A stretch of 64,000 nt of DNA from positions 310,001-374,000 of the forward strand of contig NZ_DRFV01000008.1 in assembly GCF_011050365.1 (NCBI RefSeq), read 5' to 3'. Below are positions 1 through 64,000 of the stretch, in pieces. The translations under genes were made by a program, and so were the position numbers. Below the pieces are notes generated by a model. It saw nothing but the letters and a program-made list of their open reading frames with translations, had not been told where the DNA came from and ran no database searches. How positions within the stretch are numbered: the first letter of the stretch is position 1; each line of letters starts with the position of its first letter. This stretch comes from Pseudohongiella sp. Its GTDB lineage: Bacteria; Pseudomonadota; Gammaproteobacteria; Pseudomonadales; Pseudohongiellaceae.

Positions 1-414
1 TGCCAGGCGATTGCCAAAGATCTGGGTCAGCAACCAGATCCAGACAGCGCCCCCGGCCAGACGGATCAGAGTTTCGGTGGTTTCCCAGCCTTGCTGGGGC
101 CCCAGCCTGTCGATATCGACTTCCCGCACCATGATGGACAGGCACAACACCCCCAGCACCATGTGACATTGACGCACTGTAATGAAACTGGTGGGTTGAC
201 GAACTGTCTGCATAAGGTGCATGGCTGTGGCCAGCATCAGAAAAAACACCTGGGTATTTTCCATGAGGCGGTTTTCGTATGTAACGGAAATGTCCTGATG
301 CCATAATCTGTTGGCTGCGAGTGCGCAAATGGCTGCAATAATAACGGCCAGCGAAAAAATCGCGGCGTTTTTTGAGAGTACTGGTCCGTCTTCAGTCTTG
401 TTGGTTTTGATCAT
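1..414 (-). CDS. multi-pass membrane protein, C-terminus cut by window edge
   Basis: An ATG at 412-414 opens 138 codons that run off the left edge without a stop, so the gene is partial. Hydrophobic stretches lie at about residues 17-35, 54-71, 84-97 and 116-134, which indicates an inner-membrane protein with at least four segments. A charged loop with the motif REVDIDR follows the third segment. I do not recognise the family. It is transcribed away from rlmA, so the gap at 415-666 must hold promoters for both genes. The ribosome site is weak, with an A-rich run and GGAC just upstream. Confidence 0.7.
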   Translation of the reverse strand, partial: MIKTNKTEDGPVLSKNAAIFSLAVIIAAICALAANRLWHQDISVTYENRLMENTQVFFLMLATAMHLMQTVRQPTSFITVRQCHMVLGVLCLSIMVREVDIDRLGPQQGWETTETLIRLAGGAVWIWLLTQIFGNRLA

Positions 415-666
415 ACGTCCATTTTTTTAATTGTGTCGGATTTGAATTGGTGAGTTATCAATCCTGATGAATCAGAATACCAAGACTGCCGGGGTTTTGG
501 TAGCCAGTCTCTGGCTGGTGACCTTAAAGTGTTTTATTATGAAATCCGGTTGAACGACTAATTTTAGTGATTGCGTGGCATTTGCCACGAATCACGCCAG
601 CGCCTGGCCGAGGCTGAGGACAGAAACCTTAAAGGAAAACCTTAAAGGGGACGGAGGGATTACTTT
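415..666. other. divergent intergenic region with CCTTAAAG repeats
   Basis: This 250-base gap between two divergent genes contains no convincing ORF. CCTTAAAG occurs three times (522-529, 627-634, 640-647). The last two are 9-base copies (CCTTAAAGG) with start points 13 bases apart, just ahead of the rlmA ribosome site. A small inverted repeat AGCCAG-TCT-CTGGCT lies at 502-516. TATTAT near 535-540 is a possible -10 element without a clear -35. The repeats could be regulator sites, but this is only a guess. Confidence 0.4.
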
Positions 667-1530
667 TTGTACAGCCTGATGCCATTTACACAGCTGGCGT
701 GTCCATTGGATGGTGCGGTGCTGCGGGATGCCGGAGGGCACTGGCGGTGTGAGCATGGGCACAGTTACGATGTGGCGCGCCAGGGGTATGTGAACCTGTT
801 GCCGGTACACAAGAAACGCTCGCGCGATCCGGGTGACAGCAAGGACATGGTGGCTGCGCGGCAGCGGTTTCTGGCAGCCGGGTATTATACACCGGTGGCC
901 ACGGCGATCAGCAAAGCGATGCTGAGCGGACTGACCGACCAGCAGACCGTTCGATGTCTGGACGCCGGTTGTGGTGAGGGCTACTATCTGCGACAGCTGG
1001 CAGCGGTTGCCGACAGACCCGGGCGTCTGGCCCTGATGGGCCTGGATATCTCAAAATGGGCGGTGCAGTCCGCCGCCAGGCAGGATCACAACATGCGCTG
1101 GGTAGTGGGCAGCAATGCCAATCTGCCCGTGCAGTCCGGATCGCTGGACCGGGTCTTGTGCATGTTCGGCTTCCCGGTATACAGTGAGTTCGCCCGCGTA
1201 CTGAGCCACGACGGCTCGCTGATTCAGTTGGACCCGGGCCCGGCACACTTGCGGGAGCTGCGTGAGATAATTTATCCCAGCCTGAAGCCGGCACGCGACA
1301 ATAGGGATGACTTGCCCGCCGGATTTGAACGGGTATCATCTGATTCCATAAACTATGTGGCCCATATTCAGGACGCCGGTCTGGTGCAGGATTTGTTGAC
1401 CATGACACCGCATCTGTATCGGGCCAACGCTGAAGGACGCAAACGTGCTGCAGCACTGACATCGCTGTCAGTGACAATCGATGTCGAGCTCCTCAGCCTA
1501 CGTAAAACAAAACCAATGGAAACCGAATAA
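667..1530 (+). CDS. rlmA: 23S rRNA (guanine-N1)-methyltransferase RlmA
   Basis: RlmA methylates a guanine in helix 35 of 23S rRNA using S-adenosylmethionine. The N-terminus has the family zinc module (CPLD at residues 12-15, C28, H32), followed by the hallmark GYVNLLPV and KRSRDPGDS stretches. A Rossmann methyltransferase fold with LDAGCGEGYY at about residue 97 comes next. The second zinc ligand, usually Cys, is Asp15 here. The TTG start is chosen because GGAGGG at 653-658 lies 8 bases upstream; ATG 679 is in frame but about 20 bases from it. The stop overlaps the next start, so the genes are probably co-translated. Confidence 0.93.
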   Translation: MYSLMPFTQLACPLDGAVLRDAGGHWRCEHGHSYDVARQGYVNLLPVHKKRSRDPGDSKDMVAARQRFLAAGYYTPVATAISKAMLSGLTDQQTVRCLDAGCGEGYYLRQLAAVADRPGRLALMGLDISKWAVQSAARQDHNMRWVVGSNANLPVQSGSLDRVLCMFGFPVYSEFARVLSHDGSLIQLDPGPAHLRELREIIYPSLKPARDNRDDLPAGFERVSSDSINYVAHIQDAGLVQDLLTMTPHLYRANAEGRKRAAALTSLSVTIDVELLSLRKTKPMETE

Positions 1531-1808
1531 TGAAAGATGCGCTACGCAAGTTATGCCGCCCGGTACTGGCTTTTTTCGAAAAAGGTGAGCCGGCTGCCAG
1601 TTACCGACCCTCACATCGCACTATCCTGCTGGCTGCCGCCACTCTGTTTCTGATTTTGTTTGGAGTGTCACTGTTCTTTGCCCTGGCGGCCGGGCAGCTG
1701 GGTGCTGTGGTTCCCGTCGTTGTATTTTTTGTCGTCAGCGTAGTCAGCCTGATTGTGGCGACCCTTGGTAGCGACACCGCAGTGGCTCGCATATGGGGCC
1801 TGAAATAG
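1530..1808 (+). CDS. small two-helix membrane protein
   Basis: A 92-residue protein with a short basic cytoplasmic N-terminus and two hydrophobic helices at about residues 30-52 and 56-79. The ATG uses the last base of the rlmA stop codon, so translation is probably coupled. The 3' end overlaps the next frame by 16 bases. I do not recognise the family, and no catalytic motif is visible. Its place directly after rlmA suggests co-expression, not a shared function. Confidence 0.65.
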   Translation: MKDALRKLCRPVLAFFEKGEPAASYRPSHRTILLAAATLFLILFGVSLFFALAAGQLGAVVPVVVFFVVSVVSLIVATLGSDTAVARIWGLK

Positions 1809-2662
1809 TCGTGCCGGCGATCAGGTCATGGCGTGGCGAAGCATTCAATCAGGTACCCGATTCTGATAACCGTATACATTCCGACGAACTTGCCAGAGAG
1901 TATGGTTTTACCGGCGCATTGGTGCCCGGTGTAACAGTTTCGGCTTATCTGATTCAGCCTGCGGTAACAGCCTGGGGACTGCATTGGCTGGAGCGCGGCG
2001 CGGCACACGCGACGATCAAGTCTCCCCTGTACGACGAGCACGAATTCATGGTTGAGGTTGAGCAGCAGGGGCCGGAAGACCGCTACCATGCGCAACTTTT
2101 CAGTGACGACAGATTATGCGCAATCTCGGAGGTATGGTTACCAGAGGCTCTTGATGTTGAGCCCGAGTACCAGAATCATGAGGTCATGGCCGATGCCTGG
2201 CAGGCGCCTGCGGCAAACCGCGAGGTGATGGAGCAGCTGCGTCAGCAAGGTTGTCCGGCAAAAACCTTTTTGTGGTCAGCACAGCACGAGATGGCCGCTT
2301 ACCTGCGCCGTCAAAGTGATATGCCAGTCCTGCTGAGAACACAGGCGCTTGCGGACAACAACAGGAATGAAAGTGGTTATGCCAATATGTCATTCCTGTT
2401 GGGCTGCGCCAATCGTCATTTTGCCGCCGTCGCCAGCATGAGTCCGTGGATTCACCTGGAGATCCGCGCGCAGAACTTCCAGGCGGTGCCCTTGAATACC
2501 GCGTTGATCAGTGAAATGACCATTACCGACCTGTTTAATAAAAAGGGCCATGAGTTCGCGGACTGTGTTTTCAGCCTGTTCATGGCCGACAGCAAGCGTT
2601 GTGTCTGCTCCATTCAGCAGCGGGCGATTTATAAAATGAGAGTCGGTCAGCCATCGCAGTAA
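1793..2662 (+). CDS. MaoC-like double hotdog-fold protein
   Basis: About 289 residues that look like two hotdog domains in tandem. The first (about 15-140) has a MaoC-dehydratase-like segment with the GFTGALVPG motif, and the second (about 170-280) is more divergent. Such proteins bind acyl-CoA thioesters as hydratases or thioesterases, and the substrate cannot be read here. The ATG at 1793 overlaps the upstream gene by 16 bases and has no clear Shine-Dalgarno. GTG at 1811, just after the upstream stop, is an equally plausible start and keeps the whole first domain. Confidence 0.65.
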   Translation: MGPEIVVPAIRSWRGEAFNQVPDSDNRIHSDELAREYGFTGALVPGVTVSAYLIQPAVTAWGLHWLERGAAHATIKSPLYDEHEFMVEVEQQGPEDRYHAQLFSDDRLCAISEVWLPEALDVEPEYQNHEVMADAWQAPAANREVMEQLRQQGCPAKTFLWSAQHEMAAYLRRQSDMPVLLRTQALADNNRNESGYANMSFLLGCANRHFAAVASMSPWIHLEIRAQNFQAVPLNTALISEMTITDLFNKKGHEFADCVFSLFMADSKRCVCSIQQRAIYKMRVGQPSQ

Positions 2663-2704
2663 TGTCGTGGCGTCGACCCGGACGAATAGTGACCAGGAGG
2701 ATGC

Positions 2705-3016
2705 ATGAAATACATCTTTGAAGTGCACATAAAGCCGGGGTACACCGCAGAGGATTACGCTGACGCCTGGGTGCGTGCCAGCGAAATAATTCAGCAGGCA
2801 CCCGGAGCCCGTGGTACAGAGCTGCATCGAAAACTTGATGATCCCGGTGTGTTGATTGCTATCGCCAGCTGGGACAGCAAGGCCAGCCGCGACGCCATGG
2901 AAAATAAACATGACACCTCGGTGGCTGACATCATCAGAGGCGCGGCACACTTATGTGACATACGTCCGCTGGGCGAGTTCGATGAGCCTGAGTGGGTGGT
3001 CTCACCAGTCAAGTGA
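2705..3016 (+). CDS. antibiotic biosynthesis monooxygenase (ABM)-like small protein
   Basis: A 103-residue protein with the size and pattern of dimeric alpha-beta barrel ABM proteins: an N-terminal strand (KYIFEVHIKPG), helix, a central strand around IAIASWDS, then a C-terminal helix. A strong AGGAGG just before the ATG fixes the start. Family members include small monooxygenases and stress proteins, and the role is not predictable from sequence. It follows the hotdog gene by 42 bases and may end the rlmA transcription unit. Confidence 0.6.
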   Translation: MKYIFEVHIKPGYTAEDYADAWVRASEIIQQAPGARGTELHRKLDDPGVLIAIASWDSKASRDAMENKHDTSVADIIRGAAHLCDIRPLGEFDEPEWVVSPVK

Positions 3017-3078
3017 CATCGGGCACTAAACATCACATTAAAAATTCAATTGGAGAACAGTAAAAGGCAGTAGCCCAT

Positions 3079-4512
3079 ATGACCAATCGTACTACAAGTG
3101 ACACAATGTTTCGGGAACAGGTGCCATTACCGCCAACGGGGCTGGGTAAGCTTAAGTGGTATGGTCCTGGCCTGTTGTGGATGTTGTCGGCTGTAGGTAC
3201 AGGGTCAATATTATTTACACCACGCGTCGCTTCTGCTTATCAGTACGATTTATTGTGGGTGCTATTGCTGGTTGTTTTTTTCATGTGGGTCATGATCCGG
3301 GAAATGGCGCGATTTTCCGTTGTTACCGGGCAAAGCATGCTGGAGGGTATGCACACACTGAGCGGTCCCAGGAATTGGGCGGTCTGGACTATTTTTGTGC
3401 CCCAGTTGTGTGCTGCGATGGTGGGTATAGCGGGTTTGTCCGCAATTGTGGGCAGTGCCCTGGGTTCGGCGCTACCTGGGTCTAACACGGTTTACAGTGT
3501 GCTGATTGTGGTGACCTGTACGGCATTTACCGCCAGTGGCCATTACATGAAGATCGAGCGCCTGAGCCGGATAATGGCAATGATTCTGATGCTGCTGGCG
3601 GTTGTTGCCGCCGCGGTCGTGTTTTCAGACGTGCAAGGCGTTACAGATGGATTGGTGCCGACAGTACCAGCGGACCCTGATCTGTATATAATCCTGCCAT
3701 GGGTAGGCACCATTCTGGCAGGTTCAATGGGCATCGTCTGGTTTGGTTATTGGACGGCCACGCGGGGTTACGGTGGCGGTCTTATTGCTGAGCAATCTGC
3801 CAGCGATCATGTCAATGCAGAGCCACAGGCATCGGAGGCGCGTGTACAGCGACTGCGGGCCTGGCTTGGTGTCATGACCGGCGCGGCAACATTGGGGGTG
3901 CTTGGCGGGCTGGCTGTTATTTTTTCTTTTATGGTACTGGGCGCAGAACTACTCTCGCCGGCAGGCGTCATGCCCGAGGGAAGCGATGTGGCGAAGGATC
4001 TGAGCCGTCTGTTTTCCGAAACCTGGGGTGTGGCTGGCGAGATCATGATGCTCGCCGCCATCATCATTGCATTGGGTGGCAGCATTTTGGCCAATCAGGA
4101 TGGCTGGGGGCGCAGCTTCGCCGATATGACTCTGATACTTCTTCGGGGCGGCCAGCAATCTGCGAAACAAGTGTTGGCTGTCAGGATGCTGGCATGGTGT
4201 CAGCAACGCACACGGTTGCCCATGTTCAAACGACGATCTCTCAAACGACTGTTCATTGTCGTCGTCACCGGGCTGCTGCCGGTCCTGATAATTCTTGCGT
4301 TCGACAATCCGGTACAAATCATGTCGGCCTCGGGTATTATCGCCGCCGTCCATACGCCGTTCATCGTACTGGCAGCGCTGTTCGTCAACTGCACCCGTTT
4401 GCCTCAGGCTTTGCGGCCGGGCCTGTTCTATGCCATGGCCATGCTGGCCTCGGGATTGTTTTATCTTGGCTTCGCGGCGCTATATTTTCTGCAGCTGGCA
4501 GGTTATGTTTAG
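3079..4512 (+). CDS. Nramp-family transporter with non-canonical ion site
   Basis: A 477-residue, roughly 11-helix membrane protein. The first helix begins GPGLLW and ends DLLWV, as in Nramp divalent-metal transporters. The hallmark DPGN of helix 1 is replaced by GTGS (residues 40-43), and the helix 6 MPH region reads WFGYW instead. The residues that coordinate Mn2+ or Fe2+ in canonical members are therefore missing. This argues for a different substrate (for example Mg2+ or a non-metal) or for lost metal transport. It stands alone, preceded by a 62-base gap and followed by a GNAT gene. Confidence 0.75.
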   Translation: MTNRTTSDTMFREQVPLPPTGLGKLKWYGPGLLWMLSAVGTGSILFTPRVASAYQYDLLWVLLLVVFFMWVMIREMARFSVVTGQSMLEGMHTLSGPRNWAVWTIFVPQLCAAMVGIAGLSAIVGSALGSALPGSNTVYSVLIVVTCTAFTASGHYMKIERLSRIMAMILMLLAVVAAAVVFSDVQGVTDGLVPTVPADPDLYIILPWVGTILAGSMGIVWFGYWTATRGYGGGLIAEQSASDHVNAEPQASEARVQRLRAWLGVMTGAATLGVLGGLAVIFSFMVLGAELLSPAGVMPEGSDVAKDLSRLFSETWGVAGEIMMLAAIIIALGGSILANQDGWGRSFADMTLILLRGGQQSAKQVLAVRMLAWCQQRTRLPMFKRRSLKRLFIVVVTGLLPVLIILAFDNPVQIMSASGIIAAVHTPFIVLAALFVNCTRLPQALRPGLFYAMAMLASGLFYLGFAALYFLQLAGYV

Positions 4513-4550
4513 CACCGTTTTACCACTGATAACTCAAGATAAACGAATCC

Positions 4551-5063
4551 ATGACCATTTTCATCAGACCCGCCAGTCAGGCCGACGCCAAAGCCATTAC
4601 TGATATCTACAACCATTACATATCGAACACCGTGGTTACCTTTGAGGAAACTCCGGTGGCGCCGGTGGCGATGGCAGATCGTCTGCAGGGGGTGCAGTCG
4701 GCATTGCTGCCGTGGCTGGTAGGTGAAGCCGAATCCGGCGGTCAGAGCACAGTGGTGGGGTATGCCTACGCCACCCCCTGGAAAAACCGCAGTGCCTATC
4801 TCTACTCGGTGGAAAGTTCGGTGTATCTGGCACCGGGCGCGGTTGGCCGGGGCTTTGGCACGGCCCTGTACACTGCGTTGCTGGACGAGTTGAAGCGCAG
4901 CTCGGTACACAGTGTCATTGGCGGCATCTCATTGCCCAACGCGGCAAGCGTGGCGTTGCATGAGCGACTGGGGTTTCGCAAAATCGCGCACTTGCAAGAG
5001 GTCGGTTACAAGGCCGGGCAATGGCTTGATGTTGGATACTGGCAGATTCTGCTGCCAGGTTGA
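4551..5063 (+). CDS. GNAT N-acetyltransferase, phosphinothricin/MnaT-like
   Basis: A 170-residue single-domain GNAT. It opens with the IRPASQADAKAITDIYNHY stretch typical of the phosphinothricin and methionine-sulfoximine acetyltransferase group. The acetyl-CoA loop is VGRGFGTALY at about residues 100-109, and the C-terminal part has the HERLGFRK segment shared by that group. It would transfer acetyl from acetyl-CoA to an amino-acid-like amine in the cytoplasm. The insert near residues 60-67 is slightly longer than usual. Confidence 0.8.
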   Translation: MTIFIRPASQADAKAITDIYNHYISNTVVTFEETPVAPVAMADRLQGVQSALLPWLVGEAESGGQSTVVGYAYATPWKNRSAYLYSVESSVYLAPGAVGRGFGTALYTALLDELKRSSVHSVIGGISLPNAASVALHERLGFRKIAHLQEVGYKAGQWLDVGYWQILLPG

Positions 5064-5136
5064 CTCGCTGTCAGGCTGGGGCTAATCTGGCCTACGATTT
5101 CAACTTTGCCCGCGATCAGCGGGCCCGGAGCGCTCC

Positions 5137-5961
5137 ATGTCTGTATTGTCTCTGTCGTCCGCGACAAAATCCCTGTCTGTTCTGATCTCGTCGTTGGGAC
5201 TGCTGTTTGTGCTATCAGCCTCGGCACAGGCGGACACTGTTCGTAATGTTGTCTATGGCCAGAAAGATGGTCTGGCAATGGTGATGGATGTCTATCAACC
5301 CGAAGACAACGCCAATGGTGCGGCGGTTGCTTACATGATCAGTGGCGGCTGGATGTCCAGCCCGATGATGCAGAATGCGTACGAATCCATGTTTGTGCCC
5401 CTGGTGGATGCCGGTTACACGGTGTTCGCGGTTCGCCATGGCAGCAGCCCCCGTTACAACGTGCTGGAGGCATGGAGTGATGTGTCACAGGCGTTCCAGT
5501 TTATTGCCGGCAACGCCGGGGATTATGGGGTGGATCCGGCCCGGATCGGGGTTTCCGGTATCAGTGCCGGCGGTCACCTGTCATTGATGTTAGGCCTGTC
5601 CACCGACGATCAACCGCATCGTCCGGCAGCTGTGGTGGCCTACATGCCACCGACGAACCTTCGTGGCATGACCGGTCCGAATGACAACTTCCCGGCATTG
5701 AACTTTGATGCCGCATTGGCGCCTACTGTGTCGCCGATCGATTTTGCCAGTGCCGGTGACCCACCGGTATTGCTGGTGCACGGCGACGCCGACGACCTGG
5801 TGAATATCAGCCACAGTGAGAATATGTATGCAGCCCTGCAATCGGCTGACATCGTTACCGACTTCGTGGTAATCGAAGGCGCCGGTCACGGTCTGTTCAC
5901 CGGTGCTGATGGCGTGACAGCCGCTGATGCATTAAAAGGCTGGTTTGACCAACATCTGTGA
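5137..5961 (+). CDS. secreted alpha/beta-hydrolase (esterase/peptidase-like)
   Basis: A 274-residue protein with an N-terminal signal peptide ending near SAQA (about residue 32). The catalytic triad can be read: nucleophile Ser in GISAGG (about residue 145), Asp in HGDADD and His in GAGHG near the C-terminus. The layout is that of the BD-FAE/lipase-like alpha/beta hydrolases, which cleave esters of polysaccharides or small alcohols in the periplasm. The substrate is unknown. The stop region overlaps the ribosome site of mscL. Confidence 0.75.
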
Positions 5962-5972
5962 GGGTCGTTGCC

Positions 5973-6389
5973 ATGAAAATGATTCAGGAGTTCAAGGAAT
6001 TTGCAGTCAAGGGCAATGTCATCGACATGGCGGTTGGTGTCATCATAGGAACCGCGTTTGGACGCATCGTGTCTTCGTTTGTGGCCGATGTCGTGATGCC
6101 ACCCATCGGCGTATTGCTGGGGGGTGTCGACTTTTCTGACCTGGCCATCACCTTGCGTGAGGCGGTATCTGCCGATGTACCCGCCGTGGTCATTTCCTAT
6201 GGACGCTTCCTGCAGACGGTGATTGACTTCACCATCATTGCATTTGTCATTTTCATGGCAATCCGGTTTATCAACCGATTAAAGCGTAACCCCCCGCCCG
6301 TGCCGGTAGTTGCTGCGCCTCCGGTTGAGCCGTCGGCGGAAGAGAAATTATTAACCGAGATCAGAGATCTGCTCAAGACCAATCGTTAA
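5973..6389 (+). CDS. mscL: large-conductance mechanosensitive channel MscL
   Basis: MscL forms a homopentameric pore that opens under membrane tension and releases solutes on hypo-osmotic shock. The 138-residue product has the conserved N-terminal amphipathic helix ([20 protein letters not shown]), TM1 with FGRIVSS, the periplasmic loop, TM2, and the charged C-terminal bundle ending LLTEIRDLL. The start at ATG 5973 is set by GAGGG 8 bases upstream and by family length; an upstream in-frame GTG at 5958 is less likely. It begins 11 bases after the esterase stop. Confidence 0.97.
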
Positions 6390-6423
6390 GGTTCGGTCTC
6401 TGTTGTCCACGACAGGAGTCGTT

Positions 6424-7179
6424 ATGTCAGTCCCAAAAGTCGCGCTGGTCACTGGCGCGGCATCAGGAATAGGGCGTGCCAGTGCCATTGCGCTGGCCGC
6501 TGCCGGATTTACCGTTGCCGTCAACTACCGCAGTAAAAAGCATGACGCGCTGGCGCTGCTGGAAGAGCTGGATGGCGACGGGCACCAGGCATTCTACGCC
6601 GACGTTGCCAGCGCAACAGATGCGGAAAAACTTGTTGAAGACGTTTTGGGTGCCTATCAGCGACTGGATGTGCTGGTTAATGCCGCCGGACAATTTACTC
6701 CACAGGACGTCAAAAGTGCAGACTATGAGCAATGGCAAAGTGACTGGCAGCAAAGCCTGCAGCTTAACCTGATGGCGCCGCTGAATCTGGCTTTTCAGGT
6801 AGCCAAACCGATGATGAAGCAAGGTGCAGGTAAAATCATCAATATAACGTCACGTGGCGCCTTTCGTGGTGAGCCCACTGCGCCGGCCTACGGTGCCGCC
6901 AAGTCTGGTCTGAACTCGGCAACACAGTCGTTGGCACTGGCGCTGGGCAGCCACGGTATCTGTGTTTACGCGATAGCACCGGGCTGGACAGAAACGCCGG
7001 CGGCGTCGCCGCGAATCCGCAATCAGGGTTGGGACGATGTCGCTGCACAAAGTCCGTTGGGCCGCATCGGGCGACCTTCCGAGATCGGTAATCTGGTGGC
7101 CTTTCTGGCCGGTAGCGAAACCGAATATCTTACCGGCGCCATTATCGATGCCAATGGCGCTTCCTACTTGAGAAATTAA
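6424..7179 (+). CDS. short-chain dehydrogenase/reductase
   Basis: A 251-residue classical SDR. It has the cofactor motif TGAASGIG near the N-terminus, NAAG at about residue 88, catalytic Ser in ITSRGAF and the YGAAK motif (Tyr and Lys). These residues bind NAD(P)H and reduce or oxidise a carbonyl or alcohol. The loop after the cofactor strand contains NYRSKK, whose basic residues favour NADPH. The substrate is unknown. ATG 6424 is preceded by AGGAG. Confidence 0.87.
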   Translation: MSVPKVALVTGAASGIGRASAIALAAAGFTVAVNYRSKKHDALALLEELDGDGHQAFYADVASATDAEKLVEDVLGAYQRLDVLVNAAGQFTPQDVKSADYEQWQSDWQQSLQLNLMAPLNLAFQVAKPMMKQGAGKIINITSRGAFRGEPTAPAYGAAKSGLNSATQSLALALGSHGICVYAIAPGWTETPAASPRIRNQGWDDVAAQSPLGRIGRPSEIGNLVAFLAGSETEYLTGAIIDANGASYLRN

Positions 7180-7226
7180 CCGCGACAGATGCCGCTGACA
7201 GGTCTGTTGCCGGCCGGAGACTTCCG

Positions 7227-8513
7227 ATGTTTACAGTGATGATGCGCAGTACCGTTTTATTTTCGACGTTGTTGATGAGCCAGGTGTCTTTCGCGCAACT
7301 GGACACCGCCGTATTTGATGCCGCCACTGCGCAGAAGTCGCCAATGATAACGACCATGGAGAGGTTGGTGTCTGTCGAGTCAGGCAGTGGTGACCGCGAA
7401 GGCCTCGGGCAGATCGCGAGTCTGATTGCGGCTGAGCTGAGTGCGCTGGGTGGTGACGTCGAGTTGTTGCAGGCAGGGGACGATGTGTATCGCATGTTTG
7501 ACACGCCCGAGCAACTGGGCCCGATGGTGCATGCCCGCTTCTCTGGCTCCGGTGACAAAAAAATTCTGTTGATTGCACATATGGATACCGTGTACCTGCG
7601 CGGTATGCTGGCGCAGCAACCGTTTCGTATTGACGGCAATCGCGCGTACGGGTTGGGTATCTCTGACGACAAACAGGGTGTGGCACTGATCGTTCATGTC
7701 ATTGCCATGTTGCAGGCACTGAATTTTGACGACTATGGCACGTTGACAGTGCTGATCAACGGCGATGAGGAAATCAGCTCGCCGGGCTCTCGCACAATGT
7801 TGACGCAGTTGGGCGCCGAGCACGATGTGGTTCTGTCAGCAGAACCGACACGCATTGACAACGATTCTCTGTCGTTGGCCACCAGCGGTATCGGTGCGGT
7901 CACGATGTCAGTCAAAGGTCGTGCCTCACACGCCGGCGCCGCTCCTGAGCTGGGCCGCAACGCTTTGTATGAAATGGCGCACCAGTTGTTGCAACTGGAC
8001 GACCTGTCGGAACCCGACGTAGGCTTCAAAGTGAACTGGACGCTGGCGCAGGTGGGTACCAACCGTAATGTGATTCCGGCAGACGCGGTCGCGACAGCGG
8101 ATGTGCGCATGCTGCGACTGGAAGACTTTGAGCGGCTGGAATCCCGCATTCAGGAGCGAGTGAGCAACCGGCTGATATCCGATACCGAGATCAGTCTGCG
8201 TTTTGAGAATCGACGGCCGCCATTGCAGGCGACTGATGCATCCCGTGCCCTGGCAGCACACGGCCAGCAGATTTATGCTGAGCTGGGCATGACCCTGGTG
8301 GTCAATGATCAGGCCGAAGGTGGTGGCACCGATGCGGCATTCGCTGCCCTGCAGACTGAGGCGCCGGTGATTGAACGTTTCGGCCTGCAAGGTTTTGGTG
8401 CCCACTCCAACAATGACGAATACGTGCTGCTGGACTCGATAGAACCCAGATTGTATCTGCTGGCACGCATGATCATGGATGTGTCCACGGGCGCTGCGCC
8501 TGGGGTAAAATAG
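7227..8513 (+). CDS. secreted M20 metallopeptidase, glutamate carboxypeptidase (CPG2)-like
   Basis: A 428-residue M20 peptidase with a signal peptide (cleavage near SFAQ). The zinc ligands follow the CPG2 pattern: His in AHMDTV, Asp in SDDKQG, the catalytic Glu pair in GDEE, Glu/Asp in AEPT, and the distal His in FGAHSNNDEY. A lid/dimerisation domain sits in the middle (about residues 205-320) with the usual KGRASHAG segment. CPG2 enzymes remove C-terminal glutamate from folates and peptides. An AbgT-family p-aminobenzoyl-glutamate transporter gene lies elsewhere in the window (51547), but the link is speculative. Confidence 0.88.
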   Translation: MFTVMMRSTVLFSTLLMSQVSFAQLDTAVFDAATAQKSPMITTMERLVSVESGSGDREGLGQIASLIAAELSALGGDVELLQAGDDVYRMFDTPEQLGPMVHARFSGSGDKKILLIAHMDTVYLRGMLAQQPFRIDGNRAYGLGISDDKQGVALIVHVIAMLQALNFDDYGTLTVLINGDEEISSPGSRTMLTQLGAEHDVVLSAEPTRIDNDSLSLATSGIGAVTMSVKGRASHAGAAPELGRNALYEMAHQLLQLDDLSEPDVGFKVNWTLAQVGTNRNVIPADAVATADVRMLRLEDFERLESRIQERVSNRLISDTEISLRFENRRPPLQATDASRALAAHGQQIYAELGMTLVVNDQAEGGGTDAAFAALQTEAPVIERFGLQGFGAHSNNDEYVLLDSIEPRLYLLARMIMDVSTGAAPGVK

Positions 8514-8596
8514 TAGCTGAATTCGAACAGACAGCCCAGTGGCGCCCAGCGCAACTGAGCAAATATCGCCGTATTGGCGGAGTTAGAGGGATATAG

Positions 8597-9793
8597 ATGA
8601 TTATAAAGCCAAAATACCGCGGATTTATTTGCACCACGACGCACCCTACCGGTTGCTACAACAACGTCAAAGATCAGATTGAGGTGACCCGACAGCAGGG
8701 AGTCCACAGTAATGGTCCGAAAAAAGTATTGGTCATTGGCGCCTCCAGCGGGTACGGCCTGGCAGCACGAATCACGGCGGCGTTTGGATATCAGGCAGCA
8801 ACAGTTGGCGTGTTTTTCGAAAAGCCTGCCACTGAAACCAAACCCGGGACCGCTGGCTGGTACAACTCATGGGCGTTTGAAGAAGAAGCCAAAAAAGATG
8901 GGCTATACGCAAAATCCATTAATGGCGACGCCTTCTCCAACGAAGTACGTGAGCAGGCTATTGCGCTGATAAAACAGGATCTGGGCAAAGTGGATCTGGT
9001 GGTGTACTCACTGGCATCGCCGGTCCGTAAACTGCCTGATAGCGGCGAACTCAAGCGCTCTGTGCTCAAGCCCATCGGCGAGGTGTACCAGTCGACCGCT
9101 ATTGATACCAACAAGGATCAGATCATTCACGCCGAGGTCGAGCCGGCGACTGAGGAAGAAATTGCCGACACCATTACCGTCATGGGTGGCGAGGACTGGG
9201 AGCTATGGATGCAGGCGCTGGACCAGGCCGGCGTGCTGGCTGGCGGCGCGAAAACGGTTGCTTTCAGCTACATCGGTACGGAAATGACCTGGCCAATTTA
9301 CTGGCATGGTGCCCTGGGTAAAGCCAAGGAAGATCTGGATCGCGCAGCGTCCGAACTCAACACCAAGCTGGAGAAAAAATACGGTGGCAGTGCCAATGTT
9401 GCCGTGCTCAAATCTGTTGTCACGCAGGCATCGGCGGCCATCCCGGTGATGCCTTTGTATATCGCACTGGTGTACAAGGTGATGAAAGAAAAAGGCTTGC
9501 ATGAAGGCACTATCGAACAGCTCAATCGCCTGTTCCGTGAGCAGCTTTATCGCGAGGATGAACAGCCATACGATATGGACGACGCCGGACGACTGCGAAT
9601 GGATGACAAGGAGTTGCGTGATGACGTGCAGTCAGAATGCAAGGATCTCTGGCAGCGTGTCAATAATGACAATCTGTTCCAGTTGACCGACTATGCAGGC
9701 TACAAGCATGAGTTCCTGAAGCTCTTTGGTTTTGAGCGCAGTGACGTGGATTATGACGCTGATGTGGCCACTGAAGTAGACTTCAAGGCTTGA
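8597..9793 (+). CDS. fabV: trans-2-enoyl-ACP/CoA reductase FabV
   Basis: FabV performs the last reduction of fatty-acid elongation with NADH and is naturally insensitive to triclosan. The 398-residue length is typical. The protein opens [17 protein letters not shown], has the dinucleotide loop [11 protein letters not shown], and the family catalytic pair Tyr235 and Lys244 (Y-X8-K, from [10 protein letters not shown]). The C-terminal [15 protein letters not shown] is also conserved. No other fab gene lies nearby, so it is a stand-alone gene ending at a strong hairpin. Confidence 0.97.
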
Positions 9794-9804
9794 GGTGATT
9801 GGTA

Positions 9805-9834
9805 CTGGCCGGCGCTGCAAGTGCCGGCCAGTTT
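9805..9834. terminator. bidirectional terminator between fabV and the P450 gene
   Basis: A perfect 9-base-pair inverted repeat (CTGGCCGGC at 9805-9813, GCCGGCCAG at 9823-9831) with a 9-base loop, followed by TTT. It lies between the convergent ends of fabV and the cytochrome P450 gene and could end transcription from both. The T-run is short, so termination may be partial. Confidence 0.6.
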
Positions 9835-9885
9835 GCCTGCGGACCTTTCCTGTGTCCTGTCAGAATCTGCCGCGGCAGTTGATTG

Positions 9886-11169
9886 CTAGCCAGCTGCGCT
9901 TTTGATGGCAGATGAACGAATCATCACTGGCAAGTCTGTATAGCCTTTGACAAAGCTGGAGTAGATACGCACCGGCTCGCCAACGACCTCCACCTTGTCA
10001 AAACGCTTGCTGATTTCTTCCCACAGAACCCGCAGCTGCATCTCCGCCAGACGGTTGCCCATGCAACGATGAATACCAAAACCGAATGACAGGTGCTGGC
10101 GTGCGCGTGGGCGGTCGATAATAAAATCGTCGGGATTTTCAATTGCGTCGGTGTCGCGATTGGCGGAGGCATACCACATCAGTATTTTATCGCCGGCACG
10201 AATGTTTTTGCCGCCCAGCTCGATATCCACTTTTGCCGTGCGGCGCATATAGGCCAGCGGCGTTTGCCAGCGAATAATCTCTGACACCATGGACGGGATA
10301 AGCGCCGGGTTGTCGCGCAGCTTCTGATACTCCTGCGGGTTTTCATTCAGCGCGAGTACACCGCCGCTGATTGAATTGCGGGTAGTGTCATTGCCGCCCA
10401 CGATCAACAGTATCAGGTTGCCCAGAAACTCCCGTGGTGGCATGTTGCGTGTGGCCTCGCCATGCGCGAGCATTGATATCAGATCATTCCCCGGCGGCTT
10501 GCTGGCACGTTCCTGCCACAGCCGGGAAAAGTAAGCCAGGCATTCTTTCAGGATCTCAAAGCCTTCTTCATAACTGTCGATCAGTCCGGCCCCGGGGATG
10601 GCAGTGGCGACATCTGACCAGTAGGTCAACTTGTGCCGGTCCTCAAACGGGAAATCGAATAACGTTGCCAGCATCTGTGTGGTCAGGTCACGCGATACCA
10701 GTTCAACCCAGTTAAAGGTTTCGTCTTTAGGCAGTGCATCCAGGATGGTGGTAACACGCTGCCGTATCAGTCCCTCCAGGTTCTTCAGATTGGCTGGTGC
10801 CACGACGCCCTGAACTGTCTTGCGCTGCTCTTCGTGTTTGGGCGGGTCCATGGCAATGAACATGGGCAACGTGAATTCAGGAATCACATCAACGATGCCG
10901 ATGGTGGGCTCTGACGAAAAAATATGCGGCGCTGCTTCCATGGTCATGATGTCTTTGTATTTCATCACTGACCAGTAGGGCCCCAGCGGCGAATCGGCAC
11001 AGTAGTGCACCGGGTCGTCCTGGCGCAGCCTTGACAGGAAGGGCAGGAATTCATTGGCCTGCCAGATGCCCGGGTGTGCCAGGTCGATCTCATCCAGTGG
11101 CGTTGTCCACGGATCGCGACCAACCAGACTGCGCTTACGTTTGGTGTCCTGAGCTGTTACATCTGACAT
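9886..11169 (-). CDS. cytochrome P450, CYP153 family (terminal alkane/fatty-acid hydroxylase)
   Basis: A 427-residue class I bacterial P450. The haem-binding loop is FGFGIHRCMGNRLAE with Cys369 as haem ligand. The I-helix holds GGNDTTRN and the ExxR is EIIR. Long stretches match my memory of CYP153A proteins (GPYWSV, PMFIAMDPPKH, LATLFDFPFEDR, QHLSFGFGIHRC). CYP153 enzymes hydroxylate the terminal carbon of medium-chain alkanes or fatty acids and take electrons from a ferredoxin, and the gene just upstream encodes one. No ferredoxin reductase is in the window. Confidence 0.92.
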   Translation of the reverse strand: MSDVTAQDTKRKRSLVGRDPWTTPLDEIDLAHPGIWQANEFLPFLSRLRQDDPVHYCADSPLGPYWSVMKYKDIMTMEAAPHIFSSEPTIGIVDVIPEFTLPMFIAMDPPKHEEQRKTVQGVVAPANLKNLEGLIRQRVTTILDALPKDETFNWVELVSRDLTTQMLATLFDFPFEDRHKLTYWSDVATAIPGAGLIDSYEEGFEILKECLAYFSRLWQERASKPPGNDLISMLAHGEATRNMPPREFLGNLILLIVGGNDTTRNSISGGVLALNENPQEYQKLRDNPALIPSMVSEIIRWQTPLAYMRRTAKVDIELGGKNIRAGDKILMWYASANRDTDAIENPDDFIIDRPRARQHLSFGFGIHRCMGNRLAEMQLRVLWEEISKRFDKVEVVGEPVRIYSSFVKGYTDLPVMIRSSAIKSAAG

Positions 11170-11211
11170 GTTGGCACTCCGCGATCGGCATGATACTGAA
11201 AATTAGTGCGA

Positions 11212-11532
11212 CTAGAACTGGAACTCAGGCAGGCGTACTACCAGGCCGTCAAGGTCGTCATTGATATCAATCTGACAGGACAGTCGCGAGTTGGCGCTTC
11301 GTTCCGGGTTGATGTCGAGCATGGGCTCTTCGAATTCGCCCGGCTCGCCGACGGCCTGCAGCCAGGCGTCATCTACAAACACGTGACAGGTGCCGCAGGA
11401 GCAGGCGCCGCCACAGTCGGCATCAATGCCGGGTACCAGGTTCTTGATGGCGGCTTCCATCACGGAGTCGCCATTGCTGGCATCGATGCTGTGTTCTGTA
11501 CCGTCGTGTTCTATATAGGTGATTCGGGTCAT
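11212..11532 (-). CDS. [2Fe-2S] ferredoxin, adrenodoxin/putidaredoxin type
   Basis: A 106-residue ferredoxin with the cluster motif [10 protein letters not shown] (three ligands) and a distal Cys in RLSCQI, as in the vertebrate-type [2Fe-2S] ferredoxins that feed bacterial P450s. The gene lies 42 bases upstream of the P450 start on the same strand, so it is almost certainly the electron donor for that P450. The GST gene is a further 46 bases upstream, completing a three-gene unit. Confidence 0.94.
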
Positions 11533-11578
11533 GATAAATCAGGCTCTCTGTTTCGGTGGTTTTGGTAGCTTGCTGGCG

Positions 11579-12244
11579 CTAGCGCACAACAATATTCTGT
11601 GCGCCCCTGACGATGTCATCTGGCGTGCGATTGCGCTCCGGTTGTCTGATGCCACGCTGACAGGCCGGGCGGGCATAAAGCGCGTCGAGCCAGCGCTGCA
11701 GGTGAGGCAGCCCGTCGACGCTGACGCCCGACCAGTTGTGGGTGCGTACCCAGCACCAGTTCGCAATGTCGGCGATGGTATACTCCTCGCCAGCCAGATA
11801 TTCGGCCGCTGAAAGTCGACTGTCAAGCACTGCGAACAGGCGTCGGCATTCGTTTTGATAACGATCAATGGCCGGCTGAATTTTTTCCGGAAAATAGCGA
11901 TAAAATACATTGGCCTGGCCCATCATCGGACCGACCCCGCCCATCTGGAACATCAGCCACTGCAGGGTACGGGATCGGGTGTCGGGGTCTGCCGGGTATA
12001 ACTGGCCGAACTTTTCCCCGAGATAAATCATGATGGCGCCGGATTCGAATACGCTGAAATTGTTGTTACTGCGATCCACAATCACCGGTATTCGCCCGTT
12101 GGGGTTCATGGCGAGGAACGCCGGTGTTTTCTGGTCACCGGCGGACAGATTGACGGGGTGCAGGGTGTAGTCCGCGCCAACCTCTTCCAGCATCACGGTA
12201 ACCTTGTAACCGTTAGGCGTGGCCGAGCTGTAAACATCGATCAT
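11579..12244 (-). CDS. glutathione S-transferase, YfcG/YghU (Nu)-like
   Basis: A 221-residue GST. The N-terminal thioredoxin-like domain begins [15 protein letters not shown], the TPNG pattern of the YfcG/Ure2-like group, and contains the cis-Pro in GRIPVIVD and the ES pair ([10 protein letters not shown]) that binds glutathione. The C-terminal helical domain has the [15 protein letters not shown] segment typical of that group. The frame stays open upstream, but family alignment sets the start at ATG 12244. Such enzymes often act as disulfide reductases. It is first in the unit with the ferredoxin and P450. Confidence 0.88.
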
Positions 12245-12361
12245 GGGGAGCCTCTGGCTGGGGTGTATTTTCCCTGCGACGAATCGTATGTTATTACGGA
12301 ATGTGTTACAACATGTATCAGGCCCAACCTTAATACACACGATAATCGAGAGTTCAGGCGT

Positions 12362-13582
12362 ATGAACAACAATAACACCGGTTTTTTCCCGATTCTGACC
12401 AGACTTATCGTCGGCACCAGCGCCCGTTTTGCCGCCCTGGTGCTGATTGCGGTGACGGCGCTGGCCGCCTGCAGCGAGCCCGAGCCGCCGGCTGCTCCCG
12501 ACATCCCGACGGCAGTCAATGTGCCGGCGGTTGATGCACAAGAGCAGACCTATGCCGACTTCTCCGGTCTGGAGCCGGGCTGGAATGCCTTTGCACCCGG
12601 CGGCGATACCCTCTGTAGCGATGGCTCGGAATATCGCTTTTTTGTTAAGCAGGGTGAGCCTGACAAACTGATGTTCTATCTGGAAGGCGGCGGTGCGTGT
12701 TGGGATGGCGCCAACTGTGACCCCGACCTGCAACCCAGTTACCAGGTCAACCTGGCTGCGACAGACCCTGCCAATGCCCATGGCATTCTCGCCTTTGAGC
12801 ATCCGGAAAATCCATTCGCGGATTACACGATCGTTTATGCGCCTTACTGTTCCGCCGATGTCCATCTCGGGGATTCGGTACAGAACCACATGGCGCCTGC
12901 CATTGAAGGCCATGCATCTCATGAAGTGAACATACAGCATCGCGGCCTGGCCAATGCGACTGCAGCCATGCAGTGGGCATTTGACCATGTGCTGGTGCCA
13001 AGACAGATTTTTGTTACCGGCTCCAGTGCCGGATCCATACCGTCGCCGTTCTACGCCCTGGAAATAGCGCAGCAATATCCGCGCTCCAGCGTTGTGCAGT
13101 TGGGCGACGCCTCGGGGGGATATCGTGGTTTTGCCAATTTCAATCCCTATGATGTATGGGCAACCGATGAGGTGCTGGCAGAGATGGATTATGTCAGTAC
13201 TATTTCGGCTGACGAATTCAGTTTTCATCATCTCTACATCGGTGCGGCGCAGCAGCGCCCGGATATTCGCTTTGCTTCATACGACAATGCGGAAGACGAT
13301 GTGCAGAAACAATTTCTGGCACTGGGCGGTACGCCCACCGAGTCATTGCTGCCACTGCTGGAAACCAACCTGAATGAAATCGGCGAGGCGATACCGGATT
13401 TTCGTTACTACGTGGCAGGCGGCTCGATGCACACCATCCTGCTGCGTCCGGAAGTCTACAGCTATGAGGTTGAGGGCGTCCGCTTTGTGGACTGGCTCAC
13501 AGACCTGGCCGCAGGTGAGCCGGTGCAGAATGTGATGTGCCTGAATTGCGAGCTGGCACCGGAGCCGGTGCAGGCACCGTGA
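12362..13582 (+). CDS. pectinacetylesterase/Notum-like lipoprotein
   Basis: A 406-residue protein with a long N-terminal leader and a lipobox LAAC (Cys37), so probably outer-membrane-anchored. The EGGGACWDG segment and nucleophile GSSAGS match the pectinacetylesterase/Notum hydrolase family, and GGSMHT near the C-terminus could supply the catalytic His. Family members remove acetyl or longer acyl groups from polysaccharides or proteins. The ATG at 12362 is chosen because the longer frame would run into the GST gene on the other strand and lacks a leader. It converges with the sirtuin gene, 7 bases apart. Confidence 0.72.
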
Positions 13583-13589
13583 TAATTGG

Positions 13590-14426
13590 TCAGGTCTGGA
13601 TCGCTGCCAGCAGTGGCGCTATCGGCACATCGAATTTGATGCTGGCAAGGTCATCGGCGCGGGTTCGCCCCTGCGTCAGTATCGCAATTGGGGTGTTGGC
13701 CTGGTGCGCCTGGCGGGCAAAACGAAAACCGGAAAACACCATCAGGGACGAACCAATCACCAGCAGGCCCCGGCTGTTCGCCAGTACGTCAAAGACCTGG
13801 TCAACACGGGGCCTGGGTACAGTGTCCCCGAAGAAAACCACGTCCGGTTTGAGGATGCCGTCGCACTGCGGGCAACCTGGCACCTCGAAAGTCGAAAAAT
13901 CCATCTCCAGATCTGCATCACCATCAGGCGCCGCCGTGGCAAAAACGCTGTCCAGCGATGGATTAAGTGATGCGCAGCGGGCATGCATGTGCGCCCGCGC
14001 CTCCCTGTATCCGCAGGACATGCATATCAGCTCGTCAGCACGGCCGTGCAGATCGATAACTGCGTCGCTACCCGCCTTCTGATGCAGCCGGTCGACATTC
14101 TGCGTCACGATCATCGATAACAGACCTTTGTTCTCCAGTTCGGCTATCTTGCGGTGAGCGAGATTGGGTTGAGCTTTCTGCATGATTGGCCAACCCACCA
14201 GGCTGCGCGCCCAGTAACGCTGTCGTGTTGCGGCGCATTGCATGAATTCCTGGTGCTGCACCGGTTGTTTTCGCTTCCAGTTGCCATTGCTGTCCCGGTA
14301 ATCCGGAATGCCGGAGTCGGTGCTGATGCCGGCGCCGGTCAGCAGCAGCACGGGGGCATGGGCGCGGATAAAGGCCGCCAGTGCGGTGGCATGTTGCTCA
14401 GGACTGTTGTTCAGGGCTGTGGTCAT
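13590..14426 (-). CDS. NAD-dependent protein deacylase, class II (SIRT4-like) sirtuin
   Basis: A 278-residue sirtuin. The NAD-binding motif is GAGISTDSGIPDYRD (residues 31-45), TQNVD at 108-112, and the catalytic base His127 is in DLHGRAD. The zinc knuckle is C135, C138, C185 and C188. GSS and the C-terminal Rossmann part follow. The long zinc-module insert with many Ala and Asp and the LLTGAGIST start are features of the SIRT4-like class II, whose members act as deacylases or lipoamidases. The target is unknown and no partner acetyltransferase is adjacent. Confidence 0.92.
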   Translation of the reverse strand: MTTALNNSPEQHATALAAFIRAHAPVLLLTGAGISTDSGIPDYRDSNGNWKRKQPVQHQEFMQCAATRQRYWARSLVGWPIMQKAQPNLAHRKIAELENKGLLSMIVTQNVDRLHQKAGSDAVIDLHGRADELICMSCGYREARAHMHARCASLNPSLDSVFATAAPDGDADLEMDFSTFEVPGCPQCDGILKPDVVFFGDTVPRPRVDQVFDVLANSRGLLVIGSSLMVFSGFRFARQAHQANTPIAILTQGRTRADDLASIKFDVPIAPLLAAIQT

Positions 14427-14562
14427 GGATTTCCGTTATTCGGGTGCTTGCAGGCCGTAGCGTGGCTCGTATTCATGTCCGCTGGGTGACGATGCTGGCG
14501 CTGTTGTTTGTCTGAGCGGTGCGGTACGCTGTCTACCATAACAATCCCGGAGGAAGATGGCG

Positions 14563-15762
14563 ATGCCCGCAACTGACCTGATAAAGCCCCTGTTAATTCT
14601 GTTGTGTCTGTCACCGGCATCCGCGCTGGCACAAACCGATAGTCCGGCCCGTTGGCTCGACCCGGCCAATGATACCCGGAATCTGCCCACTGACGGCAGC
14701 ATTCTGTTCTGGTCGGGTGATCAGCAAATTGCCGGTTTTCGTAATACCGCTCTGCTAAGTCCGGTGCGTCAAGTTGTGACAGGGGAAGAGGTGATGCCCC
14801 TGCCGCGCGCAGAGCGCGATTTCTCGGCTTTGCGCTACGAGGTAAACGGTGAGTCCTTCGCGTTGGCTGATTACATGCAGCACAACCATGTCGGTGGCCT
14901 GTTGGTGCTCAAGGACGGACAGATCGTGCTGGAGCAGTATGGCCTTGGCAACGATGAGGATACCCAATGGGTGTCATTCTCCATGACCAAGTCGGTGGTC
15001 TCATTGCTGACCGGCGCCGCCATTGCCGATGGTTATATCAACAGTGTTAACGATCCGGTGACTGACTATTTGCCGCAACTGCGTGGCAGCGCCTACGACG
15101 GTGTCAGCATTCGCAATGTGCTGCAAATGGCGTCGGGCACGGACTGGAATGAAGACTATGCTGATCCGGCCTCGGATGTTGCCACCTCGCCCAGCGACAT
15201 GCTGGCGCTGATGCAATTCATGGGAGAAAAGGCACGTGTCGCCGAACCCGGAGAGCGCTTCAATTACAACACGGGCGAAACCAATCTGGCAGGGGCCATC
15301 GTGCGCGCCGCCATCGGCAACAACCTGGCCGCCTATCTGACGCAAAAGATCTGGCAGCCCTGGGGCATGGAGAGTGATGCTACCTGGATCAGTCACGGCC
15401 CTTACGGTGGCGAACTGGGTGGTTGCTGCCTGTCACCGGTGCTGCGGGACTGGGGGCGGCTGGCGCTACTGGTGATGAATGACGGCGTGCTGCACGATGG
15501 CTCGCGGCTGGTGCCTGAGGGCTGGATAGCCGAATCCACTGAACCGTCGGCCGGCAGCGACAATTACGGCTATCTGTGGTGGCTCAACGGCGATGGCACG
15601 TTCCGCGCCAGTGGCATTTTCGGGCAAGGCATCTACCTGAGCCCGGAGGAAAACCTGGTGATTGTGGTTCAGGGTGCCTGGCCGCAGGCGACTGGCGCCA
15701 GCTTTGCCAGCCATCGTGACGGCTTTTTCAAAGCGGTAGAAGCGTCTCTAAGTGCAAACTGA
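14563..15762 (+). CDS. secreted serine hydrolase, beta-lactamase/NylB-like fold
   Basis: About 399 residues with a signal peptide (cleavage near ALAQ). The active-site motif SMTKS gives nucleophile Ser and base Lys. YNTGET (about residue 233) supplies the Tyr, and the layout is like class C beta-lactamase relatives and 6-aminohexanoate-dimer hydrolase. Role: periplasmic esterase or amidase of unknown substrate. ATG 14563 lies 8 bases from GGAGGA (14549-14554); ATG 14557 is in frame but only 2 bases from it. The stop overlaps the NhaC start. Confidence 0.83.
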   Translation: MPATDLIKPLLILLCLSPASALAQTDSPARWLDPANDTRNLPTDGSILFWSGDQQIAGFRNTALLSPVRQVVTGEEVMPLPRAERDFSALRYEVNGESFALADYMQHNHVGGLLVLKDGQIVLEQYGLGNDEDTQWVSFSMTKSVVSLLTGAAIADGYINSVNDPVTDYLPQLRGSAYDGVSIRNVLQMASGTDWNEDYADPASDVATSPSDMLALMQFMGEKARVAEPGERFNYNTGETNLAGAIVRAAIGNNLAAYLTQKIWQPWGMESDATWISHGPYGGELGGCCLSPVLRDWGRLALLVMNDGVLHDGSRLVPEGWIAESTEPSAGSDNYGYLWWLNGDGTFRASGIFGQGIYLSPEENLVIVVQGAWPQATGASFASHRDGFFKAVEASLSAN

Positions 15763-17164
15763 ACCGGGTACGCTGCCGGCAACTGCGAAACGGCCAAGCG
15801 CCGCTCATGGCGCGTTGTGTTTTGCCGGCAATCTGGCGATTATCGCACTGGGCCTGTTTGCGTTGGGTATCAGTCTGCATATTCTGTTGTTCGCCTGCCT
15901 GATCTGGACCGGCCTCAACAGCAGGTTGCTGGGTCACGACTTTGTGGCGATTCGCGACATGATGAACGACGGCATCAGTCGGGCGTTGCCAGCCATTTAC
16001 ATCTTTCTGCTGATAGGTCTGGTGATTGCTGCTTTCATGCAAAGCGGCACCGTGGCTGCTCTCATTTATTATGGTCTGAATCTGCTAAGTCCCGCGTGGT
16101 TTCTGGCAGCAGGTCTGGTGCTGTGCAGTGTGATGTCGGTAGCTACGGGGACGTCCTGGGGCACCGCCGGTACCCTGGGTGTCGTGTTGATCGGCATCGG
16201 CGGCGCCATGGGGATCCCGCTGCCCATGGTGGCTGGCATGATTGTCTGTGGCGCGACCTTTGGCGACAAACTGTCGCCGGTGTCTGATACCACCAACCTG
16301 GCGGCCATGAGCGCGGGTACCTCCCTGTTTCGCCATATCGGGTCCATGTTGTACACCACGGTGCCTGCGTTTGTGATCAGTCTGCTGGTCTTCGTGGTGC
16401 TGGGGCTGGCTTATGCCGATAACGCGCTGCCAACGGTGGCGATTGCTGAAATCCGGCAGGCGCTGACGTCGAGCTATGGTTTGAATCTGTGGATTACCCT
16501 GCTGCCGTTGCTGGTGATGCTGACCCTCAGTTTGCGGCGTTTCCCGGCTGAGGTTGCCATGACCGCCAGCGTCGTAGTGGCCGTGTTGATTGCCATCCTG
16601 TATCAGGGCCAGAGTGTGGTTACCGTGCTGAATAATTTGTGGAGCAATCAGGCGGGCACTACCGGCATCACCAGTCTGGATGAGCTGCTGGGCCGGGGTG
16701 GCATGCTCAGTATGAGCTGGACGCTGTTGTTATCCCTGATGGCACTGGCACTGGGTGGTATGTTGTTCGCAGCAGGTTTTCTGCAGGCGATGTTGCAAGG
16801 ACTGATTGCGCGTCTTAAAAGTACCGCCAGTCTTGTCGCCAGCACCATCGGCGCCGGGATCATCGGCAATATGGGTATGGGCGAAGCCTACATCACCATT
16901 ATTCTCAACAGTCAGCTCTTCCGTCCTGCCTTCGAGGCAAAAGGCATTGATAACGCCGTGTTGTCGCGGTCAGTCGAAGAAGGCGCGACCATGAGCACCG
17001 GCCTGATTCCATGGACCACTGCGGGTGCTTTTTATGCGGCAACACTGGGCGTACCGGTGCTGGATTATCTGCCGTATGCCTTTCTCAATTATCTGAATCC
17101 GCTGATTGCCATTACCATGGCGGCGCTGGGTTTGGGTTTGCTGCGGCGCGTGAAAAAAAACTGA
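15752..17164 (+). CDS. Na+/H+ antiporter, NhaC family
   Basis: A 470-residue, about 11-helix membrane protein with the NhaC signature ATFGDKLSPVSDTTNLAA near residues 165-182. Such proteins exchange Na+ for H+, or in some members malate and lactate. The GTG start at 15752 lies inside the end of the serine hydrolase gene (11-base overlap), so translation is probably coupled. Directly downstream, before the 25-codon gene, there is a fresh TTGACA element. Confidence 0.9.
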   Translation: MQTEPGTLPATAKRPSAAHGALCFAGNLAIIALGLFALGISLHILLFACLIWTGLNSRLLGHDFVAIRDMMNDGISRALPAIYIFLLIGLVIAAFMQSGTVAALIYYGLNLLSPAWFLAAGLVLCSVMSVATGTSWGTAGTLGVVLIGIGGAMGIPLPMVAGMIVCGATFGDKLSPVSDTTNLAAMSAGTSLFRHIGSMLYTTVPAFVISLLVFVVLGLAYADNALPTVAIAEIRQALTSSYGLNLWITLLPLLVMLTLSLRRFPAEVAMTASVVVAVLIAILYQGQSVVTVLNNLWSNQAGTTGITSLDELLGRGGMLSMSWTLLLSLMALALGGMLFAAGFLQAMLQGLIARLKSTASLVASTIGAGIIGNMGMGEAYITIILNSQLFRPAFEAKGIDNAVLSRSVEEGATMSTGLIPWTTAGAFYAATLGVPVLDYLPYAFLNYLNPLIAITMAALGLGLLRRVKKN

Positions 17165-17174
17165 CATTATTTTG

Positions 17175-17202
17175 TTGACACTGTTGCGACTTCGAGATTA
17201 CT
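17175..17202 (+). promoter_or_regulatory. candidate promoter of the 25-codon gene
   Basis: A perfect -35 TTGACA at 17175-17180, 11 bases after the NhaC stop codon. A weak -10 (ATTACT, 17197-17202) follows with 16-base spacing, so the pairing is uncertain. It would give a leader of about 36 bases before the small gene. Confidence 0.45.
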
Positions 17203-17230
17203 CTCAAGCCATGTTCAATTGAGAAATAAA

Positions 17231-17243
17231 AAGGAGGTGATCC
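17231..17243 (+). promoter_or_regulatory. extended Shine-Dalgarno, 13-base match to 16S rRNA 3' end
   Basis: AAGGAGGTGATCC is the exact complement of the conserved 3' end of bacterial 16S rRNA (GGATCACCTCCTT). GGAGG ends 7 bases before the ATG at 17245, which is ideal spacing. Most ribosome sites in this window match only 4-7 bases, so this is exceptional and points to very efficient translation. Confidence 0.85.
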
Positions 17244-17244
17244 A

Positions 17245-17322
17245 ATGTCGAGTGATTCAGCTAAGGTTTCAATGGATGTTGGTGCAATTAAAAAAGCCGG
17301 GAGTAACTTCCTGGTGGTTTGA
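17245..17322 (+). CDS. 25-residue peptide gene, undescribed
   Basis: A 25-codon ORF from ATG 17245 to TGA 17320. The product begins MSSDSAKVSMDVG and ends AGSNFLVV. It is neither a membrane helix nor strongly charged (two Asp, three Lys). Support for it being a real gene: the 13-base Shine-Dalgarno at perfect spacing, a TTGACA element 70 bases upstream, and an intrinsic terminator starting 52 bases after the stop. I recognise no family. It could be a small functional peptide, a precursor, or a leader peptide that controls the aminotransferase gene downstream. No peptide-modifying enzyme is adjacent. Confidence 0.7.
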   Translation: MSSDSAKVSMDVGAIKKAGSNFLVV

Positions 17323-17331
17323 TGACACCCC

Positions 17332-17363
17332 TCTCTGATCTCAGAGAAGGTTCCATTGGAGCC
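17332..17363 (+). promoter_or_regulatory. two tandem hairpins downstream of the peptide gene
   Basis: Hairpin one pairs TCTCTG (17332-17337) with CAGAGA (17342-17347). Hairpin two pairs GGTTCC (17349-17354) with GGAGCC (17358-17363). The latter GGAGCC is also complementary to GGCTCC at 17386-17391, which overlaps the 3' arm of the terminator, so mutually exclusive folding is possible. This resembles an attenuator layout, but no regulation has been shown. Confidence 0.5.
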
Positions 17364-17373
17364 AGCATCACGG

Positions 17374-17398
17374 AAAGGGAGCTACGGCTCCCTTTTTT
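17374..17398 (+). terminator. strong intrinsic terminator with UACG tetraloop
   Basis: AAAGGGAGC (17374-17382) pairs with GCTCCCTTT (17387-17395) across a TACG loop closed by C-G, a very stable UNCG-type tetraloop, followed by six T (17393-17398). It separates the 25-codon gene from the aminotransferase gene, which starts 41 bases later. Confidence 0.9.
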
Positions 17399-17439
17399 AA
17401 TGTCTGATATATTGCGGTCGAAAATCTGGAAGGTGTGCT

Positions 17440-18297
17440 GTGAGCAGAACGGTATTTGTAAACGGGGAATATTTGCCAGAGGAAAACGCCACCATTTCCG
17501 TGTTTGATCGCGGATTCCTGTTCGGTGACGGAGTCTACGAGGTGATACCCATTGTGAGGGGCAAGCTGGTCGATGAAGACTACTCGATTGAGCGTCTGCG
17601 TCACAGCCTTAGCGCCGTGGAAATTGCCTGGCCCTGCACTGAGGCTGACTACCTGGCTATGCTGCGTGAACTGATTCGGCGCAATGGCGTCACAGAAGGC
17701 AGTGTCTACGTACAGATTACCCGGGGCATTGCCGAGCGTGATTTTGCCTATCCGCCGCACATCAAGAGCACCATCATGGCTTACACCTCGTCGCGGAGTC
17801 TGCTGGACAATCCGGCAGCGCTGGCCGGCGTCAAGGTCGTGTCGGTACCCGACCTGCGCTGGCAACGGCGTGATATCAAGTCGCTGAATCTGCTGGGCCA
17901 ATGTATGGCAAAACAACAGGCAGCAGCGCAAGGTGCATTTGAAGCCTGGATGCTGGAAGACGGCATGGTCACCGAAGGTGCTTCGTCATCAGCGTTCATT
18001 ATCAAAGATAAAACCATCATCACACGGGCATTGTCCAACGCCATTCTGCCGGGCATCCGTCGTCGCGTGATTCTGGAGCTGGCAGAGCTGGCCAGCGTGA
18101 CGCTGGTCGAACGCAGTTTCAGTCTGGAAGAGGCCCTGGCTGCTGATGAAGCCTTCATCAGCAGTGCCACCACACTGGTCATGCCGGTGGTCAGTATTGA
18201 TGGCAAGGTGATTGCTGATGGCAAGCCGGGGCCACTGACACAAAAACTCAGAAGCCTTTATATCGAAAGCCTGTTGGCAGAAGCTGCCAGCAAATAG
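17440..18297 (+). CDS. dat: class IV aminotransferase, D-amino-acid transaminase-like
   Basis: A 285-residue PLP enzyme of the D-alanine transaminase/branched-chain aminotransferase fold. It begins with FVNGEYLPEENATISVFDRG, followed by GDGVYE, a basic segment with R-R-DIKSLNLL that contains the PLP-binding Lys, and EGASSSAFI. These match D-amino-acid aminotransferases, which make D-glutamate and D-alanine for peptidoglycan or recycle D-amino acids. A GTG start at 17440 has GGAAGG upstream. A terminator lies just before it, so expression may depend on read-through or a hidden promoter. Confidence 0.88.
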   Translation: MSRTVFVNGEYLPEENATISVFDRGFLFGDGVYEVIPIVRGKLVDEDYSIERLRHSLSAVEIAWPCTEADYLAMLRELIRRNGVTEGSVYVQITRGIAERDFAYPPHIKSTIMAYTSSRSLLDNPAALAGVKVVSVPDLRWQRRDIKSLNLLGQCMAKQQAAAQGAFEAWMLEDGMVTEGASSSAFIIKDKTIITRALSNAILPGIRRRVILELAELASVTLVERSFSLEEALAADEAFISSATTLVMPVVSIDGKVIADGKPGPLTQKLRSLYIESLLAEAASK

Positions 18298-18334
18298 GGT
18301 GAATTAACGCTAAAACCGTAGCGGAGTACACGAC

Positions 18335-20047
18335 ATGAAAACAACAACAAGAATCAGCCTTTTTTACCGCAGCCTGGCGCTGATATTAATCTGTCTGCTG
18401 CCAATTACCCTGTCAGCACAGAGCGGTAAAACGCCGTTACGTGTCGAAAATGGCATAGTCACCAGCGCCTCACGACTGGCCTCGCAGGTCGGTGTTGATA
18501 TTCTGCAGGACGGTGGCAATGCCGTTGATGCGGCGGTGGCGACGGCGCTTGCCCTGGCCGTTACCTGGCCTACGGCAGGCAATATTGGTGGTGGTGGTTT
18601 TCTGGTGTATCACGGTGATGATGGCCACGCCACAACCTTTGATTTCCGTGAGAAAGCACCGCTGGCGGCAAGCGAGCGTATGTACGTGGGCGACGACGGT
18701 TTGAGCACCAACGCCCAGCACCGCGGTTTTCTGTCCGTGGGTGTACCGGGCACAGTTGCCGGCCTGTACGAGGCACATCAGGCCCTCGGCAGCCTGCCCT
18801 GGGCAGATCTGGTGGCGCCGGCCGTAGCGCTGGCGCGCGACGGTATTCCGATTACCTACGCACTCTATAGCGGCTTCAGTCGCAATCAACCATTCTGGGA
18901 CCAGTTTCCGTCGTCTGCGGCTGTATTCATGAACAATGGCGAACCCTACCAGATGGGCGATAACTGGGTGCAGCCTGATCTGGCGCGCACACTGGAGCGA
19001 ATCCAGCACCAGGGTCGCGACGGTTTTTACAAAGGTGAGAACGCACGCATGCTGGCCGCGTTCATGCAGGAGAATGGCGGCCTGATTACCGAGGAAGACC
19101 TGGCACTGTACCAGCCAGTAGAGCGGGAACCGGTGCGCGGAACTTATCGTGGCTACGACATCGTCAGCATGCCGCCACCGAGCTCCGGCGGTGTCGGTAT
19201 TATCGAGATGCTGAATATTCTGGAAGGTTTCGATCTGGCCGCTCTGGGGCATAACTCGGCGGACTATCTGCACGTTTTGACCGAGGCCATGCGCCGGACC
19301 TACGCCGATCGCGCCGAATTTCTGGGTGATCCGGATTTTAATCCCGACATGCCGGTCAGTCGTTTGATCAGCAAGGAACATGCGGCCTCACTGCGCGCGT
19401 CCATTGATATGACACAGGCCTCGGTCAGCGATGAAGCCGAATTCGCCGATATCTACGAAAGTGAAGAGACCACGCACTTTTCAGTGGTCGACCAGGACGG
19501 CAATATGGTGTCGCTGACCTATACTCTGGAGAACGGCTACGGTTCGCGTATTGTTGCCGGTAGCGGCGGCTATCTGCTCAATAACGAGATGGGTGATTTT
19601 AATCCAGTGCCGGGTGTCACTAATCGGGATGGGCAGGTTGGTACCGATCCGAACCTGGTGGTGCCGCAAAAGCGTATGCTGTCATCAATGTCACCAACCA
19701 TTGTGGCCCGGGACGGCAAGCCGGTGCTGGCAATTGGCAGCCCGGGTGGCCGTACCATCATCAATACCACCATGCAGGTGATCCTGAACATGATCGATCA
19801 TGATCTGAATGTTGCCCAGGCGGTGGAGGCGGGGCGCATGCATCACCAGTGGTTGCCAGATGTCACCAGTATGGAAGCCAATGCCTTTTCACCTGACACC
19901 ATTCGCCTGTATGAGGCGAAGGGGCATGAGACGCGGGTGCGCGGTAATCAGGGCTCAGCGATGGGCATATTCATCGACCGGGAGACAGGACTGTTTCATG
20001 GTGCCGCCGACTCGCGCGCGGGAGATGGCGCGGCCGTCGGCTATTGA
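18335..20047 (+). CDS. ggt: gamma-glutamyltranspeptidase
   Basis: A 570-residue N-terminal-nucleophile enzyme with a signal peptide (cleavage near LSAQ). It is translated as one chain and would cut itself before the nucleophile Thr379 in the TTHFSVVD motif. GNAVDAAVATALAL (about residues 63-76) and the oxyanion segment SSMSP also match GGT. It transfers or hydrolyses gamma-glutamyl groups of glutathione and related peptides in the periplasm, supplying amino acids. It starts 37 bases after the aminotransferase gene. Confidence 0.96.
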   Translation: MKTTTRISLFYRSLALILICLLPITLSAQSGKTPLRVENGIVTSASRLASQVGVDILQDGGNAVDAAVATALALAVTWPTAGNIGGGGFLVYHGDDGHATTFDFREKAPLAASERMYVGDDGLSTNAQHRGFLSVGVPGTVAGLYEAHQALGSLPWADLVAPAVALARDGIPITYALYSGFSRNQPFWDQFPSSAAVFMNNGEPYQMGDNWVQPDLARTLERIQHQGRDGFYKGENARMLAAFMQENGGLITEEDLALYQPVEREPVRGTYRGYDIVSMPPPSSGGVGIIEMLNILEGFDLAALGHNSADYLHVLTEAMRRTYADRAEFLGDPDFNPDMPVSRLISKEHAASLRASIDMTQASVSDEAEFADIYESEETTHFSVVDQDGNMVSLTYTLENGYGSRIVAGSGGYLLNNEMGDFNPVPGVTNRDGQVGTDPNLVVPQKRMLSSMSPTIVARDGKPVLAIGSPGGRTIINTTMQVILNMIDHDLNVAQAVEAGRMHHQWLPDVTSMEANAFSPDTIRLYEAKGHETRVRGNQGSAMGIFIDRETGLFHGAADSRAGDGAAVGY

Positions 20048-20057
20048 CGCAACTGCT

Positions 20058-20678
20058 TCAGGATCTGAAACCCTTGCCGACCAGATAGACCTCACGGGAG
20101 CGTGCCCGTGAGGCGTCTGGCTTGCGGGTGACCACCTTGTCAAAGCTGGTGCGCAGGTCTTTGACATAATCGTCATAGCCTTCACCGTGAAATACCTTGG
20201 CCAGAAAACTACCGCCCGGTTTCAGGGTCTGCCGCGCCATGTCCAGCGCCAGTTCCACCAGGTACATGGACGCCGCCTGGTCAGCGGCATCAATGCCGCT
20301 GATGTTGGGAGCCATATCCGACATCACCAGATCGACCCCGGCACCATTCAGTGCGGCCATAATCTGATCAAAAACCTCCTGTTCAGTGAAATCGCCCTGT
20401 ATAAAATCCACATCCGCGATCGAGTCCATGGGCAGGATATCGGACGCAATGACGCGTCCCTGGGGTTCGACGATGGGTGCCGCCACCTGGGACCAGCCAC
20501 CCGGCGCAGAGCCCAGATCCAATACCAGCATGCCGGGCCGGATGATCTTGTCCTTGTTGTTTACTTCCAATAACTTATAGCTGGCGCGCGAGCGGAAACC
20601 GTCTATTTGCGCCTTTTTGACGTAAGGGTCGTTGACGTGCTCGTCCAGCCAGCGTTTGCTGCTTTTTGATCGGGCCAT
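20058..20678 (-). CDS. rlmE: 23S rRNA 2'-O-methyltransferase RlmE (FtsJ/RrmJ)
   Basis: A 206-residue heat-shock-type rRNA methyltransferase that 2'-O-methylates U2552 in the peptidyl-transferase A loop. The N-terminus has [19 protein letters not shown] and [11 protein letters not shown], followed by the SAM motif [21 protein letters not shown], and the C-terminal [16 protein letters not shown] with the catalytic Lys/Glu. The start is set at ATG 20678 by family length; the frame is open to 20729. It converges with ggt, 10 bases apart. Confidence 0.97.
20090..20113. repeat. perfect 9-bp inverted repeat inside the rlmE 3' end
   Basis: CCTCACGGG (20090-20098) and CCCGTGAGG (20105-20113) form a perfect stem with a 6-base loop, 43 bases after the ggt stop. 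It lies within the ASRARSRE coding part of rlmE. It could stop or stabilise the ggt transcript, but there is no T-run, and codon constraints could explain it. Confidence 0.5.
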
Positions 20679-20810
20679 GTGCCTGCCAGGAATGCTGATG
20701 ATGACTTTTTCGGGGTGAAAGCATAGCATAGTCGCCTATTGAGCAGTACCGGGCACTGCCCGCGCTGCGCTTCCATACCTTTTGCCGGAGTCACCGGCCG
20801 GGGCCTCAAC

Positions 20811-22445
20811 ATGATTCGCCTGACTGAACTAGCCTTGCCGTTGGACCACCCACCCGAAGCACTCCGCGCCGCCATCGTGAAGCGGCTGCAGGTGGCCGGT
20901 GATGAACTGCTGGCGTTCAGCGTGTTCAAGCGCAGCTACGATGCTCGTAAAAAGAACAGTGAAATCACGTTTGTTTATATCATTCACGCTACCCTGGTTG
21001 ATGAAGCCGGCGTGTTGCAGCGCTTCGCCCCAGATCAGCACGTTCGTCCGGCACCTGACACTGCCTACTATCCGGTAGCGCAGGCGGCGGCTGGCATGAC
21101 CGAAAGGCCGGTAATCATCGGTTTCGGCCCCTGCGGTCTGTTTGCCGCCCTGATACTGGCACAAATGGGATTCAAACCCATTGTGCTGGAGCGCGGCAAG
21201 GATGTTCGAAACCGCACCCAGGACACCTGGGCGTTGTGGCGGAAAAAGACGCTGACGCCGGAGTCCAACGTACAGTTTGGCGAGGGCGGCGCCGGCCTGT
21301 TCTCTGATGGCAAATTGTACAGTCAGATCAAGGATCCCAAATTCTATGGTCGCAAGGTCATGCATGAGTTCGTCAGAGCGGGCGCGCCTGAGGAAATCAT
21401 GTTTGTCAGCAAACCGCATATTGGCACGTTTCGCCTGACCGGCGTGGTGTCCACCATGCGGGAAGAGATCAGGGCGCTGGGTGGCGAAATCCGGTTCGAA
21501 AGTCGGGTATCCGATGTCACTCTACAAGACGGTCGGGTAAGCGGTGTCACACTGGCCGGCGGCGAGGAGATAAAAACCCGATATGTCGTGCTGGCCCTGG
21601 GTCACAGTTCGCGTGATACCTTTCGTATGTTGCATGCCCGGGGCGTGTTTGTTGAAGCCAAACCTTTTGCCATTGGTTTTCGCATTGAGCATCCGCAATC
21701 CCTGATCGACAAATCACGCCTGGGGAAATATGCCGGCCATCCCGCACTGGGCGCGGCTGACTATAAACTGGTGCATCATGCCAGCAACGGTCGGGCAGTC
21801 TACAGTTTTTGCATGTGTCCGGGCGGCACGGTAGTCGCTGCGACCTCCGAAGTCGGCCGTGTGGTGACCAATGGCATGAGTCAGTATTCACGTAACGAGC
21901 GCAACGCCAACGCCGGTATCGTGGTTGGCATCAGTCCCGAGCAGGATTTCCCCGGCGACCCGCTGGCGGGGGTGGCGTTGCAGGAACAACTGGAAGCGCA
22001 CGCTTTTGAGCTGGGTGGTCGCGACTATTGTGCTCCCGGTCAGTTGGTGGGCGATTTTGTTCGCGGCCAAGCGTCGACGACTCTGGGAGAGGTTACGCCG
22101 TCCTACCAGCCCGGTATTAAACTGGGAGATCTGGCGTCTTCGTTACCTGAGTATGCAATCAGTGCCATCCGTGAAGCCCTGCCGGCATTTGGCAAACAGA
22201 TTCGTGGTTTTGATCGTGATGACGCAGTGTTAACAGGTATTGAAACCCGAACCTCGTCTCCCGTGCGTATCACCCGCGATCCACAAAGCCTGCAAAGCCT
22301 TAATACCCGCGGACTGTACCCGGCCGGTGAAGGTGCAGGCTACGCTGGCGGCATTCTGTCAGCCGGTGTCGACGGTATCAAGGTGGCTGAGGCGTTGGCG
22401 CTGGCAATGCTGGCAGATGCACAGACCGGCAGCGAAGAGGACTAA
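20811..22445 (+). CDS. FAD-dependent oxidoreductase, COG2509-like
   Basis: A protein of about 544 residues. It has an N-terminal small domain (about 1-90) and then the FAD-binding motif VIIGFGPCGLFAALILAQMG, with LERG at the end of the second strand. FGEGGAGLFSDGKL, the RIEHPQ segment and the C-terminal GEGAGYAGGILSAGVDG are typical of this uncharacterised flavoprotein dehydrogenase family. The substrate is unknown. The start at ATG 20811 fits the family; the frame is open to 20739. The stop is only 3 bases before the next gene, so they are co-transcribed. Confidence 0.85.
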   Translation: MIRLTELALPLDHPPEALRAAIVKRLQVAGDELLAFSVFKRSYDARKKNSEITFVYIIHATLVDEAGVLQRFAPDQHVRPAPDTAYYPVAQAAAGMTERPVIIGFGPCGLFAALILAQMGFKPIVLERGKDVRNRTQDTWALWRKKTLTPESNVQFGEGGAGLFSDGKLYSQIKDPKFYGRKVMHEFVRAGAPEEIMFVSKPHIGTFRLTGVVSTMREEIRALGGEIRFESRVSDVTLQDGRVSGVTLAGGEEIKTRYVVLALGHSSRDTFRMLHARGVFVEAKPFAIGFRIEHPQSLIDKSRLGKYAGHPALGAADYKLVHHASNGRAVYSFCMCPGGTVVAATSEVGRVVTNGMSQYSRNERNANAGIVVGISPEQDFPGDPLAGVALQEQLEAHAFELGGRDYCAPGQLVGDFVRGQASTTLGEVTPSYQPGIKLGDLASSLPEYAISAIREALPAFGKQIRGFDRDDAVLTGIETRTSSPVRITRDPQSLQSLNTRGLYPAGEGAGYAGGILSAGVDGIKVAEALALAMLADAQTGSEED

Positions 22446-22448
22446 GCC

Positions 22449-23189
22449 ATGAGCCGCCTGAAAAGCGATGAGCTGAAAAAACTGCATCAGAAAAAATATC
22501 GCCAACAGTTCGGTTGCTTTCTGGCGGAGGGTGAACATCTCGTGCTGGAGTTGCAGAAGGCGGCTGAAACCAACCCGGCACTGCTGGAAAGTGAGCTATA
22601 TGTCAGTGACTCGTATCAGGACTGGCCCGGACCGCTGCATAAAACCGTTGTCAGTGACAAACTGATGATGCAGATGTCGGACACCAAATCACCGCAGGGT
22701 ATCATTGCCAGTGTGCCGATAGCGGCGTTGCAGCATTCTGAACCTGCGCCGGTGCAGCGCGCCGTTTATCTGTTTGAAACCCAGGACCCGGGCAACCTTG
22801 GCACCATACTGCGCACACTGGGATGGTTCGGCAATTTTGCCTGCCTGCTCAGCCCCGGTTGCGTGGACCCCTACAACGCCAAAGTTGTACGGGCCAGTAT
22901 GGGGGCCATCTTTCATGTGCCCGTGGAAATTGACGTGCCGCTATCGACGCTGGCATCACGATACGCCGCAATCGGCTGCCTGGACATGCAGGGAGAAAAG
23001 CTGACATCCGGCACTTTCCATCAGTCTGATTGCCTGGTGTTTGGAAATGAAGCCAGAGGCGTGCCCGCAGAACAGCTCGATGCGATGAACGCACGGGCAT
23101 TCAGCATCCCCGGTTGCGGAGATGTTGAATCATTGAACGTCGCAGCCGTCGTGAATATGTGCGTCTATGAAATTAATCGCGAAAATTAA
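22449..23189 (+). CDS. SpoU/TrmH-family RNA 2'-O-methyltransferase
   Basis: A 246-residue SPOUT methyltransferase. An N-terminal substrate-binding part (about 1-100, with SPQGIIASVP) precedes the three motifs: DPGNLGTILRT, FGNEARGV and the knot loop SLNVAAVVNM. These methylate the 2'-OH of a nucleotide in rRNA or tRNA. The exact target cannot be told from sequence. It is coupled to the flavoprotein gene. Confidence 0.87.
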   Translation: MSRLKSDELKKLHQKKYRQQFGCFLAEGEHLVLELQKAAETNPALLESELYVSDSYQDWPGPLHKTVVSDKLMMQMSDTKSPQGIIASVPIAALQHSEPAPVQRAVYLFETQDPGNLGTILRTLGWFGNFACLLSPGCVDPYNAKVVRASMGAIFHVPVEIDVPLSTLASRYAAIGCLDMQGEKLTSGTFHQSDCLVFGNEARGVPAEQLDAMNARAFSIPGCGDVESLNVAAVVNMCVYEINREN

Positions 23190-23220
23190 ACAGATTGGTT
23201 AAAAGGCGTGTATTGGCGGA

Positions 23221-23682
23221 TCAGATAAAACTGAGCGGCAAGGCCAGTGATGCACACACTACCGCCGTCACTGCGAGTCGCATTCGGAAATAGCGCGCGG
23301 TAATTCTGCCGGCTTTGTGCAGTCGATAGTCGACCCAGAGCAAGGCCAGGAACACGGCGATAACAATGACAAAATAGACCACAAACGAGGTCACCAGAAA
23401 TCCGAACCAGAGAATCAGTGTCAGCACATTGCTGGTCATCAACAGATTAAGGCTTCTGGCCTGCGTGTCCTGCAGATACTGCCCCCAATGAATGCCACAC
23501 ATGAACACTGCGATGGCCAGGCTGTAGCTGCGCAGGATTTCTGCGGTGCTGCCCAACAGCGGCAGATTGTACACCCCCAGCGTGAGCAACAGGCTGCTGA
23601 CCAGGAATGGCAGGGCGCCAAGGCCGGCTAGAATGGCCGGAAGATTGGCGTATCGTGAGTGCCTGTCTGTGTTTGGCATCAT
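23221..23682 (-). CDS. five-helix membrane protein, DUF3429-like
   Basis: A 153-residue protein with about five hydrophobic helices, starting after a short polar N-terminus. The pattern PAILAGLGALPFLVS followed by SYSLAIAVFMCGIHWG resembles the DUF3429 family of inner-membrane proteins, whose function is unknown. It converges with the SpoU gene, with a gap of about 30 bases and no clear terminator. Confidence 0.6.
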   Translation of the reverse strand: MMPNTDRHSRYANLPAILAGLGALPFLVSSLLLTLGVYNLPLLGSTAEILRSYSLAIAVFMCGIHWGQYLQDTQARSLNLLMTSNVLTLILWFGFLVTSFVVYFVIVIAVFLALLWVDYRLHKAGRITARYFRMRLAVTAVVCASLALPLSFI

Positions 23683-23741
23683 GAATTACTCTCCTTGTCT
23701 GACAATGGTCGAGCAGGTGTTTCATTTCAGCCGACGCGCAT

Positions 23742-24059
23742 TTACGGGATGCCGTAGGGTCCTTTGTCGGACCTGAAGTGTGCGGATCCGTCAGGCGAGA
23801 TGCCGGCACGTTTTTCGAGGAACCCGATTGCGTAAGTCACAGCGTGCTTAACGGAAGTATCGTTCAGCCTGTGTTCTTCCTCCGATTCGAAGAAACGGGT
23901 ATCTACGATATGGCGCACATAACGCGCCGGCAGTTTGTTCAGAGCAACGCAAGCGACGTCGGCAATGTAATCTTCGTCATGCGCTGCCGGGGTATCCCTC
24001 AATTGGTGCTTGATGTGGTCATACACCAGGCTTTCGAAATAATTTGTTATCAGGTCCAT
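23742..24059 (-). CDS. late-competence ComFB-like protein
   Basis: A protein of about 105 residues containing the ComFB pattern: NYFESLVYDHI, then DVACVALNKLPARYVRHIVD. ComFB domains occur in small proteins of many bacteria, and some bind cyclic dinucleotides. The start is placed at ATG 24059; an in-frame TTG two codons earlier is also possible. The C-terminal 30 residues are polar and variable. It stands alone. Confidence 0.75.
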   Translation of the reverse strand: MDLITNYFESLVYDHIKHQLRDTPAAHDEDYIADVACVALNKLPARYVRHIVDTRFFESEEEHRLNDTSVKHAVTYAIGFLEKRAGISPDGSAHFRSDKGPYGIP

Positions 24060-24153
24060 GGGCAAGCTACTTTATGATTGTTTTATTGATCATACACTTA
24101 CCGGTCCTCAAGGAGAAGCGGGGCAGAACCTCGCGGTCACAAAATAACCAGTG

Positions 24154-25245
24154 TCAGGTTGCCGTCGATCCCTCGATTTCCCCGCTTATTTGCTGGCGAT
24201 CAACCAGTTGCTCATACAGCGCATCGACTGGCGGTGAGTCCCCACACAATGCGGTGATTACGCCCAGTACGGCGCCGCGATGCACGTTGTCGCCCCCCAG
24301 GTTGGTATTGGCTATCAGGGCCTGTTTGCTATCGTTCAGATAGCGGGCAGCCAGATAAAGGATGCCCGGCCAGGCGCCGTCAATGTAGCAGGCAATGGAG
24401 TATTTACGGCCCAGTACCTCACTGTCGTCATGTGTCCGGGCCAGCAAACCCGGCAGATCCAGTCCCGCACTGTGGCGGGCGGTTTGCGTCAGTAGCGACA
24501 TCACATCATCAGATTCGTCGCGGAACAACAGGCTGTCCAGCAGGTTTACGTAGGCCCGGCAAACCCTGGCCAGCCCGGCATCGGGGTGCGTCAGAAACAG
24601 ATGCCGCTGACAAAGATCCTGCACCGTCTCCAGTGAGCGGCCTCGCAGGCGTTCGGCAAACACGATCGGAGCAATGGTGACCAGAGCACCAATGGAAGGT
24701 GTGTCATGGGTGACTGCGCCACAGTGCAATGGCGCTTTGCCCTGTTCCAGATTGGCAAAAAAGCCGCGATGACAGGACTCAGCATAAGTGTCGGGATGTT
24801 GCGCAGGCTCTGCCGTCAACAGTTGGATATAGTGCTCTACATAAACGCGCGGGTCGTACTGCCCTGCGTTTGCCATGATGGAGCGCATCACTGCGCGGGC
24901 GCAATGCGCATTAAGCGTGTTCTCCCCGGCGCGCATGCCCTGATGGTAGTGCTGATTGGGTATATCCCAGAACTGACGTTTGCCTTTCAGTATGACATCA
25001 CCCACGATATCGCGAGCGGAGTCTGATTTTGCTGCACGACCCTGGCGTCCGCCGTGCTGCGTGGAATGCAACGACATGATGGAAGACGGGTGAAACGCCG
25101 GGGCGTCATGGAAGTCCCGCACACCACCGGGGAATTGTTGCGCAATATCTGCCGGGCGATAATACCAGTGTACCGGCATGGCAAGTGCGTCACCCACGAA
25201 CAGTGCTCTTAGCGCAGCACGCGCGCGATCTTGTGGCTCAATCAT
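24154..25245 (-). CDS. ADP-ribosylglycohydrolase-family protein with altered metal site
   Basis: A protein of about 363 residues of the DraG fold. The N-terminus ALRALFVGDALAMPVHW fits the first metal region. The C-terminal motif, normally GGDTDT, reads NTNLGGDNVHRGAV here. The second Asp of the dinuclear Mg site is therefore absent, and the protein may hydrolyse something other than ADP-ribosyl-arginine or have a single metal. ATG 25245 follows AGGAG. The next gene upstream is the MsbA-like exporter, and the two are probably co-transcribed. Confidence 0.78.
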   Translation of the reverse strand: MIEPQDRARAALRALFVGDALAMPVHWYYRPADIAQQFPGGVRDFHDAPAFHPSSIMSLHSTQHGGRQGRAAKSDSARDIVGDVILKGKRQFWDIPNQHYHQGMRAGENTLNAHCARAVMRSIMANAGQYDPRVYVEHYIQLLTAEPAQHPDTYAESCHRGFFANLEQGKAPLHCGAVTHDTPSIGALVTIAPIVFAERLRGRSLETVQDLCQRHLFLTHPDAGLARVCRAYVNLLDSLLFRDESDDVMSLLTQTARHSAGLDLPGLLARTHDDSEVLGRKYSIACYIDGAWPGILYLAARYLNDSKQALIANTNLGGDNVHRGAVLGVITALCGDSPPVDALYEQLVDRQQISGEIEGSTAT

Positions 25246-25287
25246 ATGTCTGTCTCCTGGTCCTGTCGCATGATGCGACCTCAGCAC

Positions 25288-27054
25288 TCAGATATGAGTG
25301 TCGAACTGCAGGGCGGAGAGACGTGCGTACAGGGGGCTGCTGCTTAGCAGCTCGTCATGACTGCCGGTGGCAATCAACCGGCCTGCTTCCATTACGGCAA
25401 TGCGATCAACATTGCGCACGGTCGCCAGGCGGTGAGCGATAATCAGGGTAGTGCGCCCCTGCATCAATTTCTCCAGCGCTACTTGTACTGTACGCTCACT
25501 TTCGGCATCCAGAGCACTGGTGGCTTCATCAAGAAGCAGAATTTTAGGATCTTTCAGAATCGCACGGGCAATGGCCAGGCGCTGTTTCTGACCGCCGGAC
25601 AGGCGGATGCCGGCTTCACCTAGCTGACTGTTCCAGGTTTCCGGCAGGCGGGTGATGAATTCGCTGGCGAAAGCGGCATCTGCTGCGGCGCGCACCGCTT
25701 CATCACTGGCATCGGGGCAACCATAACGAATATTGTCCGCCACAGTACCGGTAAAAATGGTGGGCTGCTGACTGACCAGCGCAAAATGCCGTCGCAGCTC
25801 CATTGGATCCAGCGCCCGGATATCGACACCGTCCAGCAATATTTGTCCGCTGAGCGGATCATAGAAACGCAGCAGCAAATCAAATAGCGTCGATTTGCCG
25901 GCACCCGATGGTCCGACCAGGGCGAGGCTGCTACCGGCTGCAATGGTGAGCTCAAAGCCATCAAGCGCCGGCGTGTCCGGTCGCGTCGGGTAGCAGAAGC
26001 GCAGCGTCTTGAACTGAAGGCTGCCGTTCAGGCTGGCCGGCAGCGACGCAGGTGCGGCCGGCGCACTGATAGCAGACTCAGCGTTCAATAGCTCGATCAG
26101 GCGTTCGGTGGCACCGGCTGCGCGCTGCAAATCGCCAAACACCTGGCTGATGGCACCGACGGCAGAGGCCACCATGACGGCGTAGACAACAAAGGCGGTG
26201 AGCTCGCCTGCGCTCATGCGGCCATTGATAACGTCCTGCCCGCCGACCCAGATCATGCCCGCCATGGCGACAAAAACCAGCGTCATGACGATAGCGATCA
26301 GCAATGATCGTGAGCGGATTTGAGACAGCGCTACATTAAAAGCATTTTCGACATGGCCGGCGAACAGGCGCTGATCTTCGCGCTGATGATTGTAAGCCTG
26401 CACGGTTTTTATTTGCTGAATGCTCTCGCCGACATAAGCCCCGACATTCGCGATCTGGTCCTGTGTGCGTCGTGACAAATTACGCACCTTGCGGCCGAAA
26501 ATGATGATCGGGCCAATGATCAGCGGTATGCACAGCAAGACCACGCTGGTCAGCCGCGGGTTGGTAATAAACAGGAAGATGACACCACCGATCAGCAGCA
26601 GGGTATTGCGCAGAGCAATGGACGCTGATGAACCGATAACCGTTTGCAGCAAGGTGGTATCGGTGGTGATGCGTGACTGGATTTCGCCACTGACATTGTC
26701 TTCAAAATAGGCCGGGTGCATGGTCAGCAAATGATCAAAAACGGCCTTGCGAATATCGGCGGTGACCCGCTCACCCAGCCATGACACCCAGTAAAAACGG
26801 GCAAATGTGCCCAATGCCTGCAGGATGGCGACGGCCAGAAAACCCAGGATGGCGCCGCTCAACGACTGCGTGGAACCGGCGACAAAACCGGAGTCCACGA
26901 TGATGCGCACATATTGCACCAGACCCAGGGTCAGGCCTGCAGTGAACAGCAGCGCGACGGACGCCAGCAGGATCTGTTTTTTGTAGGGCAGAACAAAGCG
27001 CGCGGCCTGAAGCAGACTGCTGATACCGGCTTTGTCGGGGGATGATTTTTCCAT
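25288..27054 (-). CDS. MsbA-like ABC exporter (fused permease and ATPase)
   Basis: A protein of about 588 residues with six transmembrane helices (roughly 20-310) fused to an ATPase (about 350-580). Walker A is GPSGAGKST, the signature is LSGGQKQR, Walker B is ILLLDEATSALD, and the H-loop is IAHRL. It belongs to the MsbA-related homodimeric exporters that move lipids or drugs outward. The start at ATG 27054 is preferred because the 31 residues before it look non-conserved; the frame is open to 27147. Confidence 0.9.
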   Translation of the reverse strand: MEKSSPDKAGISSLLQAARFVLPYKKQILLASVALLFTAGLTLGLVQYVRIIVDSGFVAGSTQSLSGAILGFLAVAILQALGTFARFYWVSWLGERVTADIRKAVFDHLLTMHPAYFEDNVSGEIQSRITTDTTLLQTVIGSSASIALRNTLLLIGGVIFLFITNPRLTSVVLLCIPLIIGPIIIFGRKVRNLSRRTQDQIANVGAYVGESIQQIKTVQAYNHQREDQRLFAGHVENAFNVALSQIRSRSLLIAIVMTLVFVAMAGMIWVGGQDVINGRMSAGELTAFVVYAVMVASAVGAISQVFGDLQRAAGATERLIELLNAESAISAPAAPASLPASLNGSLQFKTLRFCYPTRPDTPALDGFELTIAAGSSLALVGPSGAGKSTLFDLLLRFYDPLSGQILLDGVDIRALDPMELRRHFALVSQQPTIFTGTVADNIRYGCPDASDEAVRAAADAAFASEFITRLPETWNSQLGEAGIRLSGGQKQRLAIARAILKDPKILLLDEATSALDAESERTVQVALEKLMQGRTTLIIAHRLATVRNVDRIAVMEAGRLIATGSHDELLSSSPLYARLSALQFDTHI

Positions 27055-27220
27055 ATCTCTGGCGCTGCAGGCGGTTGCGGGATCTGCAGTCTGGCACGCT
27101 ACACCGAGCCAGACAATAGCGTCGTCGCAAAGCGCTGTGGTCTGCATTGAGTTACAGCAAGACCTGCTTTACTCTGGCAGCTGAAGTCAGAATCGTTTAA
27201 ATCACTCTGGAGTTCCATTA

Positions 27221-27790
27221 ATGCAAACTTTAAAACACACGATCGGCGCTATTGCGCTCAGTTTCATGGTACTGCCGGCACTGCTGTCCGCGGCCGAGAT
27301 GGAAGATACCATCACCGTCAGCAGCACAGCTTTTGACCACCACGGCACGGTCCCGCTGGCGTACTCGGCTTACGGCGACAACACCGTACCGCAAATCAGC
27401 TGGAGCAATCTGCCGGCTGGCACTGAACAACTGGCACTGGTCATGGACGATCCGATCGCGCCAACGCCGCAGCCCTTTGTACACTGGGTGGCCTACAATA
27501 TCCCGGCAGCGGCGTCAGAGTTGCCGGAAGGCCTGAGCAAAGACGCAGAGGTGACTGGTGTTGCCGGGCTGGACGGCATGATCAACGGTGTTAACGGCGC
27601 GAGGATGACCGGCTACTTTGGTCCACGGCCACCGGCTGACGGCAAATTGCACGCCTACCATTTCCGGATATATGCCCTTGATGCAGCGCTTGAGCTGCCT
27701 GCAGGCCTGAACAAGACTCAGCTGCTGGAAGCTATCGACGGTCATATCCTGGCGACTGGTATGTTGATGGGACACTACGAGCAGAAATAA
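27221..27790 (+). CDS. secreted PEBP/YbhB-YbcL family protein
   Basis: A 189-residue phosphatidylethanolamine-binding-protein-like (Raf kinase inhibitor-like) protein with a signal peptide (cleavage near LLSAAE). The conserved segments VPLAYSAYG, NLPAGTEQLALVMDDP, FVHWVAYNIP and GYFGPRPP are present. E. coli YbhB and YbcL are relatives. The role is unknown. GGAG lies upstream of the ATG. Confidence 0.9.
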   Translation: MQTLKHTIGAIALSFMVLPALLSAAEMEDTITVSSTAFDHHGTVPLAYSAYGDNTVPQISWSNLPAGTEQLALVMDDPIAPTPQPFVHWVAYNIPAAASELPEGLSKDAEVTGVAGLDGMINGVNGARMTGYFGPRPPADGKLHAYHFRIYALDAALELPAGLNKTQLLEAIDGHILATGMLMGHYEQK

Positions 27791-27806
27791 GCCATGCCGA
27801 TCTGAC

Positions 27807-27839
27807 TGCTGCTGCCCGATGCCTATCGGCGCAGCAGCA
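27807..27839. repeat. long hairpin between convergent genes
   Basis: TGCTGCTGC (27807-27815) pairs with GCAGCAGCA (27831-27839), and inside it CCGAT pairs with ATCGG, with one bulged C: about 14 base pairs closed by a 4-base loop. It sits between the PEBP gene and the convergent ABC permease gene. There is no T-run, so it may be a processing or stability element instead of an intrinsic terminator. Confidence 0.6.
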
Positions 27840-27945
27840 CAACGTCAGCGATGTCATTTCACCGCGAGAATATCCGTGTCACGGGTCTCGGTCAGCACTG
27901 AGCCCGGCATGAAGATGCCTCGCCGGCCCTGCCGTTGGCAACCCC

Positions 27946-29157
27946 TTACACCGAGCGCGTGGCCAGTGCGGGCGCAATGCGCGCTGCTGCCCGGGACGGT
28001 CCGACCACCGCTAGCTGGCCAACCAGCAACAGAACCAGCATACCGGCGGGTATGTAGAACCAGTCGATCCTGGGCATATTAAACGTCTGTACCAGGAAGA
28101 TATTGAAAGCAATACTCAGGGCCGCGCCAGCCAATACGCCAATGCCGGAAATCATCACGTTCTCCAGCAGAAAATAACGCAAAATTGCACCCTGGGTTGC
28201 GCCTAGAGCCCGGCGGGTACCAATCTGTTTTCTGCGACGGTTGATGCTGAACACGGCAAGCCCCACGATGCCCATGGCCGTGATGAATATCAGTGTCGCG
28301 ATCACCACATAAAGAATACGTGTCATCACACTGTCGATACGATAACTCTCTTCCCGGGTGTCCGCCATTGTGCGTAGTTGACGCAGGATGCGTTGATCAT
28401 TGCTGGCTGCCAGCATCTCTTCAACCGCAGGCATCAGACGATCCTGTTCGCCAGCTTCGGTTCGAATCAGATACATTGACGAGCCATCTATGACGATTTC
28501 CGGGAAGATCGCGGAATTTTCGATTTCAGGCCACAGCGGCCAGGGTCCCTGCAGCTGGCGTACGACGCCGATGACACGAATAGCCTGCCCCGATGGGGTA
28601 AAGATGGACTGCCCAACGGCACTCTGCGCATCAGCCGAGAACAGCCTTTCTGCCAGCGCCCGGGTAATGATGACGGAACCGGCGTTGGTATTGCTGGAAG
28701 CAGGGCGTATCAAGACATCCGACTCTGCAAAGTCGACACCCGCGATCAACTCCAGTCCCATCGTGTTCAGACTTCGGTGTCCCGCGTAATAGATGGCTGA
28801 GGGTACCATGGAGCCACGGTCACCTGGCTCCAGACTAAAACCGGTTGACGACCCGCTGTTGCTGACCGGGATGGCATTGATCACGGTCGCGTCAACCACA
28901 CCCGGTGTTTGCCGGAGTCGGTCGAGGTCATCGGTTATGGCTAACTCTTCATTAAAATTCTCACCAAAGCCGATGCTGCGAATGTGAAACAGATTGTCTT
29001 CATCCACGCCGCTGGGGCGCTGCATCAATTCGCCCCGCTGATTGATGATATAGACCGCATTCACGATCACGGTCATGGTGAATGCGATTTGTAGTGCGAT
29101 CAGCACGACACCGAGTTTGTTGCGCAGCAGTGCGCGCAGAATGGGCCCGAATTCCAT
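27946..29157 (-). CDS. MacB-like FtsX-family permease, second subunit
   Basis: A 403-residue permease with one N-terminal helix (about 10-40), a large periplasmic MacB-type core domain, and three C-terminal helices with the FtsX-type segment RRRKQIGTRRALGATQG. It is the last gene of a four-gene unit with an adaptor, an ATPase and a first permease. With the first permease it would form a heterodimer. The substrate is unknown; peptides or drugs are common for this family. It starts 9 bases after the previous stop. Confidence 0.85.
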   Translation of the reverse strand: MEFGPILRALLRNKLGVVLIALQIAFTMTVIVNAVYIINQRGELMQRPSGVDEDNLFHIRSIGFGENFNEELAITDDLDRLRQTPGVVDATVINAIPVSNSGSSTGFSLEPGDRGSMVPSAIYYAGHRSLNTMGLELIAGVDFAESDVLIRPASSNTNAGSVIITRALAERLFSADAQSAVGQSIFTPSGQAIRVIGVVRQLQGPWPLWPEIENSAIFPEIVIDGSSMYLIRTEAGEQDRLMPAVEEMLAASNDQRILRQLRTMADTREESYRIDSVMTRILYVVIATLIFITAMGIVGLAVFSINRRRKQIGTRRALGATQGAILRYFLLENVMISGIGVLAGAALSIAFNIFLVQTFNMPRIDWFYIPAGMLVLLLVGQLAVVGPSRAAARIAPALATRSV

Positions 29158-29166
29158 ACGGTTCTC

Positions 29167-30474
29167 CTACTGAAGTTTAAGGTGAATGGCCGGGTTGATA
29201 TTGCAGGCACGCCAGATAGGGTAAAGGCCCGCTATCACCGTACAGACAATGGCCAGTGCAATGGTGACGAGCATCACGGTCAGGTTCAGCTGCATCCAGT
29301 CGGATACGATCAGGTCTCCCATGAGTATCTTGACACCTTCCATGCCGAGCGCTGCCACGCCCAGACCAAGCACACCGCCCAGTGCACCAATGAATCCGGC
29401 TTCGATCACATGCTGTATGAACAGCGAACCTTTGTGTGCTCCCAGCGCCTGACGCACACCAATTTCCGGCGCCTTGCCCAGAAATTTGGACAATAGCAGC
29501 CCGACGGTATTGAGCAGGCAAACAGCCAGCAGCATGGCTGCCAGAGCCGACAGGATGCGGGTTTCGTCTGGCACTACTTCCTGTTCAACCATCCATTCAT
29601 TGACATCAAACAGGCGCTTGTCCACCGGTTGCTGTAAGCGGCCAAATGACTTTTGTTCGGCGGCATAATTGTCTACCAGGTTCAGGTAATCATCGCGTGC
29701 CGCACTGTCCTGCAGTTCAACCCAGAACTGTATCCAGGCGCATTCGGCATTCAGGAACGCCTGAAAACCATCACCCTCGGGGGCTGCCCAGCAATTCGTG
29801 TTGCCGCTCCTGTCCATGCGTAGCGCAACGATCAGGTGCCATGGGATATAGGCCTCTTCAATCGGATCGAAAGGTCCATTATTGACATCGTAAAATTTTG
29901 GCATGGGTGACCATCTGTCCAGTACACCGACAACGGTAAAATTGTAACCGTGAAGATGTACCGTCTCCCCCACCGAATTGCTGCCGCCAAATAATTGATC
30001 GTTAAGCTCACTCGACAGCACGATGACCTGCTGCCGGTTCTCGTCAGCCTCGCGGTCCCAGCCGCTGCCATACTGAAACGGAATATCAAACATGGTAAAG
30101 AAGTCGCTGAAGTTGCCGCGCCCACTGACCGAAAATGGGCGGATATCCCGGTTCTGCGGCTCCACAACACCGACAAATTTTGAATTCGCAGTTCTCGGGT
30201 GTTCACTGCTAAGGTCCAGCAACGCTATGGCATCGATGTAGGTCAGTTGTGGCGGTGGTTCAAAATCGGCGACCGCAGGATCGCCATAGTCTAGTTGAAC
30301 ATGAAACAGCTGCGCACTTTTGTGTGGAATCGGGTCGCCGCCCATGAAGTAGTTGAGGGTAAAGATAACCATGTAGGCGCCCACGCCGATCGCCACTGCC
30401 AGCACCATCAGCGAACTGAGTACCGGGTTGCGCCGGTAACTAAGCAGTGCCAGGCGGATATAGTAGATGAACAT
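29167..30474 (-). CDS. MacB-like FtsX-family permease, first subunit
   Basis: A 435-residue paralogue of the next gene, with the same plan: N-terminal helix (about 10-40), periplasmic domain, and three C-terminal helices with GKAPEIGVRQALGAHKGS. It ends with the NPAIHLKLQ tail seen in MacB permeases. Two unequal permeases beside one ATPase suggest a heteromeric transporter. Expression is coupled to the ATPase, 14 bases upstream. Confidence 0.85.
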   Translation of the reverse strand: MFIYYIRLALLSYRRNPVLSSLMVLAVAIGVGAYMVIFTLNYFMGGDPIPHKSAQLFHVQLDYGDPAVADFEPPPQLTYIDAIALLDLSSEHPRTANSKFVGVVEPQNRDIRPFSVSGRGNFSDFFTMFDIPFQYGSGWDREADENRQQVIVLSSELNDQLFGGSNSVGETVHLHGYNFTVVGVLDRWSPMPKFYDVNNGPFDPIEEAYIPWHLIVALRMDRSGNTNCWAAPEGDGFQAFLNAECAWIQFWVELQDSAARDDYLNLVDNYAAEQKSFGRLQQPVDKRLFDVNEWMVEQEVVPDETRILSALAAMLLAVCLLNTVGLLLSKFLGKAPEIGVRQALGAHKGSLFIQHVIEAGFIGALGGVLGLGVAALGMEGVKILMGDLIVSDWMQLNLTVMLVTIALAIVCTVIAGLYPIWRACNINPAIHLKLQ

Positions 30475-30488
30475 GTGATATCTCCCTG

Positions 30489-31193
30489 TCAGCTGACAGC
30501 TTCGAGTTGGCCGGCGACGGCTATGTGGTCGGATTCAGCAATGCGTCCATCCAGGAAATGAATGTTGCGTGCACTGCGGCTGGCCAATGACGGGTCATGT
30601 GTCACCATAATGATGGTGGTGCCGGCGTCGTTTATGCTTTGCAACAGCTCCATGACGCCTTCAGCGGTGTTCGAGTCCAGGTTGCCGGTGGGTTCGTCCG
30701 CTAGCAGAAATCGTGGTTCCCCTACCAGCGCACGGGCAATGGCAACACGTTGCTGCTGACCGCCTGAAAGCTGAGAAGGCAGATGTTTCTTGCGTGATAG
30801 CAGGCCAACCGAATCCAGCGCGCGCTCAATGCGATCCTTGCGTTCGGCCCCTTTCATGCCGCGGTAACGCAAAGGCACATCGACATTATCAAACAGATTA
30901 AGGTCGGGCATCAGATTGAAACTCTGAAAAATAAAGCCAATTTTCTGGTTGCGCAGTTTGGCACGCTGGAAGTCACTCAATGCCGCGACATCCTGGCCGT
31001 CCAGCAGGTACTGGCCATCGGTCCAGGTTTCCAGCAGGCCCGCGATATTGAGAAAGGTTGTCTTGCCGCAACCAGATGGCCCGGTGATGGTAATGAATTC
31101 ACCCTCGGCAACGTTCAGCGAAATATCGCGCAACGCATGCGTTTCAACCAGGTCGGTACGGAATACCTTACGGATATGAGTCATTTTTAGCAT
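30489..31193 (-). CDS. ABC transporter ATPase, LolD/MacB type
   Basis: A 234-residue ATPase with Walker A GPSGCGKTT, Q-loop FQSFNLMP, signature LSGGQQQR, Walker B FLLADEPTGNLDS and H-loop VTHD. The sequence is of the MacB/LolD/FtsE clade, which drives mechanotransmission-type permeases and not solute channels. It is the second gene of the four-gene system and pairs with the two permeases downstream. Confidence 0.93.
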   Translation of the reverse strand: MLKMTHIRKVFRTDLVETHALRDISLNVAEGEFITITGPSGCGKTTFLNIAGLLETWTDGQYLLDGQDVAALSDFQRAKLRNQKIGFIFQSFNLMPDLNLFDNVDVPLRYRGMKGAERKDRIERALDSVGLLSRKKHLPSQLSGGQQQRVAIARALVGEPRFLLADEPTGNLDSNTAEGVMELLQSINDAGTTIIMVTHDPSLASRSARNIHFLDGRIAESDHIAVAGQLEAVS

Positions 31194-31237
31194 TCAGGCT
31201 CTCCTTGTGTTGACTAACGCCGCGCCGGGCGGTGATG

Positions 31238-32509
31238 TCAGTTATTGATCAATACAGTGTCGGCTTCGTTAAAGGCATCAGTACCGGAAACGATGATGGT
31301 GTCGCCCACGTTCAAGCCATCAAGTATTTCCACGGATGCCAGGCTGGTAGCACCGATGGTAATAGGGGTGCGGTAGGCCATATCATCAACCACGCGATAG
31401 GCCAGACGGCCGCTGCCGCTTTCGAGGAATTGGCCACGCTGTACCATGAGCACATTCTTTTTCTCTTCGAGAAGAATGCGCGTACTCAGGCGCTGGTTCT
31501 GGCGTAATCCTTCGGGTATTGGTTCATCAAAACGCAATCTGGCTGACACCTGGTTGTCGACAATTTCCGGAGATACTGCGATCAGTGTGGCGTTCTGTAA
31601 CTGCGAACCCGCACGGACTTCCGAGGGCATGCCAATGGCCAGGTCGCCAACATAGTTCTCCGGCACCTGTACCTCGATTTCGAAGGCAGAAAGATCCACC
31701 ACGCTGAGCACTGCCTGGTTGCGGGCGACGTTGGTTTTCTGGTCCACAAGAAGGTTGCCGACGATGCCGCTGACGGGTGACACAATGGCAAGTTCCGCCA
31801 CTTGCCGGCCAAGATCATCCACCAGCAATTCCTGTTGTTCTACTGCGAGCTGTCGCGTTTTCAGCTCAAAGGCCAAGCGTTCATTGTCGAGTTCGGTATT
31901 AAGCTCGGCATGTTTGTGCATTATCCGGGCGGTATCCATATTGTCGCGTGCCCGTTCCAGGTCCACCGTGGAAATCGCACCCTGGGCTATTGCCAGTTCG
32001 GATCGGGTCAGCTCACGTTGGGCGGCCTTTAACGACAGGGTCGCGGTGTCGAGGGCACGGGTGTTCTCCAGTACCTCTTGCTGATTGGCAATGCGCTGGC
32101 GGTCGTATTCAATCTGCAGGGACATCAGACGGGAGCGCTCCTGCAGTAACAGATTCTGCATTTCCGGGCTGTCGACGTTGGCCAGGATCTGACCCTCCGC
32201 CACGCTGTCGCCAGCGTCAACAGCAAAGGTGATGGTGCCGCTCTGACTGGCGAACAGGGTAGGGCTGACGGCGGCGACGATGCGTCCCTGCACGGTGACA
32301 TCACGAACAAAGTCGCCGCGCATCACCTGCGCAAAACGCAGGCGCTCACCTGCCACCGATTGTTGTGCCTGGGACCAGCGCTGCACGGCAGGCACACTGA
32401 CCCAGGCCAGCACCACGGTGGCAACCAACACTGTGATGAGCAGAATTTTCTTGCGACCGTTGGTCGGACTCAGTGTTATATCCTGAGCAGAGGTATCGCT
32501 TATTTTCAT
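31238..32509 (-). CDS. periplasmic adaptor (HlyD/MacA-like) of the ABC export system
   Basis: A 423-residue membrane-fusion protein. It has one N-terminal transmembrane helix (about 22-42), lipoyl-like halves around GDSVAEGQILANVDSPEM and VSPVSGIVG, and between them a coiled-coil hairpin (about 115-220, rich in Gln, Leu and Arg). The C-terminal beta-barrel and membrane-proximal domains follow. It would bridge the inner-membrane permeases to an outer-membrane TolC-like channel. No tolC lies in the window. First gene of the unit. Confidence 0.87.
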   Translation of the reverse strand: MKISDTSAQDITLSPTNGRKKILLITVLVATVVLAWVSVPAVQRWSQAQQSVAGERLRFAQVMRGDFVRDVTVQGRIVAAVSPTLFASQSGTITFAVDAGDSVAEGQILANVDSPEMQNLLLQERSRLMSLQIEYDRQRIANQQEVLENTRALDTATLSLKAAQRELTRSELAIAQGAISTVDLERARDNMDTARIMHKHAELNTELDNERLAFELKTRQLAVEQQELLVDDLGRQVAELAIVSPVSGIVGNLLVDQKTNVARNQAVLSVVDLSAFEIEVQVPENYVGDLAIGMPSEVRAGSQLQNATLIAVSPEIVDNQVSARLRFDEPIPEGLRQNQRLSTRILLEEKKNVLMVQRGQFLESGSGRLAYRVVDDMAYRTPITIGATSLASVEILDGLNVGDTIIVSGTDAFNEADTVLINN

Positions 32510-32869
32510 TTTTGTACCGATGCAGTAAAAAATTTGTTGATGACTGGTCAGTGCTTTATCAATGCTTGGACGTTGTCTATGCCGTCAGGGTTTAAAGTCA
32601 TTGATAAATAGCTGTCTATTGACGGTAGTACTGCAAAATCGGGGCCAGCACGAAAATATTCCAATTAGTCTTATAAAAACAAATGGATACGTTTTTCTGG
32701 AGAAACATTCAGGCCGCAGGAAGGATGTTGCTGCTGGTGAGCAGGATTGATGATTGGTGAGAATCGCCAAGGTTTTCGTAAATACGGCGATTAAAAACAG
32801 GCGCAGCCAGAAAAGCCAAAACAGCCACGATAGACAGACAGAATAGACAGCCAGGATAAAAACCAGAAC
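32510..32869. other. intergenic region upstream of the ABC export genes
   Basis: About 360 bases with no ORF I would defend. It must hold the minus-strand promoter for the adaptor gene, but I see no clear -10/-35 pair. The segment 32799-32869 is almost free of T on the plus strand (CAGCCA and GACAGA runs), a low-complexity C/T tract on the minus strand after the terminator. Nothing else stands out. Confidence 0.35.
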
Positions 32870-32897
32870 AAAAAAAAGCCGGCTAAGGCAGCCGGCT
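32870..32897 (-). terminator. intrinsic terminator of the serine hydrolase gene
   Basis: On the minus strand AGCCGGCT pairs with AGCCGGCT (8 base pairs, 5-base loop GCCTT) and is followed by a run of T (complement of the A run at 32870-32876). It lies 30 bases past the stop of the 32927-34156 gene. Confidence 0.9.
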
Positions 32898-32926
32898 TCT
32901 TGTATGTCAGGGTCAGATTTACTGGA

Positions 32927-34156
32927 TCAATCAATGGCCCCGTAAACCACCCGTTGAGCCACATTGTTGTCGAATGGCGCTCCACGCGGACCACCGCGTT
33001 TCTGTTCCATGTAGATCATGAAAAATTCATTGGCCGGATCAACCAGAAACAGGGTGCCGCCAATGCCGCGCCAGCCAAAGTTGCTGGGTCCTTCGGGGTC
33101 GGAGGCATCAACCGGTTGCAGATGAAAGCCAAGGCTCCAGCCGCCGCGATCGCCGTAGAAGAAATACTCACGCGATACATCGTCAGTGATTCGCTCTTCC
33201 TGCATCAACGCCAATGTCTCTTCCTCAAGGATGCGGGCGCCATTGTACTCGCCACCATTGAGCAGCATCCGGGCAAATCTGACATAGTCTTCCGTGGTTG
33301 AGTTCAGACCGCCACCGCCGGACAGCATCGGGCGCACAATGGTGTTGTCGCCCATAGCCCCGTGAACTGGTTCCGCGAGGCGTGACGCCTTGTCTGCCGA
33401 CACGTAGAAAGTGGTTTCATCCATGCCCAGGGGTTCGAAGATGCGTTCGTTCAGGATAACGTCCAGGGTCTGGCCGGCAGCGACTTCCAGCACCGCCCCC
33501 AATACATCGGTGGAGTGACCGTAATGCCAGGCCGTGCCCGGTTCGAACAGTAGCGGCAGGTTGCCCAGGCTGTCGGCAACTTCGCGCGCAGTAGCGCTGC
33601 CGTCGGAGGGCACATTGGCTTCATACAGGCCGCCCAGGGTGGTGCCCATGGCGAAGATGGATTGCACCAGCCCGGATTTGTGCGTCAGCAGGTGTGCAAC
33701 CGTCATCACATTTTGCGCCGGGCGGGTGTCACCGGTTTCCTGATCAATGATTTCCAGCGAATTGAAAGCAGGAATGTATTTGCCAACCGGATCATCGATG
33801 CTGAGCAGACCGTCCTCCACCATCGACATGGCAGCGACGCTGACAATGGGCTTGGTCATGGAATAGATGCGGAAAATGGTCTGTTCGTCTACCGGTGTGG
33901 CGTCGTCCGGGCCCTGGGTGCCGGCAGTTTCCAGCAGCCCGACGCCGTCATTGTTGCCAACCAGAAGCAGGGCGCCGGCAATGTGGTTGCCGTCAACGGC
34001 TGCCTGCATCTGCGAGCGGATGGAGGCTATTTCAGTTTGATCGATACCGAAAGCGGAAGGATCTATCTTGTGAATCGAGCTGTCATCGGCCATGGCCGCC
34101 ATTGCACCGGCCAGAAGCAGGGTCGCGGCGGCAGTGGTCTGTAGAATCAGTTTCAT
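32927..34156 (-). CDS. secreted class C beta-lactamase-like serine hydrolase
   Basis: A 409-residue protein with a signal peptide (cleavage near AMAADD). The active-site motif is YSMTKP (Ser and Lys), the Tyr comes from WHYGHS (about 217-222), and the third motif, usually KTG, reads WRGIGGT. This is the pattern of EstB-type esterases and not of true beta-lactamases. The substrate is unknown. A GGCCCC/GGGGCC hairpin lies in the leader, and a strong terminator lies downstream. Confidence 0.88.
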   Translation of the reverse strand: MKLILQTTAAATLLLAGAMAAMADDSSIHKIDPSAFGIDQTEIASIRSQMQAAVDGNHIAGALLLVGNNDGVGLLETAGTQGPDDATPVDEQTIFRIYSMTKPIVSVAAMSMVEDGLLSIDDPVGKYIPAFNSLEIIDQETGDTRPAQNVMTVAHLLTHKSGLVQSIFAMGTTLGGLYEANVPSDGSATAREVADSLGNLPLLFEPGTAWHYGHSTDVLGAVLEVAAGQTLDVILNERIFEPLGMDETTFYVSADKASRLAEPVHGAMGDNTIVRPMLSGGGGLNSTTEDYVRFARMLLNGGEYNGARILEEETLALMQEERITDDVSREYFFYGDRGGWSLGFHLQPVDASDPEGPSNFGWRGIGGTLFLVDPANEFFMIYMEQKRGGPRGAPFDNNVAQRVVYGAID

Positions 34157-34194
34157 GGGTGTGTAACCTCGGCGTTGTTGTTATAGATGGGCAG

Positions 34195-34212
34195 GCCCCG
34201 GTGACGGGGCCG
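34195..34212. repeat. GC hairpin in the leader of the serine hydrolase gene
   Basis: GGCCCC (34195-34200) pairs with GGGGCC (34207-34212) across a 6-base loop, about 40 bases upstream of the serine hydrolase ATG on the minus strand. It also lies in the region shared with the divergent symporter gene. Function unknown. Confidence 0.4.
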
Positions 34213-34398
34213 CGGGGATGTACTGATTATGCGGTAGCGTCTGAAATGAGTCAATTTGGCACAAGGTACAGCACCTGTCATGCAGGATAGTGCGATTAAC
34301 TGAGGCATTTCCTTGCCATCAATGATGGTAATTTGACCTCTGACTGTGTATTTTTGCTGTCATCTATCCTTGACAAGAAACTACCACGAGAGCGACTC

Positions 34399-35571
34399 AT
34401 GCAACTGATATTCAAACTGATTGCGGGCATTGTGCTGGGCATCCTGATCGGACTGTTTGCCCCCTACGGCGTGACTCAGATATTGATCACCTTCAAGGCC
34501 CTGTTCGGTGAGTTGCTGTTTTTCACTATTCCCCTGCTGATCCTGTTTTTTATCACCAGCGGCATCGCCGCTCTGCCGACCAATGCCGGGGGGTTGTTGG
34601 GCCGGTCACTGGGCATGGCATACCTGTCCACGCTGGTGGCAGGCACAGTCGCCTTTGTGGTTGCCTCGATACTGGTGCCGATGCTGACGTCAGCCGGGTC
34701 CGCAGCGCCTGCGACCGGGCAGGTGACCCTGGCCCCGTTTGTGGAACTGACCATACCGCCGGTATTCAGTGTGATGACGGCGCTGGCGCTGGCTTTTATT
34801 TTCGGGGTAGGCATCGCTGCCACCGGCGCCACACAGCTGAAAGATCTGTCCGATCAGGGCCGCGACATCATTCAGCGCTTGCTGGTGAAAATCATAATCC
34901 CGTTGCTGCCTCTTTATATTGCCGGCGTGTTTGCCGAGCTTGCTGCTGCGGGCACGGTCTTTGGTACCCTGCGCACCTTTGGTGTGGTGCTGATTATGGC
35001 GCTGGTACTGCACTGGGCCTGGATCATGGTGCTGTTCACGCTGGCGGGTATCAAGGCGGGTAAATCACCTTTTGGCCTGATTCGTAATATGTTGCCGGCG
35101 TATTTTACCGCGCTGGGCACCATGTCCAGTGCGGCCACTATTCCGGTGTCCCTGCAGGCCAGCAAAAACAATGGCGTGACGCCAAATGTCGCGGACTTCA
35201 CGGTGCCACTGTTTGCTACCGTTCACCTGTCAGGCTCGACCATCACCATTGTCAGTTGTGCTGTGGCTGTGATGTCGATCTACAACGGTCTGGATATTCC
35301 GTCACTGACCATCATCGTGCCCTTTATCCTGATGCTGGGCATTGTCATGCTGGCCGCGCCCGGCGTTCCGGGGGGGGCAGTGATGGCCGCCGTCGGACTG
35401 CTGGGTTCCATGCTGGGTTTCAGCGAAACGGCGGTGGCATTGATGATCGCGCTGTATATGGCACAGGACAGTTTTGGCACCGCCTGCAATGTCACCTGCG
35501 ACGGTGCCTTGTCCATACTGGTAGGCGAGGCGGCCGCCGAAACGACTGCCAAGGCGCCGCCACGGTCATGA
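34399..35571 (+). CDS. dicarboxylate/amino acid:cation symporter (DAACS) family protein
   Basis: A protein of about 390 residues with the glutamate-transporter fold: HP1 segment TMSSAATIPVSLQASKNNGV and HP2 region GVPGGAVM, followed by helix 8 with AQDSFGTACNVTCDGA. The Na+-binding NMDG motif of helix 7 is replaced by HLSG (in FATVHLSGSTITI), so ion coupling may differ. The ATG at 34399 is chosen by family length; an in-frame TTG at 34333 adds 22 residues without support. It is divergent from the serine hydrolase gene. Confidence 0.84.
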   Translation: MQLIFKLIAGIVLGILIGLFAPYGVTQILITFKALFGELLFFTIPLLILFFITSGIAALPTNAGGLLGRSLGMAYLSTLVAGTVAFVVASILVPMLTSAGSAAPATGQVTLAPFVELTIPPVFSVMTALALAFIFGVGIAATGATQLKDLSDQGRDIIQRLLVKIIIPLLPLYIAGVFAELAAAGTVFGTLRTFGVVLIMALVLHWAWIMVLFTLAGIKAGKSPFGLIRNMLPAYFTALGTMSSAATIPVSLQASKNNGVTPNVADFTVPLFATVHLSGSTITIVSCAVAVMSIYNGLDIPSLTIIVPFILMLGIVMLAAPGVPGGAVMAAVGLLGSMLGFSETAVALMIALYMAQDSFGTACNVTCDGALSILVGEAAAETTAKAPPRS

Positions 35572-36471
35572 GGTCGGGCGGGAATCGCCGGCAACGGGCG
35601 CATTCGCGGTGCCAACAGGTCGCGACTCTGGCAGGTAGTCGTTATTGTGAAACACCTCGGCCATGATGGCCTGCTCAATGAAGCCCCGTTGACCGGATTT
35701 TGCGGGGACCCTCACAATCAGATGAATTTCGCCCGCCACGGGCACCTGCAGAGTGACCCGTGGGTCCACCGACGGAGTCTCCAGGCCCCGTGAAACACTG
35801 AGGCGGTTCATGTAGCGGCGGACCTCTTCAAGGTAGGGGGCGCACTGTTTTCGTGCCGACTCCACGATGGCCTGTTGTGCGCCGCGCCAGTCGTCGTCAC
35901 GTTTGAACGGCACGGTAAAGACGTGCAGCACATAATCATGGGTGAAGCTTTCATTGATCACCGGCTCGGAGACAAACAGCGCATTTGGAATGACTGCCAT
36001 GCGTCCGGTGCGTTGATGCGTCAGTTTGCCCGGGCCAACTTCCAGAATGGTTGTTGCCAACAGATTCTGGTCAATAACATCGCCGCGAAAATCCTTGATC
36101 TGGATGCGGTCACCGATACTGAAAGAGCCTGCGCCAGCCTTCAGTATGGAGCCGGTGATGCACATGATCAGTTCCTTGGTGGCCACTACGAAGGCAACCG
36201 CAATGGCTACAATCGACAATGCCAGCGTGCGCAGTTCTTCGCCCCAGATCAGCACCAGGCCGAGCATTAGCAGCAGTATCAGGCCATTGCGTGATTGCAC
36301 CAGCCAACGTCGGCGCAGTTCCAGCGAATCGACCTGGCGTTTAATAAAGCGGGAGATCAGGGACCGGATGACCAATAAGCTCAATATAAGCAGCCCGGTG
36401 CTGATCAACAGACTCAATATGGAGTCTGATACCACAAAATTGGCCAACGATGTCTGTATGCGTTCAATCAT
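35566..36471 (-). CDS. MscS-family mechanosensitive channel
   Basis: A 301-residue protein with three N-terminal helices and a pore helix followed by the MscS beta-domain segment FSIGDRIQIKDFRGDVIDQ. The C-terminal domain (about 190-280) is of the alpha-beta vestibule type. It relieves turgor during hypo-osmotic shock. The stop overlaps the stop of the convergent symporter gene by 6 bases. The Pro/Ser-rich tail is unlike the classic MscS end. Confidence 0.85.
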   Translation of the reverse strand: MIERIQTSLANFVVSDSILSLLISTGLLILSLLVIRSLISRFIKRQVDSLELRRRWLVQSRNGLILLLMLGLVLIWGEELRTLALSIVAIAVAFVVATKELIMCITGSILKAGAGSFSIGDRIQIKDFRGDVIDQNLLATTILEVGPGKLTHQRTGRMAVIPNALFVSEPVINESFTHDYVLHVFTVPFKRDDDWRGAQQAIVESARKQCAPYLEEVRRYMNRLSVSRGLETPSVDPRVTLQVPVAGEIHLIVRVPAKSGQRGFIEQAIMAEVFHNNDYLPESRPVGTANAPVAGDSRPTS

Positions 36472-36607
36472 GCAATCAATCCTTCATCTGTCACCGAGCA
36501 GTCACCTGCAATTTCAGCTTTCCCTGAGCTGGCTTCGGTCATATTATGAGGCTTTGTTTCGGGTTTTGCCCGGAGTTTAGCCAGAGTCTGTCAGCGAGGT
36601 CCCCATA

Positions 36608-37996
36608 TTGACCGATACACAAGCGCATGCCACTGGGGCGGTTGATCCCCGTACACAAACGTCCGCCCGATATACACCGGCAACGGCCATCGCCGTGGTT
36701 GTCGCCAACATGGTGGGCACTGGTGTGTTCACCAGTCTGGGCTATCAGATCATTGATATCAAATCGACTTTTGTCCTGCTGATGCTGTGGCTGGTGGGTG
36801 GCGTGGCGGCTCTGTGTGGCGCGTTGACTTATGCCGAGTTGGCCAGCCGCCTGCCGCGTTCGGGCGGCGAGTATAATTTCCTCAGTCAGCTATATCATCC
36901 GTCTATCGGTTTCGTGTCCGGCTGGGTGTCGCTGACCGTCGGGTTTGCGGCACCAACAGCGCTGGCCGCGATGACCTTCGCCGCTTACCTGGATTCGTCG
37001 GTCAGCCACCTGGTACCCATCAACCGAATGATGGCTGCATTGGTGCTGGTCGCGGTGGTGACCTTTGTGCATGGACGCAGTCACAAAGCCAGTGGCGGCC
37101 TGCAGAACTGGTTTACCGTGCTCAAAGTGTTATTGATAGTCGGGTTTGTCGGATTGATCGCGACCACAGTCGAGGCGCCACAACAGGTCAATCTGTTGCC
37201 GACAGATGGCGACGGCACATTGCTGTTGAGCAGTGCTTTTGCGGTGTCCCTTATTTACGTCAATTATGCGTATACCGGCTGGAATTCGGCGACCTACATC
37301 ACCGGGGAGGTTGACAATCCGGCACGGACAGTACCGATGGTCCTGATCGGGGGGACCGCCATTGTTATTCTGTTGTATTTGGCACTGAATGCAGCCTTTC
37401 TCTATGCCGTGCCGATGACGGAGCTGGAGGGCAGACTGGAAATCGGCGTGGTGGTTGCCCAGGCCACGTTTGGCAGCACGGGTGCGCTGGTGATGGGGGG
37501 TGTATTGTCACTGTTGTTGATTTCAACGGTCAGTGCCATGCTGATGGCGGGGCCGCGTGTGCTGCAGGTGATGGGCGAAGATTTTCGTTTGTTCCGGTTG
37601 CTGGCCATGCGTAATAAAAGCGGAGTGCCGAGAGCCGCCGTGTATACCCAGGGCGGATTGACCATACTGTTTATTGTGACCTCAACATTCGAGTCAGTGC
37701 TGGTGTTCTCGGGATTCATTCTGGGCCTCAGTTCACTGGCCACCGTGCTGGGCATATTTGTACTGCGTTTCCGCAAAGGAGCCGACAGGCAAGCCGGTAG
37801 CTACCGGACCTGGCTGTTCCCTTTGCCGCCTCTGCTATACAGTGCCATCATGATCTGGACCTTGAGTTTCATCGCGTTTAATCGGCCGCAGGAGGCAGCG
37901 ATCGCTGGCATCATTATCGCACTGGGTTTTGCCAGTTATGTGGCCACGGAAAAATTTTCATCTACCATTTCTGAGTCTGTTGCAAAACAGGAATAA
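36608..37996 (+). CDS. amino acid permease, APC superfamily (LAT-like)
   Basis: A 462-residue, 12-helix permease. Helix 1 contains the unwound motif NMVGTGVFTS that binds substrate, and helix 3 begins after SRLPRSGGEYNFLSQ, both typical of APC transporters of the L-amino-acid type. It would import amino acids or exchange them. No in-frame ATG lies upstream of helix 1, so the TTG at 36608 (GAGG upstream) is the probable start. It ends 12 bases before the penicillin-acylase gene, so peptide cleavage and amino acid uptake may be linked. Confidence 0.87.
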   Translation: MTDTQAHATGAVDPRTQTSARYTPATAIAVVVANMVGTGVFTSLGYQIIDIKSTFVLLMLWLVGGVAALCGALTYAELASRLPRSGGEYNFLSQLYHPSIGFVSGWVSLTVGFAAPTALAAMTFAAYLDSSVSHLVPINRMMAALVLVAVVTFVHGRSHKASGGLQNWFTVLKVLLIVGFVGLIATTVEAPQQVNLLPTDGDGTLLLSSAFAVSLIYVNYAYTGWNSATYITGEVDNPARTVPMVLIGGTAIVILLYLALNAAFLYAVPMTELEGRLEIGVVVAQATFGSTGALVMGGVLSLLLISTVSAMLMAGPRVLQVMGEDFRLFRLLAMRNKSGVPRAAVYTQGGLTILFIVTSTFESVLVFSGFILGLSSLATVLGIFVLRFRKGADRQAGSYRTWLFPLPPLLYSAIMIWTLSFIAFNRPQEAAIAGIIIALGFASYVATEKFSSTISESVAKQE

Positions 37997-38008
37997 CGGA
38001 GTTCTGCC

Positions 38009-40231
38009 ATGTCCCGTCTGACCGCACATTCGCACGCCATCCGCCAAGGCCTGTTGTTATTGGCATTGCTTATCCTGTTGCCCGCATGCTCAGCGCCGGA
38101 CCCTGCTGATACCGGTTCGGAGCTACAGCGTCTGCAAGCTATTGCTGAGCGCGTTACCATCATGCGAGACGACTTTGGTGTCGCGCACATCTACGCCGAA
38201 ACCGATGCCGATGCGGCGTTTGGATTCCTGTTTGCGCAGGCAGAGGACGATTTCCCGCGGATAGAACGAAACTATATCTGGGCGATCGGCCGATTGGCAG
38301 AGGTTGAAGGTGAACCGGCGCTGTACAGTGATCTGCGGGCCCGGCTCTATATGAGTGAGGCGGAAGCGCGCGATGCCTACGCGTCGGCACCGGACTGGTT
38401 GCAAGAGCTGAGTGATGCCTTTGCCGATGGTCTGAACTACTATCTGGCCACGCACCCGGAAGTGCAGCCAACACTGCTGACCCGGTTTGAGCCATGGATG
38501 CCCTTCTATTTCTTCGAGGGTTCCATCGGTGGTGATATAGAGCAGATTCCCCTGCACGGTATTGAAGCGTTCTATTCAGGGCCGGAGCCGACAGCGGTGG
38601 CACATCTGACACCGGCCACTCTTGCCGACAGCATTCATGATGAACCTGTTGGTTCCAACGGTTTTGCCCTGGACGGGTCGCGGACCGCGTCGGGTGACGC
38701 GATGTTGTTGATCAACCCGCATACCAGTTTCTTCTTTCGCGGAGAATACCATGTCGTCAGCAACGAAGGTTTGAATGCCTACGGTGCTGCCACCTGGGGA
38801 CAGTTTTTTATCTATCAGGGTTTCAACGAAACCACCGGCTGGATGCACACCTCGACAGGTGCCGACTTTATGGATGAGTTTGTCCAGGATGTGGTGCAAC
38901 AGGACGATGAGTTGTTCTATCGCTACGGCGACGAGCTGCGCCCCTTGGAGGTATCGGATATCACACTCAGTTTCATGGATGATGACGGTGTCATGCAGCA
39001 ACGCAGCTTTAAGCGTTACATGACGCATCAGGGTCCGATAACACACATGCAGGACGGCAGTTGGGTGGTCACCCGCATCAACTGGAATTCGGTCGACGCC
39101 CTGCGTCAGTCCTACCTGCGCATGAAGACCGATAACCTTGACGGGTTCATGGAGATGATGGATATCCGTACCAACTCATCCAACAACACCGTTTTTGCCG
39201 ATGCCGAAGGCAATATTGCCTACTTTCATGGCAACTTTATGCCTCGCCGGGATACGCAGTTTGACTATTCGCAGCCGGTTGATGGCAGCAACCCGGCGAC
39301 TGACTGGCAGGGTGTGCATGCGGTGGAAGAAACCGTCATGATGGTGAATCCACCCAATGGCTGGCTGCAGAACACCAACGCGACGCCGTTCACCATGGCG
39401 GGTGTAAACAGTCCCCGCGCCCAGGACTACCCTGCCTATATGGCGCCGGAGGCCGAAAATTTCCGCGGGCTGCAGGCAGTACGCCTGTTGCAGGGGGCCT
39501 CGGATATGACCATTGATTCACTGATAGCGCTGGCGTACGACCCCTACATCAATGGCTTTGAACAACTGGTGCCGGGGCTGATCAGTGCCTGGGAAGAACT
39601 GGAGCCCGACTGGCCTGATCTGGAACAGCCTATCGAGGCCTTGCGCAGCTGGGATTATCGGGTCAGCACAGACTCGGTAGGCATGACGCTGGCGCATTTT
39701 TACGGTATGAATGCCGCGCGCGAGATTGATACACCGGCCGGACTAAGCCAGATGGAGCAGATCAACTGGCTGGGCACGGACAGTGACATGGTGGACAGAT
39801 TGTCGGTGTTTAGCGCTACCCTGTTGCAACTTACCGAGGCCTTCGGCACCTGGAACACACCCTGGGGTGAGATTAACCGCTATCAGCGTATCACCGGTGA
39901 TATCGATCATCCGTACAGTGACAACGCGCCCAGTTTACCCGTTGGCATGGCATCTTCGCGTTGGGGTGCACTGGCATCATTTGGCGCGCGTGCCTATCCG
40001 GGCACCAATCGTATTTATGGCTCGTCTGGCAATAGTTTTATAGCGGTGGTGGAGTTTGGCGACCGGGTGCGGGCCAAGAGTCTGCTGGCCGGTGGTCAGA
40101 GCTCGGATCCGGCATCGCCGCATTTTGATGATCAGGCGCAGCGCTACGTGGATCGCGAATTCAAAGACGTGGCGTATTACCGAGAAGACGTTGAGGCCCG
40201 GGCAGTTCGTACCTACCACCCGGGTCAGTAA
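38009..40231 (+). CDS. penicillin-acylase-family lipoprotein (N-terminal nucleophile amidase)
   Basis: A 740-residue protein with a lipobox LPAC (Cys27), so probably lipid-anchored in the periplasm. It has the two-chain layout of penicillin acylases: alpha part (about 28-190), a linker, then autocleavage before Ser216 in VGSNGFAL, whose Ser is the nucleophile. DDFGVAHIYAE near the N-terminus and the NNTVFADAEGNIAYFHGNF segment of the beta chain are conserved. Family members cleave acyl-homoserine lactones, beta-lactam side chains or acyl amino acids. The substrate is unknown here. Confidence 0.9.
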   Translation: MSRLTAHSHAIRQGLLLLALLILLPACSAPDPADTGSELQRLQAIAERVTIMRDDFGVAHIYAETDADAAFGFLFAQAEDDFPRIERNYIWAIGRLAEVEGEPALYSDLRARLYMSEAEARDAYASAPDWLQELSDAFADGLNYYLATHPEVQPTLLTRFEPWMPFYFFEGSIGGDIEQIPLHGIEAFYSGPEPTAVAHLTPATLADSIHDEPVGSNGFALDGSRTASGDAMLLINPHTSFFFRGEYHVVSNEGLNAYGAATWGQFFIYQGFNETTGWMHTSTGADFMDEFVQDVVQQDDELFYRYGDELRPLEVSDITLSFMDDDGVMQQRSFKRYMTHQGPITHMQDGSWVVTRINWNSVDALRQSYLRMKTDNLDGFMEMMDIRTNSSNNTVFADAEGNIAYFHGNFMPRRDTQFDYSQPVDGSNPATDWQGVHAVEETVMMVNPPNGWLQNTNATPFTMAGVNSPRAQDYPAYMAPEAENFRGLQAVRLLQGASDMTIDSLIALAYDPYINGFEQLVPGLISAWEELEPDWPDLEQPIEALRSWDYRVSTDSVGMTLAHFYGMNAAREIDTPAGLSQMEQINWLGTDSDMVDRLSVFSATLLQLTEAFGTWNTPWGEINRYQRITGDIDHPYSDNAPSLPVGMASSRWGALASFGARAYPGTNRIYGSSGNSFIAVVEFGDRVRAKSLLAGGQSSDPASPHFDDQAQRYVDREFKDVAYYREDVEARAVRTYHPGQ

Positions 40232-40257
40232 CGCGGAATAGCATTAAAAACAGATTG

Positions 40258-41604
40258 TCAGAAAGCCCCGGCAGGGCCCGGGAAGACCACGGGGCTCTGC
40301 ACGCCGCTGGCGGACACGCTGGAAACACCAAAAAAGTAATTGTCGATCACCACATTCTCCAATGTGAACGCATCGACATCACCCACGGTGCGCGAGTTGG
40401 TCCATTGCGCATCCGTGGTCAGGCGCCAGTGCACACGGTATTGCGTGGCACCCGGTACTTTATCCCAGCTCAGCGTGGTGTCCGGACTGACCTGACCGCT
40501 GATGCTGACGTTTTCAGGGGGTGCCGGCGCCCATGACATGGCAGCCATGGTGACGGCGTTTAATGCTGTCAGTTTCGCTGCATAGTCAAAATCCACATGC
40601 TCCAGGACGTCGCCGTAAGCGATGCCATCCTCGACCCGGATGTCCTGATGTTGCCAGTTATAGTTCTCGTTGGTCTCCATGATGCGCACGGCGGGAAAAC
40701 CGACTTCGTTAAACGGCCGGTGATGCCCGCCACGGCCGAACCGGTCCAGCCGGTAGACCATCATCACGTCCAGGTTGGGAATGTAACGGTCAGCCATGTC
40801 GTCAATATAACGCGCCATGTTGCGTGACGCAGAATCCACTTCACCGCCCTGGAACCGGCGCTGACGTGCTTCTTCTTCGGTTTCCACATATCGGGTGCCT
40901 TCGGAGAAAACCCGGGCTGTGGTGTTGTTGATGACACCGTTGATACCGCGAATATTACCGATCATGTCATTGTTGATGACTGCCTTGATGTCCCAGTTGT
41001 TAGCGAGCGCATGCGCCGCCAGAATGGCGCCACCGGTCAGGCCCTGCTCTTCGCCTGACAAGCCGGCATAGATAATGGAGCCGGCAAAGTCGTATTGGCT
41101 GAGGACACGGGCTGCCTCAATTGTGCCTGCCATGCCGGAGGCATTGTCGTTGGCGCCGGGGGAGTCGCTGGTTGAATTCATAATGTCACTGACGCGGCTG
41201 TCGATGTCGCCGCTCATCATGACAAAGCGGTTTGGCTCTTCGCTGCCGCGCTGAATGGCGATGACGTTGACCACTTCCACCGGATCCGGTATCCGTGCCG
41301 TACCGGAAGCGATATCGCTGACATAGAATACCTCAAGGCAGCCGCCGCAATCGGCCGAAATCCTGTCGAACTCGGCCTTGATCCAGCGGCGGGCGGCGCC
41401 AATACCACGGGTATCGGAGTCAGTCCCGGACAGCGTGTGCCGGGTGCCAAAGCCGGCGAGCGTGGTGATGTCCTGCTCCAGTCGCTGTGCCGATGTGGCG
41501 GCTGCAATGGCGTGTAACGACTGTTCATCTGCGCTTGCCATGGACGGCGCCAGGGTAGTGGTGGCCAGCAGACCTAATGCCATGCCGGGGATGATGGTTT
41601 TCAT
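40258..41604 (-). CDS. secreted M28 metallopeptidase with C-terminal FN3 domain
   Basis: A 448-residue protein with a signal peptide. The M28 catalytic region keeps Asp in GANDNASG, Glu-Glu in GEEQG, Asp in NNDMIGN and His in WQHQD. The first ligand, usually His in a GHxD motif, is Asp here (SGDIDSRV). A fibronectin-type-III-like domain (PPENVSISGQ to about 440) is at the C-terminus, probably for substrate binding. It would cleave amino acids or dipeptides from peptides. It starts 2 bases after the DUF885 stop. Confidence 0.86.
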   Translation of the reverse strand: MKTIIPGMALGLLATTTLAPSMASADEQSLHAIAAATSAQRLEQDITTLAGFGTRHTLSGTDSDTRGIGAARRWIKAEFDRISADCGGCLEVFYVSDIASGTARIPDPVEVVNVIAIQRGSEEPNRFVMMSGDIDSRVSDIMNSTSDSPGANDNASGMAGTIEAARVLSQYDFAGSIIYAGLSGEEQGLTGGAILAAHALANNWDIKAVINNDMIGNIRGINGVINNTTARVFSEGTRYVETEEEARQRRFQGGEVDSASRNMARYIDDMADRYIPNLDVMMVYRLDRFGRGGHHRPFNEVGFPAVRIMETNENYNWQHQDIRVEDGIAYGDVLEHVDFDYAAKLTALNAVTMAAMSWAPAPPENVSISGQVSPDTTLSWDKVPGATQYRVHWRLTTDAQWTNSRTVGDVDAFTLENVVIDNYFFGVSSVSASGVQSPVVFPGPAGAF

Positions 41605-41606
41605 GG

Positions 41607-43460
41607 TCAGACCTCTCTTGCTGCAGTAATGTAAGCATCAATTTCACGTTCCAGGACTGTCAATGGCACGACGCCCAGGCTAAGTACAACGTTGTGGAAA
41701 TCCTGCATGGAAAAGCGTTCGCCCAGCGCTTCACGGGCGCGGTCACGAAGCTCGATGATACGCAACTGACCAATCATGTAGGACGTTGCCTGTCCCGGGT
41801 AGACCACGTAACGATCCACTTCGCTCGGCGGAATACCATAGTCGATGGCCTGTTGGCGGGTCCATTGTTTGGCGTGCAGCCCGGTGTCGACAACCAGCCG
41901 GCGTGCGCGGAACAGCTCTGAATCGAGTTGACCAAGCAGGCCTTCTATATCATCTTCGTACCAGCCTTCTTCGGCAGCCAGTCGTTCGGCATACAGTGCC
42001 CAGCCTTCGGAGCTTGCCGAGATACCACCGAAGGCACGTATCTGCATGAAGCGCGGCAGCTCGTCATTTTCGGTGATGAGTGCGATCTGGAAGTGATGAC
42101 CTGGCACGGTCTCGTGATAAACCAGCGTTCGCAGGGTGAAATTGCTTAATCGATCGAGTCGTAATGGCATCTGGAAAATACCCGGACGCGATCCATCCAG
42201 AGGTGGCGACGTGTACGAGGCGGCCGCGTTCTCCCAGCGGAACTCCGGGTAAGGCTGCGCAATGACGGGTGTTGTCGGGCGGTTGTCGAACAGGCTTTCG
42301 GCGCGTGCTTCGGCATCGCGCAGATATACTTCGATATCGTCCATCAGGGCAGCCCGACCTTCGTCAGAATCCGGATAGGCGAGGCGTTGCTGCAGTATGA
42401 CCGAGCGTTCTTCAACCGTGCCCTCATCCAGTCCGATCTGGCGCATCAGGGTGTCCATCTGCGATTCAATACGTGCCACCTCTCGCAGGCCAATCTGGTG
42501 GATCTCATCGGCGGTCAGCTCGGTTGTGGTGAAGCGTTTGAGCTGCGCGGCATAATACGTATCGCCACCCGGGATGGCCCACAACCCCGCGTCGCTGGTT
42601 GATAGCGGAAGTTGCTCCTCGAGTTCGTTGATCGCATCGCGCCAGGCCGGATAGACTTCATCGGCGACAATGGTCGCCGCACGTTCCAGCAACTGGATGC
42701 GTTGATCTTCGCTCAGACCTTCAATGGATGCGGTCTTACTGAACAGTGTGGTCGCTAACGGGTTATCGCGCGGTGTGTCGGAAATAAACCGGTCCATCTG
42801 ATCAATAGTGGTCTGCAGAATGAACGTGGGCGGGCGAATGCCGATTTCGGATTGCCGCGCTGCTTCTGTGGTGGCTTCACGCATACGGTCATCCAGTAAC
42901 TGCAGCCGCGTCAGATAGTTTTCTGCGTCGTTGGCTGAACGCAGTGGGTGAACTACCGTCAGTTGATTGACCAGGCCGACGTTGGCGCCGTTCATTTGTT
43001 GCAACGGGAATTCGAAATCGAGGAAGGCACCGTTATCGACTACGCGCTGCAACGACCAGCGCATAACGTCGGCGGAGATACGCACGGTATCGTTTTCCTG
43101 ATCCAGGTCGTAGCGATCAAGTTGCGCCAGGCCTTCGTGCGCCAGGGTAATGCGGCGCTGTTCCTGAGCCCGCGTCAACGGCGTGACCTGTTGCTCAAGC
43201 TGGTTCTGTTCAGCGCCGTCAAAAAAGCCGGTGCTGATAGCCTGATTGGGATTGGCCCGAACCCATTGTGCGGTGAACTCCGAGAAAAAGTCGTTGATCC
43301 CGGCCGGTACTGGCGTCGCCGCGTCATCGGCCCGGGTAACGGGTGTCTGGGTATCGGCTATCGGTGGTGGTGTGGGTTCGCTCTCCGGTGAACAGCCCAA
43401 TACCAGTGCCACGAGCAGAAGTCCTGTCGGGATAATGCGTTGTGTTCTGTTTCTCATCAT
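41607..43460 (-). CDS. DUF885-family lipoprotein, putative zinc peptidase
   Basis: A 617-residue protein with lipobox VLGC (Cys23), so lipid-anchored. The motif HETVPGHHFQ with the downstream EGWALYAE is characteristic of the DUF885 family, a gluzincin-like metallopeptidase fold with two His and a distal Glu. The function is inferred from motif and context, not shown. It is flanked by asparaginase and M28 genes on the same strand. Confidence 0.85.
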   Translation of the reverse strand: MMRNRTQRIIPTGLLLVALVLGCSPESEPTPPPIADTQTPVTRADDAATPVPAGINDFFSEFTAQWVRANPNQAISTGFFDGAEQNQLEQQVTPLTRAQEQRRITLAHEGLAQLDRYDLDQENDTVRISADVMRWSLQRVVDNGAFLDFEFPLQQMNGANVGLVNQLTVVHPLRSANDAENYLTRLQLLDDRMREATTEAARQSEIGIRPPTFILQTTIDQMDRFISDTPRDNPLATTLFSKTASIEGLSEDQRIQLLERAATIVADEVYPAWRDAINELEEQLPLSTSDAGLWAIPGGDTYYAAQLKRFTTTELTADEIHQIGLREVARIESQMDTLMRQIGLDEGTVEERSVILQQRLAYPDSDEGRAALMDDIEVYLRDAEARAESLFDNRPTTPVIAQPYPEFRWENAAASYTSPPLDGSRPGIFQMPLRLDRLSNFTLRTLVYHETVPGHHFQIALITENDELPRFMQIRAFGGISASSEGWALYAERLAAEEGWYEDDIEGLLGQLDSELFRARRLVVDTGLHAKQWTRQQAIDYGIPPSEVDRYVVYPGQATSYMIGQLRIIELRDRAREALGERFSMQDFHNVVLSLGVVPLTVLEREIDAYITAAREV

Positions 43461-43502
43461 GACCTCGTATAAAGGTAAATCGAGCCATTAACGTAGCACC
43501 TG

Positions 43503-44534
43503 TCAGCGGCGCATCTCCCCGGCGACAGGTGTTTTCATGTTTTTGGCAATGTTGTCAGCACTGTATCCCAGCGCGATCAGGTAGTACAGTTTGGTCAGCG
43601 CCGCTTCGGTGGTCATGTCCCGGCCACTGATGGCACCGGCGCGCGCCAGGGCACTGCCGGCCGCGTAACTGCTCATACGCACAATGCCGTCCAGTGGCTG
43701 GGACACCACAACCACCACGATACCGCGGTGTACGGCGTCCCGGATGGTGTCCTGAAAGTCCTGATTCTGACCGGGACCATTGCCGGCGCCGTAGGCTTCC
43801 AGCACGATGCCGCGCAGATTACTGTTGCCACAGATGGCGCGCAGCGTCGTAGCACTGAAACCGGGGAACAGTCGAACCAGTGCGACAGCATCGTCGGGTG
43901 GCAGCTGACCGTGTCTGGTGAAATTGCCGAAGCCAACCGGGAAGCGGCGCCGGCGATTGTATTCGATGTCGATGCCGATGGTGCCCAGGTGCGGGTAACG
44001 TGGAGAGTCAAAGGCATCATAGGCTTTGGCCGATACTTTGATGGCACGGTTGCCACGCAGAATTCTGGAGCCGAAGACGACACAGACCTGGGTCATGGAT
44101 GCAGGCATGTTGGCCGCCACCTCCAGCGCCGAGATCAGGTTGTTGCGCGCATCGCTGCGTGGGTAGGCAAAGGGCAACTGCGCGCCGGTGATGACCACGG
44201 GCTTATCGGTGCGCTCAAGAAAAAAGCTCAGCGCCGAGGCCGTGTAAGCCAGCGTGTCGGTGCCGTGCAACACCACAAAACCATCGTAATGCTGATAGTG
44301 CTGCAGTATATCGCGGGTAATCTGCACCCAGCGCCCGGGTGTCATGTCAGAGCTGTCCAGTAGCGGGTCGTAGCTCAGGGTCTCCAATAGGGGAGGGTGC
44401 GTCTGAAATGCCTGCCCCAGTTCCGGCATGTGCCGGATTTCGGCAGCAAGATCGGGTGCCGGCGCCAGGCCTGCGGGCGTCTGCTGCATACCGATGGTGC
44501 CACCCGTGTAGATGATCAGTAGTCGTTTGGTCAT
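43503..44534 (-). CDS. ansA: L-asparaginase, cytoplasmic type I
   Basis: A 343-residue asparaginase without a signal peptide. The first catalytic Thr lies in YTGGTIG (Thr13) and the second in HGTDTLAYTASAL, as in E. coli AnsA. It hydrolyses L-asparagine to aspartate and ammonia. The start is set at ATG 44534 by family length; the frame is open to 44621. It lies between the DedA gene (32-base gap) and the DUF885 gene (42-base gap), so co-transcription is likely. Confidence 0.93.
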   Translation of the reverse strand: MTKRLLIIYTGGTIGMQQTPAGLAPAPDLAAEIRHMPELGQAFQTHPPLLETLSYDPLLDSSDMTPGRWVQITRDILQHYQHYDGFVVLHGTDTLAYTASALSFFLERTDKPVVITGAQLPFAYPRSDARNNLISALEVAANMPASMTQVCVVFGSRILRGNRAIKVSAKAYDAFDSPRYPHLGTIGIDIEYNRRRRFPVGFGNFTRHGQLPPDDAVALVRLFPGFSATTLRAICGNSNLRGIVLEAYGAGNGPGQNQDFQDTIRDAVHRGIVVVVVSQPLDGIVRMSSYAAGSALARAGAISGRDMTTEAALTKLYYLIALGYSADNIAKNMKTPVAGEMRR

Positions 44535-44566
44535 GGTTCGGATTCGATATCGCTTGTGCGGTTGGT

Positions 44567-45157
44567 TTAGCCTATCACGTTTTCGATGGCCCACAGAATG
44601 ACGCCCAGGCAGGCAGACCACAGCAAGCAGGCGCCGACATCAAGCGCCGAATAACGCGCAGCGTTAAAACCACTGATGCCCAGCATGGCCGGAATGAGGC
44701 TGCGGATGGCGGGGAGAAAGCGGCCGATAAAGATGGCGTAGGGGCCATATTTGACAATCATGGCTTCGGATTTTTGTAGTTTGGCCCGGTGTTTCTGCGC
44801 GAAGGTAAAGTGATGAAAACGAGGGCCAATCCAGCGACCGGTGTAGAATCCGGCATGGTCGCCGAGCAGGGCGCCGGCCATCGCCAGTGGCAGAATCTGA
44901 CTGAGGTTGGCGATGTCGTTGGCGAGTAGCACCGAACCTATTGCCACCAGAATGGCGCCGGAGATCAGCAGGCCAATACCGACGCAGGCTTCAGCGAAGG
45001 CAAAAACAGGAACAAGAAAAATCGCAATGTCGCGATTGCGTTGCAGCCACTCAAAGATGAAGGTGTCTATTTTATTTCTCCCCGGGTATTCGGGGTTTGC
45101 GGTTGTTGCCGGTGAGGCAACGCATCCTGCGGCAGGGATTCCGGTGGTTCCAGCCAA
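44567..45157 (-). CDS. DedA-family membrane protein; probable true start is AUA at 45070
   Basis: A DedA/VTT-domain inner-membrane protein with about four helices and the family segments GDHAGFYTGRWIG and GRFLPAIRSLIPAMLG. DedA proteins flip or exchange polyprenyl phosphates and phospholipids and need their conserved Glu/Asp and Arg. The only canonical start is ATG 45157, which lies 90 bases inside the upstream gene and adds 29 unlikely residues. Homologues usually begin at DTFIFEWLQ, and the codon just before that is ATA (45070-45068). GGGGAG lies upstream, and ATAG overlaps the previous TAG stop. Confidence 0.82.
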   Translation of the reverse strand: MAGTTGIPAAGCVASPATTANPEYPGRNKIDTFIFEWLQRNRDIAIFLVPVFAFAEACVGIGLLISGAILVAIGSVLLANDIANLSQILPLAMAGALLGDHAGFYTGRWIGPRFHHFTFAQKHRAKLQKSEAMIVKYGPYAIFIGRFLPAIRSLIPAMLGISGFNAARYSALDVGACLLWSACLGVILWAIENVIG

Positions 45158-46329
45158 TGCGGGTCGGTCGCCAGTGGCGCCGTGAGGCTACGCAAAAAGC
45201 TTTCCAGCTGCTTTTTCTCAACCGCACGCAGGCCGAGCGGTTTGGCTTCGTTGTGACCTATCATGGCCAGGTCAGCCTCGTTGTAGTGCTCGATAACCCG
45301 GGCGAGGTCGGTTATCTGACCGGCATGCATATAGGGAGCCGTTTTGCTGACATCACGCAGGCTGGGCGTGCGTTGCGCGCCGATCATGTCATCACCGCCT
45401 TTGGCGAAGCGCAGTTCCTGGCACTCGCCCTCACCGGCGCCACTGAAGTCGCCCAGGCAATTAAACGGGTCAGCCTGCGCGCGTCGCAGACCTTCTGTCC
45501 GTCCCATCGCGGGCAGCATGCCGGGGGCCGCCAGCACCGCAGTGTTGTGGAAAGAATTATTGGTGAGTAGCGGGCCATTGTGACAGTTGGTGCAATCTGC
45601 CTTGGTGATAAAAAGTCGCAGCCCGGCAAGCTCCTCGGTGCTCATGTGTGTATTCGGCTGCAGCTCGCCGGCATCGTCCAGGCCGGCCACGTAGTCGTCA
45701 AAGGCTGTCGCCCCCGGTAGCAGCCGGCGCTGGTAGGCCGACAGGGCTTTACCGACATTGGCAAATACCTGGTCGGTGGACTGCTGGCTCGGCACGCGGC
45801 CAAAAACGCTCTCATAGCGCTGGCGGTAATCTGTGTCGGATCTTATCAGGGCGACGATATCGCTGCGGTTGCTGCCGTGCTCCAGCGGGTTTTCCAGAGG
45901 CTCCAGCGCCTGCGCCCACAAACTGTCCTTGCGTCCATCCCAGAATAGCCAGGGACTATAGGCAGTGCCCACCAGGCTCATGGTGTTGCGATCAACCTCG
46001 GCAATGCCTTTGCCGAGTTGCAGTTGATCGGTGAAATGATGCTCAGGCTGATGACAGGTGGCACAGGCAACATTGCCTGTTATGCTCAGGCGCGTGTCGA
46101 AGAAAAGGTGGTGTCCCAGTTCGGCTGCGCCGGGATCGTCAGCCACCGCGTTGCCGGGGTCAGGTGGCAGTGGCGGCAAGCTTTGTAACGCCAATGATTG
46201 CAGTATTGCGACCTCCTGTGGCGACCAGCGTGCGGGCAACGGTGCCGGAACATGTTGCCAGGCAAGGTATGCCAGCACCGGGGTCAGTCCCAGTGCCACC
46301 AGCAATATTGTCAGTTTCTTCCGATGCAT
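45067..46329 (-). CDS. di-haem cytochrome c peroxidase (MauG/CcpA family)
   Basis: A 420-residue protein with an N-terminal membrane anchor (about residues 5-25) and two CxxCH haem motifs: CATCHQ (residues 91-96) and CTNCHN (236-241). RTPSLRDVSKTAPYMHAG, near the C-terminal haem, is conserved in bacterial di-haem peroxidases. These reduce hydrogen peroxide or, in MauG-like members, oxidise protein residues. It is preceded by a YtkA-like and an anchored periplasmic protein in a tight minus-strand cluster. Confidence 0.9.
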   Translation of the reverse strand: MHRKKLTILLVALGLTPVLAYLAWQHVPAPLPARWSPQEVAILQSLALQSLPPLPPDPGNAVADDPGAAELGHHLFFDTRLSITGNVACATCHQPEHHFTDQLQLGKGIAEVDRNTMSLVGTAYSPWLFWDGRKDSLWAQALEPLENPLEHGSNRSDIVALIRSDTDYRQRYESVFGRVPSQQSTDQVFANVGKALSAYQRRLLPGATAFDDYVAGLDDAGELQPNTHMSTEELAGLRLFITKADCTNCHNGPLLTNNSFHNTAVLAAPGMLPAMGRTEGLRRAQADPFNCLGDFSGAGEGECQELRFAKGGDDMIGAQRTPSLRDVSKTAPYMHAGQITDLARVIEHYNEADLAMIGHNEAKPLGLRAVEKKQLESFLRSLTAPLATDPHWLEPPESLPQDALPHRQQPQTPNTRGEIK

Positions 46330-46343
46330 AAGAATGGCGACTG

Positions 46344-46757
46344 TTAAAGTGTCAGCGTAAATGTGGCTTGATAGGGCACTCCGGCATGTTCAATCTGCAG
46401 GCGTAATTCCCACTCCCCGTTCATGTGAAAGCGCACGCCCTGCAGGCGGTAACGACCCTCGCCCGGTTGTCCGGTCACCTGCGGACTGGTTGCCAGTCCG
46501 TGGTTGTGTAAAGGCATGCCGCCGTCAACCTGGATGACGGCATCATTGATGGCTTCGCCCTGTGTATCATGGACGCTGATAATCCAGGTATGCATCTGAT
46601 TGATGGTCACAGGTTCCAGTTCACTTTGCATGGTTACGTGCAATCCTGCCGGCTGGCTCACTGTTGTCAGGGGACTGGTAGCGGCGCCGCTGGTAGCCAT
46701 GGCGAAAGTGAAACCCAGGACAATGACGATCGCCAGGCTGCGTTCAGGTTGCTTCAT
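46344..46757 (-). CDS. YtkA/FixH-like periplasmic protein
   Basis: A 137-residue protein with a signal/anchor segment (about 8-26). It contains the YtkA-like beta-sandwich pattern: the HTWIISVHD strand, the GGMPLHNHG loop and a late FHMNGEWELRLQI strand. The Met/His-rich loop could bind copper. Relatives sit next to cytochrome oxidase or copper genes; here it lies 14 bases upstream of a di-haem peroxidase gene. Confidence 0.75.
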   Translation of the reverse strand: MKQPERSLAIVIVLGFTFAMATSGAATSPLTTVSQPAGLHVTMQSELEPVTINQMHTWIISVHDTQGEAINDAVIQVDGGMPLHNHGLATSPQVTGQPGEGRYRLQGVRFHMNGEWELRLQIEHAGVPYQATFTLTL

Positions 46758-47418
46758 GGTTTACTCCGGTTGCACTGGATTGACTGCGACGGCCCCGGCG
46801 GCGGACTGCAAACCAGAGCAGCGCCAGTATCGGCAACCCCAGGGGCCAGTTGGACCAGACAGACGCGCCAACCCGGAAAGGGAAAACGGCGTGATAAAGA
46901 ATGTCGTCGCTGGGATGCGGTATGCTGACGATGCCGATGTAGTCACCGGTGCTTTCAAAGTCGTGCAATATCCGGGCTACGCCGTCGGGCTGAGCAGGCA
47001 GGGATTGTAAAAACACGGTGTCGGCGCTGAGCTGTTCGGCCGTCATCCCGGCTATGTCCTGCCAGCGCACAAAGCGGCCCAGTCCGCTGTTGTTGTGCAT
47101 GATGCGGAACTCAAGTGGCACCTGGCGCATGGAGTCATGCCGATATTCCATGACAAACACGCTTGCGTCGGCGTTGGGTATATCTTCGCAGAAACCCTGA
47201 TGGCCAGTGGCTTCGGGCTGGAAAATGGAAAAGTGCGCGCTGTAAAAACCGAACTGGATAACGCAGGCGTCACCTTCGTCAACCACGCTGCCGTGGCCCA
47301 GAACCTGGCCGCTCTGCGTCAGTGTCCACGCCAGAATCAGCAAGGCCGCGAGCCTCCGGCGCCAGCTGGCCTGGCCTGCGATTGCGTGCATGCGGGTATT
47401 GGCGGGCAACTGAGTCAC
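46744..47418 (-). CDS. C-terminally anchored periplasmic protein, unknown family
   Basis: A 224-residue protein with an N-terminal signal or helix (about 19-40), a soluble periplasmic domain with two Cys (CVIQFGFYSAHFSIFQ and GFCEDIP) and a C-terminal helix (about 188-205) followed by a basic RRRGRR tail. The GTG start has AGGTG upstream. It overlaps the YtkA-like gene by 14 bases and is the first gene of the peroxidase cluster. I do not know its function; a role as partner or receptor for the peroxidase is a guess. Confidence 0.6.
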   Translation of the reverse strand: MTQLPANTRMHAIAGQASWRRRLAALLILAWTLTQSGQVLGHGSVVDEGDACVIQFGFYSAHFSIFQPEATGHQGFCEDIPNADASVFVMEYRHDSMRQVPLEFRIMHNNSGLGRFVRWQDIAGMTAEQLSADTVFLQSLPAQPDGVARILHDFESTGDYIGIVSIPHPSDDILYHAVFPFRVGASVWSNWPLGLPILALLWFAVRRRGRRSQSSATGVNHEAT

Positions 47419-47441
47419 GATGACACCTGACTTATTATTAT

Positions 47442-47456
47442 GTTATCGAGGATAAC
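47442..47456. promoter_or_regulatory. palindromic site in the divergent promoter region
   Basis: GTTATC-GAG-GATAAC, a 6-3-6 inverted repeat, 24 bases upstream of the GTG at 47418 in the 150-base gap between the peroxidase cluster and the amidase gene. It has the size and symmetry of a repressor operator. No matching regulator gene is in the window. Confidence 0.5.
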
Positions 47457-47568
47457 GTAACAAGGCGTGAATGGGAAACAGGCTGGAAACTCTGTGCAAA
47501 GCCTTCTATTATCTTGCTCGAACCAATGAATGGTGTTTTTCACAATTTGCCCTGACAGGAGTGGCTGA

Positions 47569-49122
47569 ATGTTTTTGTGTCGACGATTATTGACTGTGAA
47601 TGTTCTGGCCCTGGCCGTGCTGTCGGCCTGCAGTGGAGAACCGGCGCAGGAGGACCAGCCGCAATGGATGGACGCACGCACCGCCCTGAATGCGCTCAAT
47701 ACCGGTGAGCTGAGCAGTCAGGCGCTGGTCACCTACTATTTGAATAATATTGCCCGGGACAACCGGCAAGGGCATGAACTGGCGGCCATTATCGATGTCA
47801 ATGCGCAGGCGCTGGCGCAGGCGCAGGCTCTGGATGCGGAGCGCGCCGCCGGTACCGTGAGGTCGGCACTGCACGGGTTGCCGGTGGTGTTGAAAGCCAA
47901 TATCGCGACCGCCGACGATATGCCAACAACGGCGGGCGCGTTAGCGCTGCAGGGCCATCTGACCAACCGTGATGCTGCGCTGGTGGCGCAGCTACGTGAC
48001 GCCGGGGCTATCATCCTGGCGAAAGCGAATTTGTCCGAGTGGGCCAATTTTCGGGGTGAAGACTCAATCAGCGGCTGGTCCGCGCTGGGCGGGCAGACCC
48101 TTAATCCACATTTGCTCACCCATACGCCTTGCGGTTCCAGTGCCGGTTCTGCGGTTGCCGTGGCCGCTGACATGACCCTGCTGGCAATTGGCACCGAGAC
48201 GGATGGCTCGATCATGTGCCCGGCCGCGATCAATGGCATTGTTGGTATCAAGCCCACCCGCGGCAGTGTGTCTGGCGAGGGCATCATTCCGATTGCCAGC
48301 GCACAGGATATCGCCGGACCGATGGCGCGTAATGTATTTGATGCGGCGCTGTTGCTGGATGGCATACTGACACCGGAGGCCCGCAGCCGGTTTCAGCAAC
48401 CATTGAGCTACAGCGTCGATCAGGTCCCTGACTTGCAGAAGGTGGTGCTGGTCAGAGCCTATGATGCCAGAGAGTCGGCTTTCGCGCCGGTGTTCGATCA
48501 GCTGACAGATATGTTTGAATCGCGCGGCGTTGAAGTTGTTCAGCTTGCCGACTGGCAGGCGCCACGGGAGATGGGAGCGGCCGAGTTTGAGGTATTGATC
48601 TATGAGTTCCGGCGCGACCTTGAGCAGTGGTTACAGGATTATGATGTGGCAGAAGACGTCAACACCTTTGCCGAACTGGTCGCCTTCAACAACACCCGTG
48701 GCGAAGCGGCGCTGGGGCCATTCGGTCAGGAATACCTGGAGCAGGCTGCAGCAGTTGATCTGGTCGCGGATCAGGCCTCCTACCAACAGGCACTGGCAAG
48801 CAGTCGGCAGCTGGCCGAAGCCATGCTCAATGAATATCTGCAGGTGCAGGGCGCTGATGCCATTATCCTGCCGTCCTACAGCAAGGCCTGGCCGATAGAT
48901 CCGGATAGCGGTGATGGATTTGGTTTCGGTACATCGGGGCCGGCGGCCATTTCCGGGTATCCGTCGATCACGCTACCGGCTGCGTTCAATGGCATCTTGC
49001 CGCTGGGGATCAGTGTGGTGGGACTGCCCTGGTCCGAACCCACGCTGCTCAGCCTGGCGGCCGAGCTGGAGCGTGAACTGGATGCGTATCAGGCGCCGCA
49101 ATTTGCCACTGCAGCGCCTTGA
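47569..49122 (+). CDS. amidase-signature lipoprotein
   Basis: A 517-residue enzyme with lipobox LSAC (Cys21). The amidase signature Ser-cisSer-Lys triad is visible: Lys in VVLKANIAT, the cis-Ser in GSSAGSAVAV, and the nucleophile Ser in ETDGSIMCPA. These hydrolyse amides of many kinds. Being lipid-anchored it acts on periplasmic or external substrates. It is divergent from the peroxidase cluster and its end converges on the chemoreceptor gene. Confidence 0.92.
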   Translation: MFLCRRLLTVNVLALAVLSACSGEPAQEDQPQWMDARTALNALNTGELSSQALVTYYLNNIARDNRQGHELAAIIDVNAQALAQAQALDAERAAGTVRSALHGLPVVLKANIATADDMPTTAGALALQGHLTNRDAALVAQLRDAGAIILAKANLSEWANFRGEDSISGWSALGGQTLNPHLLTHTPCGSSAGSAVAVAADMTLLAIGTETDGSIMCPAAINGIVGIKPTRGSVSGEGIIPIASAQDIAGPMARNVFDAALLLDGILTPEARSRFQQPLSYSVDQVPDLQKVVLVRAYDARESAFAPVFDQLTDMFESRGVEVVQLADWQAPREMGAAEFEVLIYEFRRDLEQWLQDYDVAEDVNTFAELVAFNNTRGEAALGPFGQEYLEQAAAVDLVADQASYQQALASSRQLAEAMLNEYLQVQGADAIILPSYSKAWPIDPDSGDGFGFGTSGPAAISGYPSITLPAAFNGILPLGISVVGLPWSEPTLLSLAAELERELDAYQAPQFATAAP

Positions 49123-49128
49123 TGATGA

Positions 49129-50697
49129 TCAGGCTCTGTGCTGGCCCGGGGCATCACATTTGAAATGACCAACCAGGGTTTGCAGCTCGGCTGCAAGCCT
49201 GGCCAGTTCATTGGCACCGGTGCTGATTTCGCGTGAACCGGTAGCAGTTTCATTGGCAACATCAGAGATGTTGTTGATATTGCGATTGATCTCCAGGCTG
49301 ACGGCAGATTGTTCTTCTGAAGCACTGGCGATCTGGTTGCTCATGTCCTTGATCACTGATACCGCGCGGGTGATGTTCTGCAAGGATTGTCCGGCACGGC
49401 TGGCGTGATCCACACTGGATGCGGCCTGATCCTTGCCTTTCACCATGACCTGCACAGCCTGGTTGGCGCCTGTCTGCAGCTTGCTGATCATGTTCTGGAT
49501 TTCTTCGGTCGATGCCTGGGTGCGGCTGGCCAGAGTGCGCACTTCGTCGGCCACCACCGCAAATCCGCGACCCTGCTCACCCGCTCGCGCCGCTTCAATA
49601 GCCGCGTTCAGAGCCAACAGGTTGGTTTGCTCGGCAATGCCACGAATGACATCAAGTACCGAGCCAATGCTGTCGGTTTCCTTCTGCAGATTCGTGATCA
49701 CTTCCGAGGCCTGATCGATATCAAGTGCCAGGGCGTTAATGGCGCCCATGGTCTGGGTTACCACATCGGCGCCTTTGCTGGATTCGTCATCCGCCTTTTG
49801 CGCATCATTTGCTGCCATGCCAACATTGCGCGCGACTTCCTCAACCGTGGTCGACATCTCTGACATGGCTTTGGCCACGTGTTCGATCTCGCTTTGCTGG
49901 CGCAGCGCGCCGGCAGAGGTTTTGGTAATGGTGCCTGACAACTGCTCGGCGGCGGCGCTCAGATTGATGGCAGATTCCTTGAACTTGCCTACAACATCAT
50001 GCACGCGAGCGGCAAACAGGTTGAACCAGTGCGCCAGCTCGCCCACTTCGTCCTTGCTGGTAACGTGTATGCGTTTGGTGAGGTCGCCGTCACCTTCAGC
50101 CATGTCGCGCAGCGCGTTCACCACTTCAACGACAGGGCGTACTATGGAGCGCTGAATCAGGAATGAGATTGCCAGTGCCAGCGCGGTCACACCCAATACG
50201 ATCAGGACCGAGATAAGGGTAGTGGCGCTGACCAGTGCTTCCCGCTCTGCCAGACTCACCCGCATGTACAATGTGCCGATAACATCGCCGTCCATCGCTA
50301 CCGGCTCAAACAGTTCCAGGTAGCCAAGGTCGTTGTGTTGCACGACTTCATGCCGGCCCGGACTTTGCGGCAGTGCGCCGGCGCTCTCACCATCAGCAAC
50401 AAAGTTGGCAAAAGGACTGCCGCTGTCGTCAAACAATACCGCCGCCATGATGTTTTCATTGACGTCCAGTGCGCGCAATGTCTCGGTGGCAGAAACATCG
50501 TCAAAAAACGCCAGCGCCCCGGTAGTGTTGGTACCGATCAGGCGGGCAGTGGTTAACGCCTCTGTTCTCATGGCCTCATCAAGACGGTTCAGTTCGACGG
50601 TGAACAATATCGCCGTCGACATGATTACCGCCAGCGCGCTGGTCAGTGTGACTCCCGTCAGCACTTTCCATTTGAGACTCCAGTTTATATTTGACAC
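49129..50697 (-). CDS. methyl-accepting chemotaxis protein with CHASE8 input
   Basis: A 522-residue chemoreceptor: N-terminal helix (about 13-33), a periplasmic CHASE8-like domain (about 38-150) with [16 protein letters not shown], a second helix, HAMP, then a long coiled-coil signalling domain with the hairpin tip [25 protein letters not shown]8 is best known from YfiN-type diguanylate cyclases controlled by YfiR. Here the output is a chemoreceptor, and a YfiR-like gene lies directly upstream. The GTG start is supported by GGAGGA 7 bases upstream. Confidence 0.9.
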
Positions 50698-50735
50698 GGT
50701 TAGGTCCTCCAGCGGCAGTCGTGTGGTTTACACCC

Positions 50736-51305
50736 TCACTGAATTGCGCGCATTAACTGTTCGCGAACGTTCAGGCCGGTATTCTCGATCAGAGTCCGGT
50801 TCATACGGATGGCGATACGATCACCGCGCTCGCCGCTCAGGCCGATCATGCCGCCGTCTTCAGGGAAATTGCTGATTTCGCTGACGGTCAGTGCGTGCGA
50901 GCCGGCAACAGCGCCGGTAATTTCCGCAGTGCGGCCGGTTTCACTGGAGCTGACATAAACGATGTGACATTCACGGGCAGAGCTCAGGTCGCTGCCGGGC
51001 AGATTGCTCACGGAGATCGTGCGGTCGCCGGCGCGCTTACCATTAACGTGCTGGTCAAGTGAACGGCCGAGCTCGTTTTCGCCCAGCACACAAACGCGCA
51101 GATCGCTGTCAGCGCTGCTGAAAGCAGCTGCCGGCCAGTCGATGAAACGGCCAAAGTTCATCACGAAGCGGGCAATGGCGTCGCTACCGCCGTCACTGCG
51201 GGCAATCTGACCCTCCTGGGCGTGGCTTGATGTGGCGGCGAATGCCGAAAGTAAACCGATGATCATAAACCGGCGTAAGAGGGGACGGGTCGAAATGATA
51301 GTCAT
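50736..51305 (-). CDS. YfiR-family periplasmic protein
   Basis: A protein of about 189 residues with a signal peptide (cleavage near SHAQ). It matches the YfiR pattern: FGRFIDWPAAAF, LRVCVLGEN (with Cys) and CHIVYVSSS. YfiR is a periplasmic redox-sensitive repressor that binds the CHASE8 domain of YfiN in Pseudomonas. Here the next gene, 38 bases on, is a CHASE8 chemoreceptor, so YfiR probably regulates its activity. The start at ATG 51305 is set by the leader; the frame is open to 51362. Confidence 0.85.
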   Translation of the reverse strand: MTIISTRPLLRRFMIIGLLSAFAATSSHAQEGQIARSDGGSDAIARFVMNFGRFIDWPAAAFSSADSDLRVCVLGENELGRSLDQHVNGKRAGDRTISVSNLPGSDLSSARECHIVYVSSSETGRTAEITGAVAGSHALTVSEISNFPEDGGMIGLSGERGDRIAIRMNRTLIENTGLNVREQLMRAIQ

Positions 51306-51546
51306 GAGCTTTCTCTGCTGTAAAATGTTTGTTAGTGTCGCCTGTCGGCTAAACGCAGACATGTGATTGCAGCTGCGTTATTGATTTCAGGTGTAGGGGA
51401 TGGCTGCAAGACAGTAAACGGCCGAATATTCGAAAGCTTTAGAAAAAAATATTCTATTTTGTGTCATTGGGTAGCGGCACCGCCAAGGTGACTTGCCACA
51501 AACCATGTCGGCGCGCATTGGTACAGCAAATAAGCGAGGAGCAACA

Positions 51547-53118
51547 ATGGCTCATGGCGACATGGAGAGGACGGTCGGCCGCGGATGGTTTACCCGGTTT
51601 CTGGACGGCGTTGAATGGCTCGGTAACTTGCTGCCCCATCCGGTAACGCTGTTCGCCCTGCTCGCCTTTGGCATGGTGTTAGTGTCCGGTTTGTTCGGTG
51701 CGTTGGGTGTTTCGGTACCGGATCCGCGGCCGTCGGCAGCCGACGGTGCCACGATTGAGGCGGTCAGCCTGCTTAATGCTGAAGGCTTGCGCCTGATTCT
51801 GGGCAATCTGGTGAGCAACTTTGTCAATTTTGCGCCCCTCGGTGTTGTTCTGGTTGCCATGCTCGGTGTCGGTATCGCCGAAAAGTCGGGCCTGTTATCC
51901 GCGATGGTGCGGGGCATTGTGCTTAGTGCGCCCCGGCATGTAGTCACGGTCGCAATCGTTTTTGCCGGTGTCATCTCCAATACCGCCTCGGAAATGGGTT
52001 ATGTGGTGTTGGTGCCATTGGCCGGTGCCATCTTTTTGGCCCTGGGGCGGCATCCGCTGGCCGGTATGGCTGCCGCCTTCGCCGGCGTATCCGGTGGCTA
52101 CAGCGCCAATCTGCTGATTGGAACGGTAGATCCGTTGCTGGCCGGAATCACCCAGGAGGCGGCGCGCCTGCTCGATCCGTCCTACGAAGTCTATGCCACC
52201 GCCAACTGGTACTTCATGGCAGTCAGCACCTTCCTGATTACCACCGTCGGTTCACTGGTCACGATCTATATTGTTGAGCCCAAGCTGGGCGAATATGACG
52301 ACAGCAACGCTGACCCGAGTGTGCTCGATGGCAGTAGCATGGAAAAACTGAAACCGGTGGAACGCAAGGGTCTGTTGGTTGCCGGTATGGCCGCCGCACT
52401 GGTGCTGGCGCTGATTGCATTATTGGCGGTGCCCCAGGGCGCGCCATTGCGCGATCCCGTTGACGGCGGTGCCGGGCCATTCTTTCGCAGTATCGTGGCC
52501 TTCATTTTTCTGTTTTTCCTGGTGACCGGATTTGCCTATGGCCGTGTCACCGGCACCATGCGTAATGACCGGGATGTGATTGATGCCATGGCGTCGGCAG
52601 TGTCGACCCTGGGGCTCTATGTGGTGCTGGTATTTTTCGCCGCGCAGTTTGTGGCTTTTTTCGGCTGGACCAATCTGGGTGTCATTACTGCCGTCACCGG
52701 CGCCGAGTTCCTGATCAGCGCTGAATTGACGGGACCGCTGGTATTCCTGTTTTTCATCATCATGTGCTGTTTTGTCAACCTGATGCTGGGCTCGGCGTCC
52801 GCGCAATGGGCGGTGACCGCACCGGTGTTTGTGCCCATGCTGATGCTGGTGGGTTATGCGCCGGAGCTGATCCAGGCGGCGTACCGCATCGGTGACTCAA
52901 CCACCAATATCATCACACCGATGATGAGTTATTTTGGTTTGATTCTGGCCTGGGCTACCCGCTACAACAAAAACATCGGCATCGGTACCATGATCGCGAC
53001 GATGTTGCCGTTTTCCATATTCTTCTTCATTTTCTGGGTCATTCTGTTTTATGTCTGGGTGTTCCTGCTTGGTCTGCCGGTCGGACCTGGCGCCGCGACC
53101 TACTATCCGGCGGGCTGA
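51547..53118 (+). CDS. AbgT-family transporter
   Basis: A protein of about 523 residues with some 12 to 13 helices, belonging to the p-aminobenzoyl-glutamate/antimetabolite transporter family. The segments [43 protein letters not shown] and [30 protein letters not shown] are conserved. E. coli AbgT imports p-aminobenzoyl-glutamate, and some relatives export sulfonamides. The ATG at 51547 follows AGGAG; the frame extends to 51493. The 240-base upstream gap holds an AT-rich stretch but no clear promoter. Confidence 0.93.
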
Positions 53119-53166
53119 ATGGCATCGCACTGCTGAAATGATCAAGGTTTGAGGGGCGATTCTCTG

Positions 53167-53172
53167 TATAAT
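53167..53172 (+). promoter_or_regulatory. -10 element upstream of the CvfB-like gene
   Basis: A perfect TATAAT 28 bases before the ATG at 53201. There is no good -35 at 16-18 bases upstream; TTGAGG at 53149-53154 is too close. Weak evidence for a promoter for the CvfB / S4 / YehS group. Confidence 0.35.
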
Positions 53173-53200
53173 TGCCCAAATCTGATTATTCGAGTATGAC

Positions 53201-54040
53201 ATGTTGCAGCTAGGCAAGGTTTATACCTTACAAGTCGTTGAATTTGCCGATTTTGGCGTATATCTGGGAGCCGGAGAGGGGGAGCGTGTGTTGCTGCCCC
53301 GGCGCCATGTGCCGGCAGGTGCCGCTATTGGTGACGATCTTCGGGTGTTCGTATACCTGGACAGTGAAGACCGACCGGTGGCAACCACAAAAATGCCCAA
53401 TGCCATGGTTGGGCAATTTGCCTACCTGCCGGTAGTGGATCGCAATGCCGTAGGCGCGTTTCTGGACTGGGGGCTGGAGAAAGACCTGCTGGTTCCGTTT
53501 ATGGAGCAGCACCGGCCCATGGAAGAAGAACGCTCCTACCTTGTCTATATTTATGTCGACAAGGTGCACGGACGCATTGTGGCATCGTCAAAGATCGACA
53601 AATTCCTTGACGATGACAAACCGCATCGCTTCAATGCCGGGCAGGCTGTTGACCTGATTATCGCCAACAGTACTGATCTGGGCTTCAAGGCGATTATTAA
53701 TCACCGCCACTGGGGTGTGCTGCACTCTGCCGACGTGTCACAGCGATTGAGTTTTGGCCAGAGCATCCGTGGTTATATCAAACATGTCCGTCCCGACGGG
53801 CGCATTGACCTGTCGCTGCGACCGGCGGTTGAGGTGTTGGATGAACAGGGTGCGGTGATTGTGGCGTACCTTGAAAAGCAGGATGGTTTTGCGCCGGTGC
53901 ATGATAAATCGTCACCCGAAGAAATAGCCCGCCTGTTTCACATCAGTAAAGCGGCGTTCAAAAAAGCCATTGGTCGTTTGTACAAGCAGGGCGTGATAGA
54001 AATTCGGCCCGATGGCATTCAACTTTGCGCCCGGACGTGA
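53201..54040 (+). CDS. CvfB-like RNA-binding protein (S1 domains plus winged helix)
   Basis: A 279-residue protein of the CvfB/YitL family: an N-terminal S1-like domain that starts LGKVYTLQVVEFADFGVYLG, two more S1-like parts (about 70-215) and a C-terminal winged helix (about 230-275, SPEEIARLFHISKAAFKKAIGRL). CvfB proteins bind RNA and affect virulence or global expression. It heads a short unit with an S4 protein and YehS. Confidence 0.87.
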   Translation: MLQLGKVYTLQVVEFADFGVYLGAGEGERVLLPRRHVPAGAAIGDDLRVFVYLDSEDRPVATTKMPNAMVGQFAYLPVVDRNAVGAFLDWGLEKDLLVPFMEQHRPMEEERSYLVYIYVDKVHGRIVASSKIDKFLDDDKPHRFNAGQAVDLIIANSTDLGFKAIINHRHWGVLHSADVSQRLSFGQSIRGYIKHVRPDGRIDLSLRPAVEVLDEQGAVIVAYLEKQDGFAPVHDKSSPEEIARLFHISKAAFKKAIGRLYKQGVIEIRPDGIQLCART

Positions 54041-54067
54041 ACGAAAAACTCAACGAAGTGGAAAACT

Positions 54068-54343
54068 ATGACCAGCAATACACCCGATAACCCGGACAGT
54101 CAGCAGTCGGCAACGAAGGCAGTGGATGTTGATGTCAACATCGTGCCTGTGGAGTTGTACAAGATTCTCAAATTCGAGGGCCTGGTCGGCAGCGGCGCTG
54201 AAGCCAAGTCTGTGGTCGCCGACGGCCTGGTGCGTGTCAACGGTGTTGTTGAGACCCGCAAGCGCAAGAAAATAGTTGCCGATGATGTCATTGAATTCGC
54301 CGGCCAACGCATGCGAATCGTATTCGCGGGAGCTGACGCATGA
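54068..54343 (+). CDS. S4-domain RNA-binding protein (YbcJ-like)
   Basis: A 91-residue protein containing a single S4 RNA-binding fold (about 28-88, with LYKILKFEGLVGSGAEAKSV and VRVNGVVETRKRKKI), as in E. coli YbcJ. It probably binds structured RNA. The stop overlaps the YehS start (ATGA). It lies 27 bases after the CvfB-like gene, so RNA-related roles are grouped. Confidence 0.85.
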   Translation: MTSNTPDNPDSQQSATKAVDVDVNIVPVELYKILKFEGLVGSGAEAKSVVADGLVRVNGVVETRKRKKIVADDVIEFAGQRMRIVFAGADA

Positions 54344-54810
54344 TTAATAATGATGTGTTGCGACGGCTGCGTTACGCGTTTGACTACAGCGACCAACAGA
54401 TGATGGATATTTTTGCCCAGGCTGAGTGCCAGGTGACGCGTGACCAGGTGTGCAACTGGCTGAAAGCGGAGGAGGATCCTGATTTCGTGTTCTGCGATGA
54501 CACCACACTCGCTATCTTCCTCAACGGGCTGATCAATCACCTGCGTGGCAAAAAAGATGGCCCGCAACCTGAACCGGAGCAGCAGTTGAGCAACAACATG
54601 ATTTTCATGAAATTGCGCATTGCCCTGAATCTGAAATCAGACGAGGTACTGGTCATGCTGGAAGATGTTGGTATGAGCCTGAGCCAGCATGAGCTGACAG
54701 CCCTGTTTCGGAAGCCCGGACATAAACATTATCGTGAATGCAAAGATCAGATCTTGCGAAATTTCCTCAAAGCGGTGCAGTTGAAATACCGTGGACAAAG
54801 TACTTCCTAG
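54340..54810 (+). CDS. yehS: DUF1456/YehS family protein
   Basis: A 156-residue protein made of two repeated all-helical units of about 70 residues; each begins with a segment like NNDVLRRLRYAFDYSDQQMMDIF or NNMIFMKLRIALNLKSDEVLVML. This is the DUF1456 family, of unknown function (YehS in E. coli). It overlaps the S4 gene by 4 bases and is translated with it. Confidence 0.93.
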   Translation: MINNDVLRRLRYAFDYSDQQMMDIFAQAECQVTRDQVCNWLKAEEDPDFVFCDDTTLAIFLNGLINHLRGKKDGPQPEPEQQLSNNMIFMKLRIALNLKSDEVLVMLEDVGMSLSQHELTALFRKPGHKHYRECKDQILRNFLKAVQLKYRGQSTS

Positions 54811-54820
54811 GAGTTCCGTG

Positions 54821-55573
54821 ATGAACATCAGACCAGTATTGGGCGCCGCCGCGGCCATGTTGCTCACTCACTGCACGTCACTTGCTGTTGACCAGGGCCT
54901 GCCTGCAGGGTTCAGCAGTTTGGCGTTGGTCGATGATACGATTGAACTCGACATGCGGTACCTGGAAGCCAACAATTTTGTTGGCGAGCCAATTACCGGT
55001 TACCAGGCATCAGCCTGTGTGTTGACAACGAGCGCGGCCTCGGCACTGGCCGAGGTGCAAGCGCAAGCCAATCTGCAGGGCTATTCGCTCAAGGTCTATG
55101 ATTGTTTTCGCCCGCAGCGCGCAGTTAACCATTTTGTCGCCTGGGCTGCAGATGCGGATGACAACAGGATGAAAGCCAGATTCTATCCGGATGTGCCCAA
55201 AAACGAGCTGTTTTCCCGAGGTTATATTGCCGAGCGCTCCGGGCATAGCCGGGGCAGCACCGTGGATCTGACGCTGGTGCCGCTGGGTTCCACGCAGCCC
55301 CTGGCTGACCCGATGGGTAACTACGATTGCCGGGGCGATCAGGCGCGACGTTTCCCGGACAATAGTCTCGACATGGGAACCGGGTACGACTGTTTTGACG
55401 CCCTGTCCCATACTGACAATCCCGACGTCGGCGCACAGGCGCTGGCCAACCGGCATCTGTTGCGGGAACTGATGAATGCTGCCGGCTTTGTGAATTATGA
55501 TCAGGAGTGGTGGCACTACACGCTGCGCGAGGAGCCCTTTACGGACCAGTATTTTGATTTTCCTATTCAATAA
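54821..55573 (+). CDS. ddpX: D-Ala-D-Ala dipeptidase, VanX/DdpX family
   Basis: A protein of about 250 residues with an N-terminal leader containing a Cys (residue 18), though the lipobox THC is not canonical. The zinc site is SGHSRGSTVD (His142, Asp149) with the late EWWHYTL pair; RPQR supplies the Arg. VanX/DdpX enzymes cleave D-Ala-D-Ala. In a secreted or anchored form this would recycle peptidoglycan fragments. ATG 54821 is set by AGGAG 7 bases upstream; the frame extends to 54791, overlapping yehS. Confidence 0.88.
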   Translation: MNIRPVLGAAAAMLLTHCTSLAVDQGLPAGFSSLALVDDTIELDMRYLEANNFVGEPITGYQASACVLTTSAASALAEVQAQANLQGYSLKVYDCFRPQRAVNHFVAWAADADDNRMKARFYPDVPKNELFSRGYIAERSGHSRGSTVDLTLVPLGSTQPLADPMGNYDCRGDQARRFPDNSLDMGTGYDCFDALSHTDNPDVGAQALANRHLLRELMNAAGFVNYDQEWWHYTLREEPFTDQYFDFPIQ

Positions 55574-55590
55574 CTTGATAAAGGTCTGTT

Positions 55591-56967
55591 GTGTCAGCCA
55601 CCCGTTTAACTAGCAGCCCGGGTCATAAGGATTTCTGGTTCGTGCCGCTGGGCGGGTGTGGCGAAATCGGTATGAACCTGAACCTTTATGGTCATGCCGG
55701 TCAATGGTTGATGGTGGACTGCGGGGTCACTTTTGAAAAAATCGATGACCAGCCCGCGTCCGGCAACCGGGTTGAAATGCCGGATCCGGTTTTTATTGCC
55801 AATCGCAGCGAAGCTTTGCTGGGTATTGTGGCAACTCACGCGCATGAAGATCACATCGGCGCCATTCCGCATTTGTGGGAGCAGTTCCGCTGTCCGATTT
55901 ATACCACGCCGTTTACCCGACAGGTACTGCAGCGCAAGTTGCGGCAGGCCGGTGTTGACGCGCCGCTGGTCACCGTCCATCCGGGCGAAACGGTGGAACT
56001 GGGACCGTTCCGGTTACGCTGGTTACCGATAACGCATTCAACACCGGAAACCAATGCCTTGTTGATCAGCACTCCGGTTGCGCGAGTGCTGCATACAGCA
56101 GACTGGAAAATTGACGCGGCCCCGGTGGTGGGGGACGCCATTGATCCGGCACTGTTCCAGGCTGCAGGTCGGTCGCGCATTGATGCCATTGTGTGCGACT
56201 CGACCAATGCCACGCATGCCGGCAGTTCCGTGTCGGAGTCGGAACTGTTTGAGGATTTGCTGGCAACGGTCAGGGAGAGCGAAGGCAGAGTCGTAGTGGC
56301 ATGTTTCGCGAGCAATATCGCCCGTCTGCAAACGCTGGGCAATGTTGCCCATCTGGCCGGACGGTATCTGGGTGTGATCGGGCGCTCGCTGCACAATATG
56401 ACAGCCTGCGCCCGCGCCGCCGGTTACCTGCGGGAGAATTTTACTGTTGTGGACAATGCCGATCTGGGCTACCTGCAGCCGCAGGAGATGCTGCTGCTGG
56501 CAACGGGCAGTCAGGGTGAAATGGGTGCGGCACTGCACCGGTTGGCGATGGACAGCCATCGTGATGTGAATCTGGCCGCCGGTGATCACATCATCTTCAG
56601 CGCCAAAACCATTCCCGGCAATGAGGCCGATGTCGCGCGCCTGATTGCCGGTTTTGAAGCGCGTCATATCAAAGTGACACATGCCGATGCCAGTGACCGC
56701 TCCCTGCATGCTTCCGGCCACCCGTATGCCGACGAGCTGGCGCAAATGTATCAGTGGGTCAGGCCGCGAATCGCCATTCCCGTGCATGGCGAAGCCCGAC
56801 ACATGCGGTGTAATGCCGACATTGCGCAAGCCACGGGTGTGCCCATATGTTTACAGGGGCAAAATGGTGATGTCTTTGATATCGTCAATAACAGGGTACA
56901 CAAGTCCGCGGTGCCGGTTGGCCGGCTGTGGTTTGATGAACGCCGCCGTCGGTTGGAAAAAGTCTGA
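55591..56967 (+). CDS. RNase J-like metallo-beta-lactamase/beta-CASP ribonuclease
   Basis: A 458-residue protein with the metal motif HAHEDHIGAIPH (residues 80-91) and the beta-CASP segment HASGHPYADEL, followed by the VHGEARH motif near the end. The layout matches RNase J, but it lacks most of the usual C-terminal domain (family about 550 residues). RNase J is typical of Firmicutes and rarer in gammaproteobacteria, so an auxiliary or exonuclease-only role is possible. The GTG start is used; no good ATG is in frame nearby. Confidence 0.83.
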   Translation: MSATRLTSSPGHKDFWFVPLGGCGEIGMNLNLYGHAGQWLMVDCGVTFEKIDDQPASGNRVEMPDPVFIANRSEALLGIVATHAHEDHIGAIPHLWEQFRCPIYTTPFTRQVLQRKLRQAGVDAPLVTVHPGETVELGPFRLRWLPITHSTPETNALLISTPVARVLHTADWKIDAAPVVGDAIDPALFQAAGRSRIDAIVCDSTNATHAGSSVSESELFEDLLATVRESEGRVVVACFASNIARLQTLGNVAHLAGRYLGVIGRSLHNMTACARAAGYLRENFTVVDNADLGYLQPQEMLLLATGSQGEMGAALHRLAMDSHRDVNLAAGDHIIFSAKTIPGNEADVARLIAGFEARHIKVTHADASDRSLHASGHPYADELAQMYQWVRPRIAIPVHGEARHMRCNADIAQATGVPICLQGQNGDVFDIVNNRVHKSAVPVGRLWFDERRRRLEKV

Positions 56968-57010
56968 TTTTTATTAATGTCATGGCCATAATGGCCACAG
57001 GAGTTGCACT

Positions 57011-57772
57011 TTGTTTGCGGTATTGCTGGGTGGGTTTGTCGGATCCCTGATGGGGGGACCATTAGGATTGGTCGTTGGCGCTGTGGCCGGCTGGTTTTTG
57101 TCAGCGTACCTGAGAAAACAGGCTGTGGCGGGCCTGTCCAGAATTCAGTCCGGCTTTCTGGATTCCATGTTTGCGGTGATGGGTGCGCTGTGCAAGGCAG
57201 ATGGCGTCGTTACCCCAAACGAAGTGCAGGCCGCAGAGGCGGTTTTCACACAAATGCGGCTGTCAGCTCAGCAACGTGAAATGGCGATTGCCGCATTTAA
57301 TCGTGGCAAGGAAACAGGATTTGACCTGGATGCCGAACTGGCGCGCTTCCGCCAGATCAGTCGCGGCCATCCGGCCATGTTGCGCATGTTCCTGCAAATA
57401 CAGATCAGTGCGGTGGCCGCCGACGGTCAGATTCATCCTGCCGAACACAAGATGCTGCTGCATATCGCCCGTGGTCTTGGTTTGCCTGAATCGCAGGTGG
57501 CGCAGCTGGAGGCGATGCTGCGCGGCGGGCAACGCGGCGGCAGTGGCCGCTCACCGGACCAGCAATTGGCCGACGCGTACCAGGTGCTGGGTGTCTCCGC
57601 CAGTATCAGTGATCCTGAGCTAAAGCGCGCCTATCGCAAGCTGATGAATGAGAACCATCCGGACAAACTGGCCAGTCAGGGCTTGCCGGACAGTATGCGC
57701 GAAATAGCTGAGCGCAAGACGCGCGATATCGCCAGCGCCTACGATCTGATTCGCGACGCCCGTCGGCAATAG
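57011..57772 (+). CDS. djlA: DjlA-like membrane co-chaperone (TerB and J domains)
   Basis: A 253-residue protein. It has a glycine-zipper membrane segment (about 5-33, GGFVGSLMGGPLGLVVGAVAG), a TerB-type helical domain (about 45-165), and a C-terminal J domain (about 185-250) with the HPD motif (NENHPDKL). E. coli DjlA stimulates DnaK and induces colanic acid genes. The TTG start is chosen because AGGAG lies 7 bases upstream. Confidence 0.87.
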   Translation: MFAVLLGGFVGSLMGGPLGLVVGAVAGWFLSAYLRKQAVAGLSRIQSGFLDSMFAVMGALCKADGVVTPNEVQAAEAVFTQMRLSAQQREMAIAAFNRGKETGFDLDAELARFRQISRGHPAMLRMFLQIQISAVAADGQIHPAEHKMLLHIARGLGLPESQVAQLEAMLRGGQRGGSGRSPDQQLADAYQVLGVSASISDPELKRAYRKLMNENHPDKLASQGLPDSMREIAERKTRDIASAYDLIRDARRQ

Positions 57773-57868
57773 GGGACAAATTCCGTATAGCCATCGTTGC
57801 CGCAAGTCGATATTCTGACCAATAACAATGCGATGAGCGGTAATCAACCAACAAAAACTGGTGCCACT

Positions 57869-60541
57869 ATGAATACAGCCCGAAGCAATTCTTTCCGGAA
57901 CTCAAACAAGTGCAATACGAATCTGGTCAACCAAGGCTCGCGTAAACCCTGGTCGGGTGTCTTTTGTGTGCTGGCAGTACTGGCCGGCCTGCAGATGCCG
58001 CTGGCCGGCGCGCAGAATCCGGCCGACGCGGAAGCGACCATGGCCTACTACCTGCCTGAGGGTGTGCAGTATGATCCGGCAATACCGACGCCGGAGCAGG
58101 TGCTGGGCACGGTACCGGGCGAATGGCATGTGCGTCACGATCAGTTGGTCAATTATATGTATGCCGTGGCCGAGGCGTCTGACCGGGTCAGCATAGAACG
58201 TTTTGGCAGCTCCTATGAGAACCGGCCCCTGGTGGTCCTGACCATTACCTCTCCGCAAAACCATGGCCGGATCGAAGAGATCCGCCAGCAACATCTGGCC
58301 CTGAGTGATCCCTCGCGAGCTGATGAGCTGATGACAGCTGATATGCCGGTGGTGTTGTACCAGGGTTACAGCGTTCATGGCAACGAACCCAGCGGTGCCA
58401 ATGCTGCGCTGTTGTATGCGTATCATCTGGCTGCCGCACAGGGGCCGGACATTGAAAACGCATTGGCCAATGCCGTTGTTCTGCTGGATCCCTCCTTCAA
58501 CCCGGATGGTCTTGACCGGTTCGCGCAATGGGCCAATAGCCGCCGCGCCATGACGCTGTCTACCGACCCGAATAACATGGAGCACAATGAGCCATGGCCG
58601 GGCGGGCGTACCAATCACTACTGGTTTGACCTGAACCGTGACTGGTTGCCGTTGCGGCATCCCGAGAGTCGTGCCCGGTTGTCCAACTTCCACCGCTGGC
58701 GCCCGAATGTACTGACCGATCATCATGAAATGGGATCGGATAACACATTTTTTTTCCAGCCGGGTATCCCGTCCCGCACCCACCCGATGACGCCCCAGCG
58801 CAATCAGGATCTGACCGAAGCCATCGCACAGTTTCACGCGCAGGCACTGGATGCAGATCAGCGGCTGTATTATGCGCGCGAAAGTTTTGACGACTTTTAT
58901 TATGGTAAGGGCTCGACCTATCCGGATATCAATGGCGCGGTTGGCATTCTCTTTGAGCAGGCCAGTTCGCGCGGGCATGCCCGCGACACAGCACACGGCG
59001 TATTGCGTTTCCCGTTTACCATACAGAACCAGTTCCTGAGTTCACTGTCGACGCTGGAAGGCGCGCTGGCACTGCGTACCGAGCTGCTCGACTACCAGCG
59101 CGAGTTTTACCAGGAGGCGCTGGACATGGCGGACGCCGCTGACACCAAAGCCTATGTATTTGGTGATGCCGATGACAGCGGCAGTGCGTTCCGTATGGCC
59201 GAGATTCTGCGCCAGCACCAGATTGCGGTGCATGTGCTGGATGAGGATCTGCAAGTGGGCGAGCAGGCTTTCCAGCGCGGACAGGCATACGTTGTGCCCA
59301 CCAATCAGGGACAGCATCGACTGATTGAATCCATCTTTGAGCGGCGCACCACCTTCCCCGATACACTCTTTTATGACGTGTCCACGTGGACTTTCCCTTA
59401 CGCCTTCAACACACCCTTTGCAGAGCTTGGCAGCCGTCAGTTTGGTAGTGGCCTGCTCGGCGAGCGTGTTGAAGTCGGACAATTCCCGGCAGGCGAATAC
59501 GTCGGTGGCAACAATGCCTACGCCTACCTGTTCGAATGGGATGAGTTTTATGCGTCGCGGGCGATGTACCGGTTGCTGGATGCAGGCATTCGCGCCAAAG
59601 TGGCCACTGAGCCGTTTACCGCAGTGACCGCTGACGGGCCGCGGGAGTTCGATTATGGCACCATTCTGGTTCCGGTAGGGCCGCAGGAGGTGTCAGCAGA
59701 CGACATTCGCGCACTGATGCGTCAGGCCAGCGAAGAGGACGGCATGACCGTTTACGCAATGGAAACCGGCCTGTCATCTGCCGGCATAGACCTGGGCAGT
59801 CCGAGCTTCAGCAATCTGCGCCGACCCAGTATCGCTTTGATTGCCGGCGAGGGCACCCGGTCATCCGAGGTGGGTGAGGCATGGCATACCTTCGACCAGA
59901 AGTTCCGGATTCCGGTTACGCTGCTGACCCAGTCGCGTATGCGCCAGGCCGATCTCAATCAGTACAATGTGCTGATCATGGCCAGTGGCAGTTATTCGCA
60001 GGTGCAGACCGACAGGGTAAAGCAATGGGTCGAAGCAGGCGGCACCCTGATTGTCTATAAAACCGCACTGAACTGGGCAGCTGAGAACGAGCTTGCCAAT
60101 ATTACCCTGATCGACAATGCGGCGCAGGAAAGCGAAACCACCCGCGCCTATGCAGAGATGTCCAGGGATCGGGGCGAGCAGCTCATTGGTGGCAGTATAT
60201 TCAACACCACGCTGGATCTGAGCCACCCGCTGGGTTACGGCTACAATTCACCGCTGCTGCGGGTCTTCCGTGACAGTACACTATTTATGGAACTGGCAGA
60301 AAACCCTTACGCTACGCCGCTGCAGTACACCAATGCGCCATTGGCCAGTGGTTATGTGTCACAGGAAAATATCGACAGAATGGCGGGCACCGCTGCGATT
60401 GTTGTCAGCGCACACGGTTCGGGCAGGGTGATTGCGATGACGGACAATCCAAACTTCCGTGCCTTCTGGTTCGGCACCACGCGGCTGTTTATGAACGCGG
60501 TATTCTTTGGTCACACTATCAGCGGCGGGGCATCCAACTGA
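57869..60541 (+). CDS. secreted M14 zinc carboxypeptidase-like protein
   Basis: A protein of about 890 residues with a long leader (cleavage near LAGAQN). The M14 domain (about 50-350) has the zinc motif YSVHGNEPSG (His, Glu) with the second His in ILTDHHEMG, and the base Glu in GILFEQASSRG. The 500-residue C-terminal part carries segments that look like a glutamine-amidotransferase-like or sandwich domain (RRPSIALIAGEG, VLIMASGSYSQV). It cleaves peptides or peptidoglycan tails outside the cytoplasm. Start uncertain: ATG 57869 or 57833. Confidence 0.85.
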   Translation: MNTARSNSFRNSNKCNTNLVNQGSRKPWSGVFCVLAVLAGLQMPLAGAQNPADAEATMAYYLPEGVQYDPAIPTPEQVLGTVPGEWHVRHDQLVNYMYAVAEASDRVSIERFGSSYENRPLVVLTITSPQNHGRIEEIRQQHLALSDPSRADELMTADMPVVLYQGYSVHGNEPSGANAALLYAYHLAAAQGPDIENALANAVVLLDPSFNPDGLDRFAQWANSRRAMTLSTDPNNMEHNEPWPGGRTNHYWFDLNRDWLPLRHPESRARLSNFHRWRPNVLTDHHEMGSDNTFFFQPGIPSRTHPMTPQRNQDLTEAIAQFHAQALDADQRLYYARESFDDFYYGKGSTYPDINGAVGILFEQASSRGHARDTAHGVLRFPFTIQNQFLSSLSTLEGALALRTELLDYQREFYQEALDMADAADTKAYVFGDADDSGSAFRMAEILRQHQIAVHVLDEDLQVGEQAFQRGQAYVVPTNQGQHRLIESIFERRTTFPDTLFYDVSTWTFPYAFNTPFAELGSRQFGSGLLGERVEVGQFPAGEYVGGNNAYAYLFEWDEFYASRAMYRLLDAGIRAKVATEPFTAVTADGPREFDYGTILVPVGPQEVSADDIRALMRQASEEDGMTVYAMETGLSSAGIDLGSPSFSNLRRPSIALIAGEGTRSSEVGEAWHTFDQKFRIPVTLLTQSRMRQADLNQYNVLIMASGSYSQVQTDRVKQWVEAGGTLIVYKTALNWAAENELANITLIDNAAQESETTRAYAEMSRDRGEQLIGGSIFNTTLDLSHPLGYGYNSPLLRVFRDSTLFMELAENPYATPLQYTNAPLASGYVSQENIDRMAGTAAIVVSAHGSGRVIAMTDNPNFRAFWFGTTRLFMNAVFFGHTISGGASN

Positions 60542-60599
60542 GTCGGACTGCGTCATGTAAAATTTCACGTAGATCCGGCTGCGCTCGGTTGCGCCGGTC

Positions 60600-61862
60600 A
60601 TGCCAGTGACAGAGCACTCAGCATCCGTCGTAGCGCCGGTGGTCACGGGCAATAACGCTACATGGATGATTTTTTGTACCGCTGTCGATAACTTCGGTGA
60701 TATCGGCGTGTGCTGGCGTCTGGCGCGGCAACTGGTGCGCGAGCATGATCTGCCTGTGACTCTGTACATTGATGACTGGGACAAGGCGTTGTCGTTTCTG
60801 GGCAGGCAGGATGCCCGACTGCTGGCGGAAACCCGGGAGCAGGGCGTGCGATTGTGCCACTGGTGTGATGCGGTTGACTGGCAATCAGCGGTGTCAGGTG
60901 CGGCGCTGGTCATTGAAGCATTTGGCTGTACTTTGCCGGAGGGGGTCATTGCCGGGATGGCAGCTATGGGTGCAGTGAGCGCACCGCCGCGCTGGGTCAA
61001 CCTGGAGTACCTGAGCGCGGAATCCTGGATTGAGGATTACCATGGTCAACTCTCGCTGCAAACCGTTACCCACCCTGATCTCCCGTCGGCAGCAACGACA
61101 TTGTGCAAGACCTTCTTTTTTCCAGGCTTCACCAGCGGCACTGGCGGTTTGCTGCGCGAGCACGATTTGCTGGAGGCCCACAAAAGCTGGCAGGCAGACC
61201 AGGCCGGTACTCGAGCCGGGCTGTTACAGGCACTCGGGATAAACAAGGAGTGGCACGAGGATGCATTGCTGATTTCGTTGTTCGCCTATCCACGGCCACC
61301 GGGCAACGTTGCACTGAAAAGCTGGTTTGCGGCCATGGCCGAAGACAGTCAGCCCGTGCTGTGCCTGGTGCCGGTCGGCGCAGTGTTGGCTGACGTTGCT
61401 GACGCGTTGGGTCAGATGCAAATTCTCGCGGTTGGCGAGGTCGCGACGCTGGGTTCGTTGAGCGTGGCAGCGATACCATTCCTGCCACTGGATGATTACG
61501 ATCGCCTGCTCAGTGTGTGTGACCTGAACCTGGTGCGGGGCGAAGATTCCTTTGTGCGTGCCCAGTGGGCGGGCAGGCCTCTGATTTGGCATATTTATCC
61601 GCAGCAGGATGACGCGCATCTGGTGAAACTGGATGCCTTTCTGGCACGCTATGGCGAAGACTCATGGTCGGCCCGCAGCGCCGACAAGCTGGTCCGGTTC
61701 AACCGGTTCTGGAATCTTGATGCAGACTGCGGAAAATTGTGGCATGATCTGCGCCCGCAACTCCCGGACCTGACCTATAGGGCCCGGAACTGGCAGCAAA
61801 AACTGGCTGAATTGCCTGATCTGGCAAGCAGTCTGATGCAGTTCTACCGTAACCGGCCATAG
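60600..61862 (+). CDS. earP: EF-P arginine rhamnosyltransferase EarP
   Basis: EarP adds rhamnose from dTDP-rhamnose to an arginine of translation factor EF-P, which lets EF-P relieve ribosome stalling at polyproline. The protein has the IFCTAVDNFGDIGVCWRLARQL start, TVTHPDLPSA and the LVRGEDSFVRAQWAGRPLIWHIYPQ segment that binds the sugar nucleotide. The efp gene starts 30 bases downstream and carries the target arginine. ATG 60600 gives a 20-residue extension over the usual N-terminus; ATG 60666 is possible. Confidence 0.94.
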   Translation: MPVTEHSASVVAPVVTGNNATWMIFCTAVDNFGDIGVCWRLARQLVREHDLPVTLYIDDWDKALSFLGRQDARLLAETREQGVRLCHWCDAVDWQSAVSGAALVIEAFGCTLPEGVIAGMAAMGAVSAPPRWVNLEYLSAESWIEDYHGQLSLQTVTHPDLPSAATTLCKTFFFPGFTSGTGGLLREHDLLEAHKSWQADQAGTRAGLLQALGINKEWHEDALLISLFAYPRPPGNVALKSWFAAMAEDSQPVLCLVPVGAVLADVADALGQMQILAVGEVATLGSLSVAAIPFLPLDDYDRLLSVCDLNLVRGEDSFVRAQWAGRPLIWHIYPQQDDAHLVKLDAFLARYGEDSWSARSADKLVRFNRFWNLDADCGKLWHDLRPQLPDLTYRARNWQQKLAELPDLASSLMQFYRNRP

Positions 61863-61892
61863 CCGTTACCCTATTATATTGAGTACTCATTC

Positions 61893-62459
61893 ATGAAAAT
61901 CGCACAAGAAATCCGTGCCGGTCAGGTCATCATGGTCGGCGGTTCGCCCTGGAAAGTGCAAAAGACAGAGTTCAACAAGTCAGGCCGCAACTCTGCCGTT
62001 TGCAAGATGAAACTCAAGAATCTGCTTAATGGTGTCGCGACCGAAACCGTTTTTAAAGCGGATGACAAACTGGAGAACGTGGTGCTGGAGCAAAAGGAAG
62101 TGACCTATTCCTATTTTGCCGACCCCATGTACGTGTTTGTTGATACGGACTATGAGCAGATCGAAATTGAAAAAGAAGACCTGGAAAACGTCATCGACTA
62201 CATCGAAGACGGCATGGACGATATCTGCCAGGCGGTATTCTACAATGGCAAGGTAATCTCCATTGACCTGCCCAACTCGATTGTGCGCGAAATCGCCTAC
62301 ACCGAACCGTCCGCACGTGGCGACACCTCCGGTAAAGTGATGAAAACCGCACGCCTGAACAGTGGCTACGAGTTGTCGGTATCGTCGTTCTGCGAAATCG
62401 GCGATTACGTCGAAATCGATACCCGTACCGGTGAGTACAAGTCTCGCGTCAAACGCTGA
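61893..62459 (+). CDS. efp: translation elongation factor P
   Basis: A 188-residue EF-P with three beta-barrel domains. The modified loop contains Arg32 (KSGRNSAV), the residue that EarP rhamnosylates, in place of the Lys found with EpmA-type systems. EF-P enters the ribosome E site and speeds peptide bond formation at proline runs. It is paired with earP, and it ends 120 bases before betT. Confidence 0.97.
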
Positions 62460-62550
62460 CGTTAGCCGCAACAACACACCTGCCCAACAGCCGGTGCGCA
62501 CCGCCAGGGTTCGCATCGGTTGACTTCACTGTCTGAGCTGCCTTTAATAG

Positions 62551-62573
62551 CTCCTCCCTAACGTCCGGAGGAG
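62551..62573 (+). promoter_or_regulatory. hairpin that pairs with the betT Shine-Dalgarno
   Basis: CTCCTCC (62551-62557) pairs perfectly with GGAGGAG (62567-62573), the ribosome site of betT. The stem has 7 base pairs and a 9-base loop, and it is followed by TCTGTTTT. It could hold back betT translation, act as a weak efp terminator, or both. Confidence 0.65.
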
Positions 62574-62579
62574 TCTGTT

Positions 62580-64000
62580 TTGACTGATTCACCAGGTCAG
62601 CAACCACGTCCGCAAGACCGTGCCGATGATCAGGCGGCCAGCCGCGTTAATCCGGTAGTGATGGCCGGCTCTGCCGCCGGGATTCTGCTGTTCGCGCTGT
62701 GGGCGCTGTTGTTCTCCGGGCAGGCCATCAGTGTTATTGACACTGTGCTGGGCCAGGTCTCACGCAGTTTTGGCTGGTTCTACTTTCTCGCGGTACTGAC
62801 CTACCTGCTGTTTGTTATTGCCATTGCCGTGTCACGCTTTGGTGATATCAGGCTGGGGCCGGACGGGTCCACACCCGAATTTCCGCTATTGAGCTGGGCG
62901 GCCATGCTGTTCGCCGCTGGCATCGGTATTGATCTGCTGTTCTTCAGTGTGTCCGAGCCCCTGTTCCACTTTCTGATGCCACTGGATCTGACACCAGGCA
63001 GCATTGAGGCGGCACGACACGCCATGGAGCTGACATTTCTGCACTGGGGTCTGTCAGGGTGGGGGGTTTACACTCTGGTTGGCATGTCGTTGGCTTTCTT
63101 CTGTTACCGGCGCGGCTTGCCGCTGACCATCCGCTCTGCCCTGTATCCCGTTTTCGGCAAGCACATCAATGGCGTGGCCGGGCATACGGTCGATATTGCC
63201 GCGGTGCTGGGCACGGTATTTGGCATCGCTACCAGTCTGGGTATTGGTATTATTCAGCTCAACTTTGGCCTTAATTACATGTTTGGTCTGCCCGAAGGAC
63301 TGGTGGTGCAGACCTCACTGGCGGTGCTGATCGTGCTTTTCTCTGCCATCTCTGCGGTCACCGGTGTTGACCGTGGCATCCGCCGCCTGTCGGAATTCAA
63401 TATGGCACTGGCATTGTTGCTGCTGCTGTTCGTCCTGTTCAGTGGCAAGACGATTTTCCTGCTCAATGTGATGGTGACCAATGTGGGTGACTATCTGTCC
63501 GATTTTTTCCAGCTATCAACCGATACCTACGCTTTCGACCGGCCGGCAGACTGGCTCAATGCCTGGACGGTATTCTTCTGGGCCTGGTGGATTGCCTGGG
63601 GGCCGTTTGTGGGCCTGTTCCTGGCACGCATCTCCCGCGGCCGCACCATCCGCGAATTCGTCGCGGGTACGTTGATCCTGCCGTTATGTTTCATGATGGT
63701 ATGGATGTCAGTGATCGGCAACAGCGCCATTGATCTGGCGATGACCGGGGCTGCCGGCAGCGAGTTTGCCGAACAGGCGATCGACCACCCGGGCTCATCG
63801 ATTTATCTGTTTATGGAAACTCTGCCCTGGTCGTCAGTGACCACGGTCGTGGTCAGCATCCTGGCCATCGTGTTTTTTATCACCTCGGGTGATTCCGGTT
63901 CGCTGGTATTGTCCAATCTCACCGTAAAACATCCGGTCATTGATGGCCGCGGTCTGGCAGGCAAAGTGCGACAACCCGACCCGGCGTCATGGTTGCGAAT
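62580..64000 (+). CDS. betT: choline/betaine transporter, BetT-like BCCT family, C-terminus cut by window edge
   Basis: The TTG start at 62580 (GGAGGAG 6 bases upstream) opens 473 codons that run off the right edge. The protein is BetT-like: FAAGIGIDLLFFSVSEP, LPLTIRSALYPVFGKHINGV and WAWWIAWGPFVGLFLARISRGRT agree closely with E. coli BetT. It imports choline (or betaine) with protons, for osmoprotection. No betA, betB or betI is in the window. The long C-terminal osmosensing domain would lie outside. Confidence 0.95.
   Translation, partial: MTDSPGQQPRPQDRADDQAASRVNPVVMAGSAAGILLFALWALLFSGQAISVIDTVLGQVSRSFGWFYFLAVLTYLLFVIAIAVSRFGDIRLGPDGSTPEFPLLSWAAMLFAAGIGIDLLFFSVSEPLFHFLMPLDLTPGSIEAARHAMELTFLHWGLSGWGVYTLVGMSLAFFCYRRGLPLTIRSALYPVFGKHINGVAGHTVDIAAVLGTVFGIATSLGIGIIQLNFGLNYMFGLPEGLVVQTSLAVLIVLFSAISAVTGVDRGIRRLSEFNMALALLLLLFVLFSGKTIFLLNVMVTNVGDYLSDFFQLSTDTYAFDRPADWLNAWTVFFWAWWIAWGPFVGLFLARISRGRTIREFVAGTLILPLCFMMVWMSVIGNSAIDLAMTGAAGSEFAEQAIDHPGSSIYLFMETLPWSSVTTVVVSILAIVFFITSGDSGSLVLSNLTVKHPVIDGRGLAGKVRQPDPASWLR

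Follow-up and report, generated by a model that had tools for sequence, protein, structure and literature searches.

A predicted small RNA distantly related to CC2171, with a complement of the whole 16S rRNA 3' tail and a reading frame that retains its start and stop but not its amino acids

Background

CC2171 (RF01867), known from Caulobacter, has so far been an orphan small RNA, filed by Rfam as a plain sRNA and as non-coding. Release 15 of Rfam added one covarying pair to the family (PMC11701678), and a set of sRNA candidates listed with RNA-seq coordinates assigns MH_s33 of Mesorhizobium huakuii to CC2171 (PMC5596092). No function of CC2171 was found in the literature searched. Two RNAs of Caulobacter that had earlier been predicted to be non-coding are reported to be translated (Schrader 2014, PMC4117421).

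The present analysis concerns an element in a bacterial DNA stretch of 64,000 nucleotides, here called the window, that had been predicted to be a gene for a 25-residue peptide. The features of the window described below lie on the forward strand and are numbered from its first base.

Results

Relation to CC2171

In a search at permissive settings, the whole RF01867 model (1-159 of 159) was matched at 17221-17393 of the window (E = 3e-4, 26.8 bits), in a full-length alignment that includes the helix P1 (see below) and the terminator. The Caulobacter control genome was detected by the RF01867 search. At the gathering score, 75 bits, which the window's copy does not reach, Rfam gives no match for the element. 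Because the copy scores under the curated cut-off, the window's RNA is called a distant relative; it appears to be related to CC2171 without being a formal member of RF01867. The original prediction had called the gene undescribed, which is partly wrong in view of this distant relationship.

A Rhodobacteraceae copy also matches the entire model at permissive settings (E = 9e-4), and two alphaproteobacterial copies, retrieved with the Shine-Dalgarno (SD) pattern, exceed the RF01867 cut-off with 79.7 and 76.3 bits. The element is the best RF01867 match in all 17 chosen genomes, these having been picked by the SD block, which itself earns RF01867 score. The score of the window's copy, too, is partly derived from this shared block, by which most of the relatives had been retrieved. 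Across the order, none of 390 genomes reaches the gathering score and 14 of 390 have a match at E 0.01; four of the 14 (G108, G319, G413 and G424) may be chance.

The Rfam consensus of CC2171 also contains this SD block, and a long-range pair in it joins the two regions that form P1. CC2171 and the window's RNA are alike in a CAAC-type leader, followed by AAGGAGGUGAUCCA(R)UGUC, the pre-terminator pairing and the terminator. They differ in the AUG start and the helix P2, which are typical of the window's family. To the plain sRNA of the Rfam entry, the present analysis adds an ORF with retained start and stop.

Parts of the locus

A promoter is predicted at 17175-17204, with TTGACA at 17175-17180, an 18-nt spacer and TACTCT at 17199-17204, and a TTGACA ... 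TACTCT-like layout is also present in most of the same-family loci read. Transcription would start at about 17211. The predicted small RNA, of about 185-190 nt (17211-17398), is delimited by the promoter-to-terminator span, the fold and the RF01867 match. It carries AAGGAGGTGATCCA at 17231-17244, the complement of 14 consecutive nucleotides of the 16S rRNA 3' tail, and then a 25-codon ORF (17245-17322 including the stop), whose start and stop, not its amino acids, are kept family-wide. From the ATG at 17245 to the TGA at 17320-17322 the ORF would encode MSSDSAKVSMDVGAIKKAGSNFLVV. The unit closes with an intrinsic terminator at 17372-17398, in which a UACG-loop stem, AAAGGGAGC-UACG-GCUCCCUUUUUU, is followed by a T-run ending at 17398; relatives have terminators at the equal relative place. 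The ATG/TGA reading frame, the SD, the TTGACA element and the UACG-loop terminator (given as 17374-17398) of the original prediction are therefore all present in the sequence.

Predicted fold and covariation

The fold predicted for 17215-17398 has an energy of -72.5 kcal/mol (z = -5.5), and none of 200 shuffled sequences is as stable. The SD and the start codon are predicted to lie in an open 5' tail, save for a 3-bp hairpin. The ORF codons would pair with sequence 3' of the stop, as far as the terminator, and inner hairpins would take in the end of the ORF, with the stop codon within a stem. In P1, GUGAU in codons 3-4 (17252-17256, starting 7 nt past the A of the AUG) pairs with AUCAC immediately 5' of the terminator (17367-17371); in P2, GGUUUCAAUGGA within the ORF (17265-17276) pairs with UCCAUUGGAGCC (17352-17363). 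A hairpin in the 3' part of the ORF, GCCGGGAG-UAAC-UUCCUGGU (17296-17315), belongs to the predicted fold, and similar hairpins are predicted in close relatives. A like fold is predicted for many same-family relatives.

Among 20 same-family sequences, 94.7% of the P1 and P2 cells are paired, versus 28-53% when the strands are slid, in an alignment that consists of hand-cut helix strands only and so favours pairing. For P2, 93% of cells are paired, with changes on both sides at three of its 12 pairs. In the alignment of both helices, the pair 26-48 is UA in nine of the 20 sequences, CG in eight and UG in three. Between groups, the sequence that follows the start and the sequence that precedes the terminator differ and yet remain able to pair, as in the P1 strand pairs AGTGAGAT/ATCTCAC, CATTGTC/GACAATG, CATTGCC/GGCAATG, ATGAGATT/AATCTCAT and CGAGAAAG/CTTTCG. 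The mean P1 energy with each copy's own partner is -7.26, versus -5.57 (S. D. 0.18) with permuted partners (0 of 2000 permutations), and 0 of 2000 was also obtained within the mixed alphaproteobacterial group. No such signal was seen within the Rhodobacteraceae or the window's family, where the strands scarcely vary. The sequences are related and these counts are not independent; with this reservation, the predicted helices P1 and P2 are supported by covariation.

In the 3' region of Rhodobacteraceae-type copies (e.g. L062, CCCCACCTCC), a CACCTCC-like segment that mimics the 16S anti-SD can pair with the copy's own SD. Compared with shuffled flanks, the SD is predicted to be more paired in 13 of 14 Rhodobacteraceae-type copies and three of four Gemmatimonadota copies, and not more paired in the window's family, in the group f15 or in other alphaproteobacteria; the window's family is without a CACCTCC-like segment. 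Sequestration of the SD by the 3' region was accordingly rejected as a general rule.

Pairing with the 16S rRNA tail

The 13-mer AAGGAGGTGATCC (17231-17243) occurs once in the 3.63-Mb assembly, where base counts alone would predict about 0.1 copies. Those same-genus genomes that include the 16S 3' end show it as the reverse complement of AAGGAGGTGATCCAGCCGCAGG. The 13-base complementarity of the original prediction is thus real, and it extends to 14 nt (17231-17244). The window's own assembly apparently is without the 16S 3' end, since the 13-mer and its reverse complement give one match in all. The 16S rRNA of a same-genus genome is 87.8% identical to that of E. coli over 1501 nt, and from this identity the organism is probably a gammaproteobacterium.

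GGTGATCC is found in all the same-family loci read. GATCC, the part of the SD block beyond the needs of ordinary initiation, is present in every one of them as an exact match to the 16S tail. A 14-nt duplex with the tail would reach the base preceding the AUG, which is beyond what initiation normally needs, although the match may merely provide very strong initiation.

Such pairing raises the possibility of a decoy, or hibernation-like RNA, that sequesters free 30S subunits by 14-15 nt of tail pairing and releases them through the ORF; this would be one specific output of the 30S-docking explanation developed in the Discussion. The constancy of GATCC is in its favour, as is P1, which from 7 nt after the A of the AUG would impede the start. 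A precedent is offered by the archaeal Val-tRF, an ncRNA reported to inhibit translation on the small subunit (PMC11009984). However, GATCC may alternatively close a local hairpin, GGA-GGUGA-UCC, to which the Rfam structure is similar, a decoy would have to be very abundant to be effective, and no bacterial RNA of this type was found in the literature searched. A decoy is thus possible, albeit doubtful.

Translation signals and the peptide

When any base was allowed at the first position of the start codon, G was found 79 times, A 33 times, T seven times and C never. The starts alternate between ATG, GTG and TTG, never CTG, and the stops between TAG, TAA and TGA, never TGG. In 75 of 77 Rhodobacteraceae-type copies the stop falls exactly at codon 19 (TAG 40, TAA 19, TGA 16); TGG is absent from this position, versus 8.5 expected from the column frequencies (nominal P = 1e-4, relatedness ignored). 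Start and stop are thus retained as in a small-protein gene, and both look to be under selection.

The codons between them exhibit a different pattern. Distinct codon variants of the Rhodobacteraceae-type ORF comprise 16 synonymous and 39 nonsynonymous changes, versus 15/40 in each of the two wrong frames; the corresponding counts in the window's family are 3/19, versus 5/16 and 7/15. The other two groups, which are small, agree. In none of the four groups is the synonymous share of the true frame above chance or above that of the wrong frames, so that the selection on amino acids expected of a small protein is not seen, and the amino acids seem to be free of constraint in all four. The peptides of different groups have little in common except Ser at position 2.

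These counts bear on the view that the gene produces a small mRNA, from which a functional peptide of 25 residues would be translated at a high level by way of the long SD. The open frame with retained start and stop would fit, and so would the N-terminus MSS(D/G)M..VS.D.G, recognisable among the peptides of the window's family; the two predicted Caulobacter ncRNAs reported to be translated (Schrader 2014, PMC4117421) offer a parallel. Against this, no group has a synonymous excess (zero of four), the N-terminal likeness (VSMDVG) coincides with the P2 strand GGUUUCAAUGGA, and the length ranges from 18 to more than 30 codons (approximately 18-33), with C-termini that are unrelated between groups. 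The peptide as the main function was rejected on the synonymous and nonsynonymous counts in three frames, and a peptide mRNA is improbable.

The highly expressed small protein that had been proposed is therefore not borne out, since synonymous variation is not raised in the four groups and the peptides share little between groups. The dual-function RNA proposed as the other choice is supported in part, by a conserved structured RNA whose ORF appears to be translated; a function of the peptide is not supported by the codon counts. Most simply, the ORF would be translated by ribosomes, and selection would act on translation rather than on the peptide made.

Distribution and neighbouring genes

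A unit of 231 bases was matched in 39 of 95 related genomes by a blastn-type search. The unit is conserved in related genomes and is not due to chance, since about 29 same-family loci have a promoter, an SD, an ORF and a terminator in combination. The series in these loci is a promoter, a UUCAACUGA-like leader, AAGGAGGTGATCCAATGTC(T/G)AGTG and a variable ORF of 20-33 codons, followed in most of them by a GGUUCC...GGAGCC segment, CACG and a GGGAGC...GCUCCC terminator. The start block UGUCNAG is conserved.

A scan of the GTDB contigs with the pattern AAGGAGGTGATCCANTGTCNAG returned at least 118 stretches; the matches listed are mostly from Rhodobacteraceae and other Alphaproteobacteria, with some from Gammaproteobacteria and two from Gemmatimonadota. 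A second pattern, AAGGAGGTGATCCADTG, in which codons 2 onward are left free, was matched in 29 of 289 genomes from the class to which the Rhizobiaceae MAG G432 belongs, in three of 121 from the phylum to which the Gemmatimonadetes MAG G433 belongs, and in two of 369 from the window's class. When the loci were read, the architecture proved common to all of these matches except about three (L200, L207 and L230). The distribution of exact matches is wide but patchy, and copies with altered SD blocks escape it. The order of the parts is unchanged in relatives from Alphaproteobacteria, other Gammaproteobacteria and Gemmatimonadota, and the small RNA appears to be old and widespread among bacteria. 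No match was found in plasmids (two alphaproteobacterial queries) or in E. coli (window query), and viral contigs gave one match only, in a 70-aa ORF that is apparently unrelated.

A minimal version of the element is seen in L089 (SAR92-cluster MAG contig CABZOI010000006.1, minus strand, about 930-951), where the SD block, a GTG start, about 20 nt and a TTTCACTGGGAGCC-terminator follow one another and the middle domain is absent. Pairing is conceivable between CCAGTG, around the start, and CACTGG, ahead of the terminator, and the ORF continues towards a tRNA-gene-like sequence.

The adjoining genes, named from sequence without a family search, vary by group, and the element therefore behaves as a stand-alone gene. 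An antiporter-like and a transaminase-like gene adjoin it in the window's genus; in many Rhodobacteraceae the upstream gene is VUT/YhhQ-like and the downstream gene is often ArfB-like (GGQ), and further groups have other neighbours. Rhodobacteraceae loci, e.g. the 8-kb loci L107, L111 and L113, thus often have the RNA gene between the VUT/YhhQ-like and the ArfB-like (GGQ release-factor-like) genes, which may hint at a link with ribosome rescue. In Pelagibacterium luteolum, an FMN riboswitch (L086, 5129-5280; 115 bits) is located immediately downstream of the element.

The neighbour comparison speaks to a cis-acting role, in which the element would be a leader or an attenuator controlling the transaminase-like ORF at 17440. 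The element lies 118 nt upstream of this ORF on the same strand, and the two stay together within the window's genus. However, the element is constant while the downstream genes differ between groups, the copies terminate at their own terminator, and conserved linkage to one downstream gene was not observed; this reading was rejected and is very improbable. A stand-alone gene with a terminator, and the filing of CC2171 as an sRNA, would suit a classical trans-acting antisense sRNA in which the ORF is incidental. Yet the best-conserved stretch is the SD/start block, whose evident partner is 16S rRNA, and the start and stop codons are retained, so that an antisense role of this kind is unlikely.

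Discussion

The explanation that we consider probable is a stand-alone structured sRNA that docks the 30S subunit by pairing with its tail, and in which translation of a disposable ORF switches the RNA between two states. The ribosome-binding block in the open 5' tail could pair with 16S rRNA along the full length of its single-stranded 3' tail (14 nt). The downstream part would form one domain, with codons 3-4 in P1 and codons 7-11 paired with post-stop sequence in P2. The segment holding the start of P1 is, from 30S footprints, a region that the 30S must thread. Since the tail duplex would extend up to the AUG and P1 would lie in the path of the 30S, the subunit may be expected to dock readily, while initiation would need P1 to be melted. 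Translation up to the stop would then unfold P2 and the inner hairpins, and the RNA would toggle between two states, docked while folded and translated while unfolded. Possible outputs are retention of the 30S, exposure of the RNA to a partner, and the lifetime of the RNA; in our view the output would most likely be in trans, by holding of the 30S or by exposure of the RNA in one of its two states.

A more far-reaching and rather tentative idea is that this bacterial RNA is ancient and would sense free 30S subunits, or titrate them, by pairing with the complete single-stranded 16S 3' tail, the translation of a meaningless ORF serving as its reset. Such an RNA would be the ribosome's counterpart of 6S RNA.

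The results suggest that an RNA family related to CC2171 reaches Gammaproteobacteria and Gemmatimonadota. Because the ribosome-binding site, the start and the stop are kept and the amino acids are not, translation itself is likely to be the function. Screens for small ORFs by Ribo-seq or SD strength can misreport such RNAs as small-protein genes. It is the combination that is of interest: complementarity to the full 16S tail, an ORF with unconstrained amino acids and a conserved fold embedded in this ORF, within a wide-ranging relative of an orphan sRNA.

SgrS is a dual-function sRNA with a translated ORF, whose peptide has a function of its own. The same is true of rnTrpL (PMC10117765). The window's RNA would resemble both in combining a small RNA with a translated ORF, and differs from both in that its amino acids are not conserved. 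In the extended SD sites of Staphylococcus aureus, two extra base pairs are formed in ordinary mRNAs (PMC13009471). These sites share with the window's RNA a lengthening of the SD pairing towards the start codon, whereas in the window's RNA the match covers the whole 16S tail and is found within one structured RNA.
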